Origin: Opitutia bacterium
Lineage (GTDB): Bacteria > Verrucomicrobiota > Verrucomicrobiia > Opitutales > Opitutaceae
DNA: 64,000 nucleotides
Assembly: GCA_016187945.1 (NCBI GenBank)
Contig: JACPIT010000005.1
Coordinates: forward strand, 806,001-870,000
Reading direction: 5' to 3'
Of the stretch, positions 1-64,000 are shown in pieces. The notes beneath the pieces are model-generated. The model was not told where the DNA came from and ran no database searches. It saw nothing but the letters and a program-made list of their open reading frames with translations. The stretch's first letter is position 1. Every line of letters starts with the position of its first letter. The position numbers and the translations under genes are program-made.

Positions 1-1611
1 GCCGAAGACGTTGCGGTCCTCCGGCGGGCAGAACGTCGCCTGCGTCTCGCTCGAGCAGTAGCTCTGCATGCCGAACTCCGACACGAAGCGGAAGCGCCAC
101 TTCTCGTAATCCTTCACTGGATTCCGCGCGTGCCACACGTCCCAGAAATGCGTGTCGCCGTGCTTTTCGCCGTCGGCGTGGCGATAGCCGCCGCCGGGGC
201 GGTGCGGCGACGACGGCCAGTAGGGCGTGACACCGTCGATCCCGGCGACGACGGCGGGCAGCGCTTTATCGAACACTGCGGCGTAGGCGGCGCGATTGAC
301 GGGCTGGGCGAGCAACGGCGAGCCGTGAGCGGGGTCGGTGTTGAGCGCTTCGATCTCGTTGTTGCCGCACCACAGCGCGAGGCAGGCGCGGTGGCGGAGG
401 CGACGGACCTGCTGCTCGGCCTCGACCTGAACGCTGCGGATGAACGCGGGGTCGCCCGGATAAATCGCGCAGGCGAACATGAAATCCTGCCAGACGAGCA
501 GGCCGAGTTCGTCGCAAATATCGTAGAAATCCTCGCTCTCGTAGATGCCGCCGCCCCAGACGCGGATCATGTTCATGTGCGCATCGACGGCCGCGCGCAG
601 ATCGCGTTCGTAGTCGGCGCGGTTGAGCGCGGTGACGAAGGCGTGCGCGGGAATCCAGTTGGCGCCTTTCGCGAAGAGCACGCGGCCGTTGACCTTGAAC
701 TGGAACGTCTCGCCGGCGGCGTCGGCGTGGCGGTCGAGCTCGATCGTGCGCAGGCCGAGACGGAAGACGCGCGAGCCGATCGGCACGCCGTCGGCACGGC
801 GGATCTCGATCGAGAGGGTGTAGAGCGGCTGCGCGCCGTGGCCGTTGGGCCACCAGAGCTGCGGGTGATCGATGGCGATCTCGCGGCCGATGCCCTCGGC
901 CACCAGAATGCCGCCGAGCTTGAGGCGATAATGGCACGTCGCGGCGCGGTCGGCGCGGTCGGCGCGGGCGAGTTCGGGCGTGAGGTGGAGCGTGACGCTG
1001 CCGTCTTCGGCGTGTTCCTGCGCGACGCGCACGCCGACGAGGCGGTTCTTCGTCCAGCCTTCGAGGCGGATGCCGCGCCAGATGCCGGCAGTGACGAAGC
1101 GCGGACCCCAGTCCCAGCCGAATTGGCACTGCTGTTTGCGGATGACCTGGCTGCGGCCGACGGGATCGTTGAACTCCTTCGGCGCGTGGTCACGGCGACG
1201 GGTGCGGATGTAGCGCAGCGCGCTGTCGAAGCGAATCGCGAGTTCGTTCGCGCCGGCGCGTAGGAGCTTCTTCACGTTCCAACGGTGGGCCACGAACATG
1301 TTGTCCGTGCGTGCGACGCGGTGGCCGTTGAGCGTGACGGTGGCGACCGTGTCGAGGCCGTCGGCAACGAGCTCGACGATTTCCTCGCGCAAAAACTCCT
1401 CCGGCACGTCGAGCTTCGTCGTGTATTCCCAGTCGTGTTCCTCGATCCACTGGAGGTCGAGTTCGTTGGTGCCCCAGAACGGATCGGGAATGAGTTCGTG
1501 GCGGCGGAGATCGGTGTGCACGCAACCCGGCACGATGGTCTCGCGCCAAGGGCCGCGTGCAGTGGCGTCGCGGAAGCGCCACGGTGCGGAGTTGAGCGAG
1601 AGCTGCTGCAT
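1..1611 (-). CDS. beta-mannosidase, GH2 (3' end beyond window)
   Basis: Cytoplasmic exo-beta-mannosidase that releases mannose from the non-reducing end of manno-oligosaccharides. The frame is open from the ATG at 1611 to base 1, giving the first 537 residues of a family whose members usually have about 800-850. Visible are the N-terminal sugar-binding domain, the mannosidase signature FGWDWGPRF near residue 175 and the GH2 acid/base motif GNNE with Glu419; the stretch SEFGMQSY near residue 510 is where the family carries its nucleophile. No signal peptide. It is the most distal visible gene of the minus-strand sugar cluster, 143 bp after GH130, with a paired-hairpin repeat in the gap. The mannosidase call is firm because beta-galactosidases and glucuronidases of GH2 lack the FGWDWGP block. 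Confidence 0.93.
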   Translation of the reverse strand, partial: MQQLSLNSAPWRFRDATARGPWRETIVPGCVHTDLRRHELIPDPFWGTNELDLQWIEEHDWEYTTKLDVPEEFLREEIVELVADGLDTVATVTLNGHRVARTDNMFVAHRWNVKKLLRAGANELAIRFDSALRYIRTRRRDHAPKEFNDPVGRSQVIRKQQCQFGWDWGPRFVTAGIWRGIRLEGWTKNRLVGVRVAQEHAEDGSVTLHLTPELARADRADRAATCHYRLKLGGILVAEGIGREIAIDHPQLWWPNGHGAQPLYTLSIEIRRADGVPIGSRVFRLGLRTIELDRHADAAGETFQFKVNGRVLFAKGANWIPAHAFVTALNRADYERDLRAAVDAHMNMIRVWGGGIYESEDFYDICDELGLLVWQDFMFACAIYPGDPAFIRSVQVEAEQQVRRLRHRACLALWCGNNEIEALNTDPAHGSPLLAQPVNRAAYAAVFDKALPAVVAGIDGVTPYWPSSPHRPGGGYRHADGEKHGDTHFWDVWHARNPVKDYEKWRFRFVSEFGMQSYCSSETQATFCPPEDRNVFG

Positions 1612-1627
1612 GGAGGCGTGGGAAGAG

Positions 1628-1703
1628 AGGTGGAGCGCGTTGACCTCAACGCGCTTTCCGCGGCGACAATCCTAGAGCGCGTTGGGGTCAACGCGCTCCA
1701 CCT
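1628..1703. repeat. paired hairpin repeat, GGTGGAGCGCGTTG family, copy 1
   Basis: Two 28-bp arms (1628-1655 and 1676-1703) are inverted copies of each other with one difference, and each arm is itself a hairpin (AGCGCGTTG, 4-base loop, CAACGCGCT). Near-identical elements occur at 10082-10158 and 34873-34959. Confidence 0.9.
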
Positions 1704-1754
1704 TTCGGTGGCGATCGTTGGGGGAGGATTGATCCATCGCGAACGGCATCGGCG

Positions 1755-2744
1755 TCAGCGCTTCAGCGGGTTGTCCTTGATGAACTGGATCACCTCGTGC
1801 GCGTCGCAGAAGCAGAGCGCGGAAAACGTGTCGGCGGCGCCGTAGTAGATCGCGATGCGGCCCGTCGCCGAGTCGCAGAGACAGCCGACGGGGAAGCACA
1901 CGCCGGGGACGAAGCCGCTGAGTTCATACGGCGCCTCGGGGCAGAGCAGCGCCTGGTTGGCGGACGCGATGACTTTCCACGGTTGATCGAGATCGAGCAG
2001 CATGGCGCTCATCGAGTAGACGAAGCCGTTGCAGGTGCTCGTGACCGCGTGGTAGAACAGCAGCCAGCCTTCGCTCGTTTCGATGGGCGAGGGGCCGGCG
2101 CCGATCTTGACGCCTTGGAACCACGGCCAGCCGCGGCCCATGACGTGGCGGTGCTTGCCCCAGTAAACCATGTCGGGCGACTCGGAGATGAAGATGTCGC
2201 CGAAGGGCGTGTGCGCCGTATCGGACGGGCGCGAGAACATCAGATACTTGCCGTTCACTTTGCGCGGGAAGAGCACGCCGTTGCGGTTGTAGGGCAGGAA
2301 GGCGTTCTCAAGCTGCTCGAAGTGCGCGAAGTCCTGCGTGCGCGCGATGCCGATGGTGGGGCCGTGATAGCCGTTGCACCAGGTGATGTAGTGCGTGCCG
2401 TCGATCGGCGTGACGCGCGGGTCGTAGGCGTATTCGTGGCGGCGGACTTCCTCGTCGGGGCACTGGAAGTCGATCGGCTTGGGCTCGAAGGTGAATTTGA
2501 AACCGTCGGGGCTGCGGCCGACGTGCAAGTGCGGCAGGCGATCCATGCCTTCGGTGCGGAACACGCCGATGAAACCGCCCTGCCACGGCACGACGGCGCT
2601 GTTGTAGATGCCAGTGACGCGCGGCAGCGGGCGGCGGCCGATGACGGGGTTCGCGTCGTAGCGCCAGACGGTGTCGGGATTCCCGGCAGGGCGCGGCTGC
2701 CACGGAATGTTGGGGAGAGCGGGGCCAACGATCTTGAGTTGCAT
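1755..2744 (-). CDS. GH130 beta-mannoside phosphorylase
   Basis: 329-residue five-bladed-propeller glycoside phosphorylase of family GH130, expected to cleave a beta-1,4-mannosyl bond with phosphate and yield alpha-mannose 1-phosphate. Supporting blocks are the RVTGIYNSAV region near residue 45, the YDPRVTP motif with Asp108 as the likely proton-relay aspartate, the phosphate-pocket region around HTPFGDIFISESPD and the late GAGPSPI motif. No signal peptide, so it is cytoplasmic. Length fits the mannooligosaccharide-phosphorylase subgroup better than the longer mannosylglucose phosphorylases, but the sequence alone does not settle the acceptor (glucose, mannose or an N-acetylglucosamine). Neighbours are alpha-galactosidase and beta-mannosidase, consistent with mannan use. 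Confidence 0.92.
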   Translation of the reverse strand: MQLKIVGPALPNIPWQPRPAGNPDTVWRYDANPVIGRRPLPRVTGIYNSAVVPWQGGFIGVFRTEGMDRLPHLHVGRSPDGFKFTFEPKPIDFQCPDEEVRRHEYAYDPRVTPIDGTHYITWCNGYHGPTIGIARTQDFAHFEQLENAFLPYNRNGVLFPRKVNGKYLMFSRPSDTAHTPFGDIFISESPDMVYWGKHRHVMGRGWPWFQGVKIGAGPSPIETSEGWLLFYHAVTSTCNGFVYSMSAMLLDLDQPWKVIASANQALLCPEAPYELSGFVPGVCFPVGCLCDSATGRIAIYYGAADTFSALCFCDAHEVIQFIKDNPLKR

Positions 2745-2910
2745 GGCGAGGCGGAGAGGAGCGAGGCGAATGAAGCTAAGGCGCGGCGCAGAAGAAGGGG
2801 AACGCGCGCGCAGGGGAAAGAGGGGAAGACGAGCACGGCGAGTCTACGCCCGCGGCCCGCTGGCGTTAATGAGTTTTGTTGTTCGCAACTTGAGAGCGGG
2901 CGGCGGAAGC

Positions 2911-2989
2911 GGCGGGATAAGGCGCGACCGCTGGGCGCGCCGCGAATGTGTTGCCGCGCTCGCGGCGGGCCCAGCGGTCCCGCCCTACC
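2911..2989. repeat. imperfect inverted repeat ending in GGTAGGGCGGGACC
   Basis: The left arm begins GGCGGGATAAGGCGCGACC; the right arm on the other strand reads GGTAGGGCGGGACCGCTGGG. The pair lies in the 270-bp gap between GH130 and GH27, which otherwise holds nothing recognisable. The outer end carries the GTAG tetranucleotide common to most repeats in this window. Confidence 0.8.
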
Positions 2990-3014
2990 CAGGAAAGCTG
3001 CGTTGCGTGTAGAC

Positions 3015-4220
3015 TTACTTTGCGAACGACAGGCGGTAGAGCGCGACGTCGTGCGAATCGACACGCACGGTGAGCGGCTTGCTCGTGTCGCCGGCGTCTT
3101 TCTTCGCCCAGACGTCGCGGACCTGATAAGTGCGGCGTTCGAGCGTCCAGAGGCGGTCCCACTCGATCGTGAGGTCGGCGGCGGCGTTCGACGTGTTCAG
3201 CGCGCAGACGGCCCACTCGCCGCCGCTGAGAGGCTTGATCCAGATTTCGATGTTCTTCGACGGATCGGCGAGCGCGCGGAAACCTTGTTTGCCGAGCTTG
3301 TCTTGGTCGATCGCGATCACGTCCTTGTCGGTGAGGATGGCGCGGATTTCGGGCGACATGTGGGTGACGTCGTTACCGGCCATGAGCGGCGCGGCGAGGA
3401 TGCACCAGAGCGAGAAATGCGCGCGCGACTCGGCGAGCGAGAGGCCGGCGTTGCCGACTTCGAGCATGTCGGGGTCGTTCCAGTGACCGGGGCCGGCGAA
3501 TTTGTTCAGGCCGTCCGTGCCGACGTTGTCGACGAGGCTGTATTGCAGATCGAGCAGACGCTTCCAGCCGGACTCCCAGCCTTTGCGGCCGTCGTAGGAA
3601 TCGTAGATGTCGCCCGTCGTGCGCCAGAGGTGACCGACGTCCGCGGCCCACTCCCAGGGTTTGTTCTGGCCCCACTCGCAGATGCTGAAGACGACGGGGC
3701 GGCCGGCGGCGAAGAGGGCGTCGCGCATGCGCGTGTAGGCGTCGCGGGCGTTGGCGTCGCCGTGGTTGCACCAATCGTATTTCAGGTAGTCGACGCCCCA
3801 CGAGGCGAAGAGCCGCCCGTCCTGAAACTCGTGGCCCCAGCTCCCGGGATAATCGCCGCAGGTGCGGGAGCCGGCGCAGGAGTAGATGCCGAACTTGAAG
3901 CCGCGCTCGTGCAGGTAATCGGCGAGGGCCTTCATGCCGCTTGGGAATTTGTTCGGATCGGGCACGAGGCTGCCGTTCGCGTCGCGCTGCTTCATCGCCC
4001 AGCAGTCGTCGATCACGATGTAGGTGTAGCCGGCGTCGCGCATGCCGTTCGCGACCATGGCGTCGGCGGTTTGTTTGATGAGGGACTCGTGGATCTCGCT
4101 GGCGAACGTATTCCAGGAGTTCCAGCCCATCGGCGGCGTGAGGGCGAGGTTATCGAATTTCTTGGCCATGGCGGTGAGGGCGACGGCGGTCGAGAGGACG
4201 AGGGTGACTAGGGTTTTCAT
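3015..4220 (-). CDS. alpha-galactosidase, GH27
   Basis: Exported alpha-galactosidase that removes alpha-1,6-galactose side chains, here probably from galacto(gluco)mannan oligosaccharides. The 401-residue protein starts MKTLVTLVLSTAVALTAMA, a plausible signal peptide, followed by the GH27 opening LTPPMGWNSWNTF. The nucleophile is Asp149 in YLKYDWCN and the acid/base is Asp204 in RTTGDI; a C-terminal beta-sandwich follows. The start at 4220 is chosen because it gives the signal peptide and because its ATG overlaps the TGA stop of the upstream GH1 gene (ATGA), a sign of translational coupling. Much longer open frames that run on through the GH1 gene are read-through of GC-rich sequence, not a fusion. 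Confidence 0.96.
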   Translation of the reverse strand: MKTLVTLVLSTAVALTAMAKKFDNLALTPPMGWNSWNTFASEIHESLIKQTADAMVANGMRDAGYTYIVIDDCWAMKQRDANGSLVPDPNKFPSGMKALADYLHERGFKFGIYSCAGSRTCGDYPGSWGHEFQDGRLFASWGVDYLKYDWCNHGDANARDAYTRMRDALFAAGRPVVFSICEWGQNKPWEWAADVGHLWRTTGDIYDSYDGRKGWESGWKRLLDLQYSLVDNVGTDGLNKFAGPGHWNDPDMLEVGNAGLSLAESRAHFSLWCILAAPLMAGNDVTHMSPEIRAILTDKDVIAIDQDKLGKQGFRALADPSKNIEIWIKPLSGGEWAVCALNTSNAAADLTIEWDRLWTLERRTYQVRDVWAKKDAGDTSKPLTVRVDSHDVALYRLSFAK

Positions 4221-5587
4221 GACGGAGGGAGATTGGCGCCGTTGGTGCGGATGAGGTCGCGATACCAGTAATAGGAATCCTTCGGCGTGCGCTTCTGCGT
4301 CTGGTAATCGACGTGGATGAGGCCGAAGCGGTCCTTGTAGCCTTCCTTCCACTCGAAGTTGTCCATCACCGACCAATAGAAATAGCCGGCGACGGGCACG
4401 CCTTCGGCGACGGCGCGTTTCATCGCGGCGAGGTAGCGCGCCATGAAGTCGATGCGTTGCGGGTCGTGGACCTGGCCGTCGAGGTGGACGAAGTCGGTGT
4501 TGCAGTAGCCGTTTTCGGTGAAGACGACGGGCAACCGATAACGCTCGTGGATGAGGCGCGCGGACCAATACGTGGCGTCGGGCGCGATGTTGAGCCAGGA
4601 GAGCGTGCCGCGCGGGTTGCCGATGCCCCATTCGCCGGGGACTTTTTCCGGCGAACCGTCGGGGCGCGCGCGCACGAGCCAGCCGGAGTAGCAGTTGTAG
4701 CCGGTGAAATCGATCGGTTGCGCGATCAGCTTCAGGTCGGCGTCGGTGGCTTTCGGCATGTCGGCGCCGAACGCCTCCGCGGCGTCGTGCGGGTAATGGC
4801 CGAGGTGCACCGGGTCCATCCACCACGAGAGGTTCCACATGTCTCTTCTCGTGCACGCGAAGTAGTCGCGGCGTGCGGCCTCGATGTCGGCGGCGGAGTT
4901 CGTCGCGGGGATGCGTTCGCGCCCGGTGTGCGCGAGGGAAACTTTGATCGGGCCTTTGCAGCGCGCGCGCAGCACCTGCGTGGCGCGGCCATGCGCCATG
5001 AGGAGGTGGTGCGAGCCGAGCAGGCACTCGCGGAAACTGAGTTTCTGGCCCGGGGCGAACATCCCTTCGTGGTAGCCGAGACCGATGACGACGGGCGGCT
5101 CGTTGATCGTCATCCAGTGTTTCACGCGATCGCCGAGTTTGTCGGCGACGACGGCGGCGTAGTCGCCGAACCAATCGACGATCTCGCGATTGCACCACGC
5201 GCCGCGGAGCTGGAGCGCCTGCGGCAAATCCCAGTGAAACAGCGTCACCCACGGCGTGATGCCGGAGGCGAGCAGCGAGTCGACGAGGCGGTCGTAGAAC
5301 GCGAGGCCCTTCTCGTTCACGCGGCCGGTGCCGTCCGGCAGGATGCGCGGCCAGGCGAGCGAGAGGCGGTAGGCTTTCGCGCCGAGTTCGCGCATCAGCG
5401 CGACGTCCTCCGCGTAACGGTGGTAGTGGTCGCACGCAACGTCGCCGTTGTGGTTCTCGAAAATCTTGTCTGGTTCGTGCGAAAACACATCCCACACGGA
5501 CAGCCCGCGGCCGTCGGTGGTGGCGGCGCCTTCGATTTGGTAAGCGGCGGCGGCGACGCCCCAGGTGAAGTCTTTCGGGAAACTCAT
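4217..5587 (-). CDS. beta-glucosidase, GH1
   Basis: 456-residue cytoplasmic GH1 enzyme that hydrolyses beta-linked disaccharides such as cellobiose or related beta-glucosides. The N-terminal signature FTWGVAAAAYQIEGA, the acid/base Glu163 in TINEP and the nucleophile Glu358 in FTENG are all present, and the late SVMDNFEW loop that shapes the -1 subsite is intact. Length is typical of bacterial GH1. It is co-transcribed with the GH27 gene through a four-base ATGA overlap. The 319-bp gap upstream is filled by palindromic repeats, so its own promoter cannot be placed. Substrate within GH1 (glucoside, galactoside, fucoside, mannoside) cannot be told from the sequence; context suggests glucose-containing mannan fragments. 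Confidence 0.95.
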   Translation of the reverse strand: MSFPKDFTWGVAAAAYQIEGAATTDGRGLSVWDVFSHEPDKIFENHNGDVACDHYHRYAEDVALMRELGAKAYRLSLAWPRILPDGTGRVNEKGLAFYDRLVDSLLASGITPWVTLFHWDLPQALQLRGAWCNREIVDWFGDYAAVVADKLGDRVKHWMTINEPPVVIGLGYHEGMFAPGQKLSFRECLLGSHHLLMAHGRATQVLRARCKGPIKVSLAHTGRERIPATNSAADIEAARRDYFACTRRDMWNLSWWMDPVHLGHYPHDAAEAFGADMPKATDADLKLIAQPIDFTGYNCYSGWLVRARPDGSPEKVPGEWGIGNPRGTLSWLNIAPDATYWSARLIHERYRLPVVFTENGYCNTDFVHLDGQVHDPQRIDFMARYLAAMKRAVAEGVPVAGYFYWSVMDNFEWKEGYKDRFGLIHVDYQTQKRTPKDSYYWYRDLIRTNGANLPPS

Positions 5588-5660
5588 GCGGTGGATGCGA
5601 GAGGATTGGTTCTTACAGGAGGGAGCGGAGGAAACGGAGAGGACGCGGCGGATGCGGGGA

Positions 5661-5720
5661 GTAGCGCGGTGCTTCAGCCCGCGCAGAGGAGTTTCCAGCG
5701 CGGGCAGAAGTACCGCGCTA
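5661..5720. repeat. GTAGCGCGGTGCTTCAGCCC palindrome, copy 1
   Basis: Left arm GTAGCGCGGTGCTTCAGCCC, right arm its near-complement ending TACCGCGCTA. Related copies are at 50899-50958 and 58450-58510, with a half copy at 5887-5910. Confidence 0.88.
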
Positions 5721-5743
5721 TCTCGAACCTCCGCAGCGAAAAT

Positions 5744-5820
5744 TGTAGGAGCGGCTTTACGCCGCGACCGCCTTCGCGCGTGGCGCCGCGTTCGAATCGC
5801 GGCGTAAAGCCGCTCCTACA
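5744..5820. repeat. GTAGGAGCGGCTTTACGCC palindrome, copy 1
   Basis: Perfect 23-25 bp inverted arms beginning TGTAGGAGCGGCTTTACG, separated by about 28 bp. Other copies lie at 36490-36565, 50799-50874 and 58347-58426, with a variant at 48577-48650 and a half copy at 33213-33235. Confidence 0.92.
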
Positions 5821-5886
5821 GCGGATGGAATCGCTGCGCGGGCGTGAAGCGGTATTCGTTGCTCTGGCGGGCATGAGGAATTTCCA

Positions 5887-5910
5887 ACGCGGGCTAACGC
5901 ACCGCGCTAC
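5887..5910. repeat. half GTAGCGCGGTGC repeat overlapping a stop codon
   Basis: On the minus strand this reads GTAGCGCGGTGCGTTAGCCC. The TAG of its GTAG is the stop codon of the esterase gene that ends at 5907. Confidence 0.85.
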
Positions 5911-7283
5911 TTTTTCAGCCCGAGGAACTGGCGGATGTGCTCGTTGATCGCTTCGCCTTGCTCGGGCGTGTAGCTATGCGCGAGTTCGAGCGTGAGGCCG
6001 AGCGTCTTCGGCGCCTTGATCACGTTGAAGGCGGCGTAGGTCGAGGTGGGTGTGCAGACGTCGTCGTTGTAGCCCCAGTTGTAGTAACCGGGGACTTTGA
6101 TGCGCCTGGCGAAGTTCACGCCGTCGTAGTAGGCGCTGGTTGCGATCTTCGCGGGCGTGGCGTGCGGGGCCGGCGCGGGCGGATTCCATTGGCGGAACGG
6201 CCACGGCCAGCCGGAAGCGCGGCCGTGCAGGTCGCCCGTGAGATCGCAGCCGGCGGGATGCGTCACAGCGAGGCCGGTGACGCGCGCGTCGAGCGCGCCG
6301 GCCATGAGCGAAATCCAGCCGCCCTGGCTGGCGCCGGCGACGACGAGATGCTTGCCGTCCCAATTTTCGCGCGAGGTCAGAAAATCGTTCGCGCGCAGCA
6401 CGCCGAGGAAAACGCGGCGGTAGTAATACGCTTCTTTGTCGTCGAAGTTGAAGAAACAGTAGTCGTTCAACGCGCCGGCGCTGAGCTGGTCGTAGACTTC
6501 CTGCGGCAGGTTCACCGGGAGACCGTGGATGCCGATCTCGAGCGTGAGCGCGCCCTCGGAGGCGAAGCCTTTGTCGCCGCCATACGGGCGCACGCCGGCG
6601 CCGGGCACGCGGAGGAGCGCGGGATATTTGCCGGGCGCCTTCGGCTCGCAGTAGATGCCGTAGAGGCGGCCTTTGATCGCGTTCCACTCCGGGCTGATCA
6701 CGCGGAAACTCACCTGGTAGACGTTGACCTTGTCGGTGCACTGGTCGGGCAGCAGCGTGAGGCGCGCTTCCATCGGCACCTTCGCGAGCTCCTCGCGGCC
6801 TCTCTGCCAGAAAGCATCGAAATCCGCCGGCTCGGTCTGGGTCGGCCGGATTTTCTCCGGCTCGAACGCGGCGGTCGCCACGCCCTTCACTTCGCGGCCG
6901 GCGACCTTGGCGGTGACGATGCAGCGGAGAAAGCCGGGCTCTTTCAACGTGCCGCCATCGAGCACGAGGCCTTCGATCGGGACGACGGCGCTCTTCGTTT
7001 CGGCGGGGCGCAGTTCCTGGCCGGCCTGGTAGGAGACGGCGACGTTTTCGATCGGCTCGTTGTCGGCGACGACGCTCACGCGGAATTTGGCGGACTCGCC
7101 GAGCTGGTAGGTCCAATCGCGATGATCGGGCGACACGCGCACGTGCACGGTGGCGACGCGGAGCTGCGCCTGCGGCGGCACGGGCGTGATGGCGGAGTTG
7201 GCGAGCGGCTCGCCGGCAAACAGGCTCATGGAAGCGGAAGCGAGGACGAGTGCGCTCGCGAACAGGAGACGAGGCGTGTGCAT
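5907..7283 (-). CDS. exported acetyl esterase, CE7/AXE1 family
   Basis: 458-residue secreted carbohydrate acetyl esterase of the acetyl-xylan-esterase/cephalosporin-C-deacetylase family; it would strip O-acetyl groups from acetylated hemicellulose oligosaccharides. A signal peptide covers about residues 1-23 (ends SLFAG). Residues 40-145 form an extra beta-rich N-terminal domain not found in the basic 320-residue CE7 enzymes. The alpha/beta hydrolase part follows, with nucleophile Ser319 in GASQGG, an acidic residue in NDDVCTP near 407 and His436 in AHSYTP; the family usually has His-Glu there, so the Ser is a small deviation. The stop codon TAG is part of an adjoining GTAG repeat. Next to GH94 and GH1, it supports acetylated glucomannan as substrate. 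Confidence 0.9.
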   Translation of the reverse strand: MHTPRLLFASALVLASASMSLFAGEPLANSAITPVPPQAQLRVATVHVRVSPDHRDWTYQLGESAKFRVSVVADNEPIENVAVSYQAGQELRPAETKSAVVPIEGLVLDGGTLKEPGFLRCIVTAKVAGREVKGVATAAFEPEKIRPTQTEPADFDAFWQRGREELAKVPMEARLTLLPDQCTDKVNVYQVSFRVISPEWNAIKGRLYGIYCEPKAPGKYPALLRVPGAGVRPYGGDKGFASEGALTLEIGIHGLPVNLPQEVYDQLSAGALNDYCFFNFDDKEAYYYRRVFLGVLRANDFLTSRENWDGKHLVVAGASQGGWISLMAGALDARVTGLAVTHPAGCDLTGDLHGRASGWPWPFRQWNPPAPAPHATPAKIATSAYYDGVNFARRIKVPGYYNWGYNDDVCTPTSTYAAFNVIKAPKTLGLTLELAHSYTPEQGEAINEHIRQFLGLKK

Positions 7284-7421
7284 GGGGGAAGGGGCGGGGG
7301 GCGGGTGGAGTTTAGGCCAAGGAGCGACTTGGCGGAATGAGGTCGTTTGTTACGCGATTGAGAATGCGCGACGGGGGTCGGGTGAAGGGCGGGGGGCGAT
7401 CGACACACGCAGCCCTTTGGC

Positions 7422-7520
7422 GTAGGGCCGGTCTGTGACCGGCCAGAGGCGCGCGGCGGGTTTGTCGCCGCGCGCAAATTACGGCCGGTCTCGTTTGGGC
7501 CAGTCGGAGACTGGCCCTAC
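7422..7520. repeat. GTAGGGCCGGTCTGTGACC composite palindrome
   Basis: GTAGGGCCGGTCTGTGACCGGCC forms a hairpin at the left; the right end, read on the minus strand, is GTAGGGCCAGTCTCCGACTGG. The right GTAG starts one base after the stop codon of the GH94 gene. A partial copy (GTTCGGAGACCGGCCCTGCC) lies at 21303-21322, before rtcB. Confidence 0.88.
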
Positions 7521-7521
7521 T

Positions 7522-10011
7522 TCATCCGAGCGTTACTTGAACTTTGACGACCTTGCGGTCGCCGGTGGCGAGCGGGATCAGATTTCCGTCGACGGTCTTT
7601 CCATCGACGACGAGCGACTTCACGCCCTTCGAGACGCCGTTCGGGTTTTTGACTTCGATCTTGTAGGTCGTGCCGCGGAAGGCGCGCTCGACCGTGAAAC
7701 CGGGCCAATTCTTCGGGATGCACGGATCGATGCGCAGGCCGTCGAGTTCGGGGCGCACGCCGAGAATCCATTGCAGCGCGGTGTGGTGCGACCACGACGC
7801 GGTGCCCGAGAGCCACGGCACGCGCGACTTGCCGGCGTTGCGATTGCAGGTGGCGTAAGTTGTCTGGCAGTGAACGTAAGGCTCGATCTCGCGCAACTCG
7901 GCGCGGGTGTTGTAGGCCGCGGGCATGAACGAGCGGTAGTAGTCGTAGGCGAGATCGCCGTTGCCGAGCAGTGCTTCGGCGATGACGGCCCAGCTCTGCG
8001 TGTGGCAGAAGATGCCGGCGTTTTCCTTGATGCCGTGATTGTAGATGACGCCGCCCATGACGGTCGGCGGCGTGTGCGTGAACGGCGGCGCGCTGAGCAT
8101 GATGCCGTAGGGCGTCGCGAGTTCGCGCTTGAGGGCGTCCATGCAACTGCGGCCCTGCTCGGGCGTAGCGGCGCCGGACATGACGGCCCAGACCTGCGTG
8201 TTGATGTAGATGCGGCCTTCGGCCTCTGCTTTCGCGCCGTAGCGGTGGCCGTCCTGGCCGATGGCCCAGAGGAACCATTCGCCGTCCCACGCGGCTTTCT
8301 GGATGGCGGCTTCGAGCTTCGCGAGCTCGGCGCGCGCCCAGGCGGCTTCGGCAAGGTAGGGCGAGGCGTCCCCGCCGAGCCGTTGCGCGGCGGGGATGAC
8401 ATCGACGTTCGACGGCTCACCCGGAGGGTTCGCCCTACCGGCGGTTTCGCGTTCGGCCAGCTTCTCCGCGATCTGCGCGTAGGTCGCGAGGCCGAGGCGG
8501 ACTTGGAAGGCGACCATCACGGACTCGCCGTTGTAGCCCATCTTCACGCAGTCGTTCCAATCGGCGTGCAGGCCGCAGGGCAGGCCGTTCGCGCCGGAGC
8601 GCTCGAGGTTGAATTCCAGCGCGCGACGCAAGTGGTCGAGCACGATCGCTTCGCCTTGGTCGGCGTAGGGGAGGACTTTTTTATAGAAATCGAAATCGCC
8701 CGTCTCCGCGACGTAGTCGGGAATGGCGTTGAAGAACCACTGGCAATCGTCGGAGCGATACTCCTCGCGTTTCGGCGCGGGCATCTGGCCGGGCGTGTGG
8801 CTGAACGGCGCGACGACGGGCATGGCGCCGCCGTTCGAGACCTGGCCGGTGAGCATCAGCTCGAGGCGCTCGCGAATCTGGTCCTTCAGCATCGGCATCG
8901 CGCCGAGGAAATCCTGCACTGTGTCGCGGAAGCCGAGGCCGTCGCGCTCGCCGTTGTAGATGAGCGAGGCGTGACGCGACCACGTGTAGGTGATGAGCGC
9001 GTTGTAGGCGCCCCAGACGTTGGCCATCGAGTCGAACTCGGCGTCGGGCGTCTTCACCTTCACGCCGGCGAGCAAGCCGTGCCAGTGCGCGATGAGTTTC
9101 TGGAGTTCCGCTTCGCAACGCTCGGACGTGCCGAACTCGGCGCGGGCGGCGTAGCCGTGCGACTCGGGCGTGCCGAGGCCGAGCATCGCGATGAGTTCGC
9201 GCGTCTCGCCGGGCTGGAGTTCGATTTCAACCTGGAGCGTGCCGCAGGCGTTTTCGCCCTCGGCGAGGAAGTTCGAGCACTTGCCGTCGATCACGGCCTG
9301 CGGGTTCGCGTAGGTGTTGTAGCTCGAACCGAGGAAACGTTCGCGGACGGTCTCGTAACCGGCGAGCGGCGCGCCGACGAGTGCCATCCAGAGGCGGTGG
9401 CAGCCCATGAGATCCTTCTTCGGATCGAACGCGTGATACGGATGCACGGCCATGCCGAGCATCTCCTGCTCGACGGACGCCTTCGTGATGAACTGCGAAT
9501 ACTGGAGATTTGTCAGGTCGTTCGGCATGTGCCACGGGCTGGCCATCTCGCAGTAGGTGAAGACGGCGAGCTTGCGCGGCTGCTTCGATTTATTGGTGAC
9601 CTTGAGGCGCCAGTATTCGAAGGCCTGGCCGAGCGGGACGAAGTAAGTGCTCTCGGTCTCGATCGCGGAGTAGCGCGAAGTGATCGTGGTGTAGGCGGTG
9701 CCGTGGCGACAGGTGGATTTGTATTTCGCGAGCGGCTTGCCGACGGGCTGCCAGGACGACGACCAGTAGTCGCCGCTCTCCTGATCGCGCAGGTAGAAAT
9801 AGCGGCCGGGCTGGTCGAGCGGCACCGAGTTGGAGCGCATCCGCAGGAAGCGACTGCCGAGCGCGCTCTTGTAGAAAGAGTAGCCGCCGGCGTTGTTCGT
9901 GATGATCGCGCCGTAGTCGAGCGAGCCGAGGTAGTTGCTCCAAGGACGCGGCGTGTCGGGGCGCGTGATGACGTATTCGCGGGCTTTGTCGTCGAAATGA
10001 CCGTATTGCAT
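7522..10011 (-). CDS. GH94 cellobiose/cellodextrin-type phosphorylase with in-frame repeat insertion
   Basis: 829-residue cytoplasmic phosphorylase of family GH94, which splits a beta-1,4-glucosyl linkage with phosphate to give alpha-glucose 1-phosphate. It shows the N-terminal beta-sandwich opening GHFDDKAREYVITRPDTPRPW, the (alpha/alpha)6 barrel with WNGERDGLGFRDTVQD-like block (residues 350-375), the general-acid motif HADWNDC with Asp about 484, and the late GTASWSHH and HTQSW motifs that line the phosphate site. Residues about 525-552 (GRANPPGEPSNV...) are encoded by an 85-bp GTAG palindrome inserted without breaking frame between two helices, where homologues are continuous. Size otherwise fits cellobiose phosphorylase (about 800). 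Cellobiose or a mannosyl/glucosyl oligomer is likely; chitobiose is less likely. Confidence 0.93.
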   Translation of the reverse strand: MQYGHFDDKAREYVITRPDTPRPWSNYLGSLDYGAIITNNAGGYSFYKSALGSRFLRMRSNSVPLDQPGRYFYLRDQESGDYWSSSWQPVGKPLAKYKSTCRHGTAYTTITSRYSAIETESTYFVPLGQAFEYWRLKVTNKSKQPRKLAVFTYCEMASPWHMPNDLTNLQYSQFITKASVEQEMLGMAVHPYHAFDPKKDLMGCHRLWMALVGAPLAGYETVRERFLGSSYNTYANPQAVIDGKCSNFLAEGENACGTLQVEIELQPGETRELIAMLGLGTPESHGYAARAEFGTSERCEAELQKLIAHWHGLLAGVKVKTPDAEFDSMANVWGAYNALITYTWSRHASLIYNGERDGLGFRDTVQDFLGAMPMLKDQIRERLELMLTGQVSNGGAMPVVAPFSHTPGQMPAPKREEYRSDDCQWFFNAIPDYVAETGDFDFYKKVLPYADQGEAIVLDHLRRALEFNLERSGANGLPCGLHADWNDCVKMGYNGESVMVAFQVRLGLATYAQIAEKLAERETAGRANPPGEPSNVDVIPAAQRLGGDASPYLAEAAWARAELAKLEAAIQKAAWDGEWFLWAIGQDGHRYGAKAEAEGRIYINTQVWAVMSGAATPEQGRSCMDALKRELATPYGIMLSAPPFTHTPPTVMGGVIYNHGIKENAGIFCHTQSWAVIAEALLGNGDLAYDYYRSFMPAAYNTRAELREIEPYVHCQTTYATCNRNAGKSRVPWLSGTASWSHHTALQWILGVRPELDGLRIDPCIPKNWPGFTVERAFRGTTYKIEVKNPNGVSKGVKSLVVDGKTVDGNLIPLATGDRKVVKVQVTLG
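8355..8439. repeat. GTAG palindrome inserted in frame inside the GH94 gene
   Basis: Plus-strand GGTAGGGCGAGGCGTCC at 8355 and CCTCCGGGTGAGCC-side arm ending GTTCGCCCTACC at 8439 are inverted ends of one element; inner arms GAGCCGT and ACGGCTC also pair. It codes for about 28 residues of the phosphorylase on the minus strand and contains no stop in that frame. Confidence 0.85.
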
Positions 10012-10081
10012 GGCGAGAGGAGAAGTTGGTTGGTGGAAGGGAGAGGGCGGCGGTGGCGTTCAGGCGGGGCGCGGCGATTGG

Positions 10082-10158
10082 AGGTGGAGCGCGTTGACCT
10101 CAACGCGCTTTCTGCGAGCGGGCCTCGAACAGCGCGTTGGGGTCAACGCGCTCCACCT
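10082..10158. repeat. paired hairpin repeat, GGTGGAGCGCGTTG family, copy 2
   Basis: Arms 10082-10109 and 10131-10158 are the same as those of the copy at 1628-1703; only the 21-base centre differs. It separates the GH94 gene from the symporter gene. Confidence 0.9.
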
Positions 10159-10210
10159 TTGCTGCCACGGGTTCTCTGCCGAAGCGTTCATCGAGTGCTG
10201 GAAGACGCGC

Positions 10211-11737
10211 TCAGACCTTGCCGCGGCGCGCTTCGAGTTTTTGCCGGATGTCGATCATCACCGCGTGGGTGAGCGGGAATTTCGTGAGCGCCCACAGGGC
10301 GAGGCAGAGGCCGATGATCGGGATCAGTGCGAGCAGGAAGCGCATCATGAAGAGCGCGTGCTCGGTTTGGTTGCCTTCGAGCGCGACGTCGAAACCGGTC
10401 GAGGCGAGAATGAATCCCGCGGTGCCGGCGCCGAGCGCCATGCCGCACTTCATGATCCACGACGCTGCTGACGCGAACACGCCTTCGCGACGCTGGCCGG
10501 TCTGGAGTTCGTCGTAGTCGATGACGTCGGCGAGCATCGAGCCGTCGAGCGTCCAGAATCCGGCGCCCGTGAACGCGATGAAGCCCGAAGCGAGCGGCTG
10601 CAGCCAGGGGCGCAGCGGATCGTAGAACCACCAGGTGCCCACGAACACACCGATGGCCGTCAGCATGACGGCGCGCATGCCATGGCGTTTGCCGAGGCGG
10701 TGCGCGACGGCGGTGAAGGTCGGGATGCCGGCGAAACCGAGCACCATGCCGGAGACGCCCATCCAGAAATTCCAGCCGGCGCCCGCCGCGAGATCGCCGC
10801 GGCAGACATAGTAAACCGTGTCGTAGTAACCGAGCGTGCCGACCATGCTCAGGCCCATGCCGTAGGCGAGGCGCATGCCGATGAGCAGCAGGAACGGTTT
10901 GCACGTGGCGGTCTGCTTGATCGACGCGACGAGTCCGAGCCGCTCCTGTTTGCCGACGACGAGTTTGTCGTAGTAACGCTCGCGGACGGTGAGGAAGAGC
11001 ACGATGCCCGCCACCACCATCAGCAGGCCGAGAATCCCACAGTAGACTTGAGCGGCGAGGAGGATGTTGGGTTTCGTGCCGGCCGGCGCGGGGCCCCAGG
11101 CGTTGAGCGAGGTGAAGAGATGCAGCACGCGCGCGCCGACGTTGGTGGAATTGGCGCCGACCCAGATCGCCATCGTCGTGAATTGCGCGGCGAAAAACAG
11201 GCCGAGCTCCGGGAATTTTTGCACGGCGTATTTGTAGGACATCACGCTCGTGCGCTCGTGGTAGTCGGGCGTCAGCTCCGCGCCGAGGCTCACATACGGC
11301 ATGTAGAAGCAGCTCATCACCGGGATGTAGATCGCCGACGAGACGACCATGAACCAGAAGTAGGCCGACTGGCTCCAGCCGGGGTGAACCCAGAACAGCA
11401 GCGGTAGACAGATGCCGGCGATGAGAGAGCCGACGAGCATGAACGGCCGGCGGCGGCCGAAGCGCGTGCGGGTGTTGTCGGACCACCAGCCGAAGAGCGG
11501 ATCGGAGAACGCGTCGAACACGCGGTTGAGCATGATCGCGGTGCTCGCGAGGGCGGGCGAGAGACCGAGGCCGATGTTGAAGACCTGATTGACGAGAGTG
11601 GGGTAGAGCCAGTGGCCCCACATATCGAGGACGGTGCCGAGACCGTAGCCGATCTTTTGCGGAATCGGCACGCGGTCTTCCGGTGCGGTGACGTTGGAGG
11701 GCGCACTTACAGGCGCAGAGGTGGTGGGTTGGCTCAT
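10211..11737 (-). CDS. GPH-family sugar:cation symporter (MFS)
   Basis: 508-residue inner-membrane transporter of the glycoside-pentoside-hexuronide family, related to MelB, which takes up oligosaccharides with H+ or Na+. After a 30-residue soluble N-terminus come 12 predicted membrane segments. The GPH hallmarks are present: AFSDPLFGWWSDNTRTRFGRRRP after TM2 and the C-terminal half block DGSMLADVIDYDELQTGQRREG. It begins 21 bp after the stop of the beta-galactosidase gene, so the two are very likely co-transcribed. It probably imports the oligosaccharides that GH94, GH130, GH1 and the mannosidase process in the cytoplasm; there is no SusC/SusD pair in the cluster. Confidence 0.94.
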   Translation of the reverse strand: MSQPTTSAPVSAPSNVTAPEDRVPIPQKIGYGLGTVLDMWGHWLYPTLVNQVFNIGLGLSPALASTAIMLNRVFDAFSDPLFGWWSDNTRTRFGRRRPFMLVGSLIAGICLPLLFWVHPGWSQSAYFWFMVVSSAIYIPVMSCFYMPYVSLGAELTPDYHERTSVMSYKYAVQKFPELGLFFAAQFTTMAIWVGANSTNVGARVLHLFTSLNAWGPAPAGTKPNILLAAQVYCGILGLLMVVAGIVLFLTVRERYYDKLVVGKQERLGLVASIKQTATCKPFLLLIGMRLAYGMGLSMVGTLGYYDTVYYVCRGDLAAGAGWNFWMGVSGMVLGFAGIPTFTAVAHRLGKRHGMRAVMLTAIGVFVGTWWFYDPLRPWLQPLASGFIAFTGAGFWTLDGSMLADVIDYDELQTGQRREGVFASAASWIMKCGMALGAGTAGFILASTGFDVALEGNQTEHALFMMRFLLALIPIIGLCLALWALTKFPLTHAVMIDIRQKLEARRGKV

Positions 11738-11758
11738 TGGGGGAGAGGTGAGGGAAAT

Positions 11759-14197
11759 TCAGCGCGCGGCGGCTGTGCGGGGCGCTTGGCTTTCGATGAC
11801 TGCTTCGGCGGGCGCGAGGCCTTCGGCTTGGGCGGTGAGCTTGATCGAGCCGGCGTTGCGGGTCGCTTGCACGATCACTTGCGCGTAGCCGTTGAAGAGG
11901 CTGCGTTCGCTGCCGACGTCGGACTCGTGACAACTCGGGTCGCCATTGCCGACGCCGACGATGCGGCCGCCGGTGACGGCGAATTTCGCGAGCAGATTCG
12001 CGGTCGGCACGTGGCGGCCTTGCGCGTCGACGCTCGAGACGGCGAACACGACCACGTCGCCGCCGTTCGGCGCGTCGACGCCCGCGCGCAACGTCGTGCG
12101 GTCAGGCGTGAGCACTAGCTTCGCGGGCGCACCGGTGGTTTCGACGCGCGCGGTCTGCACGACCTGGCCGCCGCGATAGCCGCGGGCTTCGAGCGCGCCG
12201 GGTTGATAGACGACCTGCCAGTCGAGGTGGCCGTTGCGCGGCATGATTTTTTTGCCGAGCGAGGCGTCGTTGAGGAAGAGTTCGACGGCTTCGTGATTGC
12301 TGTAGACCGAGACCTTCAGCGTCTGGCCGATTTTTTCCGACCAGTTCCAGTGCGGCGCGACGTGCAGCACGGGCGCGTCGGTCCACCAGGATTGCAGGTA
12401 ATAGAAACTGTCTTTCGGAAAACCGCAGGTGTCCATGATGCCGAATTGCGAGCTGACCGCCGGAAATCCGAAGGGCGTCGACTCGCCGCGGTAGTCGAAG
12501 CCGGTCCAGAAAAACAGGCCGGCGAGGAAGGGGCGTGCGGCGTAGTAGCTCCAGCCTTTCTCGCAATTGCCGCCGCTGTCGCCCTTCTCGAGCGGCGCGA
12601 GGTGCGCGCGCGGCTTGTCGTCGAAATAGATGCCGCGCGTGCCTTGCGTCGTCGTCTCCTCGGTGCCGACGCCGGGCTGTTGCGGGAATTTTTTGTGCTG
12701 CTCGTCGGGATTCGACTGCGCGATGTAGTTGTAGCCGACGACGTCGGTGGTCGTGGAGCTGCCGCCCCAGCCGCCGCTGATGGCGACGGTCGTGCGGCGC
12801 GTCGGGTCGAGGCGGTGCGCGTGCGCCTGCATCGTGGCGGTGAGGCGTGCGCCGAGGATGTTGCCCTCGATGCGCCACTCTTCGTTGCCGACCGACCAGA
12901 TGATCACGCTTGGGTGATTGCGGTCGCGGCGGATCATCGCCTCGAGGCGGTCGAGTTGATCGGGGTTCGCTCCCATCAGGCGGTTTTCGTCGATGACGAC
13001 GAAGCCGAGGCGGTCGCACGCGTCGAGGAACGCCGGCGACGGCGGCTCGTGCGAGGTGCGGATGGCGTTGCAACCGAACTCGCGCAGGCGGCGCAGGCGA
13101 TACTCGATCAGCGCATCCGGCACGGCGACGCCGACGCCGGCGTGGTCCTGGTGGAGGTTCACGCCCTTGAGGACGACGTGCTGGCCGTTGAGGAAAAAGC
13201 CGCGATCGGGATCGAAGCGCACCGAGCGGATGCCGAACGGCGTTTCGTAGCGGTCGACGATCGCGCCCGACGCGTCGCGCACGAGCGTGACGAGCGTGTG
13301 CAGCGACGGTTTTTCGACGGACCAGAGCTGCGGCTGCGCGATCGGCAGCGTGGCGGAGAACTCGGCGCGCTCGCCGGGCGCGACGTGCAGATCGGAAAGC
13401 GTTTTCGTGGCGAGCGCCGTGCCGTCGGGGCCGAGCACGGTTTGCTCGAGCGCGAACGTCGCGGGCGCGTTGCCGTCGTTCGCGAGAGCGGCGCGCGCGA
13501 CGACAGCGGCGGCAGAAAGATCCTCGCGCACGTCAGTGCTCACGAACGTGCCCCAGGGCGCGACATGCAGCGGCGCGGTTTTCGCGAGCCACACGTGGCG
13601 GTAGATGCCGGCGCCTTCGTAATACCAGCCTTCTTCCATCGTGACGTCCGCGCGCACGGCCACGACGTTCTCGCCGCCGTAGGTGAGATAGTCAGTGACG
13701 TCGTAGCGGAAGCTCGTCGAGCCGCTCGGCCGGCGGCCGAGATAAAAACCGTTCACCCACACCTGCGAGTCGCGGTGCACGCCGTCAAATTCGAGCGCGA
13801 TGCGCCGGCCGAGGTCGTTCGCGGGAATGGTGAATGTTTTCCGATACCACCCGACGCTGCGCTCGGGAAAATTGCGACCGATGGCCTTGTAACCGTGGCT
13901 ATGGCTGCCCTTGCCCGCGAACGGCGCCTCGACCGCCCAGTCGTGCGGAAGATCGAGCGAGCGCCATGCGCTCGCGTCGAACTTCGGGTCGGCAGGGCCG
14001 TCGCCGTAGCCGGCCTTGGCGAGATAGGAGAAGTAGCCAGTGCCGTGATTGAAATCTTTCGCGGGATCGGACGGGTGTCCGAAGGCGAAACGCCACCCGG
14101 CGTCGAAGTTTGCGCGTTCGCGCGGGGCGGGTTCCGCGGCTGACCCGGTCGAACCGCAGAGAACGGCCGCGAGGACGGAGAGGAGCAATCGCATCAT
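11759..14197 (-). CDS. exported GH2 beta-galactosidase
   Basis: 812-residue GH2 enzyme with an N-terminal signal peptide (MMRLLLSVLAAVLCGSTGSAA). Order of domains: sugar-binding jelly roll (about 30-200, with LPHDWAVEAPF and VGWYRKTF), immunoglobulin-like domain, TIM barrel from about 305 (GVNLHQDHAG, TSHEPPSPAFLDACDRLGF), then a C-terminal beta domain of the DUF4982/Big type. The acid/base is Glu439 in SVGNEEW. The nucleophile is probably a Glu in GTEETTTQGTRGIY; this is a less usual setting, so the call rests on the overall architecture. It would remove terminal beta-galactose (for example from galactoglucomannan or xyloglucan side chains) in the periplasm. First gene of the minus-strand run; ATG at 14194 is an alternative start. 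Confidence 0.9.
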   Translation of the reverse strand: MMRLLLSVLAAVLCGSTGSAAEPAPRERANFDAGWRFAFGHPSDPAKDFNHGTGYFSYLAKAGYGDGPADPKFDASAWRSLDLPHDWAVEAPFAGKGSHSHGYKAIGRNFPERSVGWYRKTFTIPANDLGRRIALEFDGVHRDSQVWVNGFYLGRRPSGSTSFRYDVTDYLTYGGENVVAVRADVTMEEGWYYEGAGIYRHVWLAKTAPLHVAPWGTFVSTDVREDLSAAAVVARAALANDGNAPATFALEQTVLGPDGTALATKTLSDLHVAPGERAEFSATLPIAQPQLWSVEKPSLHTLVTLVRDASGAIVDRYETPFGIRSVRFDPDRGFFLNGQHVVLKGVNLHQDHAGVGVAVPDALIEYRLRRLREFGCNAIRTSHEPPSPAFLDACDRLGFVVIDENRLMGANPDQLDRLEAMIRRDRNHPSVIIWSVGNEEWRIEGNILGARLTATMQAHAHRLDPTRRTTVAISGGWGGSSTTTDVVGYNYIAQSNPDEQHKKFPQQPGVGTEETTTQGTRGIYFDDKPRAHLAPLEKGDSGGNCEKGWSYYAARPFLAGLFFWTGFDYRGESTPFGFPAVSSQFGIMDTCGFPKDSFYYLQSWWTDAPVLHVAPHWNWSEKIGQTLKVSVYSNHEAVELFLNDASLGKKIMPRNGHLDWQVVYQPGALEARGYRGGQVVQTARVETTGAPAKLVLTPDRTTLRAGVDAPNGGDVVVFAVSSVDAQGRHVPTANLLAKFAVTGGRIVGVGNGDPSCHESDVGSERSLFNGYAQVIVQATRNAGSIKLTAQAEGLAPAEAVIESQAPRTAAAR

Positions 14198-14283
14198 GGG
14201 GAGAGGGTGGCGCGCGGCGCGCGCGCCGGGGTTGGGAGGGGGCCGACGCTGGGCGAAACGCCGAAAAAGGGCAAGTTTTTCGT

Positions 14284-14309
14284 TAAATCACGCGTTTCCG
14301 CGTGGATTT
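14284..14309. promoter_or_regulatory. possible operator palindrome between divergent GH2 and GH1 genes
   Basis: AAATCACGCG, TTTC, CGCGTGGATTT is an AT-edged near-palindrome in the 158-bp divergent spacer, which is otherwise GC-rich. Its placement suits a LacI-type operator serving both directions, and a LacI regulator is encoded at the end of the plus-strand set. No second copy was found, so this is only a candidate. Confidence 0.35.
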
Positions 14310-14355
14310 TTGCCGACGCTTGTGCGTTGGTGCCGCCTCGTCCTTGCTTCCCGCC

Positions 14356-15714
14356 ATGGCCTCCACGCTTCCTTCATCTTCCGCTTTTCCCGCCGACTTC
14401 GTCTGGGGTGTCGCCGCCGCCGCGCCGCAAATCGAAGGCGCCGCGCATGAAGACGGCAAAGGCGAGTCCGTCTGGGATCGTTTTGCGCGCCAGCCGGGCA
14501 AGGTCCACGGTGGCGACACGCTCGATGTCGCCTGCGACCACTATCATCGCTTCGAGGAGGACTTCGCGCTGATGCGTGCGCTGGGCATCAAGAATTACCG
14601 ACTATCGCTCGCATGGCCACGGATTCTCCCGAGCGGCGACGGCGAAGTGAACCAGGCCGGCCTCGATTTCTACCGCCGCTTGTTCGCCGCGATGAAGGCG
14701 AACGGCATTACGCCGTGGGTGACGCTGTTTCACTGGGATTTGCCGCAGGCGCTCGAAGATCGCGGCGGGTGGGGGAGCCGCGTGACGGTGGAGGCGTTTG
14801 CCCGCTACGCCGACACCGTCGTGGCGGCATTCCGCGACGACGTGAAACACTGGATCACGCTGAACGAGATTCGCTGCTTCACGACGCTCGCCTACGAGCG
14901 GTGCACGAAGGCGCCGGGGCGAAAGGTCTCCGCCGCCGAACTCAATCAAACCTACCATCACGCTCTCCTCTGCCACGGCCACGGCGTGCGGGCGGTGCGG
15001 CAACTCGGCGGCCCCGGCGCGCAAGTCGGCCTCACGGACAACAGCGACATCTGCATCCCCGTCACCGAGATCCCGGCCGACATCGCGGCGGCGCGCGCGT
15101 GGTTTGCGCAGCGCAACGATTTCCTGCTCGGCGCGATTCACCGCGGCAGCTACTCGCCCGAGTATCTCGTGCAGTGCGGCGCCGACGCGCCGCGCGTGGA
15201 GGCGGGCGATTTTGCCCTCATCAGCGCGCCGACGGATTTTCTCGGCCTGAATCTCTATACCGGCACGTTCGTGCGCGCCGGCCGCGGCGGTGTCGTCGAG
15301 GAGCTGCCGCTGCCGACGAACTACCCGAAGGCCGACAGCCGCTGGCTGGACCTGATACCGCAGGTGATGTATTGGGGCACGCGCCTGGCGTTCGAGAGCT
15401 ACGGCGCGCGGCCGATCTACGTCACGGAAAACGGCTGCGGCTACAACCACGAGCCGGTCGTGAACGGCGAGGTGCTCGATCTGCATCGCCGCGATTTCCT
15501 GCGCGGACACCTGCGCGAACTCGAGCGTGCGGTCCGCGACGGCGTGCCGGTCGCCGGCTATTTTCTGTGGTCCTTCATGGACAACTTCGAATGGGAAGAC
15601 GGCTACGAGCGCCGTTTCGGCATCGTGCACGTCGACTACGCTACGCAGAAGCGCACACCGAAACTCTCCGCGCGCTACTACGCCGAAGTGATCGCGCGCA
15701 ACGCGATCGTGTGA
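14356..15714 (+). CDS. GH1 glycosidase, second copy, with altered acid/base motif
   Basis: 452-residue cytoplasmic GH1 enzyme clearly related to the one at 4217-5587 (same FVWGVAAAAPQIEGA opening, LAWPRILPSG, TLFHWDLPQAL). The nucleophile motif YVTENG is normal and the acid/base Glu171 is kept, but the residue after it is Ile instead of the near-universal Pro (TLNEI in place of NEP), and the following residues also differ. It should still be active, possibly with a different aglycone preference. The start at 14356 is chosen because the GH1 domain begins a few residues later; upstream codons in frame look like spacer. First gene of the plus-strand GH1-GH31-LacI set. Confidence 0.93.
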   Translation: MASTLPSSSAFPADFVWGVAAAAPQIEGAAHEDGKGESVWDRFARQPGKVHGGDTLDVACDHYHRFEEDFALMRALGIKNYRLSLAWPRILPSGDGEVNQAGLDFYRRLFAAMKANGITPWVTLFHWDLPQALEDRGGWGSRVTVEAFARYADTVVAAFRDDVKHWITLNEIRCFTTLAYERCTKAPGRKVSAAELNQTYHHALLCHGHGVRAVRQLGGPGAQVGLTDNSDICIPVTEIPADIAAARAWFAQRNDFLLGAIHRGSYSPEYLVQCGADAPRVEAGDFALISAPTDFLGLNLYTGTFVRAGRGGVVEELPLPTNYPKADSRWLDLIPQVMYWGTRLAFESYGARPIYVTENGCGYNHEPVVNGEVLDLHRRDFLRGHLRELERAVRDGVPVAGYFLWSFMDNFEWEDGYERRFGIVHVDYATQKRTPKLSARYYAEVIARNAIV

Positions 15715-15776
15715 CGGAGGTGGCGCGCCGGCGTCGCGGATGGGTGAAGTTGCGCGCGCGACCCACGCGGCGTGGC

Positions 15777-15803
15777 GGAGCGGCGATATAATATCGCCGT
15801 TCC
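15777..15803. repeat. GGAGCGGCGATATAATATCG short palindrome, copy 1
   Basis: A 27-bp palindrome whose centre reads GATATAATATC. A copy differing by one central base pair lies at 42846-42873, and a degenerate half at 19526-19541. It sits in the 206-bp gap between GH1 and GH31; the TATAAT-like centre may be coincidental, as the other copy reads TATTAT. Confidence 0.8.
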
Positions 15804-15920
15804 GATCGACGGTGGCAGTTGGGGGCCGGCACCCTGCGCCGCGCTCGACAAAATTTTCGGATTGCAACCCTAGATTTAACGCTACATCACCACGTTTCCC
15901 GCTCCCATTTTGCCCCGACC

Positions 15921-18200
15921 ATGAAATTCACCGACGGCGCCTGGCTCATGCAGCCGGGCGTTCAAGCCCACTACCCAGCGGAAGCGCACACGGTGTCACG
16001 CGACGGCGACGAACTCGTCGTGCACGCGCCGGCCCGGCCGATTCGCCATCGCGGCGACACGCTGCAGGGACCGCTTCTGACCATCCGCCTGAGTTCTCCG
16101 CTCGAGAACGTGATTCGCGTGCGCATCGAGCACTTCAGCGGCACGCTCCCGCGCGGGCCGTTTCTGCCGCTCGTAAGCGGGTCGCGTCCGGAGGTGGCGA
16201 TCGCCGCGGACGACAAAGTCGCTTCGCTCACGAGCGGCGCGCTCACGGCGAGCGTGCAGCGCGAGGGCGGCTACGCGCTGACATTTTCCTCCGGCGACCG
16301 GGTGCTCACCCGCAGCGGCTGGCGCGGCGCGGCTTACATGCAGTGCTCGAACGGCGCGAATCATGTCGTCGAGGGTCTCACGCTCGGCGTGGGCGAAAAT
16401 GTTTACGGCCTCGGCGAGCGCTTTGCGGGTTTCGTGAAGAACGGCCAGTCGATCGAGATCGCCAACAAGGACGGCGGCACCGGCAGCGACCAGGCTTACA
16501 AGAACGTGCCGTTCTACCTCACGAACCGCGGCTACGGCGTGCTCGTGAACGAGACCGGCCACGTCTCGTTCGAGGTCGCCTCGGAAAAAGTCTCGCGCGT
16601 GCAGTTCTCCATCCCCGGCGAGAGTCTGGAGTATTTCATCATTGCCGGCCCGGACCCGAAGGACGTGCTGCGCCGCCTCACCGCGCTCACCGGCCGGCCG
16701 GCGTTGCCGCCGCCGTGGTCGTTCGGCCTGTGGCTCTCGACTTCGTTCACGACGAACTACGACGAGGCGACGGTCACGAGTTTTATCGACGGCATGAAGC
16801 AGCGCGACCTGCCGCTGCACGTGTTCCACTTCGACTGTTTCTGGATGCGGGAGTTCGACTGGTGCAGTTTCCAGTGGGATGCGCGCGTGTTTCCCGATCC
16901 GGCGGGCCTGCTGCGCCGCCTGCACGACCGCGGCCTGCGGGTGTGCGTGTGGATCAATTCCTACATCGCGCAGCGCTCGCCGCTCTTCGCCGAGGCCGCG
17001 CAAGAGGGCTACCTGCTCAAGCGCACCGACGGCTCCGTCTGGCAAACCGACCTCTGGCAGCCGGGCATGGCGATCGTGGACTTCACGAATCCCGCCGCGG
17101 CGGAGTGGTTCGCCGGACACATCACGCGCCTGCTCGAGACCGGCGTCGACGCGATCAAGACCGACTTCGGCGAACGCATCCCGACCGAGGGCGTCGTCTA
17201 TCACGACGGCTCCGATCCGGCGAAGATGCACAACTTCTACCCGATTCTCTACAACGAGTGCGTCTTCCGCGCCATCGAGGCGAAACGCGGCCGCGGCGAC
17301 GCCGTGCTCTTCGCGCGGTCGAGCTATGCGACCGGCCAGCGCTTCCCTGCGCATTGGGGCGGCGATTGCTGGTCGACGATGGAGTCGATGGCCGAGTCGC
17401 TCCGCGGCGGACTCTCGCTCAGCCTCTGCGGCTTCGGCTTCTGGAGTCACGACATCGGCGGCTTCGAAGGCACCGCGCCCGCCTACATCTACAAGCGTTG
17501 GGCGGCGTTCGGCCTGCTCTCGTCGCACAGCCGCCTGCACGGCAGCAGCAGCTACCGCGTGCCATGGGCCTACGACGACGAGGCGTGCGACGTCGTGCGC
17601 ACGTTCACGAAACTGAAGTGCCGGCTCATGCCGTATCTGTGGAGCGCGGCCGTCGAAGCGCACCGCGATGGCGTGCCGACGATGCGCGCGATGCTGCTCG
17701 AATTTCCCGACGATCCGGCGTGCGACACCCTCGATCGCCAATACCTGCTCGGCGGCTCGCTGCTCGTCGCGCCGGTCTTCACCGAAGACGGCACGGTCGA
17801 TTACTACCTGCCCGCCGGCCGTTGGACGCACCTGCTCACCGGCGAAGTCCAGGAGGGCGGCCGCTGGCACCGCGCACGCCACGGGTTCCTCAGCCTCCCG
17901 CTCTTCGCGCGTCCGGGCAGCCTGATCGCGTTCGGCGCGACGGACAATCGTCCCGACTACGACCTCGCCGAAGGCGTGACGCTGCGCGCGTTCGAGCTCG
18001 CCGACGGCGCGAGCGCGACGGCGGAGTTCTACACGCCCACCGGCGATTCCCGCGGCCGCGCCACCGCGCGCCGCACCGGCTCCCGCGTCGAAATCTCTTG
18101 GCAAGGCTCCGCGCCCGCCCGCTGGTCCGCGCAGCTCGGTGCGGGTCCGATCCTCGAGGCTGCGCCCGGCGCCACGACGCTCGCGCTCCCGCTCGCATGA
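15921..18200 (+). CDS. yicI: GH31 alpha-xylosidase, YicI-like
   Basis: 759-residue cytoplasmic GH31 enzyme. The closest recognisable type is the YicI alpha-xylosidase, which removes non-reducing alpha-xylose from isoprimeverose and xyloglucan oligosaccharides. Evidence: the HFDCFWMREFDWCSFQWD block, the nucleophile Asp in IKTDFGERIP near residue 416, the acid/base region RSSYATGQRFP with WGGDCWST, and SHDIGGFEG. These match alpha-xylosidases better than alpha-glucosidases, which have a different residue set after the first block. Start 15921 (MKFTDGAW) is preferred; the open frame extends upstream but only into non-coding sequence. No signal peptide. It lies 67 bp before the LacI gene and probably forms one operon with it. 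Confidence 0.92.
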   Translation: MKFTDGAWLMQPGVQAHYPAEAHTVSRDGDELVVHAPARPIRHRGDTLQGPLLTIRLSSPLENVIRVRIEHFSGTLPRGPFLPLVSGSRPEVAIAADDKVASLTSGALTASVQREGGYALTFSSGDRVLTRSGWRGAAYMQCSNGANHVVEGLTLGVGENVYGLGERFAGFVKNGQSIEIANKDGGTGSDQAYKNVPFYLTNRGYGVLVNETGHVSFEVASEKVSRVQFSIPGESLEYFIIAGPDPKDVLRRLTALTGRPALPPPWSFGLWLSTSFTTNYDEATVTSFIDGMKQRDLPLHVFHFDCFWMREFDWCSFQWDARVFPDPAGLLRRLHDRGLRVCVWINSYIAQRSPLFAEAAQEGYLLKRTDGSVWQTDLWQPGMAIVDFTNPAAAEWFAGHITRLLETGVDAIKTDFGERIPTEGVVYHDGSDPAKMHNFYPILYNECVFRAIEAKRGRGDAVLFARSSYATGQRFPAHWGGDCWSTMESMAESLRGGLSLSLCGFGFWSHDIGGFEGTAPAYIYKRWAAFGLLSSHSRLHGSSSYRVPWAYDDEACDVVRTFTKLKCRLMPYLWSAAVEAHRDGVPTMRAMLLEFPDDPACDTLDRQYLLGGSLLVAPVFTEDGTVDYYLPAGRWTHLLTGEVQEGGRWHRARHGFLSLPLFARPGSLIAFGATDNRPDYDLAEGVTLRAFELADGASATAEFYTPTGDSRGRATARRTGSRVEISWQGSAPARWSAQLGAGPILEAAPGATTLALPLA

Positions 18201-18267
18201 ACGCGGCGGGCCGAGCCGCGACTTGCGCTCTCTCTCGCCCTTGGTGAGAGTATCGACCTCCCCTCGC

Positions 18268-19368
18268 ATGCCGCGCCCCGCCAAAAAGAAAATCAAACAC
18301 ATCCGCGCCGCCACGCTCGCGGACGTCGGCCGCATCGCCGGCGTGTCCGCCATGGCCGCCTCCGCGGTGCTCAACGGCGCGCGCACGTCGTCCCGCATCT
18401 CGCCCGAGACGCGCGAGCGCATCCTCGCTGCCGCGCGGCAGCTCGCCTACCGGCCCAACGCCGCCGCGCGCGCGCTGGCGAACCGCCGCATGGACACCAT
18501 CGGCGTCGCCGCCGTCATCGTCGACGGCGAGCTGAACCACTATTTTCTCGAGGTGTTCAACGGCATCCTCGAAGCCGCCGCGCGCCACGACCAGAACACG
18601 ACCGTGTTCGCCCTGCACGATTGGGCGAAGGATCCCGAGCGCCTCCACCGCTTCTGCGACGGCCGCATCGACGGTCTCATCCTGCTCGCACCGACCTTTC
18701 ACGAGGACCACGTCGCGTTGCCCGCGCACACCCCGTTCGTCTCCATCCACGCCAACATCCCGCTGCCCGGCGTGCTGAATATCGAGAGCGATGAGGAGCG
18801 CGGCGCCTACGAAATCACCCGCCGCCTCGTCGTGCAGGGCCACCGCCGCATCCTGCACCTCGCCGGCCCCAACGACCTCATCGGCCCGCAGCGCCGCATC
18901 CGCGGCTACCAGCGCGCGCTCGCGTCGCTGCGTCAGCCGTTCGACGCCGACCTGCTCGTCTCCGCCGGCTTCAACGCCAAGGAAGGCGCGAACGCCTTGC
19001 GGGCCTGGCTCCGTCGCCATCAGGGAAAACCGCTGGCCGACGCGATCTTTTGCGTGAACGACGGCGTCGCCATCGGCTGCATCGAAGCGCTCGCCGAAGC
19101 CGGCCTGCGCGTGCCCGACGACGTGTCGGTCGTCGGCTTCGACGACTCGCTCGCCGCGCGCATGTGCGTGCCGCAACTCAGCACTGTCCGCCAGCCGCTC
19201 CGTGCCATGGGCGCGCGCGCCGTCGACGTGCTGCTCAATCGCATCGAGAAACCGGAGACGAGCGCCGGCTCCACCGACAAGCCGATCGTGTTCCCCGTCG
19301 AACTCGTGCACCGCGCCTCCGTCGCCCCGCCGCCCTCCGCCGAACGCGTCGTGCCGCCGATGCGGTGA
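18268..19368 (+). CDS. LacI-family transcriptional regulator
   Basis: 366-residue DNA-binding regulator. A basic N-terminus (MPRPAKKKIKHIR) leads into the LacI helix-turn-helix (TLADVGRIAGVSAMAASAVLN) and hinge helix (YRPNAAARALA), then a periplasmic-binding-protein-like sugar-sensing domain ending in the family motif VVGFDDSLAARMCVPQLSTVRQP. The start is taken at 18268 since it places the HTH at the usual distance from the N-terminus. As the last gene of the plus-strand sugar set it is the best candidate regulator of both divergent halves of the island; ligand unknown. Confidence 0.94.
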   Translation: MPRPAKKKIKHIRAATLADVGRIAGVSAMAASAVLNGARTSSRISPETRERILAAARQLAYRPNAAARALANRRMDTIGVAAVIVDGELNHYFLEVFNGILEAAARHDQNTTVFALHDWAKDPERLHRFCDGRIDGLILLAPTFHEDHVALPAHTPFVSIHANIPLPGVLNIESDEERGAYEITRRLVVQGHRRILHLAGPNDLIGPQRRIRGYQRALASLRQPFDADLLVSAGFNAKEGANALRAWLRRHQGKPLADAIFCVNDGVAIGCIEALAEAGLRVPDDVSVVGFDDSLAARMCVPQLSTVRQPLRAMGARAVDVLLNRIEKPETSAGSTDKPIVFPVELVHRASVAPPPSAERVVPPMR

Positions 19369-19447
19369 CGCGGAGTCGCACGCGATTCTCGCGAATTTGC
19401 GCGAATAAAGATCGTCGATCTCCGGGTCGATCGATCGATGCGTTCGA

Positions 19448-19614
19448 TTATTGAGCCTCGCGTATCAGACCGAGAGGTAGGGCGCACCGCCGAGGCATCG
19501 CAGTCGTCGCCGGCCCCGTGCGCCGGGAACGTGATATCGCCCTCGCGGCGGAGAGGGCCGCTCCACCCTGCCTTCCACTTCATTAGCGTCAATCTATCGC
19601 GCGAGGCTCAATAA
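19448..19614. repeat. 167-bp element with perfect 15-bp terminal inverted repeats
   Basis: Outer arms TTATTGAGCCTCGCG (19448-19462) and its exact complement (19600-19614) enclose 137 bp that themselves contain a GGTAGGGCGCACCGCC arm and a GGGAACGTGATATCGCCCT half-palindrome. No flanking target duplication is evident. The rest of the 457-bp gap 19369-19825 shows only scattered AATTCGCG words. Confidence 0.7.
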
Positions 19615-19762
19615 GCGGACGGGAGGGAGACTTTCCCTCTGAATTCGCGACAATTCGCGCCATTCGCGGGAGGTCTTCTGAGTGAGCCCGCTCTGTTTGC
19701 TGAACCGCGCGCCGTTCCGCTCGCGACCGAAGCGGGCCGCGAAAAAATATCGCGCCCCCCTC

Positions 19763-19794
19763 TTGATTTTGCACCGTCTCCGGTCGTTGTAACT
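19763..19794 (+). promoter_or_regulatory. possible promoter of the small ORF at 19826
   Basis: TTGATT at 19763 and TGTAAC at 19788 are separated by 19 bp, about 30 bp before the ATG of the 50-codon ORF, in a locally AT-richer stretch. Spacing is longer than ideal. Confidence 0.3.
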
Positions 19795-19825
19795 GAGTAA
19801 CCGCACCCTTCGTCTCTCACCCGCC

Positions 19826-19978
19826 ATGAAACCCGCCGCCCAATATCCCGCGCCCGCGCTCCACTCGACGGAGCGTTTGGGTTCGTGCGCGGCGATGGCC
19901 GTGAGTGCGACCTCTCTCGGTCGGCCGATCGATGCGAATCGATTCGGCGTCATCCCGGCGCACAAGGAAGTGGTGTAA
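19826..19978 (+). CDS. small 50-residue ORF of unknown function
   Basis: Opens MKPAAQYPAPALHSTERLGS and ends RFGVIPAHKEVV. I do not recognise a family. It has no membrane segment and no run of codons that would mark a classical attenuator peptide, though His, Ser and Arg are scattered through it. What supports it as a real unit is its setting: a plausible promoter 30 bp upstream and a strong intrinsic terminator 28 bp downstream, so a transcript of about 240 nt carrying just this ORF is likely. It could be a small protein, a leader peptide for the downstream sigma-factor gene, or a small RNA whose ORF is incidental. Confidence 0.5.
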   Translation: MKPAAQYPAPALHSTERLGSCAAMAVSATSLGRPIDANRFGVIPAHKEVV

Positions 19979-20006
19979 CTCAGTCCGACGATCGCCGTCG
20001 CCTGCC

Positions 20007-20034
20007 GCCCACTTCCGCCGGAAGTGGGCTTTTT
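20007..20034 (+). terminator. rho-independent terminator after the small ORF
   Basis: Perfect 10-bp stem GCCCACTTCC / GGAAGTGGGC with a 3-base loop followed directly by TTTTTC. It lies 147 bp before the sigma-factor ATG, so it either ends the small-ORF transcript or attenuates transcription into the sigma gene. Confidence 0.88.
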
Positions 20035-20180
20035 CGTCCCCGAAAAGGACGCTTCCGGAAATCCGAGCCGAAGCTCGTTTTCCAGATTTCGATCGCGGCG
20101 CGCTACGCCGCACCCGTCCCGTCAGTCACTCGCGATCCATCGCGCGCGCCCCGCCGCCCGCCTCGCTCGCCTCCCATCCC

Positions 20181-20882
20181 ATGCATCCGCTTTCCCAACG
20201 TTCCGCCGCCGTCGTCGATCTGCTCGACATCGTCGACACCGCTCTCGCCACCGTCTCGCGTCGCGTGCCCGCTCATGTCGCGCGCGACGACCTCGCCTCG
20301 GCGGGCAAACTCGCGCTCGTCGCCGCGTTTGCTCAAATCGACGGTTCCGAGGACGACGTCCGCGCCTACTGCTTCGTGCGCGTGCGCGGCGCGATGCTCG
20401 ACGAACTGCGCCGGCTCGACTCCGTCACGCGCCGCCAGCGCCGCGAAGCCCGCGCGGTCGCTCACGCCCAAGCGCAGCTCGCCGCCGCCCTCGGTCGCGA
20501 AGCTACGCTCGACGAACTCGCCGCCGCCACCGCTCTCGACATCCGCGCCATCGCCGCCGCGCGCGCCACGCTCGCGGCCGACGTGCACGACCGCGAATTC
20601 GACTGGAACGACCTCGCCGACGCCGACACCCCATGTCCGGCGACGAGCGTCGAACTCGCCGATCTGCGCGCCGCGATCGTCGGCGCGCTCGACCGCCTGC
20701 CGCCGAATCAAGCGCTCGCGCTGCGCCTCTACTATCTCGAGGACGCGCCGCTCGACGACATCGCCGCGCGCCTCGGCGTCTCCCGCGAACGCGCCCGCCA
20801 AGTGCGCGACGCCGGCGAGAAGCGCCTGCGCGCCGACTTCGTCGTGCTCTCCCTCTGGCAAACCCTGCTCAACCAAACCTGA
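20181..20882 (+). CDS. sigma-70 family factor, group 3 (FliA/WhiG/SigB-like)
   Basis: 233-residue alternative sigma factor. Region 2 spans about residues 28-95 (DDLASAGKLALVAAF, CFVRVRGAMLDELRRLDS), followed by a region 3-like segment (LAAALGREATLDELAAATAL) and region 4 with its helix-turn-helix (LPPNQALALRLYYLEDAPLDDIAARLGVSRERARQV). The RVRGAMLDELR block and presence of region 3 place it with the flagellar/sporulation/stress group, not with ECF factors. No flagellar genes are nearby. Start 20181 gives a normal N-terminus; upstream in-frame codons cross the terminator region. It is followed after 12 bp by a small basic protein and then by rtcB, suggesting a regulon role in RNA repair or stress. 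Confidence 0.9.
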   Translation: MHPLSQRSAAVVDLLDIVDTALATVSRRVPAHVARDDLASAGKLALVAAFAQIDGSEDDVRAYCFVRVRGAMLDELRRLDSVTRRQRREARAVAHAQAQLAAALGREATLDELAAATALDIRAIAAARATLAADVHDREFDWNDLADADTPCPATSVELADLRAAIVGALDRLPPNQALALRLYYLEDAPLDDIAARLGVSRERARQVRDAGEKRLRADFVVLSLWQTLLNQT

Positions 20883-20894
20883 CCCTCCTTCACC

Positions 20895-21065
20895 ATGACC
20901 CGTTTCGAAATCCGCACCACCCACCAACCGCTCAAGCTCATGCGCGTCGCGCACAGCCGCACGCGCCTGCCGCGCCGCCTCGGCGAGCCCGGGATTTTCT
21001 ACCAGAAATTCCCGCGCGCGCCGACGCCGCGCCCGGTCGCCCCGCGCGTCAGCGTCACGCAGTAA
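20895..21065 (+). CDS. small basic protein of unknown function
   Basis: 56-residue protein, strongly basic (about a dozen Arg/Lys/His against two or three acidic residues): opens MTRFEIRTTHQPLKLMRVAH and ends PRPVAPRVSVTQ. It begins 12 bp after the sigma-factor stop, so co-translation or co-transcription is likely. No domain recognised; length and charge would suit an RNA- or ribosome-binding peptide, but that is speculation. The following 290 bp to rtcB contain an inverted repeat (21102-21175) and a partial GTAGGGCCGGTC repeat. Confidence 0.55.
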   Translation: MTRFEIRTTHQPLKLMRVAHSRTRLPRRLGEPGIFYQKFPRAPTPRPVAPRVSVTQ

Positions 21066-21101
21066 CACTCCCGCTCTTCCGTGAGCTGGACTCGCTGCTC
21101 G

Positions 21102-21175
21102 ACTGGAGGGCCGGCGCCCGTCGCCGGGCCGAAACGCTTCGCCGCCGGACGGCCCGGCGACAAGCGCCGGCCCAG
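21102..21175. repeat. inverted repeat CTGGAGGGCCGGCGCC / GCGCCGGCCCAG
   Basis: Left arm 21102-21130 and right arm 21151-21175 pair with small mismatches (inner GCCGGGCC / GGCCCGGC). It occupies the space between the small basic ORF and rtcB, together with a partial GTAGGGCCGGTC-family copy at 21303-21322. Confidence 0.72.
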
Positions 21176-21359
21176 TTGAATTTTTCTCCCTCCAGCCTCA
21201 CGCTCTCTCCTTGAACATCACCCAACCCAGCGACGCCCTTCGACCGGCCTCCTCCCAACTCCGCTCGCGGCCGCCTCTCGCGATCTTCCCTCAATTGAGG
21301 CCGTTCGGAGACCGGCCCTGCCCGCACTCTTTGCGCCGCTCACTGCTCTCTCTTTGCCC

Positions 21360-22895
21360 ATGAACATGGAAATCAAAGCCCGCGACCTGATCGCCGCCGG
21401 CTGGCACGAAGGCCGCCGCCTCGGCCCGGCGCTGCGCCGCGCCCGCGACCTCGAGTCGACGGGCCTCGCGCGCGCCGCCGTGCTCGCGCGCCTCGAACAG
21501 GAATTTCCCAAGCAACTCGCCGTGATCCTCCCGCGCTACGAGCCGGCGCCGCTCGCCGAGGCGATCGAGGCCGAGACTCCGCTCGAAGCGGAGAACCTCG
21601 CCGCCGCGCGCGTCCGCATGCGCGAGCTCCTCCACTCGCCGGTCGTGCGACGCGGCGTCATCATGCCCGACACCTGCCCGTCGGGCGGCGGCTACGCGAC
21701 GATTCCCGTCGGCGGCGCCGTCGAGGTCGCGAACGCGATCATTCCCGGCGCGCACTCGGCCGACATCTGCTGCTCGATGTTCGCCTCGTTTTTCCCGGCG
21801 AATCATCCCGTCGGCGAGATCATGGACCACCTGCAAAAGGTGACGCACTTCGGCGCCGGCGGACGCCCGCGCGGCCACCAGTGGTCGTCGCCCGTCATCG
21901 AGGAGCCGGTGTGGGACAACCCGTTCCTCACCGGCCTGCAAAGCCGCGCGCGCGACTTCCTCGGCACGCAGGGCGACGGCAACCACTTCGCCTACGTCGG
22001 CCGCATCGAGTTCACCGAGCCGCAACGCGCCGCGCTCGAGCGCGCCGGCTACACGGAGCTGTCCGACTGGATCGTGCGCCGCGACGGGAAGTTCAACGTG
22101 CTCGTCACGCACCACGGCTCGCGCGGCCTCGGCGCCGATCTCTACAAGCGCGGCCAGGTCGCCGCGCGCCAGTGGTGCGACGAAAACGCCAAGGACATCC
22201 CCGACGCCGCCGCATGGCTCCCGGGCGATTCGCCGGAGGGCCGCGCGTATTGGGACGCGTTGCAATACATCTCCCGCTGGACGCGCGAGAATCACGCGCT
22301 CCTCCACGAAGCGCTCCTGCGCCGCCTCGGCCAGCGCGCGCTCGTGCAGATCGGCAACGAGCACAACTTCGTCTGGAAACAGGGCGACGTGTTCCTCCAC
22401 GGCAAAGGCGCCACGCCGGCCTGGCGCGATCGCGACGGCCGCCCGCTGCTCGGCCTCATCCCGCTCAACATGGCGCGCGAAGTCCTGCTCGTGCTCGGTG
22501 CGGACAACCGCGACTACCTGTCGTTCTGCCCGCACGGGGCCGGCCGCAACCAATCGCGCTCGGCGATGCTGCGGCCGTTCCGCGATGCCGAAGGCCGCAT
22601 CGATCCGTCGCGCATCCAGCAGGTGCTCGGCGAGGTCGCGCCCGGCCTCGACATCCGCTGGTTCTGCGGCGCGCCCGATCTCTCGGAGTCGCCGCTCGCC
22701 TACAAGGACGCCGCGAAAGTGAAGGCGCAGATCGTGCGCTACGGCCTCGCGGAACTCGTCGGCGAAGTGCGCCCGCTCGGCTGCATCATGGCCGGCGAAG
22801 CGCCCGAGCCACCGTGGGTGAAAGCGCGTCGCGAGAAACAGGCCCGCCACCGCGCCGAGCGCCGCGACGGCCGCGACGAGATTGCGGGCGCGTGA
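21360..22895 (+). CDS. rtcB: RtcB RNA-splicing ligase, divergent subfamily
   Basis: 511-residue RtcB, which joins a 2',3'-cyclic phosphate or 3'-phosphate RNA end to a 5'-OH using GTP and Mn2+, repairing cleaved tRNA or rRNA. Visible: metal ligands in SADICCSM (Asp, Cys), GDGNHF, THHGSRGLG and NEHNFVW, and the guanylylated histidine His392 in CPHGAGRNQSR. The consensus before that His is normally S-C-H or S-S-H-G-A-G-R; here it is S-F-C-P-H, and the protein is longer than E. coli RtcB (408), so it belongs to a divergent branch. No rtcA, archease or prfH is adjacent; instead a sigma factor and a small basic protein precede it. The TTG six bases upstream is a less likely start than this ATG. 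Confidence 0.94.
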   Translation: MNMEIKARDLIAAGWHEGRRLGPALRRARDLESTGLARAAVLARLEQEFPKQLAVILPRYEPAPLAEAIEAETPLEAENLAAARVRMRELLHSPVVRRGVIMPDTCPSGGGYATIPVGGAVEVANAIIPGAHSADICCSMFASFFPANHPVGEIMDHLQKVTHFGAGGRPRGHQWSSPVIEEPVWDNPFLTGLQSRARDFLGTQGDGNHFAYVGRIEFTEPQRAALERAGYTELSDWIVRRDGKFNVLVTHHGSRGLGADLYKRGQVAARQWCDENAKDIPDAAAWLPGDSPEGRAYWDALQYISRWTRENHALLHEALLRRLGQRALVQIGNEHNFVWKQGDVFLHGKGATPAWRDRDGRPLLGLIPLNMAREVLLVLGADNRDYLSFCPHGAGRNQSRSAMLRPFRDAEGRIDPSRIQQVLGEVAPGLDIRWFCGAPDLSESPLAYKDAAKVKAQIVRYGLAELVGEVRPLGCIMAGEAPEPPWVKARREKQARHRAERRDGRDEIAGA

Positions 22896-23125
22896 CGATG
22901 CGCCGCGATCGCCGCCGCGGCGGCTGCCGCGCGTGCGGCGGCGGCGCTTGAGCATCGCGGATGGGCGGGGCCGGCTCCTCCCACGTTGATGCACGTGCAC
23001 GACTGGACGGACGGACTCGCGTGGCCAGCGACGGCCGCCCGATGGCCGCACGGAGCCTGCCCGAGGCGCGGGACCGCGACTCGCGCCATGGCGAAGCCGC
23101 CCGAAACGGCACATCTTTCCCGGCC

Positions 23126-23557
23126 ATGAAAATTCGAGACGTCATGACTCCGCACGCCGAGTGCGTTTCTCCGGACGCGAGCCTCGTCGATGCCGCGCAA
23201 CGCATGCGCGCGCTCGACGTCGGCGCGCTGCCCATCTGCGACAACGACCGGCTCGCCGGCATCGTGACGGACCGCGACCTCGCGATCCGCGGCGTGGCGG
23301 AAGGCCGCGACCCGCGCACCACTCCGGTGCGTGCCGTGATGTCGCCCCACCTCGCGTATATTTTCGACGACCAGGAGGTTGAGGAGGCGGCCCGGTTGAT
23401 GGAAGTGAAACAGATTCGCCGCCTGCCCGTCCTGAGCCGCGCCAAGCGCCTCGTCGGGATCGTCTCGCTCGGTGACATCGCGGTCGAAACCGGCATCGCG
23501 CTCTCCGGCGAAGTGCTCAAGGAAATCTCCCAGCCCGTGCATCACGCCGAAGCCTAG
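23126..23557 (+). CDS. tandem CBS-domain protein
   Basis: 143-residue stand-alone Bateman module: two CBS repeats (residues about 5-60 with VRDVMT-like MKIRDVMTPHAECVSP and GIVTDRDLAIRG, and 70-130 with VRAVMSPHLAYIF and GIVSLGDIAVE). Such proteins bind adenosyl nucleotides or other ligands and are often linked to stress or redox control; no effector domain is fused here. Start 23126 follows a 230-bp gap after rtcB that shows nothing recognisable beyond GC-rich sequence. The C-terminus ends QPVHHAEA. Partner unknown. Confidence 0.9.
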   Translation: MKIRDVMTPHAECVSPDASLVDAAQRMRALDVGALPICDNDRLAGIVTDRDLAIRGVAEGRDPRTTPVRAVMSPHLAYIFDDQEVEEAARLMEVKQIRRLPVLSRAKRLVGIVSLGDIAVETGIALSGEVLKEISQPVHHAEA

Positions 23558-23696
23558 CCGGCGTGAGCCGGCGCACGTCGCGCGGGAACAGCGTCCGCCG
23601 CGCGTCGGGCCGTTGGAGGAAGCGCTCTGTGGCGACGCGTGCGATCCGTCCGTGCGCGCCGGGGATGAGGACGGCGATTTGGCGGCGAGCGGCACG

Positions 23697-24716
<1,020 letters not shown>

Positions 24717-24863
24717 CTAGCGCATCGCGGCGCGCGCGTCGCCCGGGGTTTTGCTCCGGCTGTTGTCGGATTGCTCGAAAATGCGGCGCGGCTTCCCGCG
24801 GGCGCGTGTCGGGAGAGTTGTAAGTTTCCGCACGGGGAATTTACTGGCCGTCGTCCCACCGCC

Positions 24864-25769
24864 ATGCCGATTCCGGAAATCACCTCCGCCGAAGAGATCG
24901 AGCGCTACGCCCTGGGCACGAAGATCGCCGGCAGTCGCGGACCGGCGTGGCGCGACGTGCGGGTGGCGATCAAATCGCTGCCTCCGACCGCCGGCGTCTT
25001 CACGATGCCGGTGGTGACCGAGCCGATGATCGTGTGGATCAGCTCCGGCGAAGCCGAGGCGCAGGAACGCGAACACGGCGGCGCGTGGCTGACGACGCAC
25101 TTGAAACGCGGCTCGCTCTACCTGACGGCGGCCGGCGCGCCCTATGAGTTTCGCTGGCGCACACTCACCCCGGAACCGTTCGAGGTCGTGCTGGTGCTGC
25201 TCGGCCTGCGGCTGTTCCGCGAGGCGTTGCGGGAAACCTTTGGGGCGCGCGCGCCGCACGCGCACTTGCGCGATCTCTCCGGTTTCGCCGACGAGCGGCT
25301 CGTGGCGCTCGTCCGCCAGCTCCGCGAGGAGGCGGAGCGACCGACCGCGAGCCCGCTGGCCGTGCGCGGCCTCGCGCAGGCGCTCGCCGTGCACCTCGCC
25401 CGCGAATACACGACGCTCGCCGACGACGCGCGCGGCGAGAGCGCGGCGCTGCCGGGCTTCAAGCTGCGCCGGATCACCGACTGGATGGCGGAGCACCGCG
25501 CGGAGGAATTCTGCCTCGCGCGCCTCGCGGAGCGCGCGGAGGTGAGCGAGTTTCACTTCAACCGCCTCTTCAAGCGTGCGACCGGCCTGCCGCCCTCGCG
25601 CTACCACATCAAGTTGCGGCTGGACGCCGCGCGCCGGCTCCTGCGCGAGACGAAGAAGAGCATCATCACGATCGCGAACGAAGTCGGCTACTCGAACCCG
25701 AGCCATTTCGCGCAACTCTTCCGCAAGGAAACCGGCCTCTCGCCGAGCGACTATCGGCGGCAGCGGTAG
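24864..25769 (+). CDS. AraC-family regulator, AraC_N/DUF4372-like cupin type
   Basis: 301-residue transcription factor with an N-terminal sensor domain of cupin type (residues about 20-170, MIVWISSGEAEAQER) and a C-terminal double HTH: first helix pair FCLARLAERAEVSEFHFNRLFKRATG, second IITIANEVGYSNPSHFAQLFRKETGLSPSDYRR. The second contains the conserved GYSNPSHF and P-S-D-Y-R-R end of the family. The true start is 24864 (MPIPEITSAEEIE); open frame upstream is antisense to the reductase gene. Divergent placement suggests it controls the aldo/keto reductase. Confidence 0.93.
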   Translation: MPIPEITSAEEIERYALGTKIAGSRGPAWRDVRVAIKSLPPTAGVFTMPVVTEPMIVWISSGEAEAQEREHGGAWLTTHLKRGSLYLTAAGAPYEFRWRTLTPEPFEVVLVLLGLRLFREALRETFGARAPHAHLRDLSGFADERLVALVRQLREEAERPTASPLAVRGLAQALAVHLAREYTTLADDARGESAALPGFKLRRITDWMAEHRAEEFCLARLAERAEVSEFHFNRLFKRATGLPPSRYHIKLRLDAARRLLRETKKSIITIANEVGYSNPSHFAQLFRKETGLSPSDYRRQR

Positions 25770-25810
25770 CGAGGGAGCGCGACGGGAAACGAGCATCGAG
25801 AAGCCCGAAC

Positions 25811-26896
25811 ATGACCCTGATCGTTTGCCTCTCGCCCGACACCCATCCGGTGTTGTTCTCGGACACATTGCTCTCCAGCGAATCGGGGCGCCCGGCGGTG
25901 GCACTGCCGAGCGTCGGCCAGCGACACGACGGCATCGAAAGCGCCCGGAAGCTGAAGATTTGGGGCTGCGAACAAAAGGTGGTGCAGATCTGCACGAGAA
26001 TCGTCGCGGTTTGGGCAGGCGACTATGCCCGGGCGCGCGCGGTTCTCACCGCGGTCGAGGAAGTCTTCGGCGCCGGACCGGTGAACGCATCGTTTCTGCG
26101 GACCTACCTTCGCGCAAATCACGACGAGGCGCTGCCGCACGTGGCGTTGATTTTTTCGGTGCTCGAGGAGGTGGGGAGCACCGAGACGGTCTGGTTCGGT
26201 TGTCGCGCGACGGTCGTCCCGCCGGTCGGACAAATCGTCTTCGCCGGCAGCGGCAGCGATCGATTCAGCCGGTATGCGAACCAGATTCCGATGCGAATCC
26301 TGCGGGCGGGCGATTACGTCCGGATCGGCGTGGCGGCAGCGCTCCAATTCACCGGCTGCCTCTTGGCCGATGAAATGGCGACGGGCGCACCGCTGCAGGA
26401 TTCGTTCGGAGGCGCCTACGAAATCGCCACTTTCTGGGGCGGTTGCAGTCAAAAGATTTCGGACTGCGTCTATCTGTTCTGGTTTCCGGAGCAGGACGCC
26501 GCGGGCGGCATCGCCTTCAGCCTTCAACCGCGAAAATTCATCCGGCGATACGAGAACAACGGACACACCGCGTTCTACTGCATCGAAGCCGAACCCACGG
26601 CGGGTTTCGGCGCGAAGATAACGAAAGAGGAGTTGTTCGTGATGCCGAATTTTCTCCGCCGCGAAACCGCCGTCGACGTCTCGCAGCGCCGCCCGTCGTT
26701 GAACACGACCTGGCAGGTGAACGTATTCTGCGTGAAGCTGCGCGATGGGAGTCACCGGATCGCATCGCAGATCAACTACCGCCACGAGGCCCGAGGGCAT
26801 CCGGTGCAATTCCGCGACGTGGACGACCTCCAATTCGAGATGTCGATCGACTTGGAGTCGGTGAGGCAGACGTTGGTGGGACTGGTGCGCCGCTAG
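25811..26896 (+). CDS. unknown protein with proteasome-like (Ntn-hydrolase) N-terminus
   Basis: 361 residues, no signal peptide or membrane segment. I do not recognise an annotated family, but the N-terminus matches the plan of proteasome-type Ntn-hydrolases: after removal of Met1, Thr2 would be the N-terminal residue, Asp18 in LFSDTLL lies exactly at the spacing of the proteasome catalytic Asp17, a Lys follows in RKLKIW (47/49), and the WAGDYARAR stretch resembles the oxyanion-loop glycine region. The remaining 220 residues (YEIATFWGG, CVYLFWFPEQD) are unassigned. Local base composition is somewhat less GC-rich than its neighbours, and the gene abuts a tRNA, so horizontal gain is possible. 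Enzymatic activity is inference only. Confidence 0.6.
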   Translation: MTLIVCLSPDTHPVLFSDTLLSSESGRPAVALPSVGQRHDGIESARKLKIWGCEQKVVQICTRIVAVWAGDYARARAVLTAVEEVFGAGPVNASFLRTYLRANHDEALPHVALIFSVLEEVGSTETVWFGCRATVVPPVGQIVFAGSGSDRFSRYANQIPMRILRAGDYVRIGVAAALQFTGCLLADEMATGAPLQDSFGGAYEIATFWGGCSQKISDCVYLFWFPEQDAAGGIAFSLQPRKFIRRYENNGHTAFYCIEAEPTAGFGAKITKEELFVMPNFLRRETAVDVSQRRPSLNTTWQVNVFCVKLRDGSHRIASQINYRHEARGHPVQFRDVDDLQFEMSIDLESVRQTLVGLVRR

Positions 26897-26946
26897 ACTG
26901 GAATCCCGCCGCTTGTCGTCGGCGTGCCGCTCTGCGTGCGCGGCAT

Positions 26947-27022
26947 TGGTGGGCCCGGCGGGATTCGAACCCGCAGCCAAGGGATTATGAGTCCCCTGCT
27001 CTGACCGTTGAGCTACAGGCCC
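26947..27022 (-). tRNA. tRNA, anticodon CAU; probably tRNA-Ile2 (elongator Met possible)
   Basis: Read on the minus strand: acceptor GGGCCTG pairs with CGGGCCC, D-arm TAGCTCAACGGTCAGAGCA, anticodon arm GGGGA-CTCATAA-TCCC, T-arm GCGGGTTCGAATCCCGC, and an encoded CCA. The anticodon loop gives CAU. The body around the D and anticodon stems resembles E. coli tRNA-Ile2 (AGAGCAGG, CTTGG) more than elongator tRNA-Met, so it may carry lysidine at position 34 and decode AUA. There is no close tRNA neighbour. Confidence 0.93.
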
Positions 27023-27126
27023 CTCGATGAGCTTCCGACAGTGCGTTCCGCCGCCACGCGTGCGAGCCAATTTCCTTCGCGGCGGAGCGCTCGCCGCCGG
27101 CTGTCGCGTTGTTGTCTTAAAAAAAA

Positions 27127-27142
27127 TTCAGCCGGGCTTCAG
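27127..27142 (+). promoter_or_regulatory. TTCAG direct repeat, 11-bp spacing, before TonB-dependent receptor 1
   Basis: TTCAG at 27127 and 27138, start to start 11 bp, 73 bp before the receptor ATG. The same arrangement precedes the PepSY gene and the second receptor gene. One-helical-turn direct repeats are typical of OmpR-family response-regulator sites. Confidence 0.5.
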
Positions 27143-27214
27143 TTCCCCTTAAAAATCGGCGACTACTTTCGCGGCGCACCTCCGGGCGTCCTCGCCCGAT
27201 TACCCCAAGCCCCC

Positions 27215-29548
27215 ATGAACCCACTGGCCGCCTCCGCCACGCGCCGCGTTGCGCTCGTAGCTGCTCTCCTCGTCGCTCCCTCGCTCCTGCTCGCGCAAGC
27301 CGCCCCCGCTGAAAATCCCCCCGTCGAAAACGCGCCCGCCGAACCCGAAAAAGTCGTCCATCTCGACGCCTACACTGTCACAGCGCACATCGAGACTTAT
27401 CACCAGGAAACTTCGTCGATGGCGACGAAGCTGCCGATGGACCTGAAGGAAATCTCCTCCTCGCTCTCCATCATGAACGCCACGGCGATCACCGATCGCA
27501 ACGCCGTCACGCTCCTCGACGTCGTCGGCTACGTCGTCGGCGCCGCGCAGTCGCAGGGCAACATCAACGGCTTTTCGTTCCGTGGTTTTCCCAACACCGG
27601 CAGTTACACGCAAAACATCCAGTTCGACGGCCTGATGGGCGCCACGCTCAAGAAGGCCGCGTCCAGCGCCGCGAACGTCGACAGCCTCGAATTCCTCAAG
27701 GGCCCGAACGGCGTGCTCTACGGCCAGATGAACCCCGGCGGTTTGCTGAACATCGTCACGAAAAACCCGAAGGAGGTCGCGCACCAACACGTGCGTTTCA
27801 CCACCGGCGTCTACGCGGGTGAGTTCACACGCTTCGGCAAAAAAATCACCAACACGCTCAGCGTCGACTCGACCGGCCCGGTCTTCGGCAGCAAGCACCT
27901 GTTCTACCGCATCGTCGCCGATGCCGGCAGCACGCCCACGTCGCGCCCGGGCAACTACGACCGCAACTACTCGTTCTTCCCGTCGCTCACTTACAAGTGG
28001 ACCAAGGACACCTACCTCACCGTCAAGGGCGAGGTCAGCACCGACGTGCGCCGGCAGGACGACGGCGTGTTGCCGATCTTCACGAGCGCGCCGATTTCGG
28101 TGACGGTCGGCGGCGTCGCCACCTCCACCGCCGCCTACGGCGAGAACGCCACGTATTACACCGCGCCGCTCAACACCGTCTACAACGACCACAAGGACAT
28201 TGCGCGCGATCGCGGCGAGGCGCTCTCGGCGTTTTTCCACACGACGCTCGGCGAGTGGCAGCTCCGCGTGCAGTCGCGCGCTGTCTGGCACGTGGACATC
28301 GTGCGCGAGTTCACGATCAACAACGCCAACGTCTATTCGCCGTCGGCCAAATACGCCACCCCCACCACGCGCCTGCGCCGGCAATACAACGACGTCGACA
28401 ACGCGCACCGCTACCGCTTCGCCGACGCGAACGTCTTCCGCTCATTCGACACCGGCAAGGTGAAGCACACGGTCCTCCTCGGTATCGGCGGCGGCTGGGA
28501 GGAATTTTTCAACCAGCGCATCGCCTTCGGCCCGAACCAAGCCACCGCCAACTCGATCACGCTCGTCGATCCGATCCTCGACCAACTCGACTATCCCGCC
28601 GACGGCACCGGCGCGACGAACCAAGTCACCTGGCAGACCGCGCTCGGCGAATACGCCTCCGACCAGATGAAGATCGGCGACAAGGCCCACGTTTCCATCG
28701 GCGTCCGCCACGATCACCAACTCGTGCACGGCTTGGACAACCTGCGTCCCACCACCACGGCGTTCAGCAACACGCTCGACACTTACACGAAACAGGGCGG
28801 CGTGGTTTACGACGTGACGCCGCAGCTTTCCGCCTACGCCAGCTTCAGCCAGTCGATCAAGCCGCAGACGAACATCGCCTTCGACGCGTCGGGCCACTCG
28901 GGTTTCCCGCCGGAGTCCGGCAAGCAATACGAGGCCGGCGTGAAGTTCTCCAACGAGCGCAAAAACCTGAACGTCTCCGCCGCCGTGTATGAGATCACGC
29001 GCGAAAACGTCGTCGTCCCCTCCGGCACCAACTTCACCGTCCCGACCGGCGACGCCCTCGCGGGCCAGGCCATCTCGCGGCTCGACGGCCAGCAACGCAG
29101 TCGCGGCGTCGAACTCGAAGTGCAGTGGCAGCCGTTGTCGAACTGGCAATTGCAGGGCGGCGTCGCCTACTCGCAGGCGCTCATCACCGCGTCGGCCACG
29201 AATCCGCAGAGCGTCGGCCGTGATCTCGCCAACGCGCCGCGCCTCACCGGCAATTTCTGGACGCGCTACAACTTTCCCACCGGCAAATTGAAAGGCCTCG
29301 GTCTCGGCACCGGTGTCGTCTACGTCGGCGAGGCGTGGGCCGGCGATCCGACCACCGCGGTCTACTACCGCCTCAAGTCCTGGAGCCGCGTCGACTCGTC
29401 GATCTATTACAAGTGGAAGCGCTACGACTTCGCGCTGAACGTCCAGAATCTTCTCGATCGACGCTACATCTCGTCCGCGCAGAGCGCCCTCACGCTCAAC
29501 ATCGGCGAGCAACGCAAACTCACCTTCTCGGTCGGCCTGCGTTTCTGA
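27215..29548 (+). CDS. TonB-dependent receptor (siderophore type), first
   Basis: 777-residue outer-membrane receptor. Signal peptide about residues 1-27 (ends SLLLAQA), a TonB-box-like segment VHLDAYTVTA near 48, a plug domain (LDVVGYVVGA, NGFSFRGFP, VDSLEFLKGPNGVLYGQMNPGGLLNIVTK) and a 22-strand barrel ending with the aromatic-terminated LTFSVGLRF. The SLEFLKGPNGVLYG and NPGGLLNIVTK motifs are those of FhuA/siderophore receptors, not of SusC. Together with the following PepSY protein and second receptor it forms an iron-uptake locus. A run of A residues and two TTCAG boxes precede it; no Fur box is obvious. Confidence 0.94.
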   Translation: MNPLAASATRRVALVAALLVAPSLLLAQAAPAENPPVENAPAEPEKVVHLDAYTVTAHIETYHQETSSMATKLPMDLKEISSSLSIMNATAITDRNAVTLLDVVGYVVGAAQSQGNINGFSFRGFPNTGSYTQNIQFDGLMGATLKKAASSAANVDSLEFLKGPNGVLYGQMNPGGLLNIVTKNPKEVAHQHVRFTTGVYAGEFTRFGKKITNTLSVDSTGPVFGSKHLFYRIVADAGSTPTSRPGNYDRNYSFFPSLTYKWTKDTYLTVKGEVSTDVRRQDDGVLPIFTSAPISVTVGGVATSTAAYGENATYYTAPLNTVYNDHKDIARDRGEALSAFFHTTLGEWQLRVQSRAVWHVDIVREFTINNANVYSPSAKYATPTTRLRRQYNDVDNAHRYRFADANVFRSFDTGKVKHTVLLGIGGGWEEFFNQRIAFGPNQATANSITLVDPILDQLDYPADGTGATNQVTWQTALGEYASDQMKIGDKAHVSIGVRHDHQLVHGLDNLRPTTTAFSNTLDTYTKQGGVVYDVTPQLSAYASFSQSIKPQTNIAFDASGHSGFPPESGKQYEAGVKFSNERKNLNVSAAVYEITRENVVVPSGTNFTVPTGDALAGQAISRLDGQQRSRGVELEVQWQPLSNWQLQGGVAYSQALITASATNPQSVGRDLANAPRLTGNFWTRYNFPTGKLKGLGLGTGVVYVGEAWAGDPTTAVYYRLKSWSRVDSSIYYKWKRYDFALNVQNLLDRRYISSAQSALTLNIGEQRKLTFSVGLRF

Positions 29549-29575
29549 GTTCTGCCACCAGTCGATAAACAGAAA

Positions 29576-29591
29576 TTCTGACGAGTTTCAG
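29576..29591 (+). promoter_or_regulatory. TTCTG/TTCAG direct repeat, 11-bp spacing, before the PepSY gene
   Basis: TTCTG at 29576 and TTCAG at 29587, 36 bp before the PepSY ATG and 27 bp after the receptor stop. Confidence 0.45.
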
Positions 29592-29626
29592 TCCGTGTTC
29601 ACGTTCCACCCGCAAGATTCCGCCGC

Positions 29627-30814
29627 ATGACCCCGACCACGCGCAAAGCGCTTCTGACGTTCCACCTCTGGGCCGGGCTCGTGCTCGGTGCGCTGCTGCT
29701 CGTCGTGTCGCTCACCGGCGCGCTGCTCGTCTTCCGCGGCAACCTCGAACGCCAACTCGATCCGCATCGCTGGATCGTCGCGCCTGGAGCGACGCGCCTC
29801 GCGCCCGAGCAACTCATCGCGCGCGCTGTCGCCGCGCACCCGGCCGGCGAACTCGAAAGCGTGCGCTCTTTCGGCGACGCGACCGCGCCGTTCCTCGTCT
29901 ACTTCTCGAACAAGGATTACGTGCACGTGAACCCCTGCACCGGCGAAGTGCTGGGCACGCGCGCGCGCTACGGCGAGGGTTTCGGCTGGATCGAGGGGCT
30001 GCACAAATACCTCCAGCTAGCTCCGCCCGTAGGCGAGGCGATCAACGGCTACAACGCGCTCGCTTTCCTGCTCATCATCGCCACGGGCGTCGTGCTCTGG
30101 TGGCCCGCGACGCGCCGCGCGCTCGTCGCCGGCGTCACGCTCAACTGGAAGCTGAAGGGCCGCCCGTGGAATCTTGGCCTGCACAAAACCGTCGGCATCT
30201 ACGCCGCGTTGCTGCTCTCGGTGATGGCTTTCACGGGCGCGCCCGTGTCGCTCGACTGGCTGAAGAACGCGCTCTACCCGCTGACCGGTTCAACGAAGCC
30301 CGCATTGCCGCTGCCGCTCGCTGCGCCCTCGACGGCACCGATCGCAACGACGAGTGCGTCGTTCGTCGGCTTCGATCGCGTCGCCGCCGCGATGGCGGCG
30401 CGGTTTCCCGCGGCCCGCGAAACCTACATTCCGCTCCCGAAGAAAGGCCTCGTCGCCGCTTACAGCATCGAAGCCGACTCCGCGCACCCGAACGCGCGCT
30501 CCTACGCCTACTGGGACGGCGCGAGCGGCGCGCTGCTCCGCGCGCAGCCTTACGCGACGGCACCGGCCGGCCTGCGGCTCTACTATTTCATGATGTCGCT
30601 GCACACCGGCGTATGGGGCGGCCCGGCGATGCAGATCGCCCTCCTGCTCGGCGCGCTGTCGGTGCCATTGCTCACCTACACCGGCGTGGCGAGCTACCTT
30701 CGACGCAAGTCCGCGCGCGCCGCGACCGCGTCCGCTCCGCCTCGCGCGCTTCCGCGAACCGACGCGCCGCCGCGCGCGCCGAGATTTTCGCCACCGCACG
30801 CCTTATCTGAATGA
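29627..30814 (+). CDS. PepSY-associated membrane protein (putative ferric-siderophore reductase)
   Basis: 395-residue inner-membrane protein of the PepSY_TM family with four main membrane segments (about residues 8-36, 145-165, 190-212, 340-362) around two periplasmic PepSY-like domains. Conserved histidines occur in GLHKYLQL, LGLHKTVGIYA and SLHTGVWGG, the usual haem or metal-binding positions. Members next to siderophore receptors are thought to reduce or help release iron in the periplasm. It sits between two TonB-dependent receptors, 78 bp after the first and 119 bp before the second, all on the same strand. Confidence 0.92.
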   Translation: MTPTTRKALLTFHLWAGLVLGALLLVVSLTGALLVFRGNLERQLDPHRWIVAPGATRLAPEQLIARAVAAHPAGELESVRSFGDATAPFLVYFSNKDYVHVNPCTGEVLGTRARYGEGFGWIEGLHKYLQLAPPVGEAINGYNALAFLLIIATGVVLWWPATRRALVAGVTLNWKLKGRPWNLGLHKTVGIYAALLLSVMAFTGAPVSLDWLKNALYPLTGSTKPALPLPLAAPSTAPIATTSASFVGFDRVAAAMAARFPAARETYIPLPKKGLVAAYSIEADSAHPNARSYAYWDGASGALLRAQPYATAPAGLRLYYFMMSLHTGVWGGPAMQIALLLGALSVPLLTYTGVASYLRRKSARAATASAPPRALPRTDAPPRAPRFSPPHALSE

Positions 30815-30828
30815 AAATTTAGATTTCG

Positions 30829-30844
30829 TTCAGCTTGCCTTCAG
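30829..30844 (+). promoter_or_regulatory. TTCAG direct repeat, 11-bp spacing, before TonB-dependent receptor 2
   Basis: TTCAG at 30829 and 30840, 90 bp before the second receptor ATG, spaced exactly as before the first receptor. Confidence 0.5.
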
Positions 30845-30933
30845 TCAGCGCGGCTAGGCTTGTCGCAGCCTCGCGACGTCCTTCGCCTCTACCCCTGTCA
30901 GGCGAGTCGCGCCGGCCAGCACACCCCACGCCA

Positions 30934-33165
30934 ATGTCACTGTTCCCCCGATTCGTGTCCGTTGCGCAGCAACTCGTGTTGCCGCTTTCGCTGCCCCTCG
31001 CGCTTCTCGCGCAGGACAAAAAGGAAGAAGTCGTCCACCTCGAAGCGTTCACCGTCAGCACGAGCGTCGGCACCTACGAGGAGACGATGACCTCCACCGC
31101 GAGCAAGACCCCCGTCGACCTGAAGGACATCGCCGGCACCGTGCAGGTGCTCAACGCCAACTTCATCGGCGACAAACTCGCCGCCTCGCTCGAAGATTTA
31201 TATCCCTACGTCGTCGGCATGACGCGCGAGAGCCCCGCCGGCGCGGGCTTCACGCTGCGCGGTTACACCAACAGCGCGACGAACACGATGATCAACAATC
31301 TCATGACCGACGGCCTGCCCGGCGGTGCCTCGCGCTTCGGTTCTCCGACCACCGCGAACGTCGAGCGCGTCGAGGTTTTGAAAGGCCCAAACTCCGTCCT
31401 CTACGGCGCGCTCAATCCCGGCGGCCTCATCAACATCGTGACGAAACAGCCGTCCGCGAAGCGCGCCAACTCGCTCTTCACTTCCGTCGGCGTTTTCGCC
31501 GGCGACCAGGGCGGGCACGACGCGGGCTTCAGCACGACGCTCGATACCACCGGCCCGCTCGACGCCGAGAAGCACTGGCTCTACCGCGTCATCGCCACCT
31601 ACGAGGACCAGCCCGCGTGGCGGCAGTTCGATTGGACGCACAATCTCTATCTGTTCCCATCGCTTACCTACCGCTTCAACGAGAGCACCGACGTCACGCT
31701 GAAACTCGAGTTCCACCGCGAGAGTCGCTTCGGCATTTCCGATCAGGCGCTCGTCGCCCCCGGCAATCTTGTCGCCAACGTCCCGAGCGATCACTCGATC
31801 GTTTATCAGGATCCGTCCAACAGCTCCTACGACAAGGGAGACGTCTACAATCTCACCTTCACGCACCGCTTCGCCAACGGCTGGACCGCGAAATTCAACA
31901 CCCGCAACGTCCACCACGCCGACGGCCGCCGCCTCCTCGAAAACCGCTCCGTCACCACCGCCACGCCAATCGAGAACAGCACGATCACGCAGCGCTTGCG
32001 CGACACCTGGAACCGCCGCCGCTACGCCTACTACGATTTCAACCTCTACGGCGACCTCGGCCCCGACTCGTTCAAGCACACGCTGCTCTTCGGCCTCAGC
32101 GGCGGCTACGAGAACCACAACTTCACGCGCTGGCTCTTCCAGAACGTCACCGGCGCACCGATCAACGTCTACAACCCGATCCACGGCCTCACCACGTATC
32201 CGACCGTCAACTCCACGACTGGCACCGGTCCGACGCAGATCGGCGTTTCGAAATACTACAACTACGGCGCCTACGTCACCGACCAGATCAAGATCGGCCA
32301 GCACTGGCGCGCCTCGCTCGGTCTGCACTCCGAAAAATACGACACGAAATACTCCGACACCGCCGTGCTCCTCTCGACCGGCAGGTTCGTCAACCCCGGC
32401 CAGAGCAACCACCCGTCGGCCACCGTGCCGTCCGTCGGCATCGTTTACCAGCCGAACGACACGCTCTCGTTCTACGCGAGCTACGCGCAGTCGTTCAAAC
32501 CCACGCCGCCCAACTCCGTCGCGCAAGGCGCCGTGCAGCCCGACCCCGAGACGGCCAACCAGAAGGAGATCGGCCTCAAAGCCGATTTCGCACAGCACCA
32601 ACTCGGCGTGCTCCTTTCGCTCTACGACATCGAGCGCAACGACGTCGTCGAGCCCGTGCCGAACGTCTTCGATCCCGCCACCGGCGTGCAGGTCTACCGC
32701 TCGCTCTCGAACGAGAGCAAAGGCGTCGAGATCTCCGTGAACTACCAGCCGAAGCCGAATTTCCAGGTGCAGATCGGCTACGCCTACAACGACGCCACGG
32801 TGACGAATTCCGCCGCGACGAACCTCATGAGCGCCCGCCTCGCCAACGCCCCGCGCCACAACGGCAACATCTGGATGCGATACAACGTCCCCGACGGCGC
32901 GCTCCGCGGCGCCGGCGTCGGCTTCGGCCTCATCCACACCGGCGAGCGCAACGCCGTCGTCGACAACCGGCCGAGCGCGATGCTCACGATCCCGTCGAAC
33001 ACCCGCGCCGATCTTTCGTTCTACTACACGACGAAGCGCTACGAGTTCGCGCTGAACTTCAACAACGTCACCGACGTCGCCTACATCGCCGGCGGCGACG
33101 CGCAGACCGACCTCGTCCCCGGCGCGCCGCGCAAGATCACCGCGTCGATGAAAGTGCGCTTCTGA
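30934..33165 (+). CDS. TonB-dependent receptor (siderophore type), second
   Basis: 743-residue outer-membrane receptor paralogous to the first (both carry VHLxAxTV near the N-terminus and the LKGPNxVLYG...NPGGLxNIVTKxP plug block) but clearly diverged in the barrel. Signal peptide about 1-26 (PLALLAQ). The barrel ends in the Phe-terminated KITASMKVRF. Start 30934 is chosen for the signal peptide; the frame is open for 33 codons upstream across the TTCAG boxes. Possibly the two receptors take different ferric chelates through one PepSY reductase. Confidence 0.93.
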   Translation: MSLFPRFVSVAQQLVLPLSLPLALLAQDKKEEVVHLEAFTVSTSVGTYEETMTSTASKTPVDLKDIAGTVQVLNANFIGDKLAASLEDLYPYVVGMTRESPAGAGFTLRGYTNSATNTMINNLMTDGLPGGASRFGSPTTANVERVEVLKGPNSVLYGALNPGGLINIVTKQPSAKRANSLFTSVGVFAGDQGGHDAGFSTTLDTTGPLDAEKHWLYRVIATYEDQPAWRQFDWTHNLYLFPSLTYRFNESTDVTLKLEFHRESRFGISDQALVAPGNLVANVPSDHSIVYQDPSNSSYDKGDVYNLTFTHRFANGWTAKFNTRNVHHADGRRLLENRSVTTATPIENSTITQRLRDTWNRRRYAYYDFNLYGDLGPDSFKHTLLFGLSGGYENHNFTRWLFQNVTGAPINVYNPIHGLTTYPTVNSTTGTGPTQIGVSKYYNYGAYVTDQIKIGQHWRASLGLHSEKYDTKYSDTAVLLSTGRFVNPGQSNHPSATVPSVGIVYQPNDTLSFYASYAQSFKPTPPNSVAQGAVQPDPETANQKEIGLKADFAQHQLGVLLSLYDIERNDVVEPVPNVFDPATGVQVYRSLSNESKGVEISVNYQPKPNFQVQIGYAYNDATVTNSAATNLMSARLANAPRHNGNIWMRYNVPDGALRGAGVGFGLIHTGERNAVVDNRPSAMLTIPSNTRADLSFYYTTKRYEFALNFNNVTDVAYIAGGDAQTDLVPGAPRKITASMKVRF

Positions 33166-33212
33166 CCGCGCCGCGCCGCCGCCAACCTCCCATGCGCCAG
33201 TCTCGCTTCTTT

Positions 33213-33235
33213 GTCGGAGCGGCTTCACGCCGCGA
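33213..33235. repeat. half GTAGGAGCGG-type repeat
   Basis: Reads GTCGGAGCGGCTTCACGCCG, a degenerate single arm. The 319-bp gap 33166-33484 holds this, a CATTGCGAGG element (33333-33414) and no recognisable gene. Confidence 0.6.
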
Positions 33236-33332
33236 TTCGCACCGCCCACGCGGCGCAGAGTCGCCACCACCCGGCATCCGTCGCTCTCGCTTGTCGGCTC
33301 GCGACACCCTGTTCAGCTCACGACTACCTGTT

Positions 33333-33414
33333 GTCATTGCGAGGCGCGGAGCGACGAAGCAATCCAGCGCTCGCTCGATCGCCACGCCCGACTGCGTCGG
33401 GCTCGCGATGAAAA
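33333..33414. repeat. CATTGCGAGG-GACGAAGCAATCC dispersed element
   Basis: Left part reads GTCATTGCGAGGCGCGGAGC then GACGAAGCAATCC; the right end GGGCTCGCGATGA looks like the worn inverted partner. The same wording is known as a dispersed repeat in many unrelated bacterial genomes. Confidence 0.65.
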
Positions 33415-33484
33415 GAAAGTGGGATGGACGCGAGCTGCAGTCCTCCACGCCGGAGAGAGAGCCAGGGTTTCGGAATCACCGCCG

Positions 33485-34864
33485 ATGAACACCGTCCAAC
33501 CCACGCCTGACTCGAGCGCATCCGCCTCGGCGGCATCCTCTCCGCCGCCCGCGCCCGCCGGCCGTCCGCGTTTCTGGCCGGCGGGCTGGTGGCGCTGGAT
33601 GGAGCGGCGCGTCGGCGTCGTGCCGCTGCCGGTGCTCGTGGCGCTCGTCGGCATCATCGGCTATTTCGTCCGCGTCGGCAAAGTGCCGCCGGAGCTGTGC
33701 ATGATGATCGCCGTGATCGGCGTGGGCGGCTTCCTCTGCGCCGAGGTCGGCAAACACCTCCCGCTCCTCAAGCACATCGGCGGCGCGGCGATCTTTGCGA
33801 CCTTCGTGCCGTCGGCGCTCGTGTTCTACGGCGTGCTGCCTGACACGTTGATGCAGCCGGTGGCGGAGTTCACGAAGTCCTCGCAATTCCTCTACCTGTT
33901 CATCACGGCGGTCATCGTCGGCAGCATCCTCGGCATGGATCGCCGCGTGCTGATCCGCGGCTTCCTGAAAATCTTCGTGCCGCTCGCCGCCGGCTCGCTC
34001 GCGGCGCTGTGCGTCGGCACCGCCGTCGGCACCGCGCTCGGGCTCGGCGCGCGGCACACGCTGCTCTTCGTCGTCATCCCGATCATGGCCGGCGGGGTGG
34101 GCGAGGGCGCCATCCCGCTCTCGACCGGCTACGCCGAACTGCTGCACGTCGACCCAGGCGAGCTCTTCGCGCAAATCCTCCCGCCCGTCATGTTCGGCAG
34201 CCTGACCGCGGTGGTGTTCGCCGGCCTGCTGAATTTCTTCGGGAAAAAATTCCCGCGCTTCACCGGCGACGGCCGCATCCAACCCGGCGAACACGACGAC
34301 CTGAAACCCGGCGAGCACGAGATCGCCGAGCACATGGACATCGACCACATCGCCGCCGCCGGCATGTTCGCCGTCACGCTTTACCTCGCGGGTCTGATGG
34401 GCAAGGAGGCGTTCGGTTTCCCCGCGCCGGTGACGATGCTCTTCCTCGCCGTCGCCGCGAAGCTCGCGTTCGTCGTGCCACCGCGCACGCAAGCCGGCGC
34501 CTATGTCGTCTACCGCTTCTTCCGCATCGCCGTCACCTATCCGCTGCTCTTCGCCATCGGCGCCGTGATGACGCCGTGGGACAAACTCATCGCTGCGTTT
34601 CATTGGGCCAACCTCGTCACGATCATCGCGACCGTGGCGACGCTGATGACGACCGGCTGGTTTGTCGGACGCTGGGTGAAACTCTACCCGCTCGAAGCCG
34701 CCATCGTGAATGCCTGCCACAGCGGCCAGGGTGGCACGGGCGACGTCGCGATCCTCACCGCGGCGAACCGGATGCAACTGATGCCGTTCGCTCAGATCGC
34801 CACGCGCATCGGCGGCGCGCTCACGGTGACGCTCACGCTGCTGGCGCTGAGAGCGCTCGGGTGA
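33485..34864 (+). CDS. 2-hydroxycarboxylate transporter (2HCT family, CitS/CimH-like)
   Basis: 459-residue inner-membrane symporter for citrate, malate or related 2-hydroxycarboxylates. About 11 membrane segments follow a Pro/Ser-rich N-terminal tail of 40 residues. The two re-entrant-loop signatures of the family are present: GGVGEGAIPLSTGYAE in the N-terminal half and CHSGQGGTGDVAILTAANRM followed by LMPFAQIATRIGGA in the C-terminal half. Start 33485 is the only ATG near the family's N-terminus. Followed by a DASS transporter, with a hairpin repeat between them. Confidence 0.94.
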   Translation: MNTVQPTPDSSASASAASSPPPAPAGRPRFWPAGWWRWMERRVGVVPLPVLVALVGIIGYFVRVGKVPPELCMMIAVIGVGGFLCAEVGKHLPLLKHIGGAAIFATFVPSALVFYGVLPDTLMQPVAEFTKSSQFLYLFITAVIVGSILGMDRRVLIRGFLKIFVPLAAGSLAALCVGTAVGTALGLGARHTLLFVVIPIMAGGVGEGAIPLSTGYAELLHVDPGELFAQILPPVMFGSLTAVVFAGLLNFFGKKFPRFTGDGRIQPGEHDDLKPGEHEIAEHMDIDHIAAAGMFAVTLYLAGLMGKEAFGFPAPVTMLFLAVAAKLAFVVPPRTQAGAYVVYRFFRIAVTYPLLFAIGAVMTPWDKLIAAFHWANLVTIIATVATLMTTGWFVGRWVKLYPLEAAIVNACHSGQGGTGDVAILTAANRMQLMPFAQIATRIGGALTVTLTLLALRALG

Positions 34865-34872
34865 TTGATCCG

Positions 34873-34959
34873 AGGTGGAACGCGTTGACCCCAACGCGTT
34901 CGAGGACTCGCGCAACGGGATGGACGTTCCGAGCGCGTTGAGGTCAACGCGCTCCACCT
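34873..34959. repeat. paired hairpin repeat, GGTGGAGCGCGTTG family, copy 3
   Basis: Arms 34873-34900 and 34932-34959 match copies 1 and 2 with a few changes; the order of the CC and TC variants of the loop is swapped. An open frame runs through it into the DASS gene, but those residues are repeat translation. Confidence 0.88.
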
Positions 34960-35015
34960 TTCGACCGATTTCTTCGCCGCCGTCCTTGCCACCTCCCGCT
35001 CGCTCTCGCACCCTC

Positions 35016-36455
35016 GTGCCCGCGGTGACCACCCCTCAGCCGATCAATCTCCCGCTCGCGACGGCGTTGCGCCGCTGGGCTTTCGTGCTCGCGCCGGGAC
35101 TCGTGCTCTACTTCGCGCCAGTCGGGCCGTTCACCGATCCGCAACGGCACCTGCTCGCGATCTTCGCGGCCACGATCGTCGCCCTCGTCGTGCGGCCGGT
35201 CGAGATGGGCGTCAGCGTGTTTCTCGCGACGGTGTTGCTCATCCTCACCGGCACGCTCTCGGCCGAGACGGCGCTGGCGGCGTTCGGGAACACGACGGTG
35301 TGGCTGATCTTCGCGGCGTTCCTCTTCGCACGCGCGATCCACACCACGAAACTCGGTGCGCGCATCGCGTATTTTTTCATCAGTTGGTTCGGGCGCACGT
35401 CGCTGACCCTCGGCTACTCGGTCGCCATCTCGGACCTCGTGCTCGCGCCGGTCGTGCCGTCCGACACCGCGCGCGGCGGCGGCATCATCGCGCCGATCGT
35501 GCGCAGTCTCGCGAAGGCGCTCGACTCCGAGCCCGGCCCGACGGCGAACCGCATCGGCGCCTACCTGACGCTCGTCGGGTTTCATTGCACCTACACGGCG
35601 TCGGCGATGTTCCTCACCGGGATGGCCGCGAATCCGCTCATCGCGCGCCTCGCGAAAACCACCGCGGGCGTCGACATGACCTGGGGACGCTGGGCGCTCG
35701 CGGCGTCGTTGCCGGGGTTGTGCTCGTTCGCGCTGATCCCGTGGCTGCTGCACGAACTCAGTCCGCCCGACCTCCGCGAAACCGAGCACGCGCGCGCGCA
35801 TGCCCGCGACAAGCTCCGCGGCCTCGGCCCGATGAGTCGCGGCGAACGCGTGCTCGTGGTCATCATGCTCGTGGTGCTCGGCGCATGGGTGACGGCGCCG
35901 CTGCACGGCCTCGGCAACACCACTGTCGCACTCGCGGGCGTGAGCCTCGTATTGCTCTGTCGCGTGGTGACGTGGGACGAATTGCTCGGCGACAAGACGG
36001 CGTGGGACGCGTTGATCTGGTTCGCGCCGCTGCTGATGATGGCGGAGCAACTGCAGCAGCAAGGGGTGATCGGGCTGATCTCCGGACAGGTTTTCTCGCA
36101 TTTGCATGGCTGGCCCTGGGCGGTGGCGCTCGGTGCGCTGGTGATCGCCTACCTCTACGCGCACTACACGTTCGCGAGCATGACGGCGCACGTCTCCGCG
36201 CTTTATCCCGGTTTTCTCGGCGCGGCGCTGGCGGTCGGCGTGCCCGCGCAGCTCGCGGTGTGGCCGTTCGCGTTTTTCTCGAATCTCAACGCCGGCATCA
36301 CGCACTACGGCACGGGCTCGGCGCCGGTGTATTTCGGCGCAGGCTACGTGCGGCAGGGCAACTGGTGGGCGATCGGCTTCATCGTCTCGATCGCCAACCT
36401 CGGCATCTGGCTCGGCGTGGGCCTGCCGTGGTGGCGGCTGATCGGGCTGTGGTAG
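35016..36455 (+). CDS. DASS-family dicarboxylate transporter (2-oxoglutarate/malate type)
   Basis: About 479-residue inner-membrane transporter of the divalent-anion:Na+ family (SLC13/DASS). The plant-plastid-like signature FSNLNAGITHYGTGSAPVYFGAGYV near the C-terminus and the mid-protein LVAPVVPSDTARGGGI-like block identify the 2-oxoglutarate/malate translocator branch. No ATG is suitably placed; GTG at 35016 or 35025 are the likely starts, since upstream codons come from the hairpin repeat. It pairs functionally with the 2HCT transporter just upstream. Its 3' end faces the histidine-kinase gene across a GTAGGAGCGG palindrome. Confidence 0.9.
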   Translation: MPAVTTPQPINLPLATALRRWAFVLAPGLVLYFAPVGPFTDPQRHLLAIFAATIVALVVRPVEMGVSVFLATVLLILTGTLSAETALAAFGNTTVWLIFAAFLFARAIHTTKLGARIAYFFISWFGRTSLTLGYSVAISDLVLAPVVPSDTARGGGIIAPIVRSLAKALDSEPGPTANRIGAYLTLVGFHCTYTASAMFLTGMAANPLIARLAKTTAGVDMTWGRWALAASLPGLCSFALIPWLLHELSPPDLRETEHARAHARDKLRGLGPMSRGERVLVVIMLVVLGAWVTAPLHGLGNTTVALAGVSLVLLCRVVTWDELLGDKTAWDALIWFAPLLMMAEQLQQQGVIGLISGQVFSHLHGWPWAVALGALVIAYLYAHYTFASMTAHVSALYPGFLGAALAVGVPAQLAVWPFAFFSNLNAGITHYGTGSAPVYFGAGYVRQGNWWAIGFIVSIANLGIWLGVGLPWWRLIGLW

Positions 36456-36489
36456 TGCAGCGAAATCCACCGCGCCCGCGCGCGAAAGT

Positions 36490-36565
36490 TGTAGGAGCGG
36501 CTTTACGCCGCGATTGGTGCGCAGCGCATGCCGCCCGCGCATCGCGGCGTAAAGCCGCTCCTACA
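36490..36565. repeat. GTAGGAGCGGCTTTACGCC palindrome, copy 2
   Basis: Perfect 24-25 bp arms (36490-36514 and 36542-36565) in the convergent gap between the DASS transporter and the histidine kinase. Confidence 0.92.
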
Positions 36566-36568
36566 AAT

Positions 36569-37942
36569 TCACGCGCTGCGCTCGAGCACGGGCAGCTCGA
36601 ACACCACGCGCAGGCCGCTTCCGCTCTCGCGCGCCTCGGCGCGGATCGTGCCGCGATGCAGGCCGACGATGCTGCGCGAGATCGCGAGCCCGAGTCCGCT
36701 GCCTTTCGGCGCGGCGGGTTTGTCTTCGGCCTCGAGCCGCACGAAGCGGTCGAAGATCCGCTCGCGTTGTTCGGGCGCGACGCCGGGGCCTTGGTCTTCG
36801 ATGGCCACGCGCCACGACTCGACGGTGAAATCCGACGTGAGCGTGATCGTGCCGCCGGCGGGCGAGACGTTGATCGCGTTTTGCAGCAGGTTGAACAGCA
36901 CCTGCCGCAGCCAGTTCGGATCGAACTCGACGATGCCGGCGCCCTCGAGCTGCGCCGTGAAGTTCACGCCGCGATGCTCCGCGAGCGCGCGCGCGTCCTG
37001 CGCGAACGATTGCAGGAACGCCCGCGGGTTCTCGCGCCGAAACGCGAGCCGCACCGCGCGCGCCTCGGCGCGCGAGAGGAAGAGCAGCTCCTCGATGATC
37101 TTGTTGAGCCGCACGATTTCTTCGAGCTGCACCTGCACCGCCTCTTCCTGCGCCGGCGTGAGACCGCCTTCGACGAGGAGTTTCTCGGCCTGCAAGCGCA
37201 CGAGCGAGAGCGGCGTTTTGAGCTCGTGCGACGCTTCGGCGGTGAAGCGACGGATTTGGTTAAACGAAAGTTCGAGGCGATCGAACATCTCGTTGAGCAG
37301 GCGGGCGAGATTGGAAATCTCGTCCTGCACGTCGGCGACCGGAATGCGTTCGCTCAGATTGTCGGAACCGATGCGGTGGGCGGTCTCCTGGATGGCGCGC
37401 ACGGGGCTCAGCGCCACGCGGCTGAACACGAGACCGGTGATGAGGCTGAGCACGAGCATGAGGCAGACGAGAATCAGGCTGATCTCCGCGTAGCCATTCA
37501 TGACTTGCCGGACTTGGTTGGCGGGCGTGGCGACGAGCACGTCCATCGGGCCGAGGAAAAATTCGCCGATGCGCAGCGGGCCGATGCCGTCGAGCGGCGC
37601 GTCGAACGCGTGTTGGCCCGGCACGTCGACGAGGCGGCGCGCGCCGAGATTGTGCGAGGCGAAGAGCAGGCTTTTGTCCTTTGCGTGAATCTCGACGTAG
37701 AACAACACCGACGCGATCTCCGCGGCGCCGCGCATGCGCTCGTCGACTTCCGCAGGGGTGAGCTGCGCGTAATCGCCGCCGAGGCTGGATTTGATTTGCT
37801 CGAATTCGGCACGGTTCAGCGCATCGAGCGCGTGCACGAGGTGCTGTTGCAGCAGGTAGTAGCCGGCGACGAACAGCAGAATCAGCGTCGCGGTGGAGAC
37901 GCCCGCATACCACAGGGCCAGCCGCGCACCGATCGACCTCAT
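36569..37942 (-). CDS. sensor histidine kinase (EnvZ/QseC type)
   Basis: 457-residue inner-membrane sensor. TM1 about 10-30, a periplasmic sensor of about 120 residues, TM2 about 152-175, then HAMP (SPVRAIQETAHRIGSDNLSERIP), HisKA with phospho-acceptor His239 in EASHELKTPLSLVRLQ, and HATPase_c (LLQNAINVSP, DQGPGV, GSGLGLAISRSI). The ATG at 37942 overlaps the TGA of the response-regulator gene (ATGA), so the two are translationally coupled. The signal is unknown; nearby transport genes for organic acids and iron are candidates for control. Confidence 0.94.
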   Translation of the reverse strand: MRSIGARLALWYAGVSTATLILLFVAGYYLLQQHLVHALDALNRAEFEQIKSSLGGDYAQLTPAEVDERMRGAAEIASVLFYVEIHAKDKSLLFASHNLGARRLVDVPGQHAFDAPLDGIGPLRIGEFFLGPMDVLVATPANQVRQVMNGYAEISLILVCLMLVLSLITGLVFSRVALSPVRAIQETAHRIGSDNLSERIPVADVQDEISNLARLLNEMFDRLELSFNQIRRFTAEASHELKTPLSLVRLQAEKLLVEGGLTPAQEEAVQVQLEEIVRLNKIIEELLFLSRAEARAVRLAFRRENPRAFLQSFAQDARALAEHRGVNFTAQLEGAGIVEFDPNWLRQVLFNLLQNAINVSPAGGTITLTSDFTVESWRVAIEDQGPGVAPEQRERIFDRFVRLEAEDKPAAPKGSGLGLAISRSIVGLHRGTIRAEARESGSGLRVVFELPVLERSA

Positions 37943-38607
37943 GGCAGGAGCTGGTAGCCGACGCCGCGCACGGTTCTGAAAAGCGGCCGGGCGGGGTCGG
38001 TGTCGAACTTCGCGCGCAGCTTGCTCATGTAGACGTCGAGCAGGTTGCCGTCGATGTCGTAGGCCGACTCCCAGATTTTTTCCGCGATGAGGGTGCGTGG
38101 CAGGATGCGGCCGGCGTTTTGGAGAAAAACTTCCAGCAGCGCGAACTCGCGACTCGTCAGCTCCACCGGCTGGCCGCCGAGCGCGACAGTGCGCGCGAGC
38201 AAATCCATGCGCACGCCGCGGTGTTCGAGCACGGTTTCCTTCACGGCGCTCTGGCGGCGCAGCAGCGAGCGCACGCGCGCGAGCAGTTCCTCGAGCGAGA
38301 ACGGTTTCGCGAGATAATCGTCCGCACCGACGTCGAGGCCCTTGATGCGATCTTCCACCGCGTCGCGCGCGCTGAGAATCAGCACCGGCTCGTTGAAGCC
38401 GCTGCGGCGCCACTCGCGGAGCAGATCGAGCCCGTCGCCGTCGGGCAGGCCGAGGTCGAGGATGATCACGTCGTAACCGGTTTCGCAGAGCGCATCGCGC
38501 GCGGTGGCGCAATTCGCGACCCAAGTCGCGGTGTAGCTGCGTTCCACGAGGCTTTTCTTGATGAACTGACCGAGCCGCCGCTCGTCTTCCACGATCAGGA
38601 TTTTCAC
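37939..38607 (-). CDS. OmpR-family response regulator
   Basis: 222-residue regulator: receiver domain with phospho-acceptor Asp51 in VIILDLGLPDGDG, acidic pocket VEDE and Lys in DYLAKPFS, then a winged-helix DNA-binding domain (LTSREFALLEVFLQNAGRILPRTLI, RTVRGVGYQLLP). Closest in type to QseB/PmrA/CusR. The GTG at 38607 (giving MKILIVEDE) is preferred to an ATG 18 codons upstream because receiver domains start at this point. Upstream sequence contains CTGAAATTTTCTTAAC, which may be an autoregulatory site. Confidence 0.94.
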   Translation of the reverse strand: MKILIVEDERRLGQFIKKSLVERSYTATWVANCATARDALCETGYDVIILDLGLPDGDGLDLLREWRRSGFNEPVLILSARDAVEDRIKGLDVGADDYLAKPFSLEELLARVRSLLRRQSAVKETVLEHRGVRMDLLARTVALGGQPVELTSREFALLEVFLQNAGRILPRTLIAEKIWESAYDIDGNLLDVYMSKLRAKFDTDPARPLFRTVRGVGYQLLP

Positions 38608-38832
38608 GGGGTGGGGTGACGCCCGAATGAAAACCGGCGCGCGCAGTCGTCGCGAGGGCAAACTCCGTTAAGAAAATTTCAGGTTCGCGCACGGGACATC
38701 GCCGGAGAGGGCGCGGCCCCAGCGGCGCGCCGCTCACGCGCGAGCCGCCGCGCCAGACGGCGGGTGTTTCCGCGGCGAAGCTGCGCGGTGCGCCTACCGG
38801 CGCGCGAAGTCCGCGCGCGCTAGTCTGAGGCC

Positions 38833-40080
38833 GTGAACGGTTGCGAAAAAAAGCTCCGCGCCAACTCCGGCCACGCACGATCGCGGCCGGCGAAACCGGA
38901 GCCATGGGGGCTTGCTTACCGCGATTTCAAGGCGACGCGGTTCTTCGGCTCCCTCGACGGGCTGCGCGCGCTGAGCATCGTGGCGGTGATCTGGTTTCAC
39001 ACCGTTTCGCACGATCACGCGACGCTGCTCGGGCAAGGCAACAAAGGCGTGACGCTTTTTTTTGCGATCAGCGGCTTCCTTATCGTGACGCTCCTGCTGC
39101 GCCAGAAGGAGCGCACCGGCTCGATCGACCTGGGAAATTTCTGGGCGCGGCGCGTGCTGCGCATCTTCCCGGTCTATTACCTCGCGCTCTCGCTCTACGT
39201 CGTGCTCGTGGCGCTGGTGGAGCGCGACCCGGCGGCGCGGGAGGCGTTCTGGGGAAACTTGCCAGCGTTCGCCACGTTCACGTCGAACTGGTTCGTCGAC
39301 CTCGAGAATGCGCGCGTGATCTTCTACTTCGCCTGGTCGCTCGCGGCGGAGGAGCAGTTCTATCTCCTCTGGCCGCTCGTCGAGCGCGTCGCGCGCGGGC
39401 GGCGGCCGCTGCTGATCGCCGGCGTCGCTCTGCTCGTCACGCAGGCCGTTGCGTTCGCGTGGCCGCTCGCGAGTCGCGGCTACCTGCCGCTGCGGATGGT
39501 GACGAGCGTGCCGGCCGCGATCCTGTTCGGCGTGGCGCTCGCGCATTTGCTGCATCGGCCGCGGACGTTCCACTGGCTGTGGACGTTGTTCGGGCGACGC
39601 GGGAGCGCGTTCGGCGCGGCAGCGGTGGCGCTGGCCGCGCTCGCTTTCGCGCCGGCTTGGGGCGCGGCGGGCGAGTTGGCGATGGCGTTCGCGCTGGCGC
39701 TGCTCGTGGCCGCGTGCGTCGTGCGCGAAGACAACGATCTCGCTCGCGTGCTGCGGCTGAGGCCGGTCGCGTGGATCGGCACGGTAAGCTACGGCATGTA
39801 TCTTTTCCACATGGTCGCGGTGAATCTCGTGCGCCGCGCCGCGAGCGCGACGGGGGTGACGTCGCCCTACGTGGATTTCCTCGGCGGCACGCTGCTCGCC
39901 CTCGCGCTCGCGACCGCCAGCTATCTTACCTACGAGCGTTTTTTCCTGTGGTTAAAAGAGCGCTGGTTCGCCTCGGAGCGCTCCGCCTTGGCGGCGCCGG
40001 TGCGCAAACCGGTGGGAACGTTGACGGTGGGAGGGGCTTTACGTCCCGACGTTGGACGCGAGCCGAGCGTCGGGGCTTAA
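38833..40080 (+). CDS. acyltransferase 3 (OafA/YrhL family) membrane protein
   Basis: 415-residue inner-membrane acyltransferase that O-acylates (often acetylates) extracytoplasmic sugars. The N-terminal RFFGSLDGLRALSIVAVIWFH gives the catalytic-type Arg and His of the family, and about ten membrane segments follow, with ARRVLRIFPVYY and the AAEEQFYLLWPLV block typical of the group. Start is a GTG at 38833. The last about 18 residues and the TAA stop are supplied by a palindrome (40030-40090), so the native C-terminus has probably been replaced by repeat sequence. No polysaccharide genes are adjacent. Confidence 0.88.
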   Translation: MNGCEKKLRANSGHARSRPAKPEPWGLAYRDFKATRFFGSLDGLRALSIVAVIWFHTVSHDHATLLGQGNKGVTLFFAISGFLIVTLLLRQKERTGSIDLGNFWARRVLRIFPVYYLALSLYVVLVALVERDPAAREAFWGNLPAFATFTSNWFVDLENARVIFYFAWSLAAEEQFYLLWPLVERVARGRRPLLIAGVALLVTQAVAFAWPLASRGYLPLRMVTSVPAAILFGVALAHLLHRPRTFHWLWTLFGRRGSAFGAAAVALAALAFAPAWGAAGELAMAFALALLVAACVVREDNDLARVLRLRPVAWIGTVSYGMYLFHMVAVNLVRRAASATGVTSPYVDFLGGTLLALALATASYLTYERFFLWLKERWFASERSALAAPVRKPVGTLTVGGALRPDVGREPSVGA

Positions 40081-40090
40081 AGCCCCTCTC
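40030..40090. repeat. GAGGGGCTTTACGTCCCGAC palindrome overlapping a gene end
   Basis: Left arm from 40030 (GAGGGGCTTTACGTCCCGAC) and right arm 40066-40090 (CGTCGGGGCTTAAAGCCCCT) pair almost fully. The stop codon of the acyltransferase lies in the right arm. Confidence 0.85.
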
Positions 40091-40161
40091 CGCCGCGCCG
40101 AAGTGCTGCGGCCGCCGACTCCGGCGTTGCGCGCGCTCGCGGCGCCGCGTTGAGTCGGCGC

Positions 40162-40602
40162 ATGCGCATCGCGGTGATTTCCGACACGCATGATCGTTAC
40201 CCGGCAGATTTGCCCGCGCGCCTGGCGGCGGCGGATGAGATCTGGCATCTCGGGGACGTGTGCGCGCCGGAGGTGCTTGTGGAGTTCGAACTGCTCGGAA
40301 AACCGCTGCACGTCGTCCTCGGCAACAACGAGGCGCATAATTTCTGGCCGATCGAACTGACGCTCGAGCGCGGCGGGTGGCGCTTTTTCCTGACGCACAT
40401 CCCGCCGCGCCGCGCGCCGCGCGGAGCGCACTTCGTGTTGCACGGTCACACGCACGTGCCGCGCGACGAGGCGGATGCCGGCGGCGTGCGCTGGCTGAAT
40501 CCCGGGTGCATTTCCCGACCCAATCGGGGCGCGCCGGCAAGCTTCGCCTGGCTGGTGATCGAGCCGGGCGGCCGGCCGGAGTGGAAATTGGTGCGCGTGT
40601 GA
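40162..40602 (+). CDS. yfcE: YfcE/MJ0936-like metallophosphoesterase
   Basis: 146-residue calcineurin-like phosphodiesterase. Metal-binding motifs in order: ISDTHDR (residues 5-11), HLGDVC, GNNE, THIPP and HGHTHVPR, the full two-metal set of the YfcE family. Biological substrate unknown; homologues hydrolyse phosphodiesters in vitro. Start 40162 puts the first beta-strand (MRIAVISDTH) at the N-terminus. Confidence 0.92.
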   Translation: MRIAVISDTHDRYPADLPARLAAADEIWHLGDVCAPEVLVEFELLGKPLHVVLGNNEAHNFWPIELTLERGGWRFFLTHIPPRRAPRGAHFVLHGHTHVPRDEADAGGVRWLNPGCISRPNRGAPASFAWLVIEPGGRPEWKLVRV

Positions 40603-40630
40603 ACGACGCTGCGCGGACGCCGGCGCGGCG

Positions 40631-40833
40631 AAAGCTCCAAGCTCCAACGTCCAAGCTCCAGGGAAACTCCAAGCGACGACCCGCCAAAACCGGAGGAACC
40701 ACAGAAGCACAAAGGCACGAAGAGAGGCCGTTCTCTTTGCATCGCTGAGCTTTTGTGGTTCGTCCGATGTGCCAGCTCCGTGATTGGAGGGCTGAAATTT
40801 CTCTGGAGCTTGGACGTTGGAGCTTGGAGCTTT
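40631..40833. repeat. 203-bp element with perfect 31-bp inverted arms and a nested inverted pair
   Basis: Arms 40631-40661 and 40803-40833 are exact complements built of repeated GCTCCAA words. Inside are a second inverted pair, GGAACCACAGAAGC (40695-40708) and GCTTTTGTGGTTC (40749-40761), and AAGGCACGAAG wording. The element fills the gap between the phosphoesterase and acetyltransferase genes and has no convincing ORF. Confidence 0.82.
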
Positions 40834-40869
40834 CCTCACGGCTGGCTCGTTTCCTGCAAAACCGTCCAC

Positions 40870-41397
40870 ATGCAAATCGTCGCCTTCACCGCTTCGCAAC
40901 TGCTCGCGCGCTCGAGCGATTTCGAGCGTCTGCTTGCGGACGCCGTCACGCACGGTGCGTCGATCGGTTTCATGCTCCCGCTCGACGCAGACGAGGCGGA
41001 AGCTTACTGGCGCAGCGTGGCGGCGCAGATCGAGTCGGGCGGCAAAGTGCTGTTCGCTGCGCTCGGCGCCGACGGCTCGCTGCTCGGCAGCGGACAGCTC
41101 GCGTTCGAGTCGCGCGCGAACGGCAGGCATCGCGCCGAGGTGCAAAAAGTCATGGTGCGGCACGCCGCGCGCGGGCGCGGCATCGGCGCGGAGCTGATGC
41201 GCGCGCTCGAAGCGGAAGCGCGGCGCGCCGGGCGCACGCTGCTGTTCCTCGACACCAGCGTCGGCGTGAGCGGCGCGGTGCAGTTCTACGAGAAACTCGG
41301 CTACACGTTCGTCGGCAGCATTCCGGATTATGCGCGCGATCCGGATGGTGCGTTCGCGCCGAACGCAATCTTCTTCAAGCGAATTTCTGTGACGTGA
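40870..41397 (+). CDS. GNAT-family N-acetyltransferase
   Basis: 175-residue acetyl-CoA-dependent acetyltransferase. The acetyl-CoA loop is V-R-H-A-A-R-G-R-G-I-G (motif A, about residue 95-105), followed by RTLLFLDTSVG and AVQFYEKLGYTFVGSIPDYA, the motif B block. The FLDTS...YEKLGY pattern is shared with enzymes of the antibiotic/amino-acid acetylating subgroup, but substrate cannot be assigned. The start ATG at 40870 lies 37 bp after the inverted-repeat element; an earlier open frame is repeat translation. A metallopeptidase gene follows 47 bp downstream. Confidence 0.9.
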   Translation: MQIVAFTASQLLARSSDFERLLADAVTHGASIGFMLPLDADEAEAYWRSVAAQIESGGKVLFAALGADGSLLGSGQLAFESRANGRHRAEVQKVMVRHAARGRGIGAELMRALEAEARRAGRTLLFLDTSVGVSGAVQFYEKLGYTFVGSIPDYARDPDGAFAPNAIFFKRISVT

Positions 41398-41444
41398 GAT
41401 TTCGTTGGAAATCCGGCGCGAGCGAACTTAGCTCACCGTTCTTG

Positions 41445-42161
41445 ATGAACAGCGGGGAGCAGGAATTTTTTCAGTTGGGCACCGCGACGGCACCGTCGCC
41501 GGACCTCGTCTACGTGCGCAGCGCGCAGGCGCGGCGTTACCGGCTGACGTTGCGACGCGACGGCGTGGCGGTGGCGACTATTCCGCTGCGCGGCAACGAG
41601 CGCGAGGCGCAGCGTTTCGTCGAGCAGCACCGCGAGTGGCTCGAGCGCGCCCGCTCGCGCCAGGCGAAACGTCCGCGCGCGGCGGAGATTTGGACGATCG
41701 GCACGCACGTCCTGTGGCGCGGCGAGATGCAGCAGATCCGCGTCGCGACCGAGGGCGAAAAGCCGCAGGTGAGCGTGGCGGCGGACGTGTTCCGCGTCGC
41801 GTCGCTCGACGGCGACTTGCGTCCGACGCTCGAGGCGCACTTCGCGCGCCGGGCGAAGATCGAACTGCCGGCGCGCGCGTGGGAACTCGCCGCGGAGACG
41901 GGCGTGGACTTGAAGGCCGTGAGCGTGCGCAACCAGCGCGCGCGCTGGGGCTCGTGTTCGGCGGCGGGCGCGGTGTCGCTGAACTGGCGCCTCGTGCAGA
42001 CGCCGGACACGGTGCGCGACTACATCATTTATCACGAGCTGATGCACCTGAAGGAAATGAACCACAGCGATCGCTTCTGGGCGCGCGTGGAGGAAGTTTG
42101 CCCGTGGTGGAGGGACGCCGAGCGCTGGCTGAAGCGGAACGGCTCGCTGCTGGGGCTCTGA
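41445..42161 (+). CDS. YgjP/DUF45-type zinc metallopeptidase
   Basis: 238-residue protein of the YgjP-like (DUF45, M48-related) family. Zinc motif HELMHLKEMNHSDRFW near residue 190, preceded by the typical NQRARWGSCSAAGAVSLNWRL block. No signal peptide or membrane segment, so cytoplasmic. Physiological role is unknown in the family; in some bacteria it is linked to restriction or protein quality control. Start 41445 agrees with the family length of about 230. Confidence 0.9.
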   Translation: MNSGEQEFFQLGTATAPSPDLVYVRSAQARRYRLTLRRDGVAVATIPLRGNEREAQRFVEQHREWLERARSRQAKRPRAAEIWTIGTHVLWRGEMQQIRVATEGEKPQVSVAADVFRVASLDGDLRPTLEAHFARRAKIELPARAWELAAETGVDLKAVSVRNQRARWGSCSAAGAVSLNWRLVQTPDTVRDYIIYHELMHLKEMNHSDRFWARVEEVCPWWRDAERWLKRNGSLLGL

Positions 42162-42195
42162 GGCGGATCGATGCCGTCGAAGTGCGCGCAGCGTC

Positions 42196-42266
42196 GTAGC
42201 AGCCGAGGTAACGAGGCTGTGCTGCGACTTCACCCTGAATCCCAGCCTCCTCACGTCGGCGGCTAC
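42196..42266. repeat. GTAGCAGCCGA-GAGGCTG palindrome, copy 1
   Basis: Arms 42196-42219 and 42243-42266; the right arm on the minus strand is GTAGCCGCCGACGTGAGGAG. Copy 2 with perfect arms is at 61080-61148. Confidence 0.85.
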
Positions 42267-42366
42267 GAGACGCCGAGGTTGGGGCAGCGAAAGCGGCAAA
42301 TCGTCTGCGAGCGGCGGACCGTGAGATTTCCGGGAATAGCGCGGCGCGGCGCGGCTCTGATTCTCC

Positions 42367-42822
42367 ATGAATCTACGCGCCTGCCTCGACACCTTCGACC
42401 GCCTCGCTTCGCTCCTGCAATCGCCGCTGCTGTTCGTCCTCCGCGTTTACTGGGGCTGGTCGTTTGTCCAGACCGGTTGGGGCAAGCTCATGCACCTAGA
42501 TCGCACGACGGAATTTTTCGCCTCGCTCAACCTGCCTGCGCCGAAACTCAACGCCATTGCGGCCAGCACCACCGAGTGCCTCGGCGGCGGGTTGCTGGCG
42601 CTCGGACTCTTCGCGCGTCCGGCAAGCGTGCCGCTCGCGGTCACGATGATCGTCGCCTACGCGACAGCGGATCGCGAGGCGGTGCAGGCGATCTTCAGCG
42701 ACACGGACAAGTTCACCAGCGCCGCGCCGTTTCTGTTTCTCGTCGTCTCGTTGCTCGTGCTGGCGTTCGGCCCCGGCAAATGGTCGATCGATCACCTGCG
42801 GGCGCGCGGGGCGAAGGCGTAG
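42367..42822 (+). CDS. DoxX-family membrane protein
   Basis: 151-residue integral membrane protein with four predicted helices. The opening LLFVLRVYWGWSFVQTGWGKL and the LGGGLLALGLFARPASVPLAVTM segment are DoxX hallmarks. DoxX proteins are linked to thiosulfate:quinone oxidation in archaea and to redox balance or unknown functions in bacteria. It stands alone between repeats; nothing around it indicates a substrate. Confidence 0.9.
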   Translation: MNLRACLDTFDRLASLLQSPLLFVLRVYWGWSFVQTGWGKLMHLDRTTEFFASLNLPAPKLNAIAASTTECLGGGLLALGLFARPASVPLAVTMIVAYATADREAVQAIFSDTDKFTSAAPFLFLVVSLLVLAFGPGKWSIDHLRARGAKA

Positions 42823-42845
42823 GCTCCGCCGCAATTGAGGCGCAT

Positions 42846-42873
42846 GGGAGCGGCGATATTATATCGCCGTTCC
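42846..42873. repeat. GGAGCGGCGATATTATATCG short palindrome, copy 2
   Basis: Same 27-bp palindrome as at 15777-15803 except for the central base pairs. It lies in the 58-bp convergent gap between DoxX and the hybrid kinase. Confidence 0.8.
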
Positions 42874-42880
42874 GGGGCGG

Positions 42881-45262
42881 CTACGCGCCGGGCGGTTTCG
42901 CGGCGCGGGTGAGGGCGGCTTTCAGTTCGGTGATGCGGACGGGTTTTGCGACGTAGTCGTCCATGCCGGCGGCGAGGCATTTCTCCCGGTCGCCTTCGAG
43001 GGCGTTGGCGGTCATGGCGACGATCGGCATGGGCGCGTGCCAGCGTGCGGTGCCGTCCTTCTCGGAGCGGCGGATGGTGCGGGCGGCTTCGTAGCCGTCC
43101 ATCTCGGGCATCATGCAGTCCATGAAGACGAGGTCGTAGGGAACCTGGGAGAGTGCGTCGATGGCTTCGCGGCCGTTGGCGACGGCGTCGGCGGTGTAGC
43201 CGAGGCGGCGCAGTTGCGCGAGGGCGACGCGCTGGTTGACGGAGTTGTCCTCGGCGATCAGGACGCGGCCGAGCGGGAGGACGGAGGGCGCGAGCGGCTG
43301 CGGTGTCGCGGGGTCGGCGGGGAGCGGGGTTTCCTTGGGGGCGCGGCCGAGCACGGACACGAGCGCGTCGTAGAGGCGGGACTGCTTGATCGGTTTGATG
43401 AGGTAGGCCTCGATGCCGGCGGCGCGCAGTTCCTCGGGCGGATGGAGCTGGCCGAGGGAGGTGAGGATGACGAGGTGCGCGGATGCGAGCGCGGGGTCGG
43501 CCTTGATGGCGCGGGCGAGCGCGAGGCCGTCCATCACGGGCATCTGCATGTCGATCAGAACCAGATCGAAGGGCCGGCCGGCGCGCGCGGCGGCGCGGAG
43601 GACGGTGAGCGCCTCGGCGGCGTCGGCGGCGCTGTCTTTCTCCATGTTCCAGGCGAAGAGCTGGTGACGGAGGATCTGGCGGTTGGTGGCGTTGTCGTCG
43701 ACGACGAGCACGCGCACGTCGAAGAGGCTGGGGTCGGCCGGGCGCGGCGCGGCGACGTGCGGCTGCAGTTGTTTTTCGAAGCGCGCGGTGAAGCAGAAAT
43801 TCGAGCCGTGGCCGGGCTCGCTGTGCACGGTGATTTGTCCGCCCATGATCTGGACGAGCTGGCGGGCGATGGCGAGGCCGAGGCCGGTGCCGCCGTATTT
43901 GCGGGTGGTGGAGTTGTCGGCCTGCGTGAACGCCTGAAAGAGGCGCGACTGAATTTCCTTCGGAATGCCGATGCCGGAATCGCGGACGGAGATGCCGACG
44001 AGGACGTCGTGCGCGGATTCCTCCTCGTTGGTGACGCGAACGGCGACTTCGCCGCGGTCAGTGAATTTGATGCCGTTGCCGATGAGGTTGACGAGCACCT
44101 GGCGCAGGCGGCCGGGATCGCCGCGGAGGTAGCGCGGGACGTTGGGTGCGACATCGCCGGCGAGCTCGATGTTCTTGCGCAGCGCGCGTTCGGCGAGCAT
44201 GTCGAGCGTGCCTTCGACGGTTTCGACGAGGTCGAAGTCGAGCGTCTCGAAGAGGAGTTTGCCGGCCTCCATTTTCGAGAAGTCGAGGATGTCGTTGAGA
44301 AGGGTGAGGAGGGTTTCCGCGGAATTGCGGATGGTCTCGGCGAACTCGCGTTGGACGGGGTTGAGTTCGGTATCGAGCAGGAGACCGGTCATGCCGATGA
44401 CGCCGTTCATCGGGGTGCGGATCTCGTGGCTCATGTTGGCGAGGAACTCGCTTTTCGCGCGGGTGGAGGCGAGGGCGGCGTCGCGCGCATCGGCGAGGGC
44501 GCGCTCGGCTTCCTTGAGTTGCGTGATGTCTTTCGTGATGCCGAAGGTGCCGACGATGTCGCCGGCGTCGTTGATCAGCGGCATCTTCGTCGTCAGGCCC
44601 CAAGTGATCCGTCCATCGGGCCAGGTTTCCTTTTCGACTTTGCCGACGATGCCTTGGCCGGTGCGGACGATGGTCTGCTCGTCGTCGAAGGCGGCTTGGG
44701 CGCGTTCGGGGGAGAAGAAATCGAAGTCGGTCTTGCCGATGACGCCGTCGGGATGGGCCTGGCCGAAGCGTTCGTGGAGCACGCGACTGACGCGGAGGAA
44801 GCGCGATTCGCGATCCTTGAAATAGATCGGGTCGCTGCTGTTGCCGAGCAGGGTGCGGAGGAGATCGCTCTCGGTGGCGCGGGTGCGCTCGGCCCGCACG
44901 CGCGCGGTGATGTCCCAGAAGACGCCTTGCAGGCCCGCGACCTCGCCGGCGGCGTCGCGCACGGGAGTCTTGATGAGGTGAACCCAGAGTGTCTGACCGT
45001 CGGGGCCCCGTCGTTCCTCGATGATGTCCTTCGGCTCGCCCGAGCGCATGACGGCCTCGTCGTCTTCGCGGTAGCGGCGTGCGACGTCGGCGGGGAACAG
45101 GCTGTCATCGGTCGCGCCGACGATCTGGTCGAGCGAGCGACCTTTGCGCTGGCAGAACGCCTCGTTGGCAAACACGAAGCGACCGGAGCGATCCTTCCGG
45201 AAGACGAACACGGGAAGCGCATCCAATACAGACCGGCACAGCGGCTCAGGAGGGGGCGACAT
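42881..45262 (-). CDS. hybrid histidine kinase, PAS-PAS-HisKA-HATPase-REC-REC
   Basis: 793-residue cytoplasmic hybrid kinase. PAS1 about residues 10-125 (VFVFRKDRSGRFVFANEAFC) and PAS2 about 135-250 (PIYFKDRESRFLRVSRVL), each ending in a PAC block (VFWDITARV, TFGITKDIT). HisKA has His279 in NMSHEIRTPMNGVIG; HATPase_c has the G boxes SGIGIP and GGTGLGLAIAR. Two receivers follow, with phospho-acceptor Asp in LVLIDMQMPVMDG and LVFMDCMMPEMDG. No membrane segment and no output domain; there is no HPt domain in it. Start 45262 (MSPPPEP) fits the first PAS domain; a longer open frame upstream is antisense to nothing but lacks coding character. Confidence 0.93.
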   Translation of the reverse strand: MSPPPEPLCRSVLDALPVFVFRKDRSGRFVFANEAFCQRKGRSLDQIVGATDDSLFPADVARRYREDDEAVMRSGEPKDIIEERRGPDGQTLWVHLIKTPVRDAAGEVAGLQGVFWDITARVRAERTRATESDLLRTLLGNSSDPIYFKDRESRFLRVSRVLHERFGQAHPDGVIGKTDFDFFSPERAQAAFDDEQTIVRTGQGIVGKVEKETWPDGRITWGLTTKMPLINDAGDIVGTFGITKDITQLKEAERALADARDAALASTRAKSEFLANMSHEIRTPMNGVIGMTGLLLDTELNPVQREFAETIRNSAETLLTLLNDILDFSKMEAGKLLFETLDFDLVETVEGTLDMLAERALRKNIELAGDVAPNVPRYLRGDPGRLRQVLVNLIGNGIKFTDRGEVAVRVTNEEESAHDVLVGISVRDSGIGIPKEIQSRLFQAFTQADNSTTRKYGGTGLGLAIARQLVQIMGGQITVHSEPGHGSNFCFTARFEKQLQPHVAAPRPADPSLFDVRVLVVDDNATNRQILRHQLFAWNMEKDSAADAAEALTVLRAAARAGRPFDLVLIDMQMPVMDGLALARAIKADPALASAHLVILTSLGQLHPPEELRAAGIEAYLIKPIKQSRLYDALVSVLGRAPKETPLPADPATPQPLAPSVLPLGRVLIAEDNSVNQRVALAQLRRLGYTADAVANGREAIDALSQVPYDLVFMDCMMPEMDGYEAARTIRRSEKDGTARWHAPMPIVAMTANALEGDREKCLAAGMDDYVAKPVRITELKAALTRAAKPPGA

Positions 45263-45333
45263 GGACGAACGCGTTCGATATAGGCGGGTGCACGCCGGCG
45301 CGGCAATCTTTTCGCAGCGCGGGGCAGTGAAAC

Positions 45334-45361
45334 AAAAAAGGCGCGGACGATGGTCCGCGCC
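45334..45361 (-). terminator. rho-independent terminator of the GYF membrane-protein gene
   Basis: On the minus strand: GGCGCGGAC, CATC, GTCCGCGCC followed by TTTTTTGTTT. It begins 26 bp after the stop at 45388 and separates this gene from the hybrid kinase. Confidence 0.9.
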
Positions 45362-45387
45362 GGTGAGCGAGGGGCGATTTCGGGAGC

Positions 45388-46251
45388 TCAGGCCCGGCGG
45401 GGACCGACGAGTTGCTCGTAGGCTGCCGCGAAAACGGCGAAGCCGTAGGGCAGCGTGAACACCACGCCGATGATGAGGAGCGCCGTGCCGAGCGCCGAGA
45501 GAATGGCGGCGACGATCAGCAGGAAGAACATCAGGAACCAATTCGCCGTGATGACGCGGCGGCTGACTTCCATCGCGGGCCAGAAGTCGAGTTTGTGATC
45601 GAGCACGAGCAGGTAGGTGAACTTGTAGGCGATGGCCAGATAGATGCCGGGCAGGATGAGGCAGACCGCGCCGACGATGATCAGCACCGTCGACACGATC
45701 GCGCCGAGGATGAGCGCGCCGGTCATCGAGTTGAAGCCGACGAAGCAGTCGCCGAGTTCGGGTTTTTCTCCGCGCAGTTTGCGCACGAAGTAGAATTGCA
45801 GGCCGCCGACCAAAATGCCGGTGAGGAGCAGGCCGGCGAGCGGGATCGCACTGGCGGCGCAGATGACGAGAGTCATCACGAGCGTGATGCCGACGAAGGT
45901 CCAGTAATCGCTCTTGAGCAGATCGAGGCCGCGGCTGAGCGCCGCACCGAAGTCGAGTTTCGCGCCGCGCGCGAGGATGGCGTCGGCGTAGGCCTTCGGG
46001 TCCACCGCCTGCGCGCCACTCGCGAACGAGCCGGACGCGGCCGCCGCAGTCGGTGCGGGCGGCGGCGGCGGTTGAGCCGCGGCGAAGGCGCCGGCGAAGT
46101 CCGGCAGCGAGCCGAGATTGCTCCACGCGGACTCGCCGTCGCGGCGAACCTGCGTCTGGGCGTTTGCGCGTCCGCTGGCGATCCACTCGCGCAGCTTGTC
46201 GGCCGTGACCGGCCCGTATTCCTTCCCGTCGGCGCCTATGATGGTGAACAT
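45388..46251 (-). CDS. GYF-domain multi-pass membrane protein
   Basis: 287 residues. The N-terminal 50 form a GYF_2 (DUF4339) domain (MFTIIGADGKEYGPVTADKLREWI), often a protein-interaction module in this phylum, followed by a Pro/Ala linker (QPPPPPAPTAAAAS) and a C-terminal half with about six membrane segments of the DUF975/DUF4013-like type (LVMTLVICAASAIPLAGLLLTG, GAVCLILPGIYLAIAYKF). Function unknown. The ATG at 46251 starts the GYF domain exactly; an ATG six codons earlier (46269) is possible. A strong terminator follows. Confidence 0.88.
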   Translation of the reverse strand: MFTIIGADGKEYGPVTADKLREWIASGRANAQTQVRRDGESAWSNLGSLPDFAGAFAAAQPPPPPAPTAAAASGSFASGAQAVDPKAYADAILARGAKLDFGAALSRGLDLLKSDYWTFVGITLVMTLVICAASAIPLAGLLLTGILVGGLQFYFVRKLRGEKPELGDCFVGFNSMTGALILGAIVSTVLIIVGAVCLILPGIYLAIAYKFTYLLVLDHKLDFWPAMEVSRRVITANWFLMFFLLIVAAILSALGTALLIIGVVFTLPYGFAVFAAAYEQLVGPRRA

Positions 46252-46486
46252 GGTGGCGGCATTCTCCACGTTGCCGCGGGCGCGTCAATGGTCCGGCCGT
46301 TCCGACCCGGCGGGGTGTTTCCACCGGGGCAGGGGAGGTGTGCCGAGTGTTTCACCCTCCTTCGAACGCGTGCTACAGGGTGCGAGTCGCGGCAGGACGC
46401 TGACTCCGCTTCGTGCCGGTTCGGCTCGTCGGGATGACTCGCCCAACCCGCCGCAAGCGCGCGGCCTGCTGTCTGCGGCGCCGCGC

Positions 46487-47569
46487 TCACTCCTCGCCGC
46501 GCTTTTCGTGCGCGACGCGCTGGCGGAACTGCTTCGTGATCTTCTTCCACTCGTTCTTGTGCTTTTGCGAGGCGCGGCGGTCCACGCGGCGGACCTCGAA
46601 GGCGGTTTCGCGCTGGAGGCGCTGGTAACTTTGCCAGCGCGAGAGGTCGAGCGAGCCGTCGGCGAGCGCGGCGCACACGGCGCAGCCGGGCTCGGTGGTG
46701 TGCGAGCAATCGGTGAACTTGCAGCGCAGCGTCAGCTCGCGGATGTCGGCGAACACGTCGTCGAGCGCCTCGTCCGCCTGCCACGGCTGGAGTTCGCGCA
46801 TGCCGGGCGTGTCGATGATGAGCACGCCGTCGGGCGAGACGACGAGCTCGCGGAGCGTCGTGGTGTGCCGGCCCTTGCCGTCGATGTCGCGGATTTCCTG
46901 GGTGGCGAGGAGTTCTTCGCCGACGAGTTCGTTGATGAGAGTGGATTTGCCGACGCCGGAGGAGCCAAGGAAGGCGACGGTCGTGCGCGGCGTGAGCCAT
47001 TTGTCGAGCGGTTTGGTGCCGCCGCGCTTGAGCGCGCTGGTGACGACGATCGGCGTGCCGCGGGCGATGGCCTCGACTTCGGCGCGGCGCGCGGCGGCTG
47101 CGCGGGTGAGGTCGGACTTGTTGAGCACGATCACCGGCTGCGCGCCGCTGGCGCGGGCGGCGGCGAGGTAGCGCTCGATGCGGCGCAGGTTGAAATTCGC
47201 GTCGAGCGAGCTGACGAGGAAAACGGTGTCGACGTTCGCGGCGACGACTTGCTCGACGTCGCGTTCGCCGGCGGCCTTGCGGGAGAATTTCGTGCGGCGC
47301 GGCAGCACGGCGTGGATTTGCGCGCGAGTGTCGTCGCCTGGCAGCGGCTCGATCGCGACCCAGTCGCCGACGGCGGGCATGTCGGAGATGGCGCCGGTTT
47401 CGGAGAGAAACTTGCCCGTGCATTGCGCGAGGCGCGCGGTGTCGGGCGTGGTGGTTTCCCAGAAGCCTTTCAACTGGAGCGTGACGCGCGCGGCTTGCAG
47501 CCCCGCCGCGGCGTGCGGCGCGAAGGCGGCGGAGAGTTCTTCGGTCCAGCCGAGATCGGCGAGCGTCAT
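46487..47569 (-). CDS. rsgA: ribosome small-subunit GTPase RsgA
   Basis: 360-residue circularly permuted GTPase that checks late 30S assembly. Order of motifs is that of RsgA: OB-fold N-terminus (residues 30-110), G4 NKSD (150-153), G1 GSSGVGKST (202-210), G3 DTPG (253-256), then the zinc knuckle Cys283, Cys288, His290, Cys296 and a basic C-terminal tail (KHKNEWKKITKQFRQR). Start 47569 (MTLADLGW) matches the family; 12 further in-frame codons upstream are unlikely. The gap to the GYF gene, 46252-46486, shows nothing recognisable. Confidence 0.96.
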   Translation of the reverse strand: MTLADLGWTEELSAAFAPHAAAGLQAARVTLQLKGFWETTTPDTARLAQCTGKFLSETGAISDMPAVGDWVAIEPLPGDDTRAQIHAVLPRRTKFSRKAAGERDVEQVVAANVDTVFLVSSLDANFNLRRIERYLAAARASGAQPVIVLNKSDLTRAAAARRAEVEAIARGTPIVVTSALKRGGTKPLDKWLTPRTTVAFLGSSGVGKSTLINELVGEELLATQEIRDIDGKGRHTTTLRELVVSPDGVLIIDTPGMRELQPWQADEALDDVFADIRELTLRCKFTDCSHTTEPGCAVCAALADGSLDLSRWQSYQRLQRETAFEVRRVDRRASQKHKNEWKKITKQFRQRVAHEKRGEE

Positions 47570-47766
47570 GGCGCCGAAAGTTGCCGGGCGGCTGCGGCGG
47601 TGCAACGTCGCACTTCGCCTCCGCAGAGCGGTGGGACGCGGCGCGACCCCGCGAAGCCTTAGGCGAAGGGATTAGCTCTTTTGGGTTAAAGGGAGCCTTC
47701 AACACATGCGCACCCTTGCGCAAGCGATGCAGGGGCCGGGCCGGCGGTTGGCCGTATGATAGAACC

Positions 47767-48558
47767 ATGCTCGACACGATCCACGCTCTCTCAGCGACGG
47801 ACGTCATGAAACGCCCCGCCAAAACTCTCCCGGCTTCCCTCCTCTCCAGCCCGCGACTTGCTCCCGGCAACTGGCGCTACGATGGCAGCAGCAACCCGCG
47901 CGGCACGTTGATCCTCGCGATCTTCGTCTCGGTCGGGTTGCACATCATGTTCCTCTACGGCTTCAACACCAAGCCGAAGGCCGTGAAGACCGCCGCGCCG
48001 GTCGAGGAGATCATTCAGATCGCCATGCCGGATCTGAAAGAGGATGAGCCCGACAAAGTCGAAGAGCTCAGCGACGATAGTGCGGACCAAACGCCCGCCG
48101 TCGCCGTGCCGCAACTCGCCGATGTGCCGTCGTCCGTCTCGGTGTCGACATTCGTGCAACCGCTGCAAGTTTCCCCGCAGATCGCCGACAACCTCAACGC
48201 CGCCAAGGTCGCCAAGATCCCGCTCAGCGCGACCCGCGCCCAGAAGATCGCGAACCTCGGCAAGGTTTTTGAAATTTCCCAGCTCGACCGTCCGCCGCAA
48301 CCGATCGCGCAACCCGCGCCGACGTTCCCGTATTCGCTGCGCCAGCAGGTTTCCGAAGCCAAGGTCACGCTCGAATTCATCGTCGATTCCAACGGCGATG
48401 TCGTGGCTCCGATGGTCACCGATTCGTCGCACCACGGGTTCGACGATGCCGCCGTCATCGGCGTCTCGAAGTGGAAATTCCGTCCTGGCATGAAGGCCGG
48501 TCGCAAGGTCAACACCCGCGTCCGTCAGGCGATCAACTTCACCGTCGGCGACGAGTAA
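47767..48558 (+). CDS. TonB-like energy transducer, first of three paralogues
   Basis: 263-residue inner-membrane-anchored protein: about 38 cytoplasmic residues ending NWRY, one membrane helix (TLILAIFVSVGLHIMFLYGF), an acidic and Pro-rich periplasmic linker, and a C-terminal TonB domain (VTLEFIVDSNGDVVAPMV, AVIGVSKWKFRPGMKAGRKV). It would pass energy to TonB-dependent receptors. ATG 47767 gives the same spacing to the NWRY block as in the two paralogues at 51601 and 52853; ATG 47806 is the alternative and is favoured if the TATGAT at 47755 is the -10 box. No exbB or exbD is next to it. Confidence 0.88.
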   Translation: MLDTIHALSATDVMKRPAKTLPASLLSSPRLAPGNWRYDGSSNPRGTLILAIFVSVGLHIMFLYGFNTKPKAVKTAAPVEEIIQIAMPDLKEDEPDKVEELSDDSADQTPAVAVPQLADVPSSVSVSTFVQPLQVSPQIADNLNAAKVAKIPLSATRAQKIANLGKVFEISQLDRPPQPIAQPAPTFPYSLRQQVSEAKVTLEFIVDSNGDVVAPMVTDSSHHGFDDAAVIGVSKWKFRPGMKAGRKVNTRVRQAINFTVGDE

Positions 48559-48576
48559 CGTCGCACCGACGAATTT

Positions 48577-48650
48577 TGTAGGAGCGGTTTGCCGCCGCGC
48601 CCGCAGGTCACCGAGCATACGCGGCACGCCTCGGCGCAAGCCGCTCCTAC
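48577..48650. repeat. GTAGGAGCGGTTTGCCGCC palindrome, variant copy
   Basis: TGTAGGAGCGGTTTGCCGCC at the left and GTAGGAGCGGCTTGCGCCG on the minus strand at the right; a variant of the GTAGGAGCGGCTTTACGCC family. Confidence 0.85.
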
Positions 48651-48831
48651 CCGCGCAGCCCGCGCGCTTCGCCGGATGGCGCGGGAACGCCGGGCGGCCG
48701 GATAGTCCCGCGGTCGCGAGCCGAGTTTCCGCAACTCGCCCCATCGCGTGAGACTGCTCGCGCGCCTACGCAGCCCTGCGTATTCGCATCGTCGGCCGAG
48801 TTGCTAGGATGAGCGCGCACGATTGCGCCTC

Positions 48832-50592
48832 ATGAAAAAGTTCCTCCTGCCCCTGCTCGCGTGGCTGCTCGCCGCGCCGTTGATCGCCGCCACCGCCGCG
48901 AAACAACTTTGGACCCAGCCGCTCGGCGCCGACGCCAAGTGGTATCAGCTCACCTCCGCCGGCACGCTCCTCGTCGGCACCGCCGACGCGCTGCTCTCCG
49001 TCAACCCCGACGACGGCAAACTGCTCTGGAAACGCGCCGACATCGCGAAGTCGACGCGCAACAACGCCGTCGAAATCCCCGGCACCCCGTGGATCGTCGC
49101 GAATAATTTCGCCGGCCTCGGCAACAGCAAGGTGACGTTCCAAGCGCTCGACCTGCTCAGTGGCGAGACCGTCTGGAAAACGCCGCAGCTCTCCGGCCAA
49201 TACCTCGACACGATCGCCGTGCCGTCGAAGGGCCTCGTCATTTTCGTCGTCCAGACCTGGGAGGAAAAAGACAACGGCATCTACCTCCGCGCGCACGACC
49301 TCGCCACCGGCGCGGCGAAGTGGTCGGTGAAATTCTGCAAATCCAACGGCATCCCGCTCCACCTCGCCGACGGCAGCGGCAAGTTCATGCCGACGATGGA
49401 TCTCTCCGGCTACCACGATCCGGTGATCGACGGCGATGAGATGTTCCTCGGCTACCTCGGCATCCACTGCCTCGACCTCAACACCGGCGCGATCAAGTGG
49501 GCCGTCGAATTCCCGCCCGGCAACAAAGGCCTCAAGAAAACTTACGCGCCGCTCCGCATCGACGGCGACCGCATCTACGGCGCCGGCGGCGGCAGCGTAT
49601 TCGCCATCGACCGCCGCACCGGTCAACAGCTCTGGAAAAGCGAGCGCATCTCCGAATACGCCGGGCTTTTCAAGGCGCGCGGCAACGCCATCGTCTCCCA
49701 GCTCGAGATCGTCGACGGCAAAGTCTTCTCGCGTTTCGGCGGCAATTTTTCCGACGGCAACCAGGTTCACCTTAGCGATCTGCTCGGCGTCGTCGTGCTC
49801 GACGCCGCGAACGGCAACCCGGTCTACAAGGACCAGAAAATCGACGGCGGCCTCACCAACCTCCTCGTGCTCCCCGAGGCGCACGCCGTGATGTTCGCCG
49901 ACGGCAAGGAACTCGTCGGCCTCTCCACGAGCGGCGCGGCGGTGACCGAGGCGTTCCGCGTGCCGATCGAATTCAAACGCAAGATGGGTGGCAGCGATAT
50001 CGCGAAGATCGGCCTCGGCATCACCGGCGGCCTCATGGGCACGATCAAAGCCGTGAAGTCCTCCAGCAAGGCGCGTCTCGACGTGCCCGTCGCGATCGTC
50101 CGCCAGAACGGCCACATCGTCGTGCAGGGCAAGCAGCACCTCCTCGGCTTCGACCCGCTCGCGAAGCAGCAGAAATGGTCGCTCTACTACGCCGCGCCGA
50201 GCGACGCCTTCGCGACGATCGCGATGTTCGCCGTCACCGCGCTCGCCTCCGCGCAAGGCAACATGCAGGTCGCGCAGAACGGCAGCGTCATGACCAGCGG
50301 CGGCCGCCAAGGCATGGAGAACATCCAGGGCGCGCTCGACCGCTACAACCGCTACACCGAAAAACGCGCCGCGCAGTCCGGCGGCTCGAAGGCCACGGAG
50401 AGCTACACTTACATCGTGACCAAGCTCCCGAAATCCGGCCTCGGCCTCTACGGCGTCAACCTCGCCACCGGCGAAACCGACCGCGAACTCCCGCTCGGCG
50501 CGAAAGATCCCGACTACATGGCCGACGAGCGCACCGGTCGCATTTACTACTTCAAGGGCCACGACACCCTCATCGCCTACGCGTTCAATTGA
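48832..50592 (+). CDS. exported PQQ-like beta-propeller protein
   Basis: 586 residues with a signal peptide (MKKFLLPLLAWLLAAPLIAATA) and repeated PQQ-type blades: LLSVNPDDGKLLWKR, ALDLLSGETVWKTP, HDLATGAAKWSVKF, CLDLNTGAIKWAVEF, AIDRRTGQQLWKSER, GFDPLAKQQKWSLYY, GVNLATGETDRELPL. Each has the [L/I]D..TG..LW signature. No dehydrogenase catalytic residues were seen, so it is probably a structural or binding propeller, like BamB, in the periplasm or outer membrane. Residues 380-420 (KMGGSDIAKIGLGITGGLMGT) are a Gly-rich insertion between blades. Confidence 0.85.
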   Translation: MKKFLLPLLAWLLAAPLIAATAAKQLWTQPLGADAKWYQLTSAGTLLVGTADALLSVNPDDGKLLWKRADIAKSTRNNAVEIPGTPWIVANNFAGLGNSKVTFQALDLLSGETVWKTPQLSGQYLDTIAVPSKGLVIFVVQTWEEKDNGIYLRAHDLATGAAKWSVKFCKSNGIPLHLADGSGKFMPTMDLSGYHDPVIDGDEMFLGYLGIHCLDLNTGAIKWAVEFPPGNKGLKKTYAPLRIDGDRIYGAGGGSVFAIDRRTGQQLWKSERISEYAGLFKARGNAIVSQLEIVDGKVFSRFGGNFSDGNQVHLSDLLGVVVLDAANGNPVYKDQKIDGGLTNLLVLPEAHAVMFADGKELVGLSTSGAAVTEAFRVPIEFKRKMGGSDIAKIGLGITGGLMGTIKAVKSSSKARLDVPVAIVRQNGHIVVQGKQHLLGFDPLAKQQKWSLYYAAPSDAFATIAMFAVTALASAQGNMQVAQNGSVMTSGGRQGMENIQGALDRYNRYTEKRAAQSGGSKATESYTYIVTKLPKSGLGLYGVNLATGETDRELPLGAKDPDYMADERTGRIYYFKGHDTLIAYAFN

Positions 50593-50699
50593 GCCAGGGA
50601 ACCTTCGACGTGAAACCGCGTCCAACGGCCTCTCGTCTCTTTCCCCAATCTTGAACGCGAGCGGGGGACATACGCCCGCCAGCTCAGGTAACCAAAACT

Positions 50700-50735
50700 G
50701 CGGCCTCGCTCTCCGGCCTTCGGAGGCGAGGCCGC
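50700..50735. repeat. strong GC hairpin GCGGCCTCGC / GCGAGGCCGC
   Basis: A 10-bp outer stem plus inner TCCG/CGGA after the propeller gene. No T-tract follows, so it is more likely a repeat or mRNA 3' stabiliser than a terminator. It and two palindromes fill the 398-bp gap 50593-50990. Confidence 0.7.
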
Positions 50736-50798
50736 GATGCTTTGCGCGGCGAAAAATTTTTCTGTTCTCCGCCTCCGGCAAACTCCCGATGCGAGAAT

Positions 50799-50874
50799 TG
50801 TAGGAGCGGCTTTACGCCGCGATTCGAGTGTGGCGCGCGCAGCGAACCAATCGCGGCGTAAAGCCGCTCCTACA
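50799..50874. repeat. GTAGGAGCGGCTTTACGCC palindrome, copy 3
   Basis: Perfect 24-25 bp arms at 50799 and 50851-50874. Confidence 0.92.
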
Positions 50875-50898
50875 GCTCAGGCTGACGCCGGTTCGTCG

Positions 50899-50958
50899 GT
50901 AGCGCGGTGCCTTCAGCCCGCGCTGAAAATCTCCACCGCGGGCTGAAGCACCGCGCTA
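50899..50958. repeat. GTAGCGCGGTGCCTTCAGCC palindrome, copy 2
   Basis: Both outer ends read GTAGCGCGGTGC on their own strands. It lies 25 bp from a GTAGGAGCGG palindrome, the same tandem order seen at 58347-58510. Confidence 0.9.
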
Positions 50959-50990
50959 CCCTGTCGCGTCGCCGCGCGTTGCCCCGCGCG

Positions 50991-51299
50991 TCAGTTCGCG
51001 ACGAGGAGCTTCGAGCCTTCGACGCCCGGGCGCCAGAAAAGCGCCGTGTGGCCGACGGCGCCGACGCATGCGCACGCGGCGTCACGCTCGACTTGCTCGC
51101 ACAACGTCGCGCGCGCGTGGCGATCCTGCCCGCCGGTGAAACGCAGCTTCACAAGTTCGCGCGCATCGAGCTGACGATTCAATTCGACGAGAAACTCGCG
51201 CGTCACGCCGTCGCGGCCGAGCCACACGTGATCGGGCGAGGTTTGGCCGAGACCGCGGAGCCGGTTTTTTTGCGCGCCGGTGAGAGCGGGAAGAGACAT
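50991..51299 (-). CDS. yhbY: YhbY/CRS1-type RNA-binding protein
   Basis: 102-residue single-domain CRM protein that associates with pre-50S ribosomes. Conserved opening LTGAQKNRLRGLGQ and DHVWLGRDGVTREFLVELNRQLDARELVKLRF, with the family's GxxG-like loop; the C-terminal ALFWRP closes the fold. Start 51299 (MSLPALTG) is the standard position. It is transcribed away from the second TonB gene; the 301-bp divergent spacer (51300-51600) holds GC-rich hairpins (around 51365-51415) but no recognised operator. Confidence 0.92.
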   Translation of the reverse strand: MSLPALTGAQKNRLRGLGQTSPDHVWLGRDGVTREFLVELNRQLDARELVKLRFTGGQDRHARATLCEQVERDAACACVGAVGHTALFWRPGVEGSKLLVAN

Positions 51300-51600
51300 G
51301 CGCGCAACAGAGGCGAAACAGTCGCGCATGAAAAGCTCCGAATGACTGTGCGGGTCGCGCCGCGCCCGCGTCCCACGCGCGGGACGCGTGTTTCCCGCCC
51401 GCGCGGGCGCAGGCGGTTGGCCGAAAGGCGAAGGCGAAATTTAAGTCGTTGGATGCGCGCGAGCTTCTGCGCCGGGCGCAGCTTGGCACGCGCGTTGCAA
51501 AAGAGGACGCACACCGCGCGACGGCGAAATCGGTTTCTGAAACTTCGGCGCTGCTTCCGGTGTGAGAACAGCAACCACCACTCTCCACGCTCCCTTTCCC

Positions 51601-52392
51601 ATGAACTCCACGAACACCGTTTCTCCCTCCCGTCGCGCCCGTCCGCATTTCCCGCGCGGCGCCGCCAGCGCGCTGCCGATGACGCCGCCGCCCGCAGGCA
51701 GTTGGCGCTATCCCGCCGCGCCGAAGACGCGCTGGACGTTCGCGGTCGCCGTCCTCGGCGCGATGAGTCTCCACGCCGCGATGTTCTACAGTTTCGAGTC
51801 GAAGCCCGCGCGCAAAGCCGCCGTCGCGACGAAAGCCACGGAGCAGGTGATCCAGATGGAAATGCCGCCGCTGCCGCCCGAGGAAATCGAGGACAAGCCG
51901 ACGGAACTCGTCGAGCAACAGACGCCGACCATCGCGGTGCCGCAACTCGCCGACGTGCCGTCCGCGGTCGCGCTCACGGATTTTTCGCAGCCGATCGACC
52001 TGCGCCCGAAGGCGGAAGTCGACGCGAACGCGCTGCGCTCGATGACGATTCCCGTCAACCACGGCCGCGGCGGCAACGGCTTCGGCAACGCCGGCAACCT
52101 CTTCAAGCTCTCGGACCTCGATCGCATCCCGCAAGCGGTCGCTCAGCCCGCGCCGTCGTTTCCGCAGACGCCCGGGCTCGAAAGCGGCGTCGTGCGCGTG
52201 AGCTTCATCGTCGACGCCGAGGGCAACGTGCGCGAGCCGAAGGTGGTCGATTCCAGCGACTACGCCTTCGAGGCGGCGGCGGTGCGCGGCGTGCAGCGCT
52301 GGAAATTCCGCCCCGGCATGAAGGGCGGCCGCAAAGTCGCGACGCTCATGGAAGTGCCGATCCGCTTCGAGTCCACCGATCCGCAGGGCTGA
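51601..52392 (+). CDS. TonB-like energy transducer, second paralogue
   Basis: 263 residues with the same plan as the first: cytoplasmic 37 residues ending GSWRY, membrane helix (WTFAVAVLGAMSLHAAMFY), linker with VPQLADVPSAVALTDFSQPIDLRPK, and TonB domain (VRVSFIVDAEGNVREPKVVDSS, VRGVQRWKFRPGMKGGRKV). It shares with the third paralogue a linker block (DLRPKAEVD, SMTIPV, Gly-rich run) that the first lacks, so these two arose by a more recent duplication. A strong terminator follows. Confidence 0.9.
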   Translation: MNSTNTVSPSRRARPHFPRGAASALPMTPPPAGSWRYPAAPKTRWTFAVAVLGAMSLHAAMFYSFESKPARKAAVATKATEQVIQMEMPPLPPEEIEDKPTELVEQQTPTIAVPQLADVPSAVALTDFSQPIDLRPKAEVDANALRSMTIPVNHGRGGNGFGNAGNLFKLSDLDRIPQAVAQPAPSFPQTPGLESGVVRVSFIVDAEGNVREPKVVDSSDYAFEAAAVRGVQRWKFRPGMKGGRKVATLMEVPIRFESTDPQG

Positions 52393-52421
52393 TCCGTTTT
52401 TCGCAACGACTGACATCGCTC

Positions 52422-52455
52422 ACGCGCGCCGGAGAAATTCCGGCGCGCGTTTTTT
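52422..52455 (+). terminator. rho-independent terminator after the second TonB gene
   Basis: Perfect 11-bp stem ACGCGCGCCGG / CCGGCGCGCGT with a 7-base loop followed by TTTTTG, starting 30 bp after the stop codon. Confidence 0.92.
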
Positions 52456-52530
52456 GTTCGCTGTGGGCCCAACCCTCCGGAGCTGGCTCCGGTCTGCATG
52501 TCGCAGCGGCGGTAAGGCCGCTGGCGCATT

Positions 52531-52557
52531 GGCCAGCCGTCTCGCGACGGCTGCTAC
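52531..52557. repeat. GTAGCAGCCGTCGCGAGACG hairpin
   Basis: Minus-strand reading of a single GTAG hairpin (stem AGCCGTC/GACGGCT). The 460-bp gap between TonB genes 2 and 3 also has a degenerate GGTGGAGCGTGTTGACC half copy at 52605-52630 and no gene. Confidence 0.78.
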
Positions 52558-52852
52558 GACGAAATGCTCGTCGCAGGACCAAAGGTGCGAGGCGACGTTT
52601 TCGAACGCGCCGAGGTCAACACGCTCCACCGCGGGCCAGTGTCGCGCGAACCTCGCTCCCTGAGACGCGCGGTTCCCGCGTGACACACGACTGTCGCCGA
52701 AAATTCACCCGGCGCGCGAAAATCCCGGCGCGCATCGGGGAATTTGCGGCGGCGTTTGCGAAGATTCGGTGACGCGCGCCGCCGTCGCTTGTGTTTCGTC
52801 GCGACCGCTCCTTCGTGTCGGCTGCCGAAAAACGGCAACGACTCACGTCCTC

Positions 52853-53647
52853 ATGAACACTCCCGATCTTCTCCGCAAACCGCGCCACCCGCGCGCTCAT
52901 TTCCCCTCGACCGGCTTCGCCGCGTCGCCTCCGCCTGCGTCCGCGAGCGGCGATTGGCGCTACACCTCGGCGCCGAAATCCCGCGGCACCGTCGCTCTCG
53001 CCGTCGCCGCCGCCGCCGGCCTGCACGCGGCGATGTTCTACGGCTTCCCGGAAAAAACGCCGCGCCCCGCGCACGTCCCGCTCGTCAAGGCGGAAGCGGT
53101 CATCCAGATCGCGATGCCGCCGCTGCCGCCCGAGGAAACCGAGGACGCGCTGCACGAACTCGTCGACGAACCCACCGCCGCCGTGGTGCCGCAACTCGCG
53201 GAGGTGCCGACGAGCGTCGCGCTCAGCGATTTCACGCAGCCGGTCGATCTCCGCCCGAAGGCGGAGGTGGATACCCGCGCGCTGAAATCGATGACGATCC
53301 CCGTCGCGCGCGGTCGTGGCGGCTTGGGCGGCGGCGGCGCGCCGACGATCTTCAGCCTCTCGCAACTCGACCGCGTGCCGCAGCCGATCGCGCAACCGAT
53401 GCCGAATTTTCCGCAGAACGTCCACGTCGTCGGCATCGAACGGGTAACCGTCCTGGTCGAGTTCGTCGTCGACGCCGAGGGCCGCGTCGTGGAGCCGCGC
53501 GTCACGCAGTCGAACGCCTCGGAGTTCAACAACGCCGCGCTCGCCGGTGTGCTGCGCTGGAAATTCCGCCCCGGCATGCTCTCCGGCCGCAAGGTCGCCA
53601 CGCGCATGGAAGTGCCGCTGACATTCGACCTGAAGACGGGCGAGTAA
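52853..53647 (+). CDS. TonB-like energy transducer, third paralogue
   Basis: 264 residues: cytoplasmic 37 residues ending GDWRY, membrane helix (GTVALAVAAAAGLHAAMFYGF), linker with VPQLAEVPTSVALSDFTQPVDLRPK and a Gly-rich GRGGLGGGG, and TonB domain (VTVLVEFVVDAEGRVVEP, LAGVLRWKFRPGMLSGRKV). Highly similar to the second paralogue, 460 bp upstream. The C-terminal domains differ enough to suggest that the two serve different receptors. Confidence 0.9.
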   Translation: MNTPDLLRKPRHPRAHFPSTGFAASPPPASASGDWRYTSAPKSRGTVALAVAAAAGLHAAMFYGFPEKTPRPAHVPLVKAEAVIQIAMPPLPPEETEDALHELVDEPTAAVVPQLAEVPTSVALSDFTQPVDLRPKAEVDTRALKSMTIPVARGRGGLGGGGAPTIFSLSQLDRVPQPIAQPMPNFPQNVHVVGIERVTVLVEFVVDAEGRVVEPRVTQSNASEFNNAALAGVLRWKFRPGMLSGRKVATRMEVPLTFDLKTGE

Positions 53648-53653
53648 GAATCT

Positions 53654-53734
53654 GTAGCGGCGGTCCTATGACCGCCGAAAGGCAGCCCGAAATCTCCGAG
53701 CGCGGGATTCCCGTCCGCGGGGCGGCCGGGCTAC
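53654..53734. repeat. two facing GTAG hairpins
   Basis: Left: GTAGCGGCGGTCCTATGACC at 53654. Right, minus strand: GTAGCCCGGCCGCCCCGCGG ending at 53734. They mark the convergent gap between the third TonB gene and the RsuA-type gene. Confidence 0.75.
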
Positions 53735-53739
53735 CCTCC

Positions 53740-54435
53740 TCAGCCGAACGTATCCAGCGGCAACTCGCGCCACGTGCCAGGCGCGAGTTCGCCGAGCGTG
53801 AGCGGGCCGAAGCGCACGCGCTCGAGCGTGAGCACTTCGCAGCCCTGGCTCGCAAACATGCGCCGCACCTGGTGGTAGCGGCCCTCGGTCAACGTGAGTT
53901 CGGCCTCGCGCGGACCGAGCGCGCGCAACTCCGCTGGCGCGCACGGCTCCGTCTCGCCGCGCAGCACGAGCGTGCCGCTCGCGAAGAGTTCGCCGAGTCC
54001 GGCGGGCAGATCGGCGTCGAGCGTGGCGCGGTAGATTTTTGGCACCTTGTGCTTCGGCGAGGTGAGGCGATGCACGAGTTCGCTCTGATCCGTGAGCAGC
54101 AGCACGCCGCTCGTGTCCTTGTCGAGCCGGCCGATGGTCGTGACGGGCGGATTGCGTCGCTGCCAGCGCGGCGGCAGCAGACCGTAGACGCTCGGACCTT
54201 CGCGCGCGTCGTGCGAACAGACGAGGCCGAGCGGTTTGTGCATCAACAGCAGCAAACCGTCCGGGTGGTCGAGCGGCTCGCCGTCGACGCGCACGAGTCC
54301 GGCCGCCGTTTTCTCACCCGGATCGTCGGCTACGCGACCGGCGATCTCGACGTGGCCGTCGTCGATCCAGCCGCGCGCCTCGCGGCGCGAGCAGTAGCCG
54401 AGGTTGGCGAGAAGTTGGTCGAGACGGCGCGGCAT
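53740..54435 (-). CDS. RsuA/RluB/E/F-family pseudouridine synthase
   Basis: 231 residues: N-terminal S4 RNA-binding domain (RLDQLLANLGYCSRREARGWI), then the catalytic domain with GRLDKDTSGVLLLT containing the essential Asp near residue 105, the KIYRATL strand and the TEGRYHQVRRMFA motif that marks the RsuA branch. It isomerises a uridine in 16S or 23S rRNA; which one cannot be told. It is divergent from an alpha/beta hydrolase gene 47 bp away. Confidence 0.94.
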   Translation of the reverse strand: MPRRLDQLLANLGYCSRREARGWIDDGHVEIAGRVADDPGEKTAAGLVRVDGEPLDHPDGLLLLMHKPLGLVCSHDAREGPSVYGLLPPRWQRRNPPVTTIGRLDKDTSGVLLLTDQSELVHRLTSPKHKVPKIYRATLDADLPAGLGELFASGTLVLRGETEPCAPAELRALGPREAELTLTEGRYHQVRRMFASQGCEVLTLERVRFGPLTLGELAPGTWRELPLDTFG

Positions 54436-54482
54436 CGGAGGACGGAGGACAGGGGACTGAGGGCGCGGAGCGGAGTCAATGA

Positions 54483-55730
54483 TTGCGATGCACTCTCTCC
54501 GGCCGCGGGCGGAGGGCGCGCAAAAAGGTCGTCAGCGCGCAGAGCGCACGCGTAACTCAGGCGGTGGCTCTTTTCGTTCTCTCCACGCTCGTCCTCGTTC
54601 TCGCTTACGCGGCTTCCTTCACGTTGCGACCCGCCCCGCTGTGGTCGTGGGTGTGGAAAGTCGCACTCGCCGTCGGCGAATACGGCGTTTGGTTCCTGCC
54701 GCTGGCGGTCGGGCTGGGCGGCATCGCGCTCGTCAGCACGGACGGCGCATGGCGCGTGGGTTTGGTGACGTTGTGCGCGTTCGCGACGATCGCGCTGCTG
54801 CGGCCGCTGGCGAGCGCGTGGCGGAACGGTGCGCGGCTCGAAACGGATTTGGCGGCGGCATTCGGGGCGGGCGCTCGTCCGCCGATGCGCCCGTTCAGTC
54901 TCGCGCGTCTGGTTTTCCATGGCGGCGCGGCGGTGGCGCCGGTCGAGACGCACGTTTTCTCGCGCGGTGGCGGCGAGGAATTGAAACTGGATTTCTACCG
55001 CGCGCGCGGCACCACGCCCGCTGGCGCGCCGTGCCTCGTGGTCGTGCATGGCGGCGGCTGGGACGGCGGCGAGCGCACGCAAATCCCCGCGTGGAACCAC
55101 CGCTGGGCGTCGCGCGGCTACGCGGTCGCGGCGATCACGTATCGGCTCGCGCCGCGCTTCGTCTGGCCGGCGCAGCGCGACGACGTGCTCGCGGCGCTCG
55201 CGTGGTTGAAGGCGCACGCGCGCGAACTCGGTCTCGACGCCGGCCGCTTCGTGTTGCTCGGTCGCTCGGCGGGCGGGCAGATCGCGACCGCTGTCGCCTA
55301 TGGCGCGCGCGATCCGGCGATTCGCGGCGTGATTTCGTTCTACGCGCCGCAGGACATGGAGTTCGCGTGGGGCGTGTCGCGCGAGGACGACGCGCTGAAC
55401 TCGATCAAGCTCATGCGCCAATACCTCGGCGGCCCGCCCGACACGCCCGAGCGGCGGCAACTCTACGCCAGCGCCAGCGCGCAGGCGATGATCGGGCCGG
55501 CGACGCCGCCGACGCTCCTCTTGCACGGCGCGCCCGACACGCTCGTGTGGCACCGGCACAGCGAGCGGCTCGCGGCGGCGCTCGCGGCGGTGGGCGCGCG
55601 GCATTTCTTCCTGTCGTTGCCGTGGGCGACGCACGCGTTCGACTTCAACCCCGACGGTCCGGGCGGACAACTCGCGGACTACGCGATCGAGACGTTTTTG
55701 CGTGCGACCACCGGCGCGCCGATTCCGTAA
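54483..55730 (+). CDS. membrane-anchored alpha/beta hydrolase (esterase/lipase, BD-FAE-like)
   Basis: 415 residues. Three membrane helices near the N-terminus (about 26-48, 55-80, 88-108) precede an alpha/beta hydrolase domain of the hormone-sensitive-lipase/BD-FAE type: oxyanion motif HGGGWDGG, nucleophile Ser in GRSAGG near 268, acidic residue in HGAPDTLV and His in ATHAFD. The catalytic part probably faces the periplasm. The only upstream start codon in a sensible place is a TTG at 54483; the first 20 residues are therefore uncertain. Substrate unknown; carboxyl esters. Confidence 0.83.
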   Translation: MRCTLSGRGRRARKKVVSAQSARVTQAVALFVLSTLVLVLAYAASFTLRPAPLWSWVWKVALAVGEYGVWFLPLAVGLGGIALVSTDGAWRVGLVTLCAFATIALLRPLASAWRNGARLETDLAAAFGAGARPPMRPFSLARLVFHGGAAVAPVETHVFSRGGGEELKLDFYRARGTTPAGAPCLVVVHGGGWDGGERTQIPAWNHRWASRGYAVAAITYRLAPRFVWPAQRDDVLAALAWLKAHARELGLDAGRFVLLGRSAGGQIATAVAYGARDPAIRGVISFYAPQDMEFAWGVSREDDALNSIKLMRQYLGGPPDTPERRQLYASASAQAMIGPATPPTLLLHGAPDTLVWHRHSERLAAALAAVGARHFFLSLPWATHAFDFNPDGPGGQLADYAIETFLRATTGAPIP

Positions 55731-55806
55731 CGGCGGCGTCGGGCCGCCGCTCGCGTCGAGTTTAGGCTGGCCACTGGCGGCCCGTTCCGGGTTGATGGCC
55801 GCTCAC

Positions 55807-57507
55807 ATGTCCAACTGGGAATACAAAGTCATCACCAGCGGCAAGGGCGGCTTCGCGTCGCCGGCATTGCTGGAAAAATTTCTCAACGACCTCGGTCAGG
55901 AAGGTTGGGAAATCATCAACTTTCACACGCTACCCGACAACCTGCTGGCGTTCACCGGCCTCGTGCGTCGCACGACGCAACGCGACTGGACGCTCGAGGA
56001 TGCCGCCGCGGCCGCCGCCCGCGCCGAGGCCGACAAACTCCGTGCGGAGTTCGAGGCGAAATTCAAGGCCGCCAGCAGCAACGCTCCCGGCCAGTCCGCC
56101 GAGGAAGCCGCGGACACTTTCCTCGCCGAGGAAAAAGTCGGCGCCGACGACGGCCTGCGCCGCCTGCGCGACACCTCGCGCGACGACGATCCCGATGCCG
56201 CCGAGGAAGAGGGCGACAAGGACGATTGGGACAAACTCGCCGCGGAGGACGAGCTGCCGACGTTCTTCGACGCGATGCGCCCGCACATGCGCAAGAATCA
56301 GCGCGGTCCCGGCATGAGCGTCGGTCTCGATTACCTCGCCAAAAAGTGGCGCCTCGAGGAAGCCGACCTGAAGGGCGCGCTCGTCGAGTGCGGCCTGCAA
56401 ATCCCTGCCGACGAGAACGCGAAGCCGGTCTACGTCGAGTTCGAGGGCGATCTCTACTGGGTGAACATCAATCGTCGCGGCGAAATCTGGATCAACACCC
56501 GCGAGAAGCCCGAACCTGTTTTCCGCATCGTGCCGGGCAAGCGCCTCAGCGAAGAGGAAGCGCCGACCGATACGGCCGCCGCGGCTCGCGAGGAGCGCCG
56601 CCAGCAGCAGGAGACGCGTGCCGAGCGTCACGCCGAAGCGCAAGCCACGCCGAGCGTCGCCGCTCCCGCGCGCGACGCGCAAGCGCAAGCCGCCGCGCAG
56701 CCGTCGCCGCAGCAATCCGCTGCGCCGAAAACGTTCCTCGATAAAGTGCGCGGTCTCATGCGCCGCAACCGCCGCGGCCACGGCTGGTCGGGCAGCTTCG
56801 GTTTTCTCACGAAGGCGATGCGCACCGACGAAGCGGGCCTCCTCGCGCAACTCGCCGAGCAGGGCCTGAAGCTGAAGGACGATGCCGCCGAGAAGCCGCT
56901 TTTCCATGAAGAGGGCGATTTCCTCTACTGGATGGACAAGAATCAGCGCGGCGAAATCTGGATCAACGCGCGCAAAAATCGCGGTGGCCCGCGGCCCGAC
57001 GGCAGCGAGGCCGCGGAAGCAGGCGGCGACGATGCCGCCCCCGAGCCGGGCGCGCCCGAGACGCTCGCGGCCGAGTCCGTTCCGGCGGTCGCGCCCGCGC
57101 CCGAACCGAGCATCACCGAGGCCGCACCTCCGACCGAAGCGGCCCCCGCTGCTCCCGCGGCGGAACCGACGCGCGTGCGCGCCGATGCGCTCGAAGCGCT
57201 GCGTCTGTTGCTCCAGCCGAAGAAGCGCGGCGAAGGCTTCACGGCGAAGGTCGACGACCTCGCCGCACAGCTCAACCGCCCCGCGGTGGAAATTCTCGAA
57301 GCGCTCGTCGGCGCGGGACTGAACGTGCCGGACGATGCGAAGACGAAGCCGACTTTCGGCGAACGCAACAGCGAGATTTTCTGGCTGAACCGCAACGCCA
57401 AGGGCGACCTGTGGCTCAACGCCAAGGACTCGAAAGCCAAACGCGCCCGCAGCAAGAGGAAGGCCGACGGCGAGGAGTCGGACGAAGACGACGGCGGCGA
57501 AGAGTAA
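55807..57507 (+). CDS. DUF4177 protein with three copies of an unrecognised winged-helix-like domain
   Basis: 566 residues, cytoplasmic. Residues 1-50 form a DUF4177-type domain (NWEYKVITSGKGG, FLNDLGQEGWEIINF). A charged helical linker follows. Then come three related units of about 85 residues, roughly at 155-250, 310-395 and 460-540: each starts with a helical K-x-x-R-G-x-G stretch (KNQRGPGMSV, RNRRGHGWSG, KKRGEGFTAK), continues through a second helical pair (LKGALVECGLQIP, LLAQLAEQGLKL, ILEALVGAGLNVP) and ends in a tryptophan beta-hairpin (YWVNINRRGEIWIN, YWMDKNQRGEIWIN, FWLNRNAKGDLWLN). The units are joined by Ala/Pro/Glu-rich linkers. Function unknown. ATG 55795, four codons upstream, is an alternative start. 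Confidence 0.8.
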   Translation: MSNWEYKVITSGKGGFASPALLEKFLNDLGQEGWEIINFHTLPDNLLAFTGLVRRTTQRDWTLEDAAAAAARAEADKLRAEFEAKFKAASSNAPGQSAEEAADTFLAEEKVGADDGLRRLRDTSRDDDPDAAEEEGDKDDWDKLAAEDELPTFFDAMRPHMRKNQRGPGMSVGLDYLAKKWRLEEADLKGALVECGLQIPADENAKPVYVEFEGDLYWVNINRRGEIWINTREKPEPVFRIVPGKRLSEEEAPTDTAAAAREERRQQQETRAERHAEAQATPSVAAPARDAQAQAAAQPSPQQSAAPKTFLDKVRGLMRRNRRGHGWSGSFGFLTKAMRTDEAGLLAQLAEQGLKLKDDAAEKPLFHEEGDFLYWMDKNQRGEIWINARKNRGGPRPDGSEAAEAGGDDAAPEPGAPETLAAESVPAVAPAPEPSITEAAPPTEAAPAAPAAEPTRVRADALEALRLLLQPKKRGEGFTAKVDDLAAQLNRPAVEILEALVGAGLNVPDDAKTKPTFGERNSEIFWLNRNAKGDLWLNAKDSKAKRARSKRKADGEESDEDDGGEE

Positions 57508-57516
57508 GGCGCGGTT

Positions 57517-57606
57517 GGGCCGGCTTCAGCCAGCCCGGGCCGCAGGTGAATCGCGGGATTCGTTCGGGAGCGAGGATTCAACGGGGGCCGGCCGAAGCCG
57601 GTCCTG
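57517..57606. repeat. GGGCCGGCTTCAGCCAGCCC inverted repeat
   Basis: Left arm 57517-57538 and right arm 57585-57606 (GGCCGGCCGAAGCCGG) pair imperfectly; TTTTT follows the right arm, so it may also end transcription of the DUF4177 gene. Confidence 0.65.
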
Positions 57607-57738
57607 CTTTTTCCCCACGTTCCGGCGCGTCCGCCCTTACAAACTCGCCCGCTCCGCGTTCGAAAAACGGATGGCGGACGCTGTGCTCCGGTGGGAAAGT
57701 GTCCGATGCAGCCGCTCCTGGCTGCGCAGCACTCAATC

Positions 57739-57744
57739 AGGAGG
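57739..57744 (+). promoter_or_regulatory. strong Shine-Dalgarno site AGGAGG of the Hsp20 gene
   Basis: AGGAGG lies five bases before the ATG at 57750. Nearly all other genes in the window lack any such site. A GCAGCC/GGCTGC hairpin (57708-57725) sits just upstream. Confidence 0.75.
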
Positions 57745-57749
57745 AACAC

Positions 57750-58214
57750 ATGAAACCCGCTCCGATTCTCCGCTGGAGTCCGCTCCGCGAGATGGAGGAC
57801 ATTCAGAGCCGCATGACGGCTCTCTTTGGACCGGACCCGCTCCGGATGATCGATCCGAACCGGGAAGAAAAACTCGTCACGACGGACTGGATCCCTGCCG
57901 TCGACATCACCGAAGACGATCATGAATACCTCATCAAAGCCGATCTCCCCGAGATGAGGAAGGAGGACGTGCACGTGACCTTCGAGGACGGCGTGCTCAC
58001 CCTCGCCGGCGAGCGTCACGTCGAGAAGGAGGAGAAGAACCGCAAGTATCACCGCGTCGAGCGCGAGCACGGCCGGTTCCTGCGTTGCTTCACGCTGCCG
58101 GAAAATGCCGACGCGACGAAGATCCTCGCGGAGTTCAAGGACGGCGTGTTGCTGCTCCGGCTCCCGAAGAACGACAAGATTCGCCCGAAGGTGATCGAAG
58201 TGAAGATCACCTGA
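57750..58214 (+). CDS. Hsp20/alpha-crystallin small heat-shock protein
   Basis: 154-residue holdase chaperone that binds unfolding proteins and forms oligomers. After an N-terminal arm (RWSPLREMEDIQSRMTALFG) comes the alpha-crystallin domain, about residues 45-140 (WIPAVDITEDDHEYLIKADLPEMRKEDVHVTFEDGVLTLAGER), with the FTLPENAD and GVLLLRLPK blocks and the C-terminal PKVIEVKI tail carrying the I-x-V oligomer motif. The strong SD fits a gene made in quantity. No CIRCE element was seen. Confidence 0.95.
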   Translation: MKPAPILRWSPLREMEDIQSRMTALFGPDPLRMIDPNREEKLVTTDWIPAVDITEDDHEYLIKADLPEMRKEDVHVTFEDGVLTLAGERHVEKEEKNRKYHRVEREHGRFLRCFTLPENADATKILAEFKDGVLLLRLPKNDKIRPKVIEVKIT

Positions 58215-58346
58215 CGAGCATTGCACGTGCGTCCCAGGGTTTGGGGTCCGCGACGCGCGCAAGTTCCAAGGATCCCGGGAAACGCCGGGCGACGGATTGC
58301 TCTCCGCCGCCCGGAACGTTTTGAGGGGCGCGCGCGGTGCCGGAGT

Positions 58347-58426
58347 TGTAGGAGCGGCTTTACGCCGCGATTCGTTCGAGCGAGGCAACCGCATCGCGAC
58401 GGTCGCGGCGTAAAGCCGCTCCTACA
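58347..58426. repeat. GTAGGAGCGGCTTTACGCC palindrome, copy 4
   Basis: Perfect 23-bp arms at 58347 and 58403-58426. Together with the next palindrome it fills the 318-bp gap 58215-58532. Confidence 0.92.
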
Positions 58427-58449
58427 GTTCACGCGAGCGAGGGTTCGAA

Positions 58450-58510
58450 GTAGCGCGGTGCTTCAGCTCGCGCGGGAGGATTTTCAGCGCGGGCTGAAGC
58501 ACCGCGCTAC
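58450..58510. repeat. GTAGCGCGGTGCTTCAGCTC palindrome, copy 3
   Basis: Both ends read GTAGCGCGGTGCTTCAGC on their own strands; 24 bp from the preceding palindrome, the same pairing as at 50799-50958. Confidence 0.9.
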
Positions 58511-58532
58511 CGCATGCGCCGTTGCGGGCGAC

Positions 58533-60149
58533 TCAGTTCCCGTCGCCGCGCATCGGCGGCTGCGTGTGGAAGCGCGCGATGCCGGCGAGCTGATCGGCGA
58601 CGCGACGGTCGCCGCGACAGCGCGCGAGATTCCCCGCGCCCTCGCGCACGCCGTGCAGGCGCGTCCACTCGTCGAACGTGCCGGGCATCACGAGACGCAC
58701 GATCGGTGCCTCGAGCGCGCCGTTGGCGCGGCGGGCGGTGTAGGTCGACTGATTGCGACTCAACTCGGCATCCAGCTCGGCTGCGAGCAACGGACCGGTC
58801 GGCGTGCGCACCGTGCCGGGCCGCAGCTCGACCCACCACTCGTGGCTGCCCTGCGGACGCGGCACGAGGCGCGTGAAGTAGGGCGCCACGTGGAAATTGA
58901 CGGCGGTCCACTCGTTGCGGCCACACACGGCGAGGAGCGCAGCGGTGACTTCGCGCTCGGTGACGTGCTCGTCGAACGAGTTCAACTGAAGCGGCGTGCG
59001 CCCGGTGAAGACGAGGCGCGGCGGCTGCGTCGAGACGAAGCGCACGCTGTCGCCCACCAGGCAGCGGCAGAGGCCCGCCGGCGTCGTGACGACGATCGCG
59101 TAGTCGGTGTCGGTCTGCACCTCTTCGAGCGGCACGCAACGCCCGCCGAGCGCGGCGAGATTGCCCTCGATGAGTTCGCGCGCGGGCAGGAATTCGAAGA
59201 ACAAGCCGGTGTCGGTCAGCAGCCGCAGGCCGGCGCCCGAATCTCCGTCTTGCGCTGCGTAGAGACCTTCGGCGCCGGCGTAGATTTCGTGCAGCGGCAC
59301 ATTGGGTCCGAGCCCGGCGCGGAGGGCGTCGCCGAAGATGCCGAGGATCGAGCCGGTGTGGACGCAGCAGCCGAGATCGCGCCAGACCGCGCGCAGGTGC
59401 GGCACAGGCTGCTTGTCCGCGCCGTGGCGATTGCGCATCGCATCGATCAACGCCGTGAGTGAGGCCGGCGTGCCGGCGAGCAGGCGCACGTCGAGCGTCG
59501 CACAACGCTCCGCGATGGCCTGCATCTTCTCGGCGCCCGCGCTCAGGCGGGCGATCGCGGGCGGGGGCGCGTAGAGATTGCTCTCCGACCACTCGGAAAG
59601 CGCGAGCGGCACCATGGCGTCGAGATAGCCGGCGTAGGCGCCGCCGGATTCGTTGAGCGCCGTGCTCGCGCCGACGTGCAGATGCCGGCCGAGGAAAAGC
59701 TCCGGCTGACCCGTTTGCGCGGCGTGCAGCAGCAGTGCGTCGGCGAGCGCGGCGCGGAAATGCGCGAGCATCGCAGGTGTGGCGGGGAGGGGCTTCGGTG
59801 TGCCGTCGACCGTGCCGGCGGTGTAGACGAAGAAGCGGCAGCGGCCCGGCCAGAGCACATCGGGCGCGCCGGCGGCCATGCGCTCGATCCAGCCGCCGAA
59901 CTCGGCGGGCGTGCGCAGCGGCACCTGGGTGCGATACTCGGGGTAGCTGGTGCGCGGTCCGAGCCCGTGCAGCCGGCCGAACTCCGTGCCGGCGTGCGCC
60001 GCCATGAGCGCGGCGAAAATACGCCGCTGGTGCGCGGGTCCGGCTCCGGCCGCGCGCAGTTTGCGCTGCAACCGGTGCATGCGCCGGCTCGCGATGAGTC
60101 TCACCAGGAAGCGCGGCGCAAGCGTCATGACGGAGAGGAGTGAAAGCAT
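58533..60149 (-). CDS. GH3 (auxin-responsive-type) acyl-adenylating enzyme
   Basis: 538-residue protein of the GH3 family of the ANL adenylate-forming superfamily; plant members conjugate amino acids to jasmonate or auxin, whereas bacterial substrates are unknown. Seen here: the opening block EFGRLHGL..TSYPEYRTQVPLRTPAEF, the ATP-loop-like FVYTAGTVDGTPKPLP, the mid block VWRDLGCCVHTGSILGIFGDALRAGLGPNVPLHEIYAGAEGLYA, and the late GDSVRFVSTQPPRLVFTGRTPLQLN. The ATP motif is TAGTxDGTPK where plant enzymes have SSGT, so the Ser-Ser is changed. Start could also be the ATG at 60128. Divergent from the RluA-type gene. Confidence 0.85.
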   Translation of the reverse strand: MLSLLSVMTLAPRFLVRLIASRRMHRLQRKLRAAGAGPAHQRRIFAALMAAHAGTEFGRLHGLGPRTSYPEYRTQVPLRTPAEFGGWIERMAAGAPDVLWPGRCRFFVYTAGTVDGTPKPLPATPAMLAHFRAALADALLLHAAQTGQPELFLGRHLHVGASTALNESGGAYAGYLDAMVPLALSEWSESNLYAPPPAIARLSAGAEKMQAIAERCATLDVRLLAGTPASLTALIDAMRNRHGADKQPVPHLRAVWRDLGCCVHTGSILGIFGDALRAGLGPNVPLHEIYAGAEGLYAAQDGDSGAGLRLLTDTGLFFEFLPARELIEGNLAALGGRCVPLEEVQTDTDYAIVVTTPAGLCRCLVGDSVRFVSTQPPRLVFTGRTPLQLNSFDEHVTEREVTAALLAVCGRNEWTAVNFHVAPYFTRLVPRPQGSHEWWVELRPGTVRTPTGPLLAAELDAELSRNQSTYTARRANGALEAPIVRLVMPGTFDEWTRLHGVREGAGNLARCRGDRRVADQLAGIARFHTQPPMRGDGN

Positions 60150-60269
60150 TACGGGCCAAGTGGCCAGAAAGGAGCACGGGCGCGCGGCGAAAAATCTTTC
60201 AAAAGGTTGGGGCGCTCCGGCGGATAAAACATTGCGGCACGCGCGGCGTTGCCGTTCAACACGCACCGC

Positions 60270-61067
60270 ATGCCGTCGTTGCCGCCGGTTATCTTCGAGG
60301 ACGAGGCGCTCATCGCTTTCGACAAGCCCAGCGGGTTGCTCATCGCGCCCGATCGCTGGGACAAGTCGCGCGCGAATCTCATGACGCAGGTCCACGCTGC
60401 GCTCGGCCACGATGTGGCCAACGTCCACCGCATCGATGCCGACACGAGCGGCATCGTGCTGTGCACGAAGACGAAGCCAGCGCTGGATTTCGTCAGCGGG
60501 CAGTTCCAGTCGAAGACGGTCGAAAAGATCTACCTCGCGGTCGTGGTCCGCGCCGGCGATTGCGCCGCGCCCTGGGCCGGTGGCGCGCCGACGATTGCGG
60601 GCGCCGACGGCGGATTACCGGACGCGTTTCAGGTGGAGCTCGTGTTGAAGGAAGACGACGCGGCGCCGGGCCGCATGTGCGTCGTGCGTAAACACGGCAA
60701 GGGCGCGGTCACAGATTTCACGGTGCGCGAGCGCTTCGGCGCGTTCACGCTGCTCGAGTGCCGGCCGCAGACCGGCCGCACGCATCAGATCCGCGTGCAC
60801 CTCGCCGCGAGCGGCTGGCCGATCCTGAACGATCCGTTCTACGGCAACGACACGCGCCTGCTCCTCTCGGACCTGAAGCGCGGCTACAAGGGCCGCGACG
60901 ACGAGCGTCCGCTGCTCGCGCGGCTCGCGCTGCACGCCAGCGCGTTGACGTTCACGCACCCGCTCTCGCGCGAGCGCGTGACGATCACCGCCCCGCTGCC
61001 GCACGATTTCGAGGTGGCGCTGAAATACCTGCGGAAGTTCGCGGGACCGGGCGCGCGCCGGCGGTAG
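60270..61067 (+). CDS. RluA-family pseudouridine synthase
   Basis: 265 residues, catalytic domain only; no S4 domain. Motif I PSGLLIAPD, catalytic motif II HRIDADTSGIVL with Asp near residue 56, motif IIa EKIYLAVV and motif III RPQTGRTHQIRVHLAASGWPILND are those of RluA/RluC/YqcB types. It pseudouridylates rRNA or tRNA. The TAG stop is provided by GTAGGAGCGG, the left end of a truncated repeat, so the last residues may have been altered by repeat insertion. Start 60270 is chosen over an upstream TTG. Confidence 0.92.
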   Translation: MPSLPPVIFEDEALIAFDKPSGLLIAPDRWDKSRANLMTQVHAALGHDVANVHRIDADTSGIVLCTKTKPALDFVSGQFQSKTVEKIYLAVVVRAGDCAAPWAGGAPTIAGADGGLPDAFQVELVLKEDDAAPGRMCVVRKHGKGAVTDFTVRERFGAFTLLECRPQTGRTHQIRVHLAASGWPILNDPFYGNDTRLLLSDLKRGYKGRDDERPLLARLALHASALTFTHPLSRERVTITAPLPHDFEVALKYLRKFAGPGARRR

Positions 61068-61079
61068 GAGCGGTTCTTC

Positions 61080-61148
61080 GTAGCAGCCGACGTGAGGAGG
61101 CTGGGAGCATGAAATCGTTTTCGGCAGCCTCCTCACGTCGGCTGCTAC
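61080..61148. repeat. GTAGCAGCCGACGTGAGGAG palindrome, copy 2
   Basis: Perfect 24-bp arms (61080-61103 and 61125-61148) just after a truncated GTAGGAGCGG end at 61064-61073. Confidence 0.93.
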
Positions 61149-61294
61149 GAGAAAAGCGCCGCGGCGGGTGACCTCGGAGAAAACCCGGCGGGCTTACATT
61201 TGTCATACGGCGACTAATAGTTGGGTCGCGCGTCGGGCTTGGCGTTGTCAGCGACGGGGGCGGGGAGTTCCTTGGCCGCAACTCAACACCCCCA

Positions 61295-63301
61295 ATGAGC
61301 AACCCCGCTACGGTTTCCCATGCCGTCGATGCCGACGGCATCGGCTGGATCACCTTCGACGACCCCGCGAGCCGCGCAAACGTCTTCAACCCGCCCACGC
61401 AAGCCGCGCTGCGCGCCGCGATCGAGGCGCTCGCGGCCGAGCCGGTGAAAGCCATCGTCGCGCTCAGCGGGAAAGAAAAAATTTTCATCGCCGGCGCAGA
61501 CCTGAAGTGGCTCGGCAAAATCGCCACGCCTGCGGAAGGCAAAGTGGCGTCGCGCGCCGGGCACGCGTTGTTTGGTCTGCTGGAGAATTTCAAAATGCCC
61601 GTCGTGTGCGCGATCCACGGCGCGTGTGCCGGCGGCGGCTTCGAGCTCGCGCTTGCCTGCCACTGGCGTCTCGCGAGCGACGCGAAGGAAACCGTGATCG
61701 GCCTGCCGGAAGTCGGCATCGGCCTGATCCCCGGCTGGGGCGGCTGCGCGCGCCTGCCGCGACTCATCGGCGCGAAGGCAGCGGTCGACCACATTTTGAA
61801 AGCGCAACTTCTGCCCGCGGCCGAAGCGCACAAGACCGGCCTCGTCGACGAAATCGTGCCGGCGGCGGAGTTGCGGGCGCGCGCGAAAGCGGCGGCGCTG
61901 AAGCTCGCCGCGAGCGGCAAGCCCGCGCGTGCGCCCGGCGCGCCGGCGGACGCGACGTTTTTCGCCGAGCAGCGCAAAGTCGCGCTGTCGCGGATGCGCG
62001 GGCAACCGGCGCCGCTCGCGGTGCTCGACGTGATCGAGCAGGGCGCGGGCGCTCCGCTGGATGTGGCGCTCGAGCTCGAAGCGACGCTCTTCGGCGAGAT
62101 CGCGGCAGGCGAAGTCGCGCACAATCTCGTGCACGTGTTCTTCCTGAAGGACGCGGTGAAGAAGCTCACGGTCGACGCGTGGTTCGCGAAGCCGGTGAAC
62201 GCCGTTGCGCCCGCACCGTTCCAGAAAATCGGCGTCATCGGCGCCGGCGTCATGGGCTCGGGCATCGCACAATGGTGCGCGGCGCGCGGCTACCGCGTCG
62301 TCATGCGCGACGTGAAGCCAGAGTTCGTCGATCGCGGCCTCGCCGTGATCAAGGGTCTGTTCGACGAGGCGGCGAAGCGCGGCAAGATGTCCGCCGACGC
62401 GGCGGCGCAGGGTGCCGCGCGCGTGCAGGGCACGACGGAGCTGGACGCGCTCGCGGATTGCGACCTCGTCGTCGAAGCGATCGTCGAGAACGTTGCGGCG
62501 AAGCAGGCGCTGGTCGCCGAGCTGTCGCGGGTCGTGCGCGCCGACTGCGTCCTGGCGTCGAACACCTCCGCGCTGCCGATCGACGAGCTCGCCGCGACGG
62601 CGACGCATCCGGAGCGGACGATCGGTCTGCATTTTTTCAACCCGGTTAGTCGCATGCCGCTGATCGAGATGGTGCTCTCGCCGCACACGACGCGCGAAAC
62701 GGCGGAGCGTGCGCTGGCGTTCGCGAAGCACCTCGGCAAGACGCCGGTCATCTGCCGCTCGTCGCCGGGCTTCCTCGTGACGCGCGTGTTGTTCTTCTAT
62801 CTCAACGCCGCGTGCGAGCTCTGGGAACAAGGCGTGCCGACGGACGTGATCGATCGCGCGATGCGCGACTGGGGCTGGCCGATGGGCCCGATGCGCTTGA
62901 TCGACGAAGTCGGTGTCGACGTGACGGATTTCATCTACGGCGAGATGAGACACTATTTCCCCGCGCGTTTCCGGAGCACAAGCGTGTGCGCGAAGATGCT
63001 CGCGGCCGGGATGAAGGGCCGGAAGAACGGCGCGTCGTCGGGCTTCTACATCTACGACGGCGGCAAGGAAGCGCTGAACCCCGCGATGGCGTCGTTCGCT
63101 CCGGCGGCGGCGAAGTCGATGGACGCGACGGCGATTCAAGGTCACCTCAACGGCGTGATGATCGCGGAGACGAAGCGCGTGCTGGACGAAGGCGTGTTGA
63201 AGACGGCGGACGACGCCGATTTCGCGCTGCTGATGGGCACGGGCTTCCCGGCGTTCCGCGGCGGCCTCATGCGCTACGCGCGCGCTCACGGTCGCGTTTG
63301 A
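61295..63301 (+). CDS. fadJ: bifunctional enoyl-CoA hydratase/3-hydroxyacyl-CoA dehydrogenase (FadJ/FadB-like)
   Basis: 668-residue fatty-acid beta-oxidation enzyme. Residues 1-190: crotonase domain with oxyanion glycines in IAGADLKWL and HGACAGGGFE and the catalytic Glu pair (ELALAC, GLPEVGIGLIPGWGG). From about 310: NAD-binding domain (IGVIGAGVMGSGIAQWCA), catalytic HFFNPVSRMPLIE with His about 448, SSPGFLVTRVL, and two C-terminal 3HCDH helical domains (MGPMRLIDEVGVDV, GTGFPAFRGGLMRYA). Slightly shorter than E. coli FadJ (714). The thiolase partner is not adjacent. The 146-bp gap upstream shows no clear promoter. Confidence 0.94.
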   Translation: MSNPATVSHAVDADGIGWITFDDPASRANVFNPPTQAALRAAIEALAAEPVKAIVALSGKEKIFIAGADLKWLGKIATPAEGKVASRAGHALFGLLENFKMPVVCAIHGACAGGGFELALACHWRLASDAKETVIGLPEVGIGLIPGWGGCARLPRLIGAKAAVDHILKAQLLPAAEAHKTGLVDEIVPAAELRARAKAAALKLAASGKPARAPGAPADATFFAEQRKVALSRMRGQPAPLAVLDVIEQGAGAPLDVALELEATLFGEIAAGEVAHNLVHVFFLKDAVKKLTVDAWFAKPVNAVAPAPFQKIGVIGAGVMGSGIAQWCAARGYRVVMRDVKPEFVDRGLAVIKGLFDEAAKRGKMSADAAAQGAARVQGTTELDALADCDLVVEAIVENVAAKQALVAELSRVVRADCVLASNTSALPIDELAATATHPERTIGLHFFNPVSRMPLIEMVLSPHTTRETAERALAFAKHLGKTPVICRSSPGFLVTRVLFFYLNAACELWEQGVPTDVIDRAMRDWGWPMGPMRLIDEVGVDVTDFIYGEMRHYFPARFRSTSVCAKMLAAGMKGRKNGASSGFYIYDGGKEALNPAMASFAPAAAKSMDATAIQGHLNGVMIAETKRVLDEGVLKTADDADFALLMGTGFPAFRGGLMRYARAHGRV

Positions 63302-63403
63302 CGCAGACTCTTTAGCGAAATTCCGCTCTGGAACTGAATCGCGGCTGCGAGAATTGCCGTTGCCGCGCGGATTGTTTTCCAAAACCTACCCCCACGTCCG
63401 ACC

Positions 63404-64000
63404 ATGGCCAAAGCCACGACCTCGACTCTGAACAAGGAACAGCGGCGCCACCTGCTGCGCACGATGCTGGAGAGCCGGCACGGCGATCTGCGCGAGGAGA
63501 GCCTGAATCGCCAGGGCAAAGGGCATTTCCATGTCTCGGGGCGCGGACACGAGGCGTTCAGCGCGCTGGGCGCGCAACTCCGCGACAGCGATTTCATCGT
63601 GCCCTACTACCGCGATCGCGGGATGTGCATGGGGCGCGGCGTGACGACGCGTCACCTCGCGCTCGAGTATTTCGCGAAGCGCGAGTCCACCTCGCGCGGC
63701 CGCATGATGCCGTCGCATTTCTCGGCGCGGGAGCTGAACATCGTCAGCGTGCCGACGCCGCTGGGGGCGCAATTGCTGCCGGCCTGCGGCATCGCGTGGG
63801 GCATGAAGCTCGACGGCAAGGACAGCGTGGTCGTGACCTCGATCGGCGACGCGGCGACGCGCCAGGGCGATTTCTACGAGGCGATCAGCTTCGCGCAGGA
63901 GAAGAGGCTGCCGATCCTCTTCATCGTCGAGGACAATGCCTACGGCATTTCGACGCCGACGCGGAAAACCAACCCGCTGGCGATCGACGTGCTCAACAAA
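63404..64000 (+). CDS. 2-oxoacid dehydrogenase E1 component, alpha part (3' end beyond window)
   Basis: First 199 residues of a thiamine-diphosphate-dependent E1 subunit (branched-chain 2-oxoacid or pyruvate dehydrogenase type). Visible: MLESRHGDLREE helix, the QGKGHFHVSGRGHEAFSALG region, YYRDRGMCMGRG, the MPSHFSARELNIVSV loop and the ThDP motif GDAATRQGDFYEAISFAQEKRLPILFIVEDNAYGIS, which keeps G-D-A at the start and the N of the motif end. It may be the alpha half of a fused alpha-beta E1 about 700 residues long, common in related phyla, but the window ends too early to tell. It starts 102 bp after the FadJ gene, same strand. Confidence 0.9.
   Translation, partial: MAKATTSTLNKEQRRHLLRTMLESRHGDLREESLNRQGKGHFHVSGRGHEAFSALGAQLRDSDFIVPYYRDRGMCMGRGVTTRHLALEYFAKRESTSRGRMMPSHFSARELNIVSVPTPLGAQLLPACGIAWGMKLDGKDSVVVTSIGDAATRQGDFYEAISFAQEKRLPILFIVEDNAYGISTPTRKTNPLAIDVLNK

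Follow-up and report, generated by a model that had tools for sequence, protein, structure and literature searches.

A GTAG-tagged palindromic repeat in frame within a GH94 phosphorylase gene of an Opitutaceae bacterium, with candidate insertion sites shared with a related genus

In the genome of an Opitutia bacterium (family Opitutaceae), a palindromic repeat of 85 bp lies in frame inside a gene for a GH94, chitobiose/cellobiose phosphorylase-like enzyme (829 aa; positions 7522-10011, minus strand, of the 64,000-nucleotide stretch analysed here, hereafter the window). We read this repeat, with a probability of about 0.9, as a GTAG-tagged REPIN that was probably spread by a RAYT and is kept as a tolerated, functionless linker. 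The main new result, and the more open one, is that many of the insertion sites of such elements appear to be shared with a related genus.

The element (8355-8439, minus strand) is a head-to-head REP dimer translated as GRANPPGEPSNVDVIPAAQRLGGDASPYL, residues 525-553 of the protein. Read in gene direction it starts with GGTAGGGCGAACCC and ends with GCCTCGCCCTACC, its outer arms are inverted over 17 nt with 82% complementarity, and GTAG stands at both outer ends, as expected of GTAG REPs. In each arm, GTAG precedes a hairpin in which a GA/GA internal loop separates 3 bp from 4 inner bp, folding as GGC[GA]GGCG(TCCC)CGCC[GA]GCC in arm 1 (8356-8381, plus strand) and as GGC[GA]ACCC(TCC)GGGT[GA]GCC in arm 2 (8414-8438, minus strand), with a spacer at 8382-8413 separating the two. 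Both arms are completely paired (7/7 pairs each), whereas their inner stems differ (GGCG/CGCC vs. ACCC/GGGT), and the predicted RNA fold of positions 8350-8445 has a z-score of -3.2 that was equalled by 1 of 200 shuffles. The first-pass annotation had described an 85-bp palindrome in frame at this position, and the arms, the fold, the stop-free reading frame on the minus strand and the GH94 domains all bear this description out. Its estimate of about 28 residues fits the palindrome, though the net gain relative to insert-free segments is 32 residues (76 vs. 44), i.e., 11 nt beyond the palindrome. Since 85 is not divisible by three, these 11 further nucleotides are required in GH94; palindrome and flanking extra codons (AERETA, 8440-8457, minus strand) together account for the net +96 nt, and this flank may represent a short, diverged target duplication. 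Target duplication as a general feature was rejected, GH94 being the only site to hint at one (the 11 nt) while SNF2 and PurL do not.

Other palindromes surround the gene. One that is also GTAG-tagged lies just past the GH94 stop (7422-7520), and the similarity of GTAG ends to nearby intergenic repeats, also proposed in the first-pass annotation, holds by eye for this one; its stem, of the GGCCGGTC/GACCGGCC type, differs by eye from that of the GH94 element, and we did not retain it as kin of the same family. In the intergenic region that separates GH94 from the next gene (around 10082-10160), an inverted pair, GGTGGAGCGCGTTGA / TCAACGCGCTCCACC, looks like another repeat.

The GH94 element belongs to a repeat family found throughout its source genome (G000). 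The half-site pattern matched 148 times in this genome and its reversed control 0 times, which rules out a chance palindrome or a chance likeness to repeats. One hundred of these 148 places were listed, all of them within the 89 elements identified across the loci examined (the 100 listed places, the DNA-match loci and the RAYT loci), and a DNA search with the GH94 element itself gave at least 59 matches at E ≤ 10 among the best 40 of 194 candidates scored, a count in which both arms of one element can each contribute. The GH94 copy has the arrangement that defines a REPIN, two inverted REPs forming one unit, as do 33 of the 89 elements. The lengths of these 33 are spread evenly across the three frames (12, 11 and 10), so that no frame bias of the elements themselves was found.

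Sequence variation within the family leaves the hairpin in place. Among 118 arms from the fetched parts of G000, 105 have a perfect 4-bp inner stem, of seven types, 81 of them GTCG/CGAC; the inner stem type of arm 1 occurs in 4 of the 118 arms, and that of arm 2 in one of them, with GTAGGGCGAACCCTCC half-sites listed in other genomes. Thirty arms depart from the majority stem, and 24 of them are fully paired, whereas the average for shuffled sets is 4.8 and the highest value 11. The loop length was fitted per arm and not refitted after shuffling, a choice that tilts the comparison towards the observed value, but the gap is wide. Because non-majority arms still pair, i.e., stem changes covary, the hairpin is retained as its letters change. 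Immediately outside the arms, A is enriched at positions -2 and -3 (47 and 40 of 118, for a background of 16.5%), and position -1 is almost always G (117 of 118); as an indication of target preference this is a weak lead only. Across 252 genomes of the bacterial family, at least one half-site match was found in 96 and ten or more in 29 (hand count), with 0 to 2 matches per genome for the reversed control, and abundance varied widely: 0 matches in G007, which is from the same genus as the source genome, 86 in G005, 228 in G243 and 20 in G015.

Insertion into genes is a recurrent property of these elements. To count as in frame in a gene under a fixed ORF test, an element had to be flanked on either side by 150 aa or more and by codon-position G+C typical of genes. 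This applied to 17 of the 89 elements, among them 9 of the 33 paired ones; the rest are intergenic, close to gene ends, or undecided. Hosts supported by Pfam include UvrA, Mfd and a HrpA-like helicase (two sites each), PurL, an SNF2 helicase, a Mur ligase, an FMN dehydrogenase, an AcrB-type transporter, a U32 peptidase and a radical-SAM (RlmN-like) protein; the second HrpA-like site does not reach the 150-aa flank requirement, and a SpoU methylase copy was placed in its gene by laxer inspection. The domain match spans the element in the FMN dehydrogenase, the transporter, the U32 peptidase and the SpoU methylase, and one further ORF with an element (L009) gave no Pfam match. We presume the identities of UvrA, Mfd, HrpA, RlmN, MetH, RecF, MnmG and DinG, here and below, from their domains or from a look at the sequences. 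Elsewhere in G000 (L264, C9:655142), a GTAG arm lies near a short partial GH95 match, in a gene that may be broken.

The GH94 ORF carries both PF17167 (E-value 2.1e-119) and PF06165 (E-value 1.5e-78), its predicted fold matches PDB 8bou with a TM-score of 0.91, and PDB relatives align on either side of the element. Among the 45 GH94-like segments (DWND to WDG) from loci fitting the DWND..WDG motif, 43 are without insert and keep 43-44 residues, which rules out a conserved GH94 segment; the two with an insert are G000 (76 residues) and G015 (72 residues), and the insert of the latter differs. One of the closest insert-free genes, from G022 (L107), is 90% identical across the alignment. In an AlphaFold model built from 41 sequences (mean pLDDT 88.9), pLDDT drops below 50 over three or more residues only at 61-64 and at 527-547, the latter located between helices 498-526 and 551-573, so that most of the insert is predicted to form a low-confidence, floppy loop between two helices. 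We infer that the enzyme is produced in active form and that the insert is neutral, most likely without function in the enzyme.

The source genome also encodes a candidate mobiliser. A profile search yielded eight Y1_Tnp matches in G000, including a RAYT-like gene (L036) with a modest score (26.2 bits, for a cut-off of 23), a MPDHLHML motif, and a tyrosine in KTEYIRMNP. Arms of the GH94-element family are found at both of its ends (1327, plus strand, and 1874, minus strand), with the open frame (1309-1881) entering both, and by its sequence this locus is a REP-RAYT-REP unit, i.e., a RAYT flanked by the same REPs. This arrangement suggests that L036 moves the GH94-type REPIN; an alternative mobiliser is conceivable because G000 has seven further Y1_Tnp matches, and one of these genes could play this role. 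For comparison, TnpAREP of E. coli is described as cutting at a CT beside the REP, with cutting and joining shown in vitro for other TnpAREP (PMC8266576). Two other RAYT-like genes on contig C15 of G000 have different palindromes downstream of their Y1_Tnp ORF, TAGGAGCGGCTTTACGCCGCGA... and its inverse at L034 and GGTCAGAGACCGGCGCTAC at L033, and because these palindromes adjoin RAYT-like genes, G000 may hold several RAYT/REP pairs.

Under the reading favoured here, a non-autonomous REPIN, in which two REP hairpins stand in inverted orientation and GTAG marks both outer ends, would be spread by a RAYT (HUH/Y1 transposase) of the same genome. One copy would have entered the GH94 gene with the frame preserved, in a reading frame that avoids the TAG contained in the terminal GTAG, and selection would let the insert stay if the loop between the two helices tolerates about 30 extra residues. 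The first-pass annotation had proposed a mobile element able to make new protein segments, and had named homologue alignment, a genome-wide search and a structure model as ways to check it. All three came out in its favour, with insert-free homologues, other copies of the repeat, and a predicted loop position, and the high copy number and the in-frame location of the element agree with it as well. Movement itself we infer from copy number, empty sites, and the REP-flanked RAYT-like gene, and mobility is on this basis probable.

The positions of these in-gene elements largely coincide with insertions in the corresponding proteins of G015, which we take to be Opitutus terrae PB90-1. Starting from 19 G000 sites, those in an RND transporter and in RsmB/F fell outside the G015 query, leaving 17, and those in L009 (glycosidase-like), the FMN dehydrogenase and a GH78 protein had no usable G015 orthologue, leaving 14 junctions in 11 proteins (7,002 aligned residues). 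For 13 of the 14, G015 has a net insertion of at least 8 aa no more than 10 aa away, compared to a mean of 0.88 when junctions were placed at random, and this number was reached in 0 of 20,000 draws; the single non-shared junction is in a DUF255 protein. Conversely, 13 of the 16 net G015 insertions of this size are at G000 sites. When judged by eye, the inserts of the two genomes at shared sites mostly look unlike, and a relationship is possible at Mfd site 2 and UvrA site 1.

In GH94, the G015 insert is another palindrome (TGGAG...CTCCA) at the same place. It resembles the G000 element in being head-to-head and in many copies, with at least 62 matches at 41 places, its own included (hand count among the best 40 of 186 candidates scored), and it represents another family because both its stem and its end tag differ. 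Nine other G015 inserts were searched against their own genome, UvrA site 2, the Mur ligase, DUF255 and U32 being left out and GH94 treated separately. Those in SNF2, PurL, HrpA site 1 and UvrA site 1 had other matches, partly via simple CTCAACTC-like tandem repeats, while no other match was found for those in Mfd (both sites), SpoU, RlmN and HrpA site 2 among the best 40 of 574 candidates scored. Linkers like SQLSTLNSQLS are encoded by CTCAACTCTCAA-like tandem repeats in G015 (L285, L281 and L279) and in UvrA of G000 (L008), so that simple repeats also occupy these loops.

Alternative explanations were weighed for the GH94 insert itself and for the sharing of sites. Homologue loops can differ in length generally, and the 29 residues could in principle be an ordinary variable GH94 loop with a chance likeness to repeats, but the constant length of 43 of the 45 segments and the genome-wide copies, with none in the control, leave this idea with almost no credibility. 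For the sharing of sites, we give about even odds to a turnover in which a few loops of core proteins are reused, a filled loop being a safe target, and in which repeat families replace or nest within one another while the site stays. The near-complete overlap with G015, far above random expectation, is as this turnover would predict, as is the separate, multicopy repeat in the GH94 loop of G015. Ten further genomes were compared, with not every site found in each, and some of their loops point the same way. Eight of 11 relatives have a PurL loop that is longer by at least 7 residues, and the sequences of these loops do not look alike (the other three being +1 in G007, +1 in G004 and +3 in G016); at the SNF2 site long inserts are found only in G000 (the element) and G015 (+52), with small gains in the other nine (+10 in G022, +4 to +6 in eight). 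Against the turnover stand the five of nine G015 inserts without other match among the best candidates scored in their genome, the fact that the unrelatedness of the inserts was judged by eye while G015 itself has GTAG half-site matches, and the sites of a third genus (G014, 5 in-gene sites out of 42 elements). Four of these five, in RecF, MetH and MnmG (twice), had no comparable insert in an alignment of G015, G016, G000 and G032 (the search also covered G007 and G001), and the fifth, in DinG, is a variable loop. Because the G014 sites are not shared, site sharing is not a general rule, and it may reflect the pair formed by G000 and O. terrae, or a heavy repeat load in the latter. In G015 MetH (L417), a linker ...SQLSALGSQLSAL... 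precedes the position of the G014 GTAG element by about 75 residues, and the MnmG gene of G014 (L405) contains two GTAG dimers, one of them beside an FHVEQ-coding sequence that is present twice.

A single old insertion per site, present in the ancestor of both genera and since diverged past recognition without any reuse, seems to us the less probable account. It is favoured at HrpA-like site 1, where arms of the family with up to 2 mismatches occur in G001 and G003 and where the residues of G007 resemble a decayed copy (a DNA search found no match there), and this insert looks old in the genus; in this fuzzy family test, 6 of 300 background pieces also scored 2 mismatches, from a pool that included L345, itself scoring 2. 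In contrast, at the RlmN-like site G000 and G005 hold a GTAG element that G001, G007 and G004 lack (-1), the SNF2 site is unfilled in each of the four genomes compared from the same genus, and the G015 GH94 insert retains stems and ends characteristic of a different family, all of which speaks against an ancestral insertion. The GTAG element in SpoU is found in G000, G001 and G005. For GH94, the tree groups G000 with the insert-free G022 (support 0.904), again at odds with one old insertion, but the informative sites split almost equally between two pairings (55 for G000+G015 and 58 for G000+G022, as against 30 for G015+G022), and the flank following the insert reads YLAEAAWAR in both G000 and G015 and GLPEEAAWAR in G022. 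The tree thus does not decide between one and two GH94 insertions, and the shared flank speaks for one old insertion. Since site states vary across relatives, reuse and old inserts both seem to occur. That a small set of core-protein loops acts in this lineage as lasting landing sites, in which unrelated repeats enter, decay and are replaced, with the linker position inherited and its sequence species-specific, is accordingly a tentative proposal to which we attach slightly less than even odds.

Insertions of this type have precedents. The first-pass annotation knew of no report in this group, which does not hold: intragenic GTAG REPs were described in several species, foremost in O. terrae, where both uvrA genes are hit twice (Di Nocera et al. 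2013, PMC3733652). The GTAG REP superfamily has 24 family consensus sequences in print. Intragenic GTAG REPs are hence already known in the Opitutus group, and the GH94 element is ordinary for its bacterial family: it shares with the O. terrae repeats the GTAG tag, the head-to-head dimers and the RAYT association, and the two genomes also have in common inserts of 20-30 aa inside genes and a uvrA with two inserts (PMC3733652). The present case differs in coming from another genus, and neither the GH94 site nor site sharing was found in the available text of that paper; more broadly, our literature search found no statement on site sharing in Opitutaceae. The Pseudomonas REPIN/RAYT system is likewise based on a RAYT-linked inverted REP doublet, but the analyses in the available text of PMC3116915 concern extragenic space. 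Rickettsia RPEs, named in PMC3733652 as comparable in kind to intragenic GTAG REPs, are palindromes inside ORFs as well, a likeness in the manner of insertion only, and no GTAG or RAYT link was found in the available text of PMC3767692.

Reuse of individual positions has been discussed for such repeats, with different REPs at about the same recB site in two Xanthomonas species (PMC3733652), and, in orthologous Rickettsia genes, RPEs of different groups at or close to a single locus, for which both hot spots and a common origin were named and the authors conclude in favour of the latter (PMC3767692). The Opitutaceae sites bear on this question, i.e., hot spots for inserts of different origin vs. 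one diverged insert, in that empty, GTAG-filled and otherwise filled alleles of one position within the same genus would provide a test of it. In addition, these natural pairs with and without the element would allow the effect of a 30-residue insert on an enzyme to be assayed.
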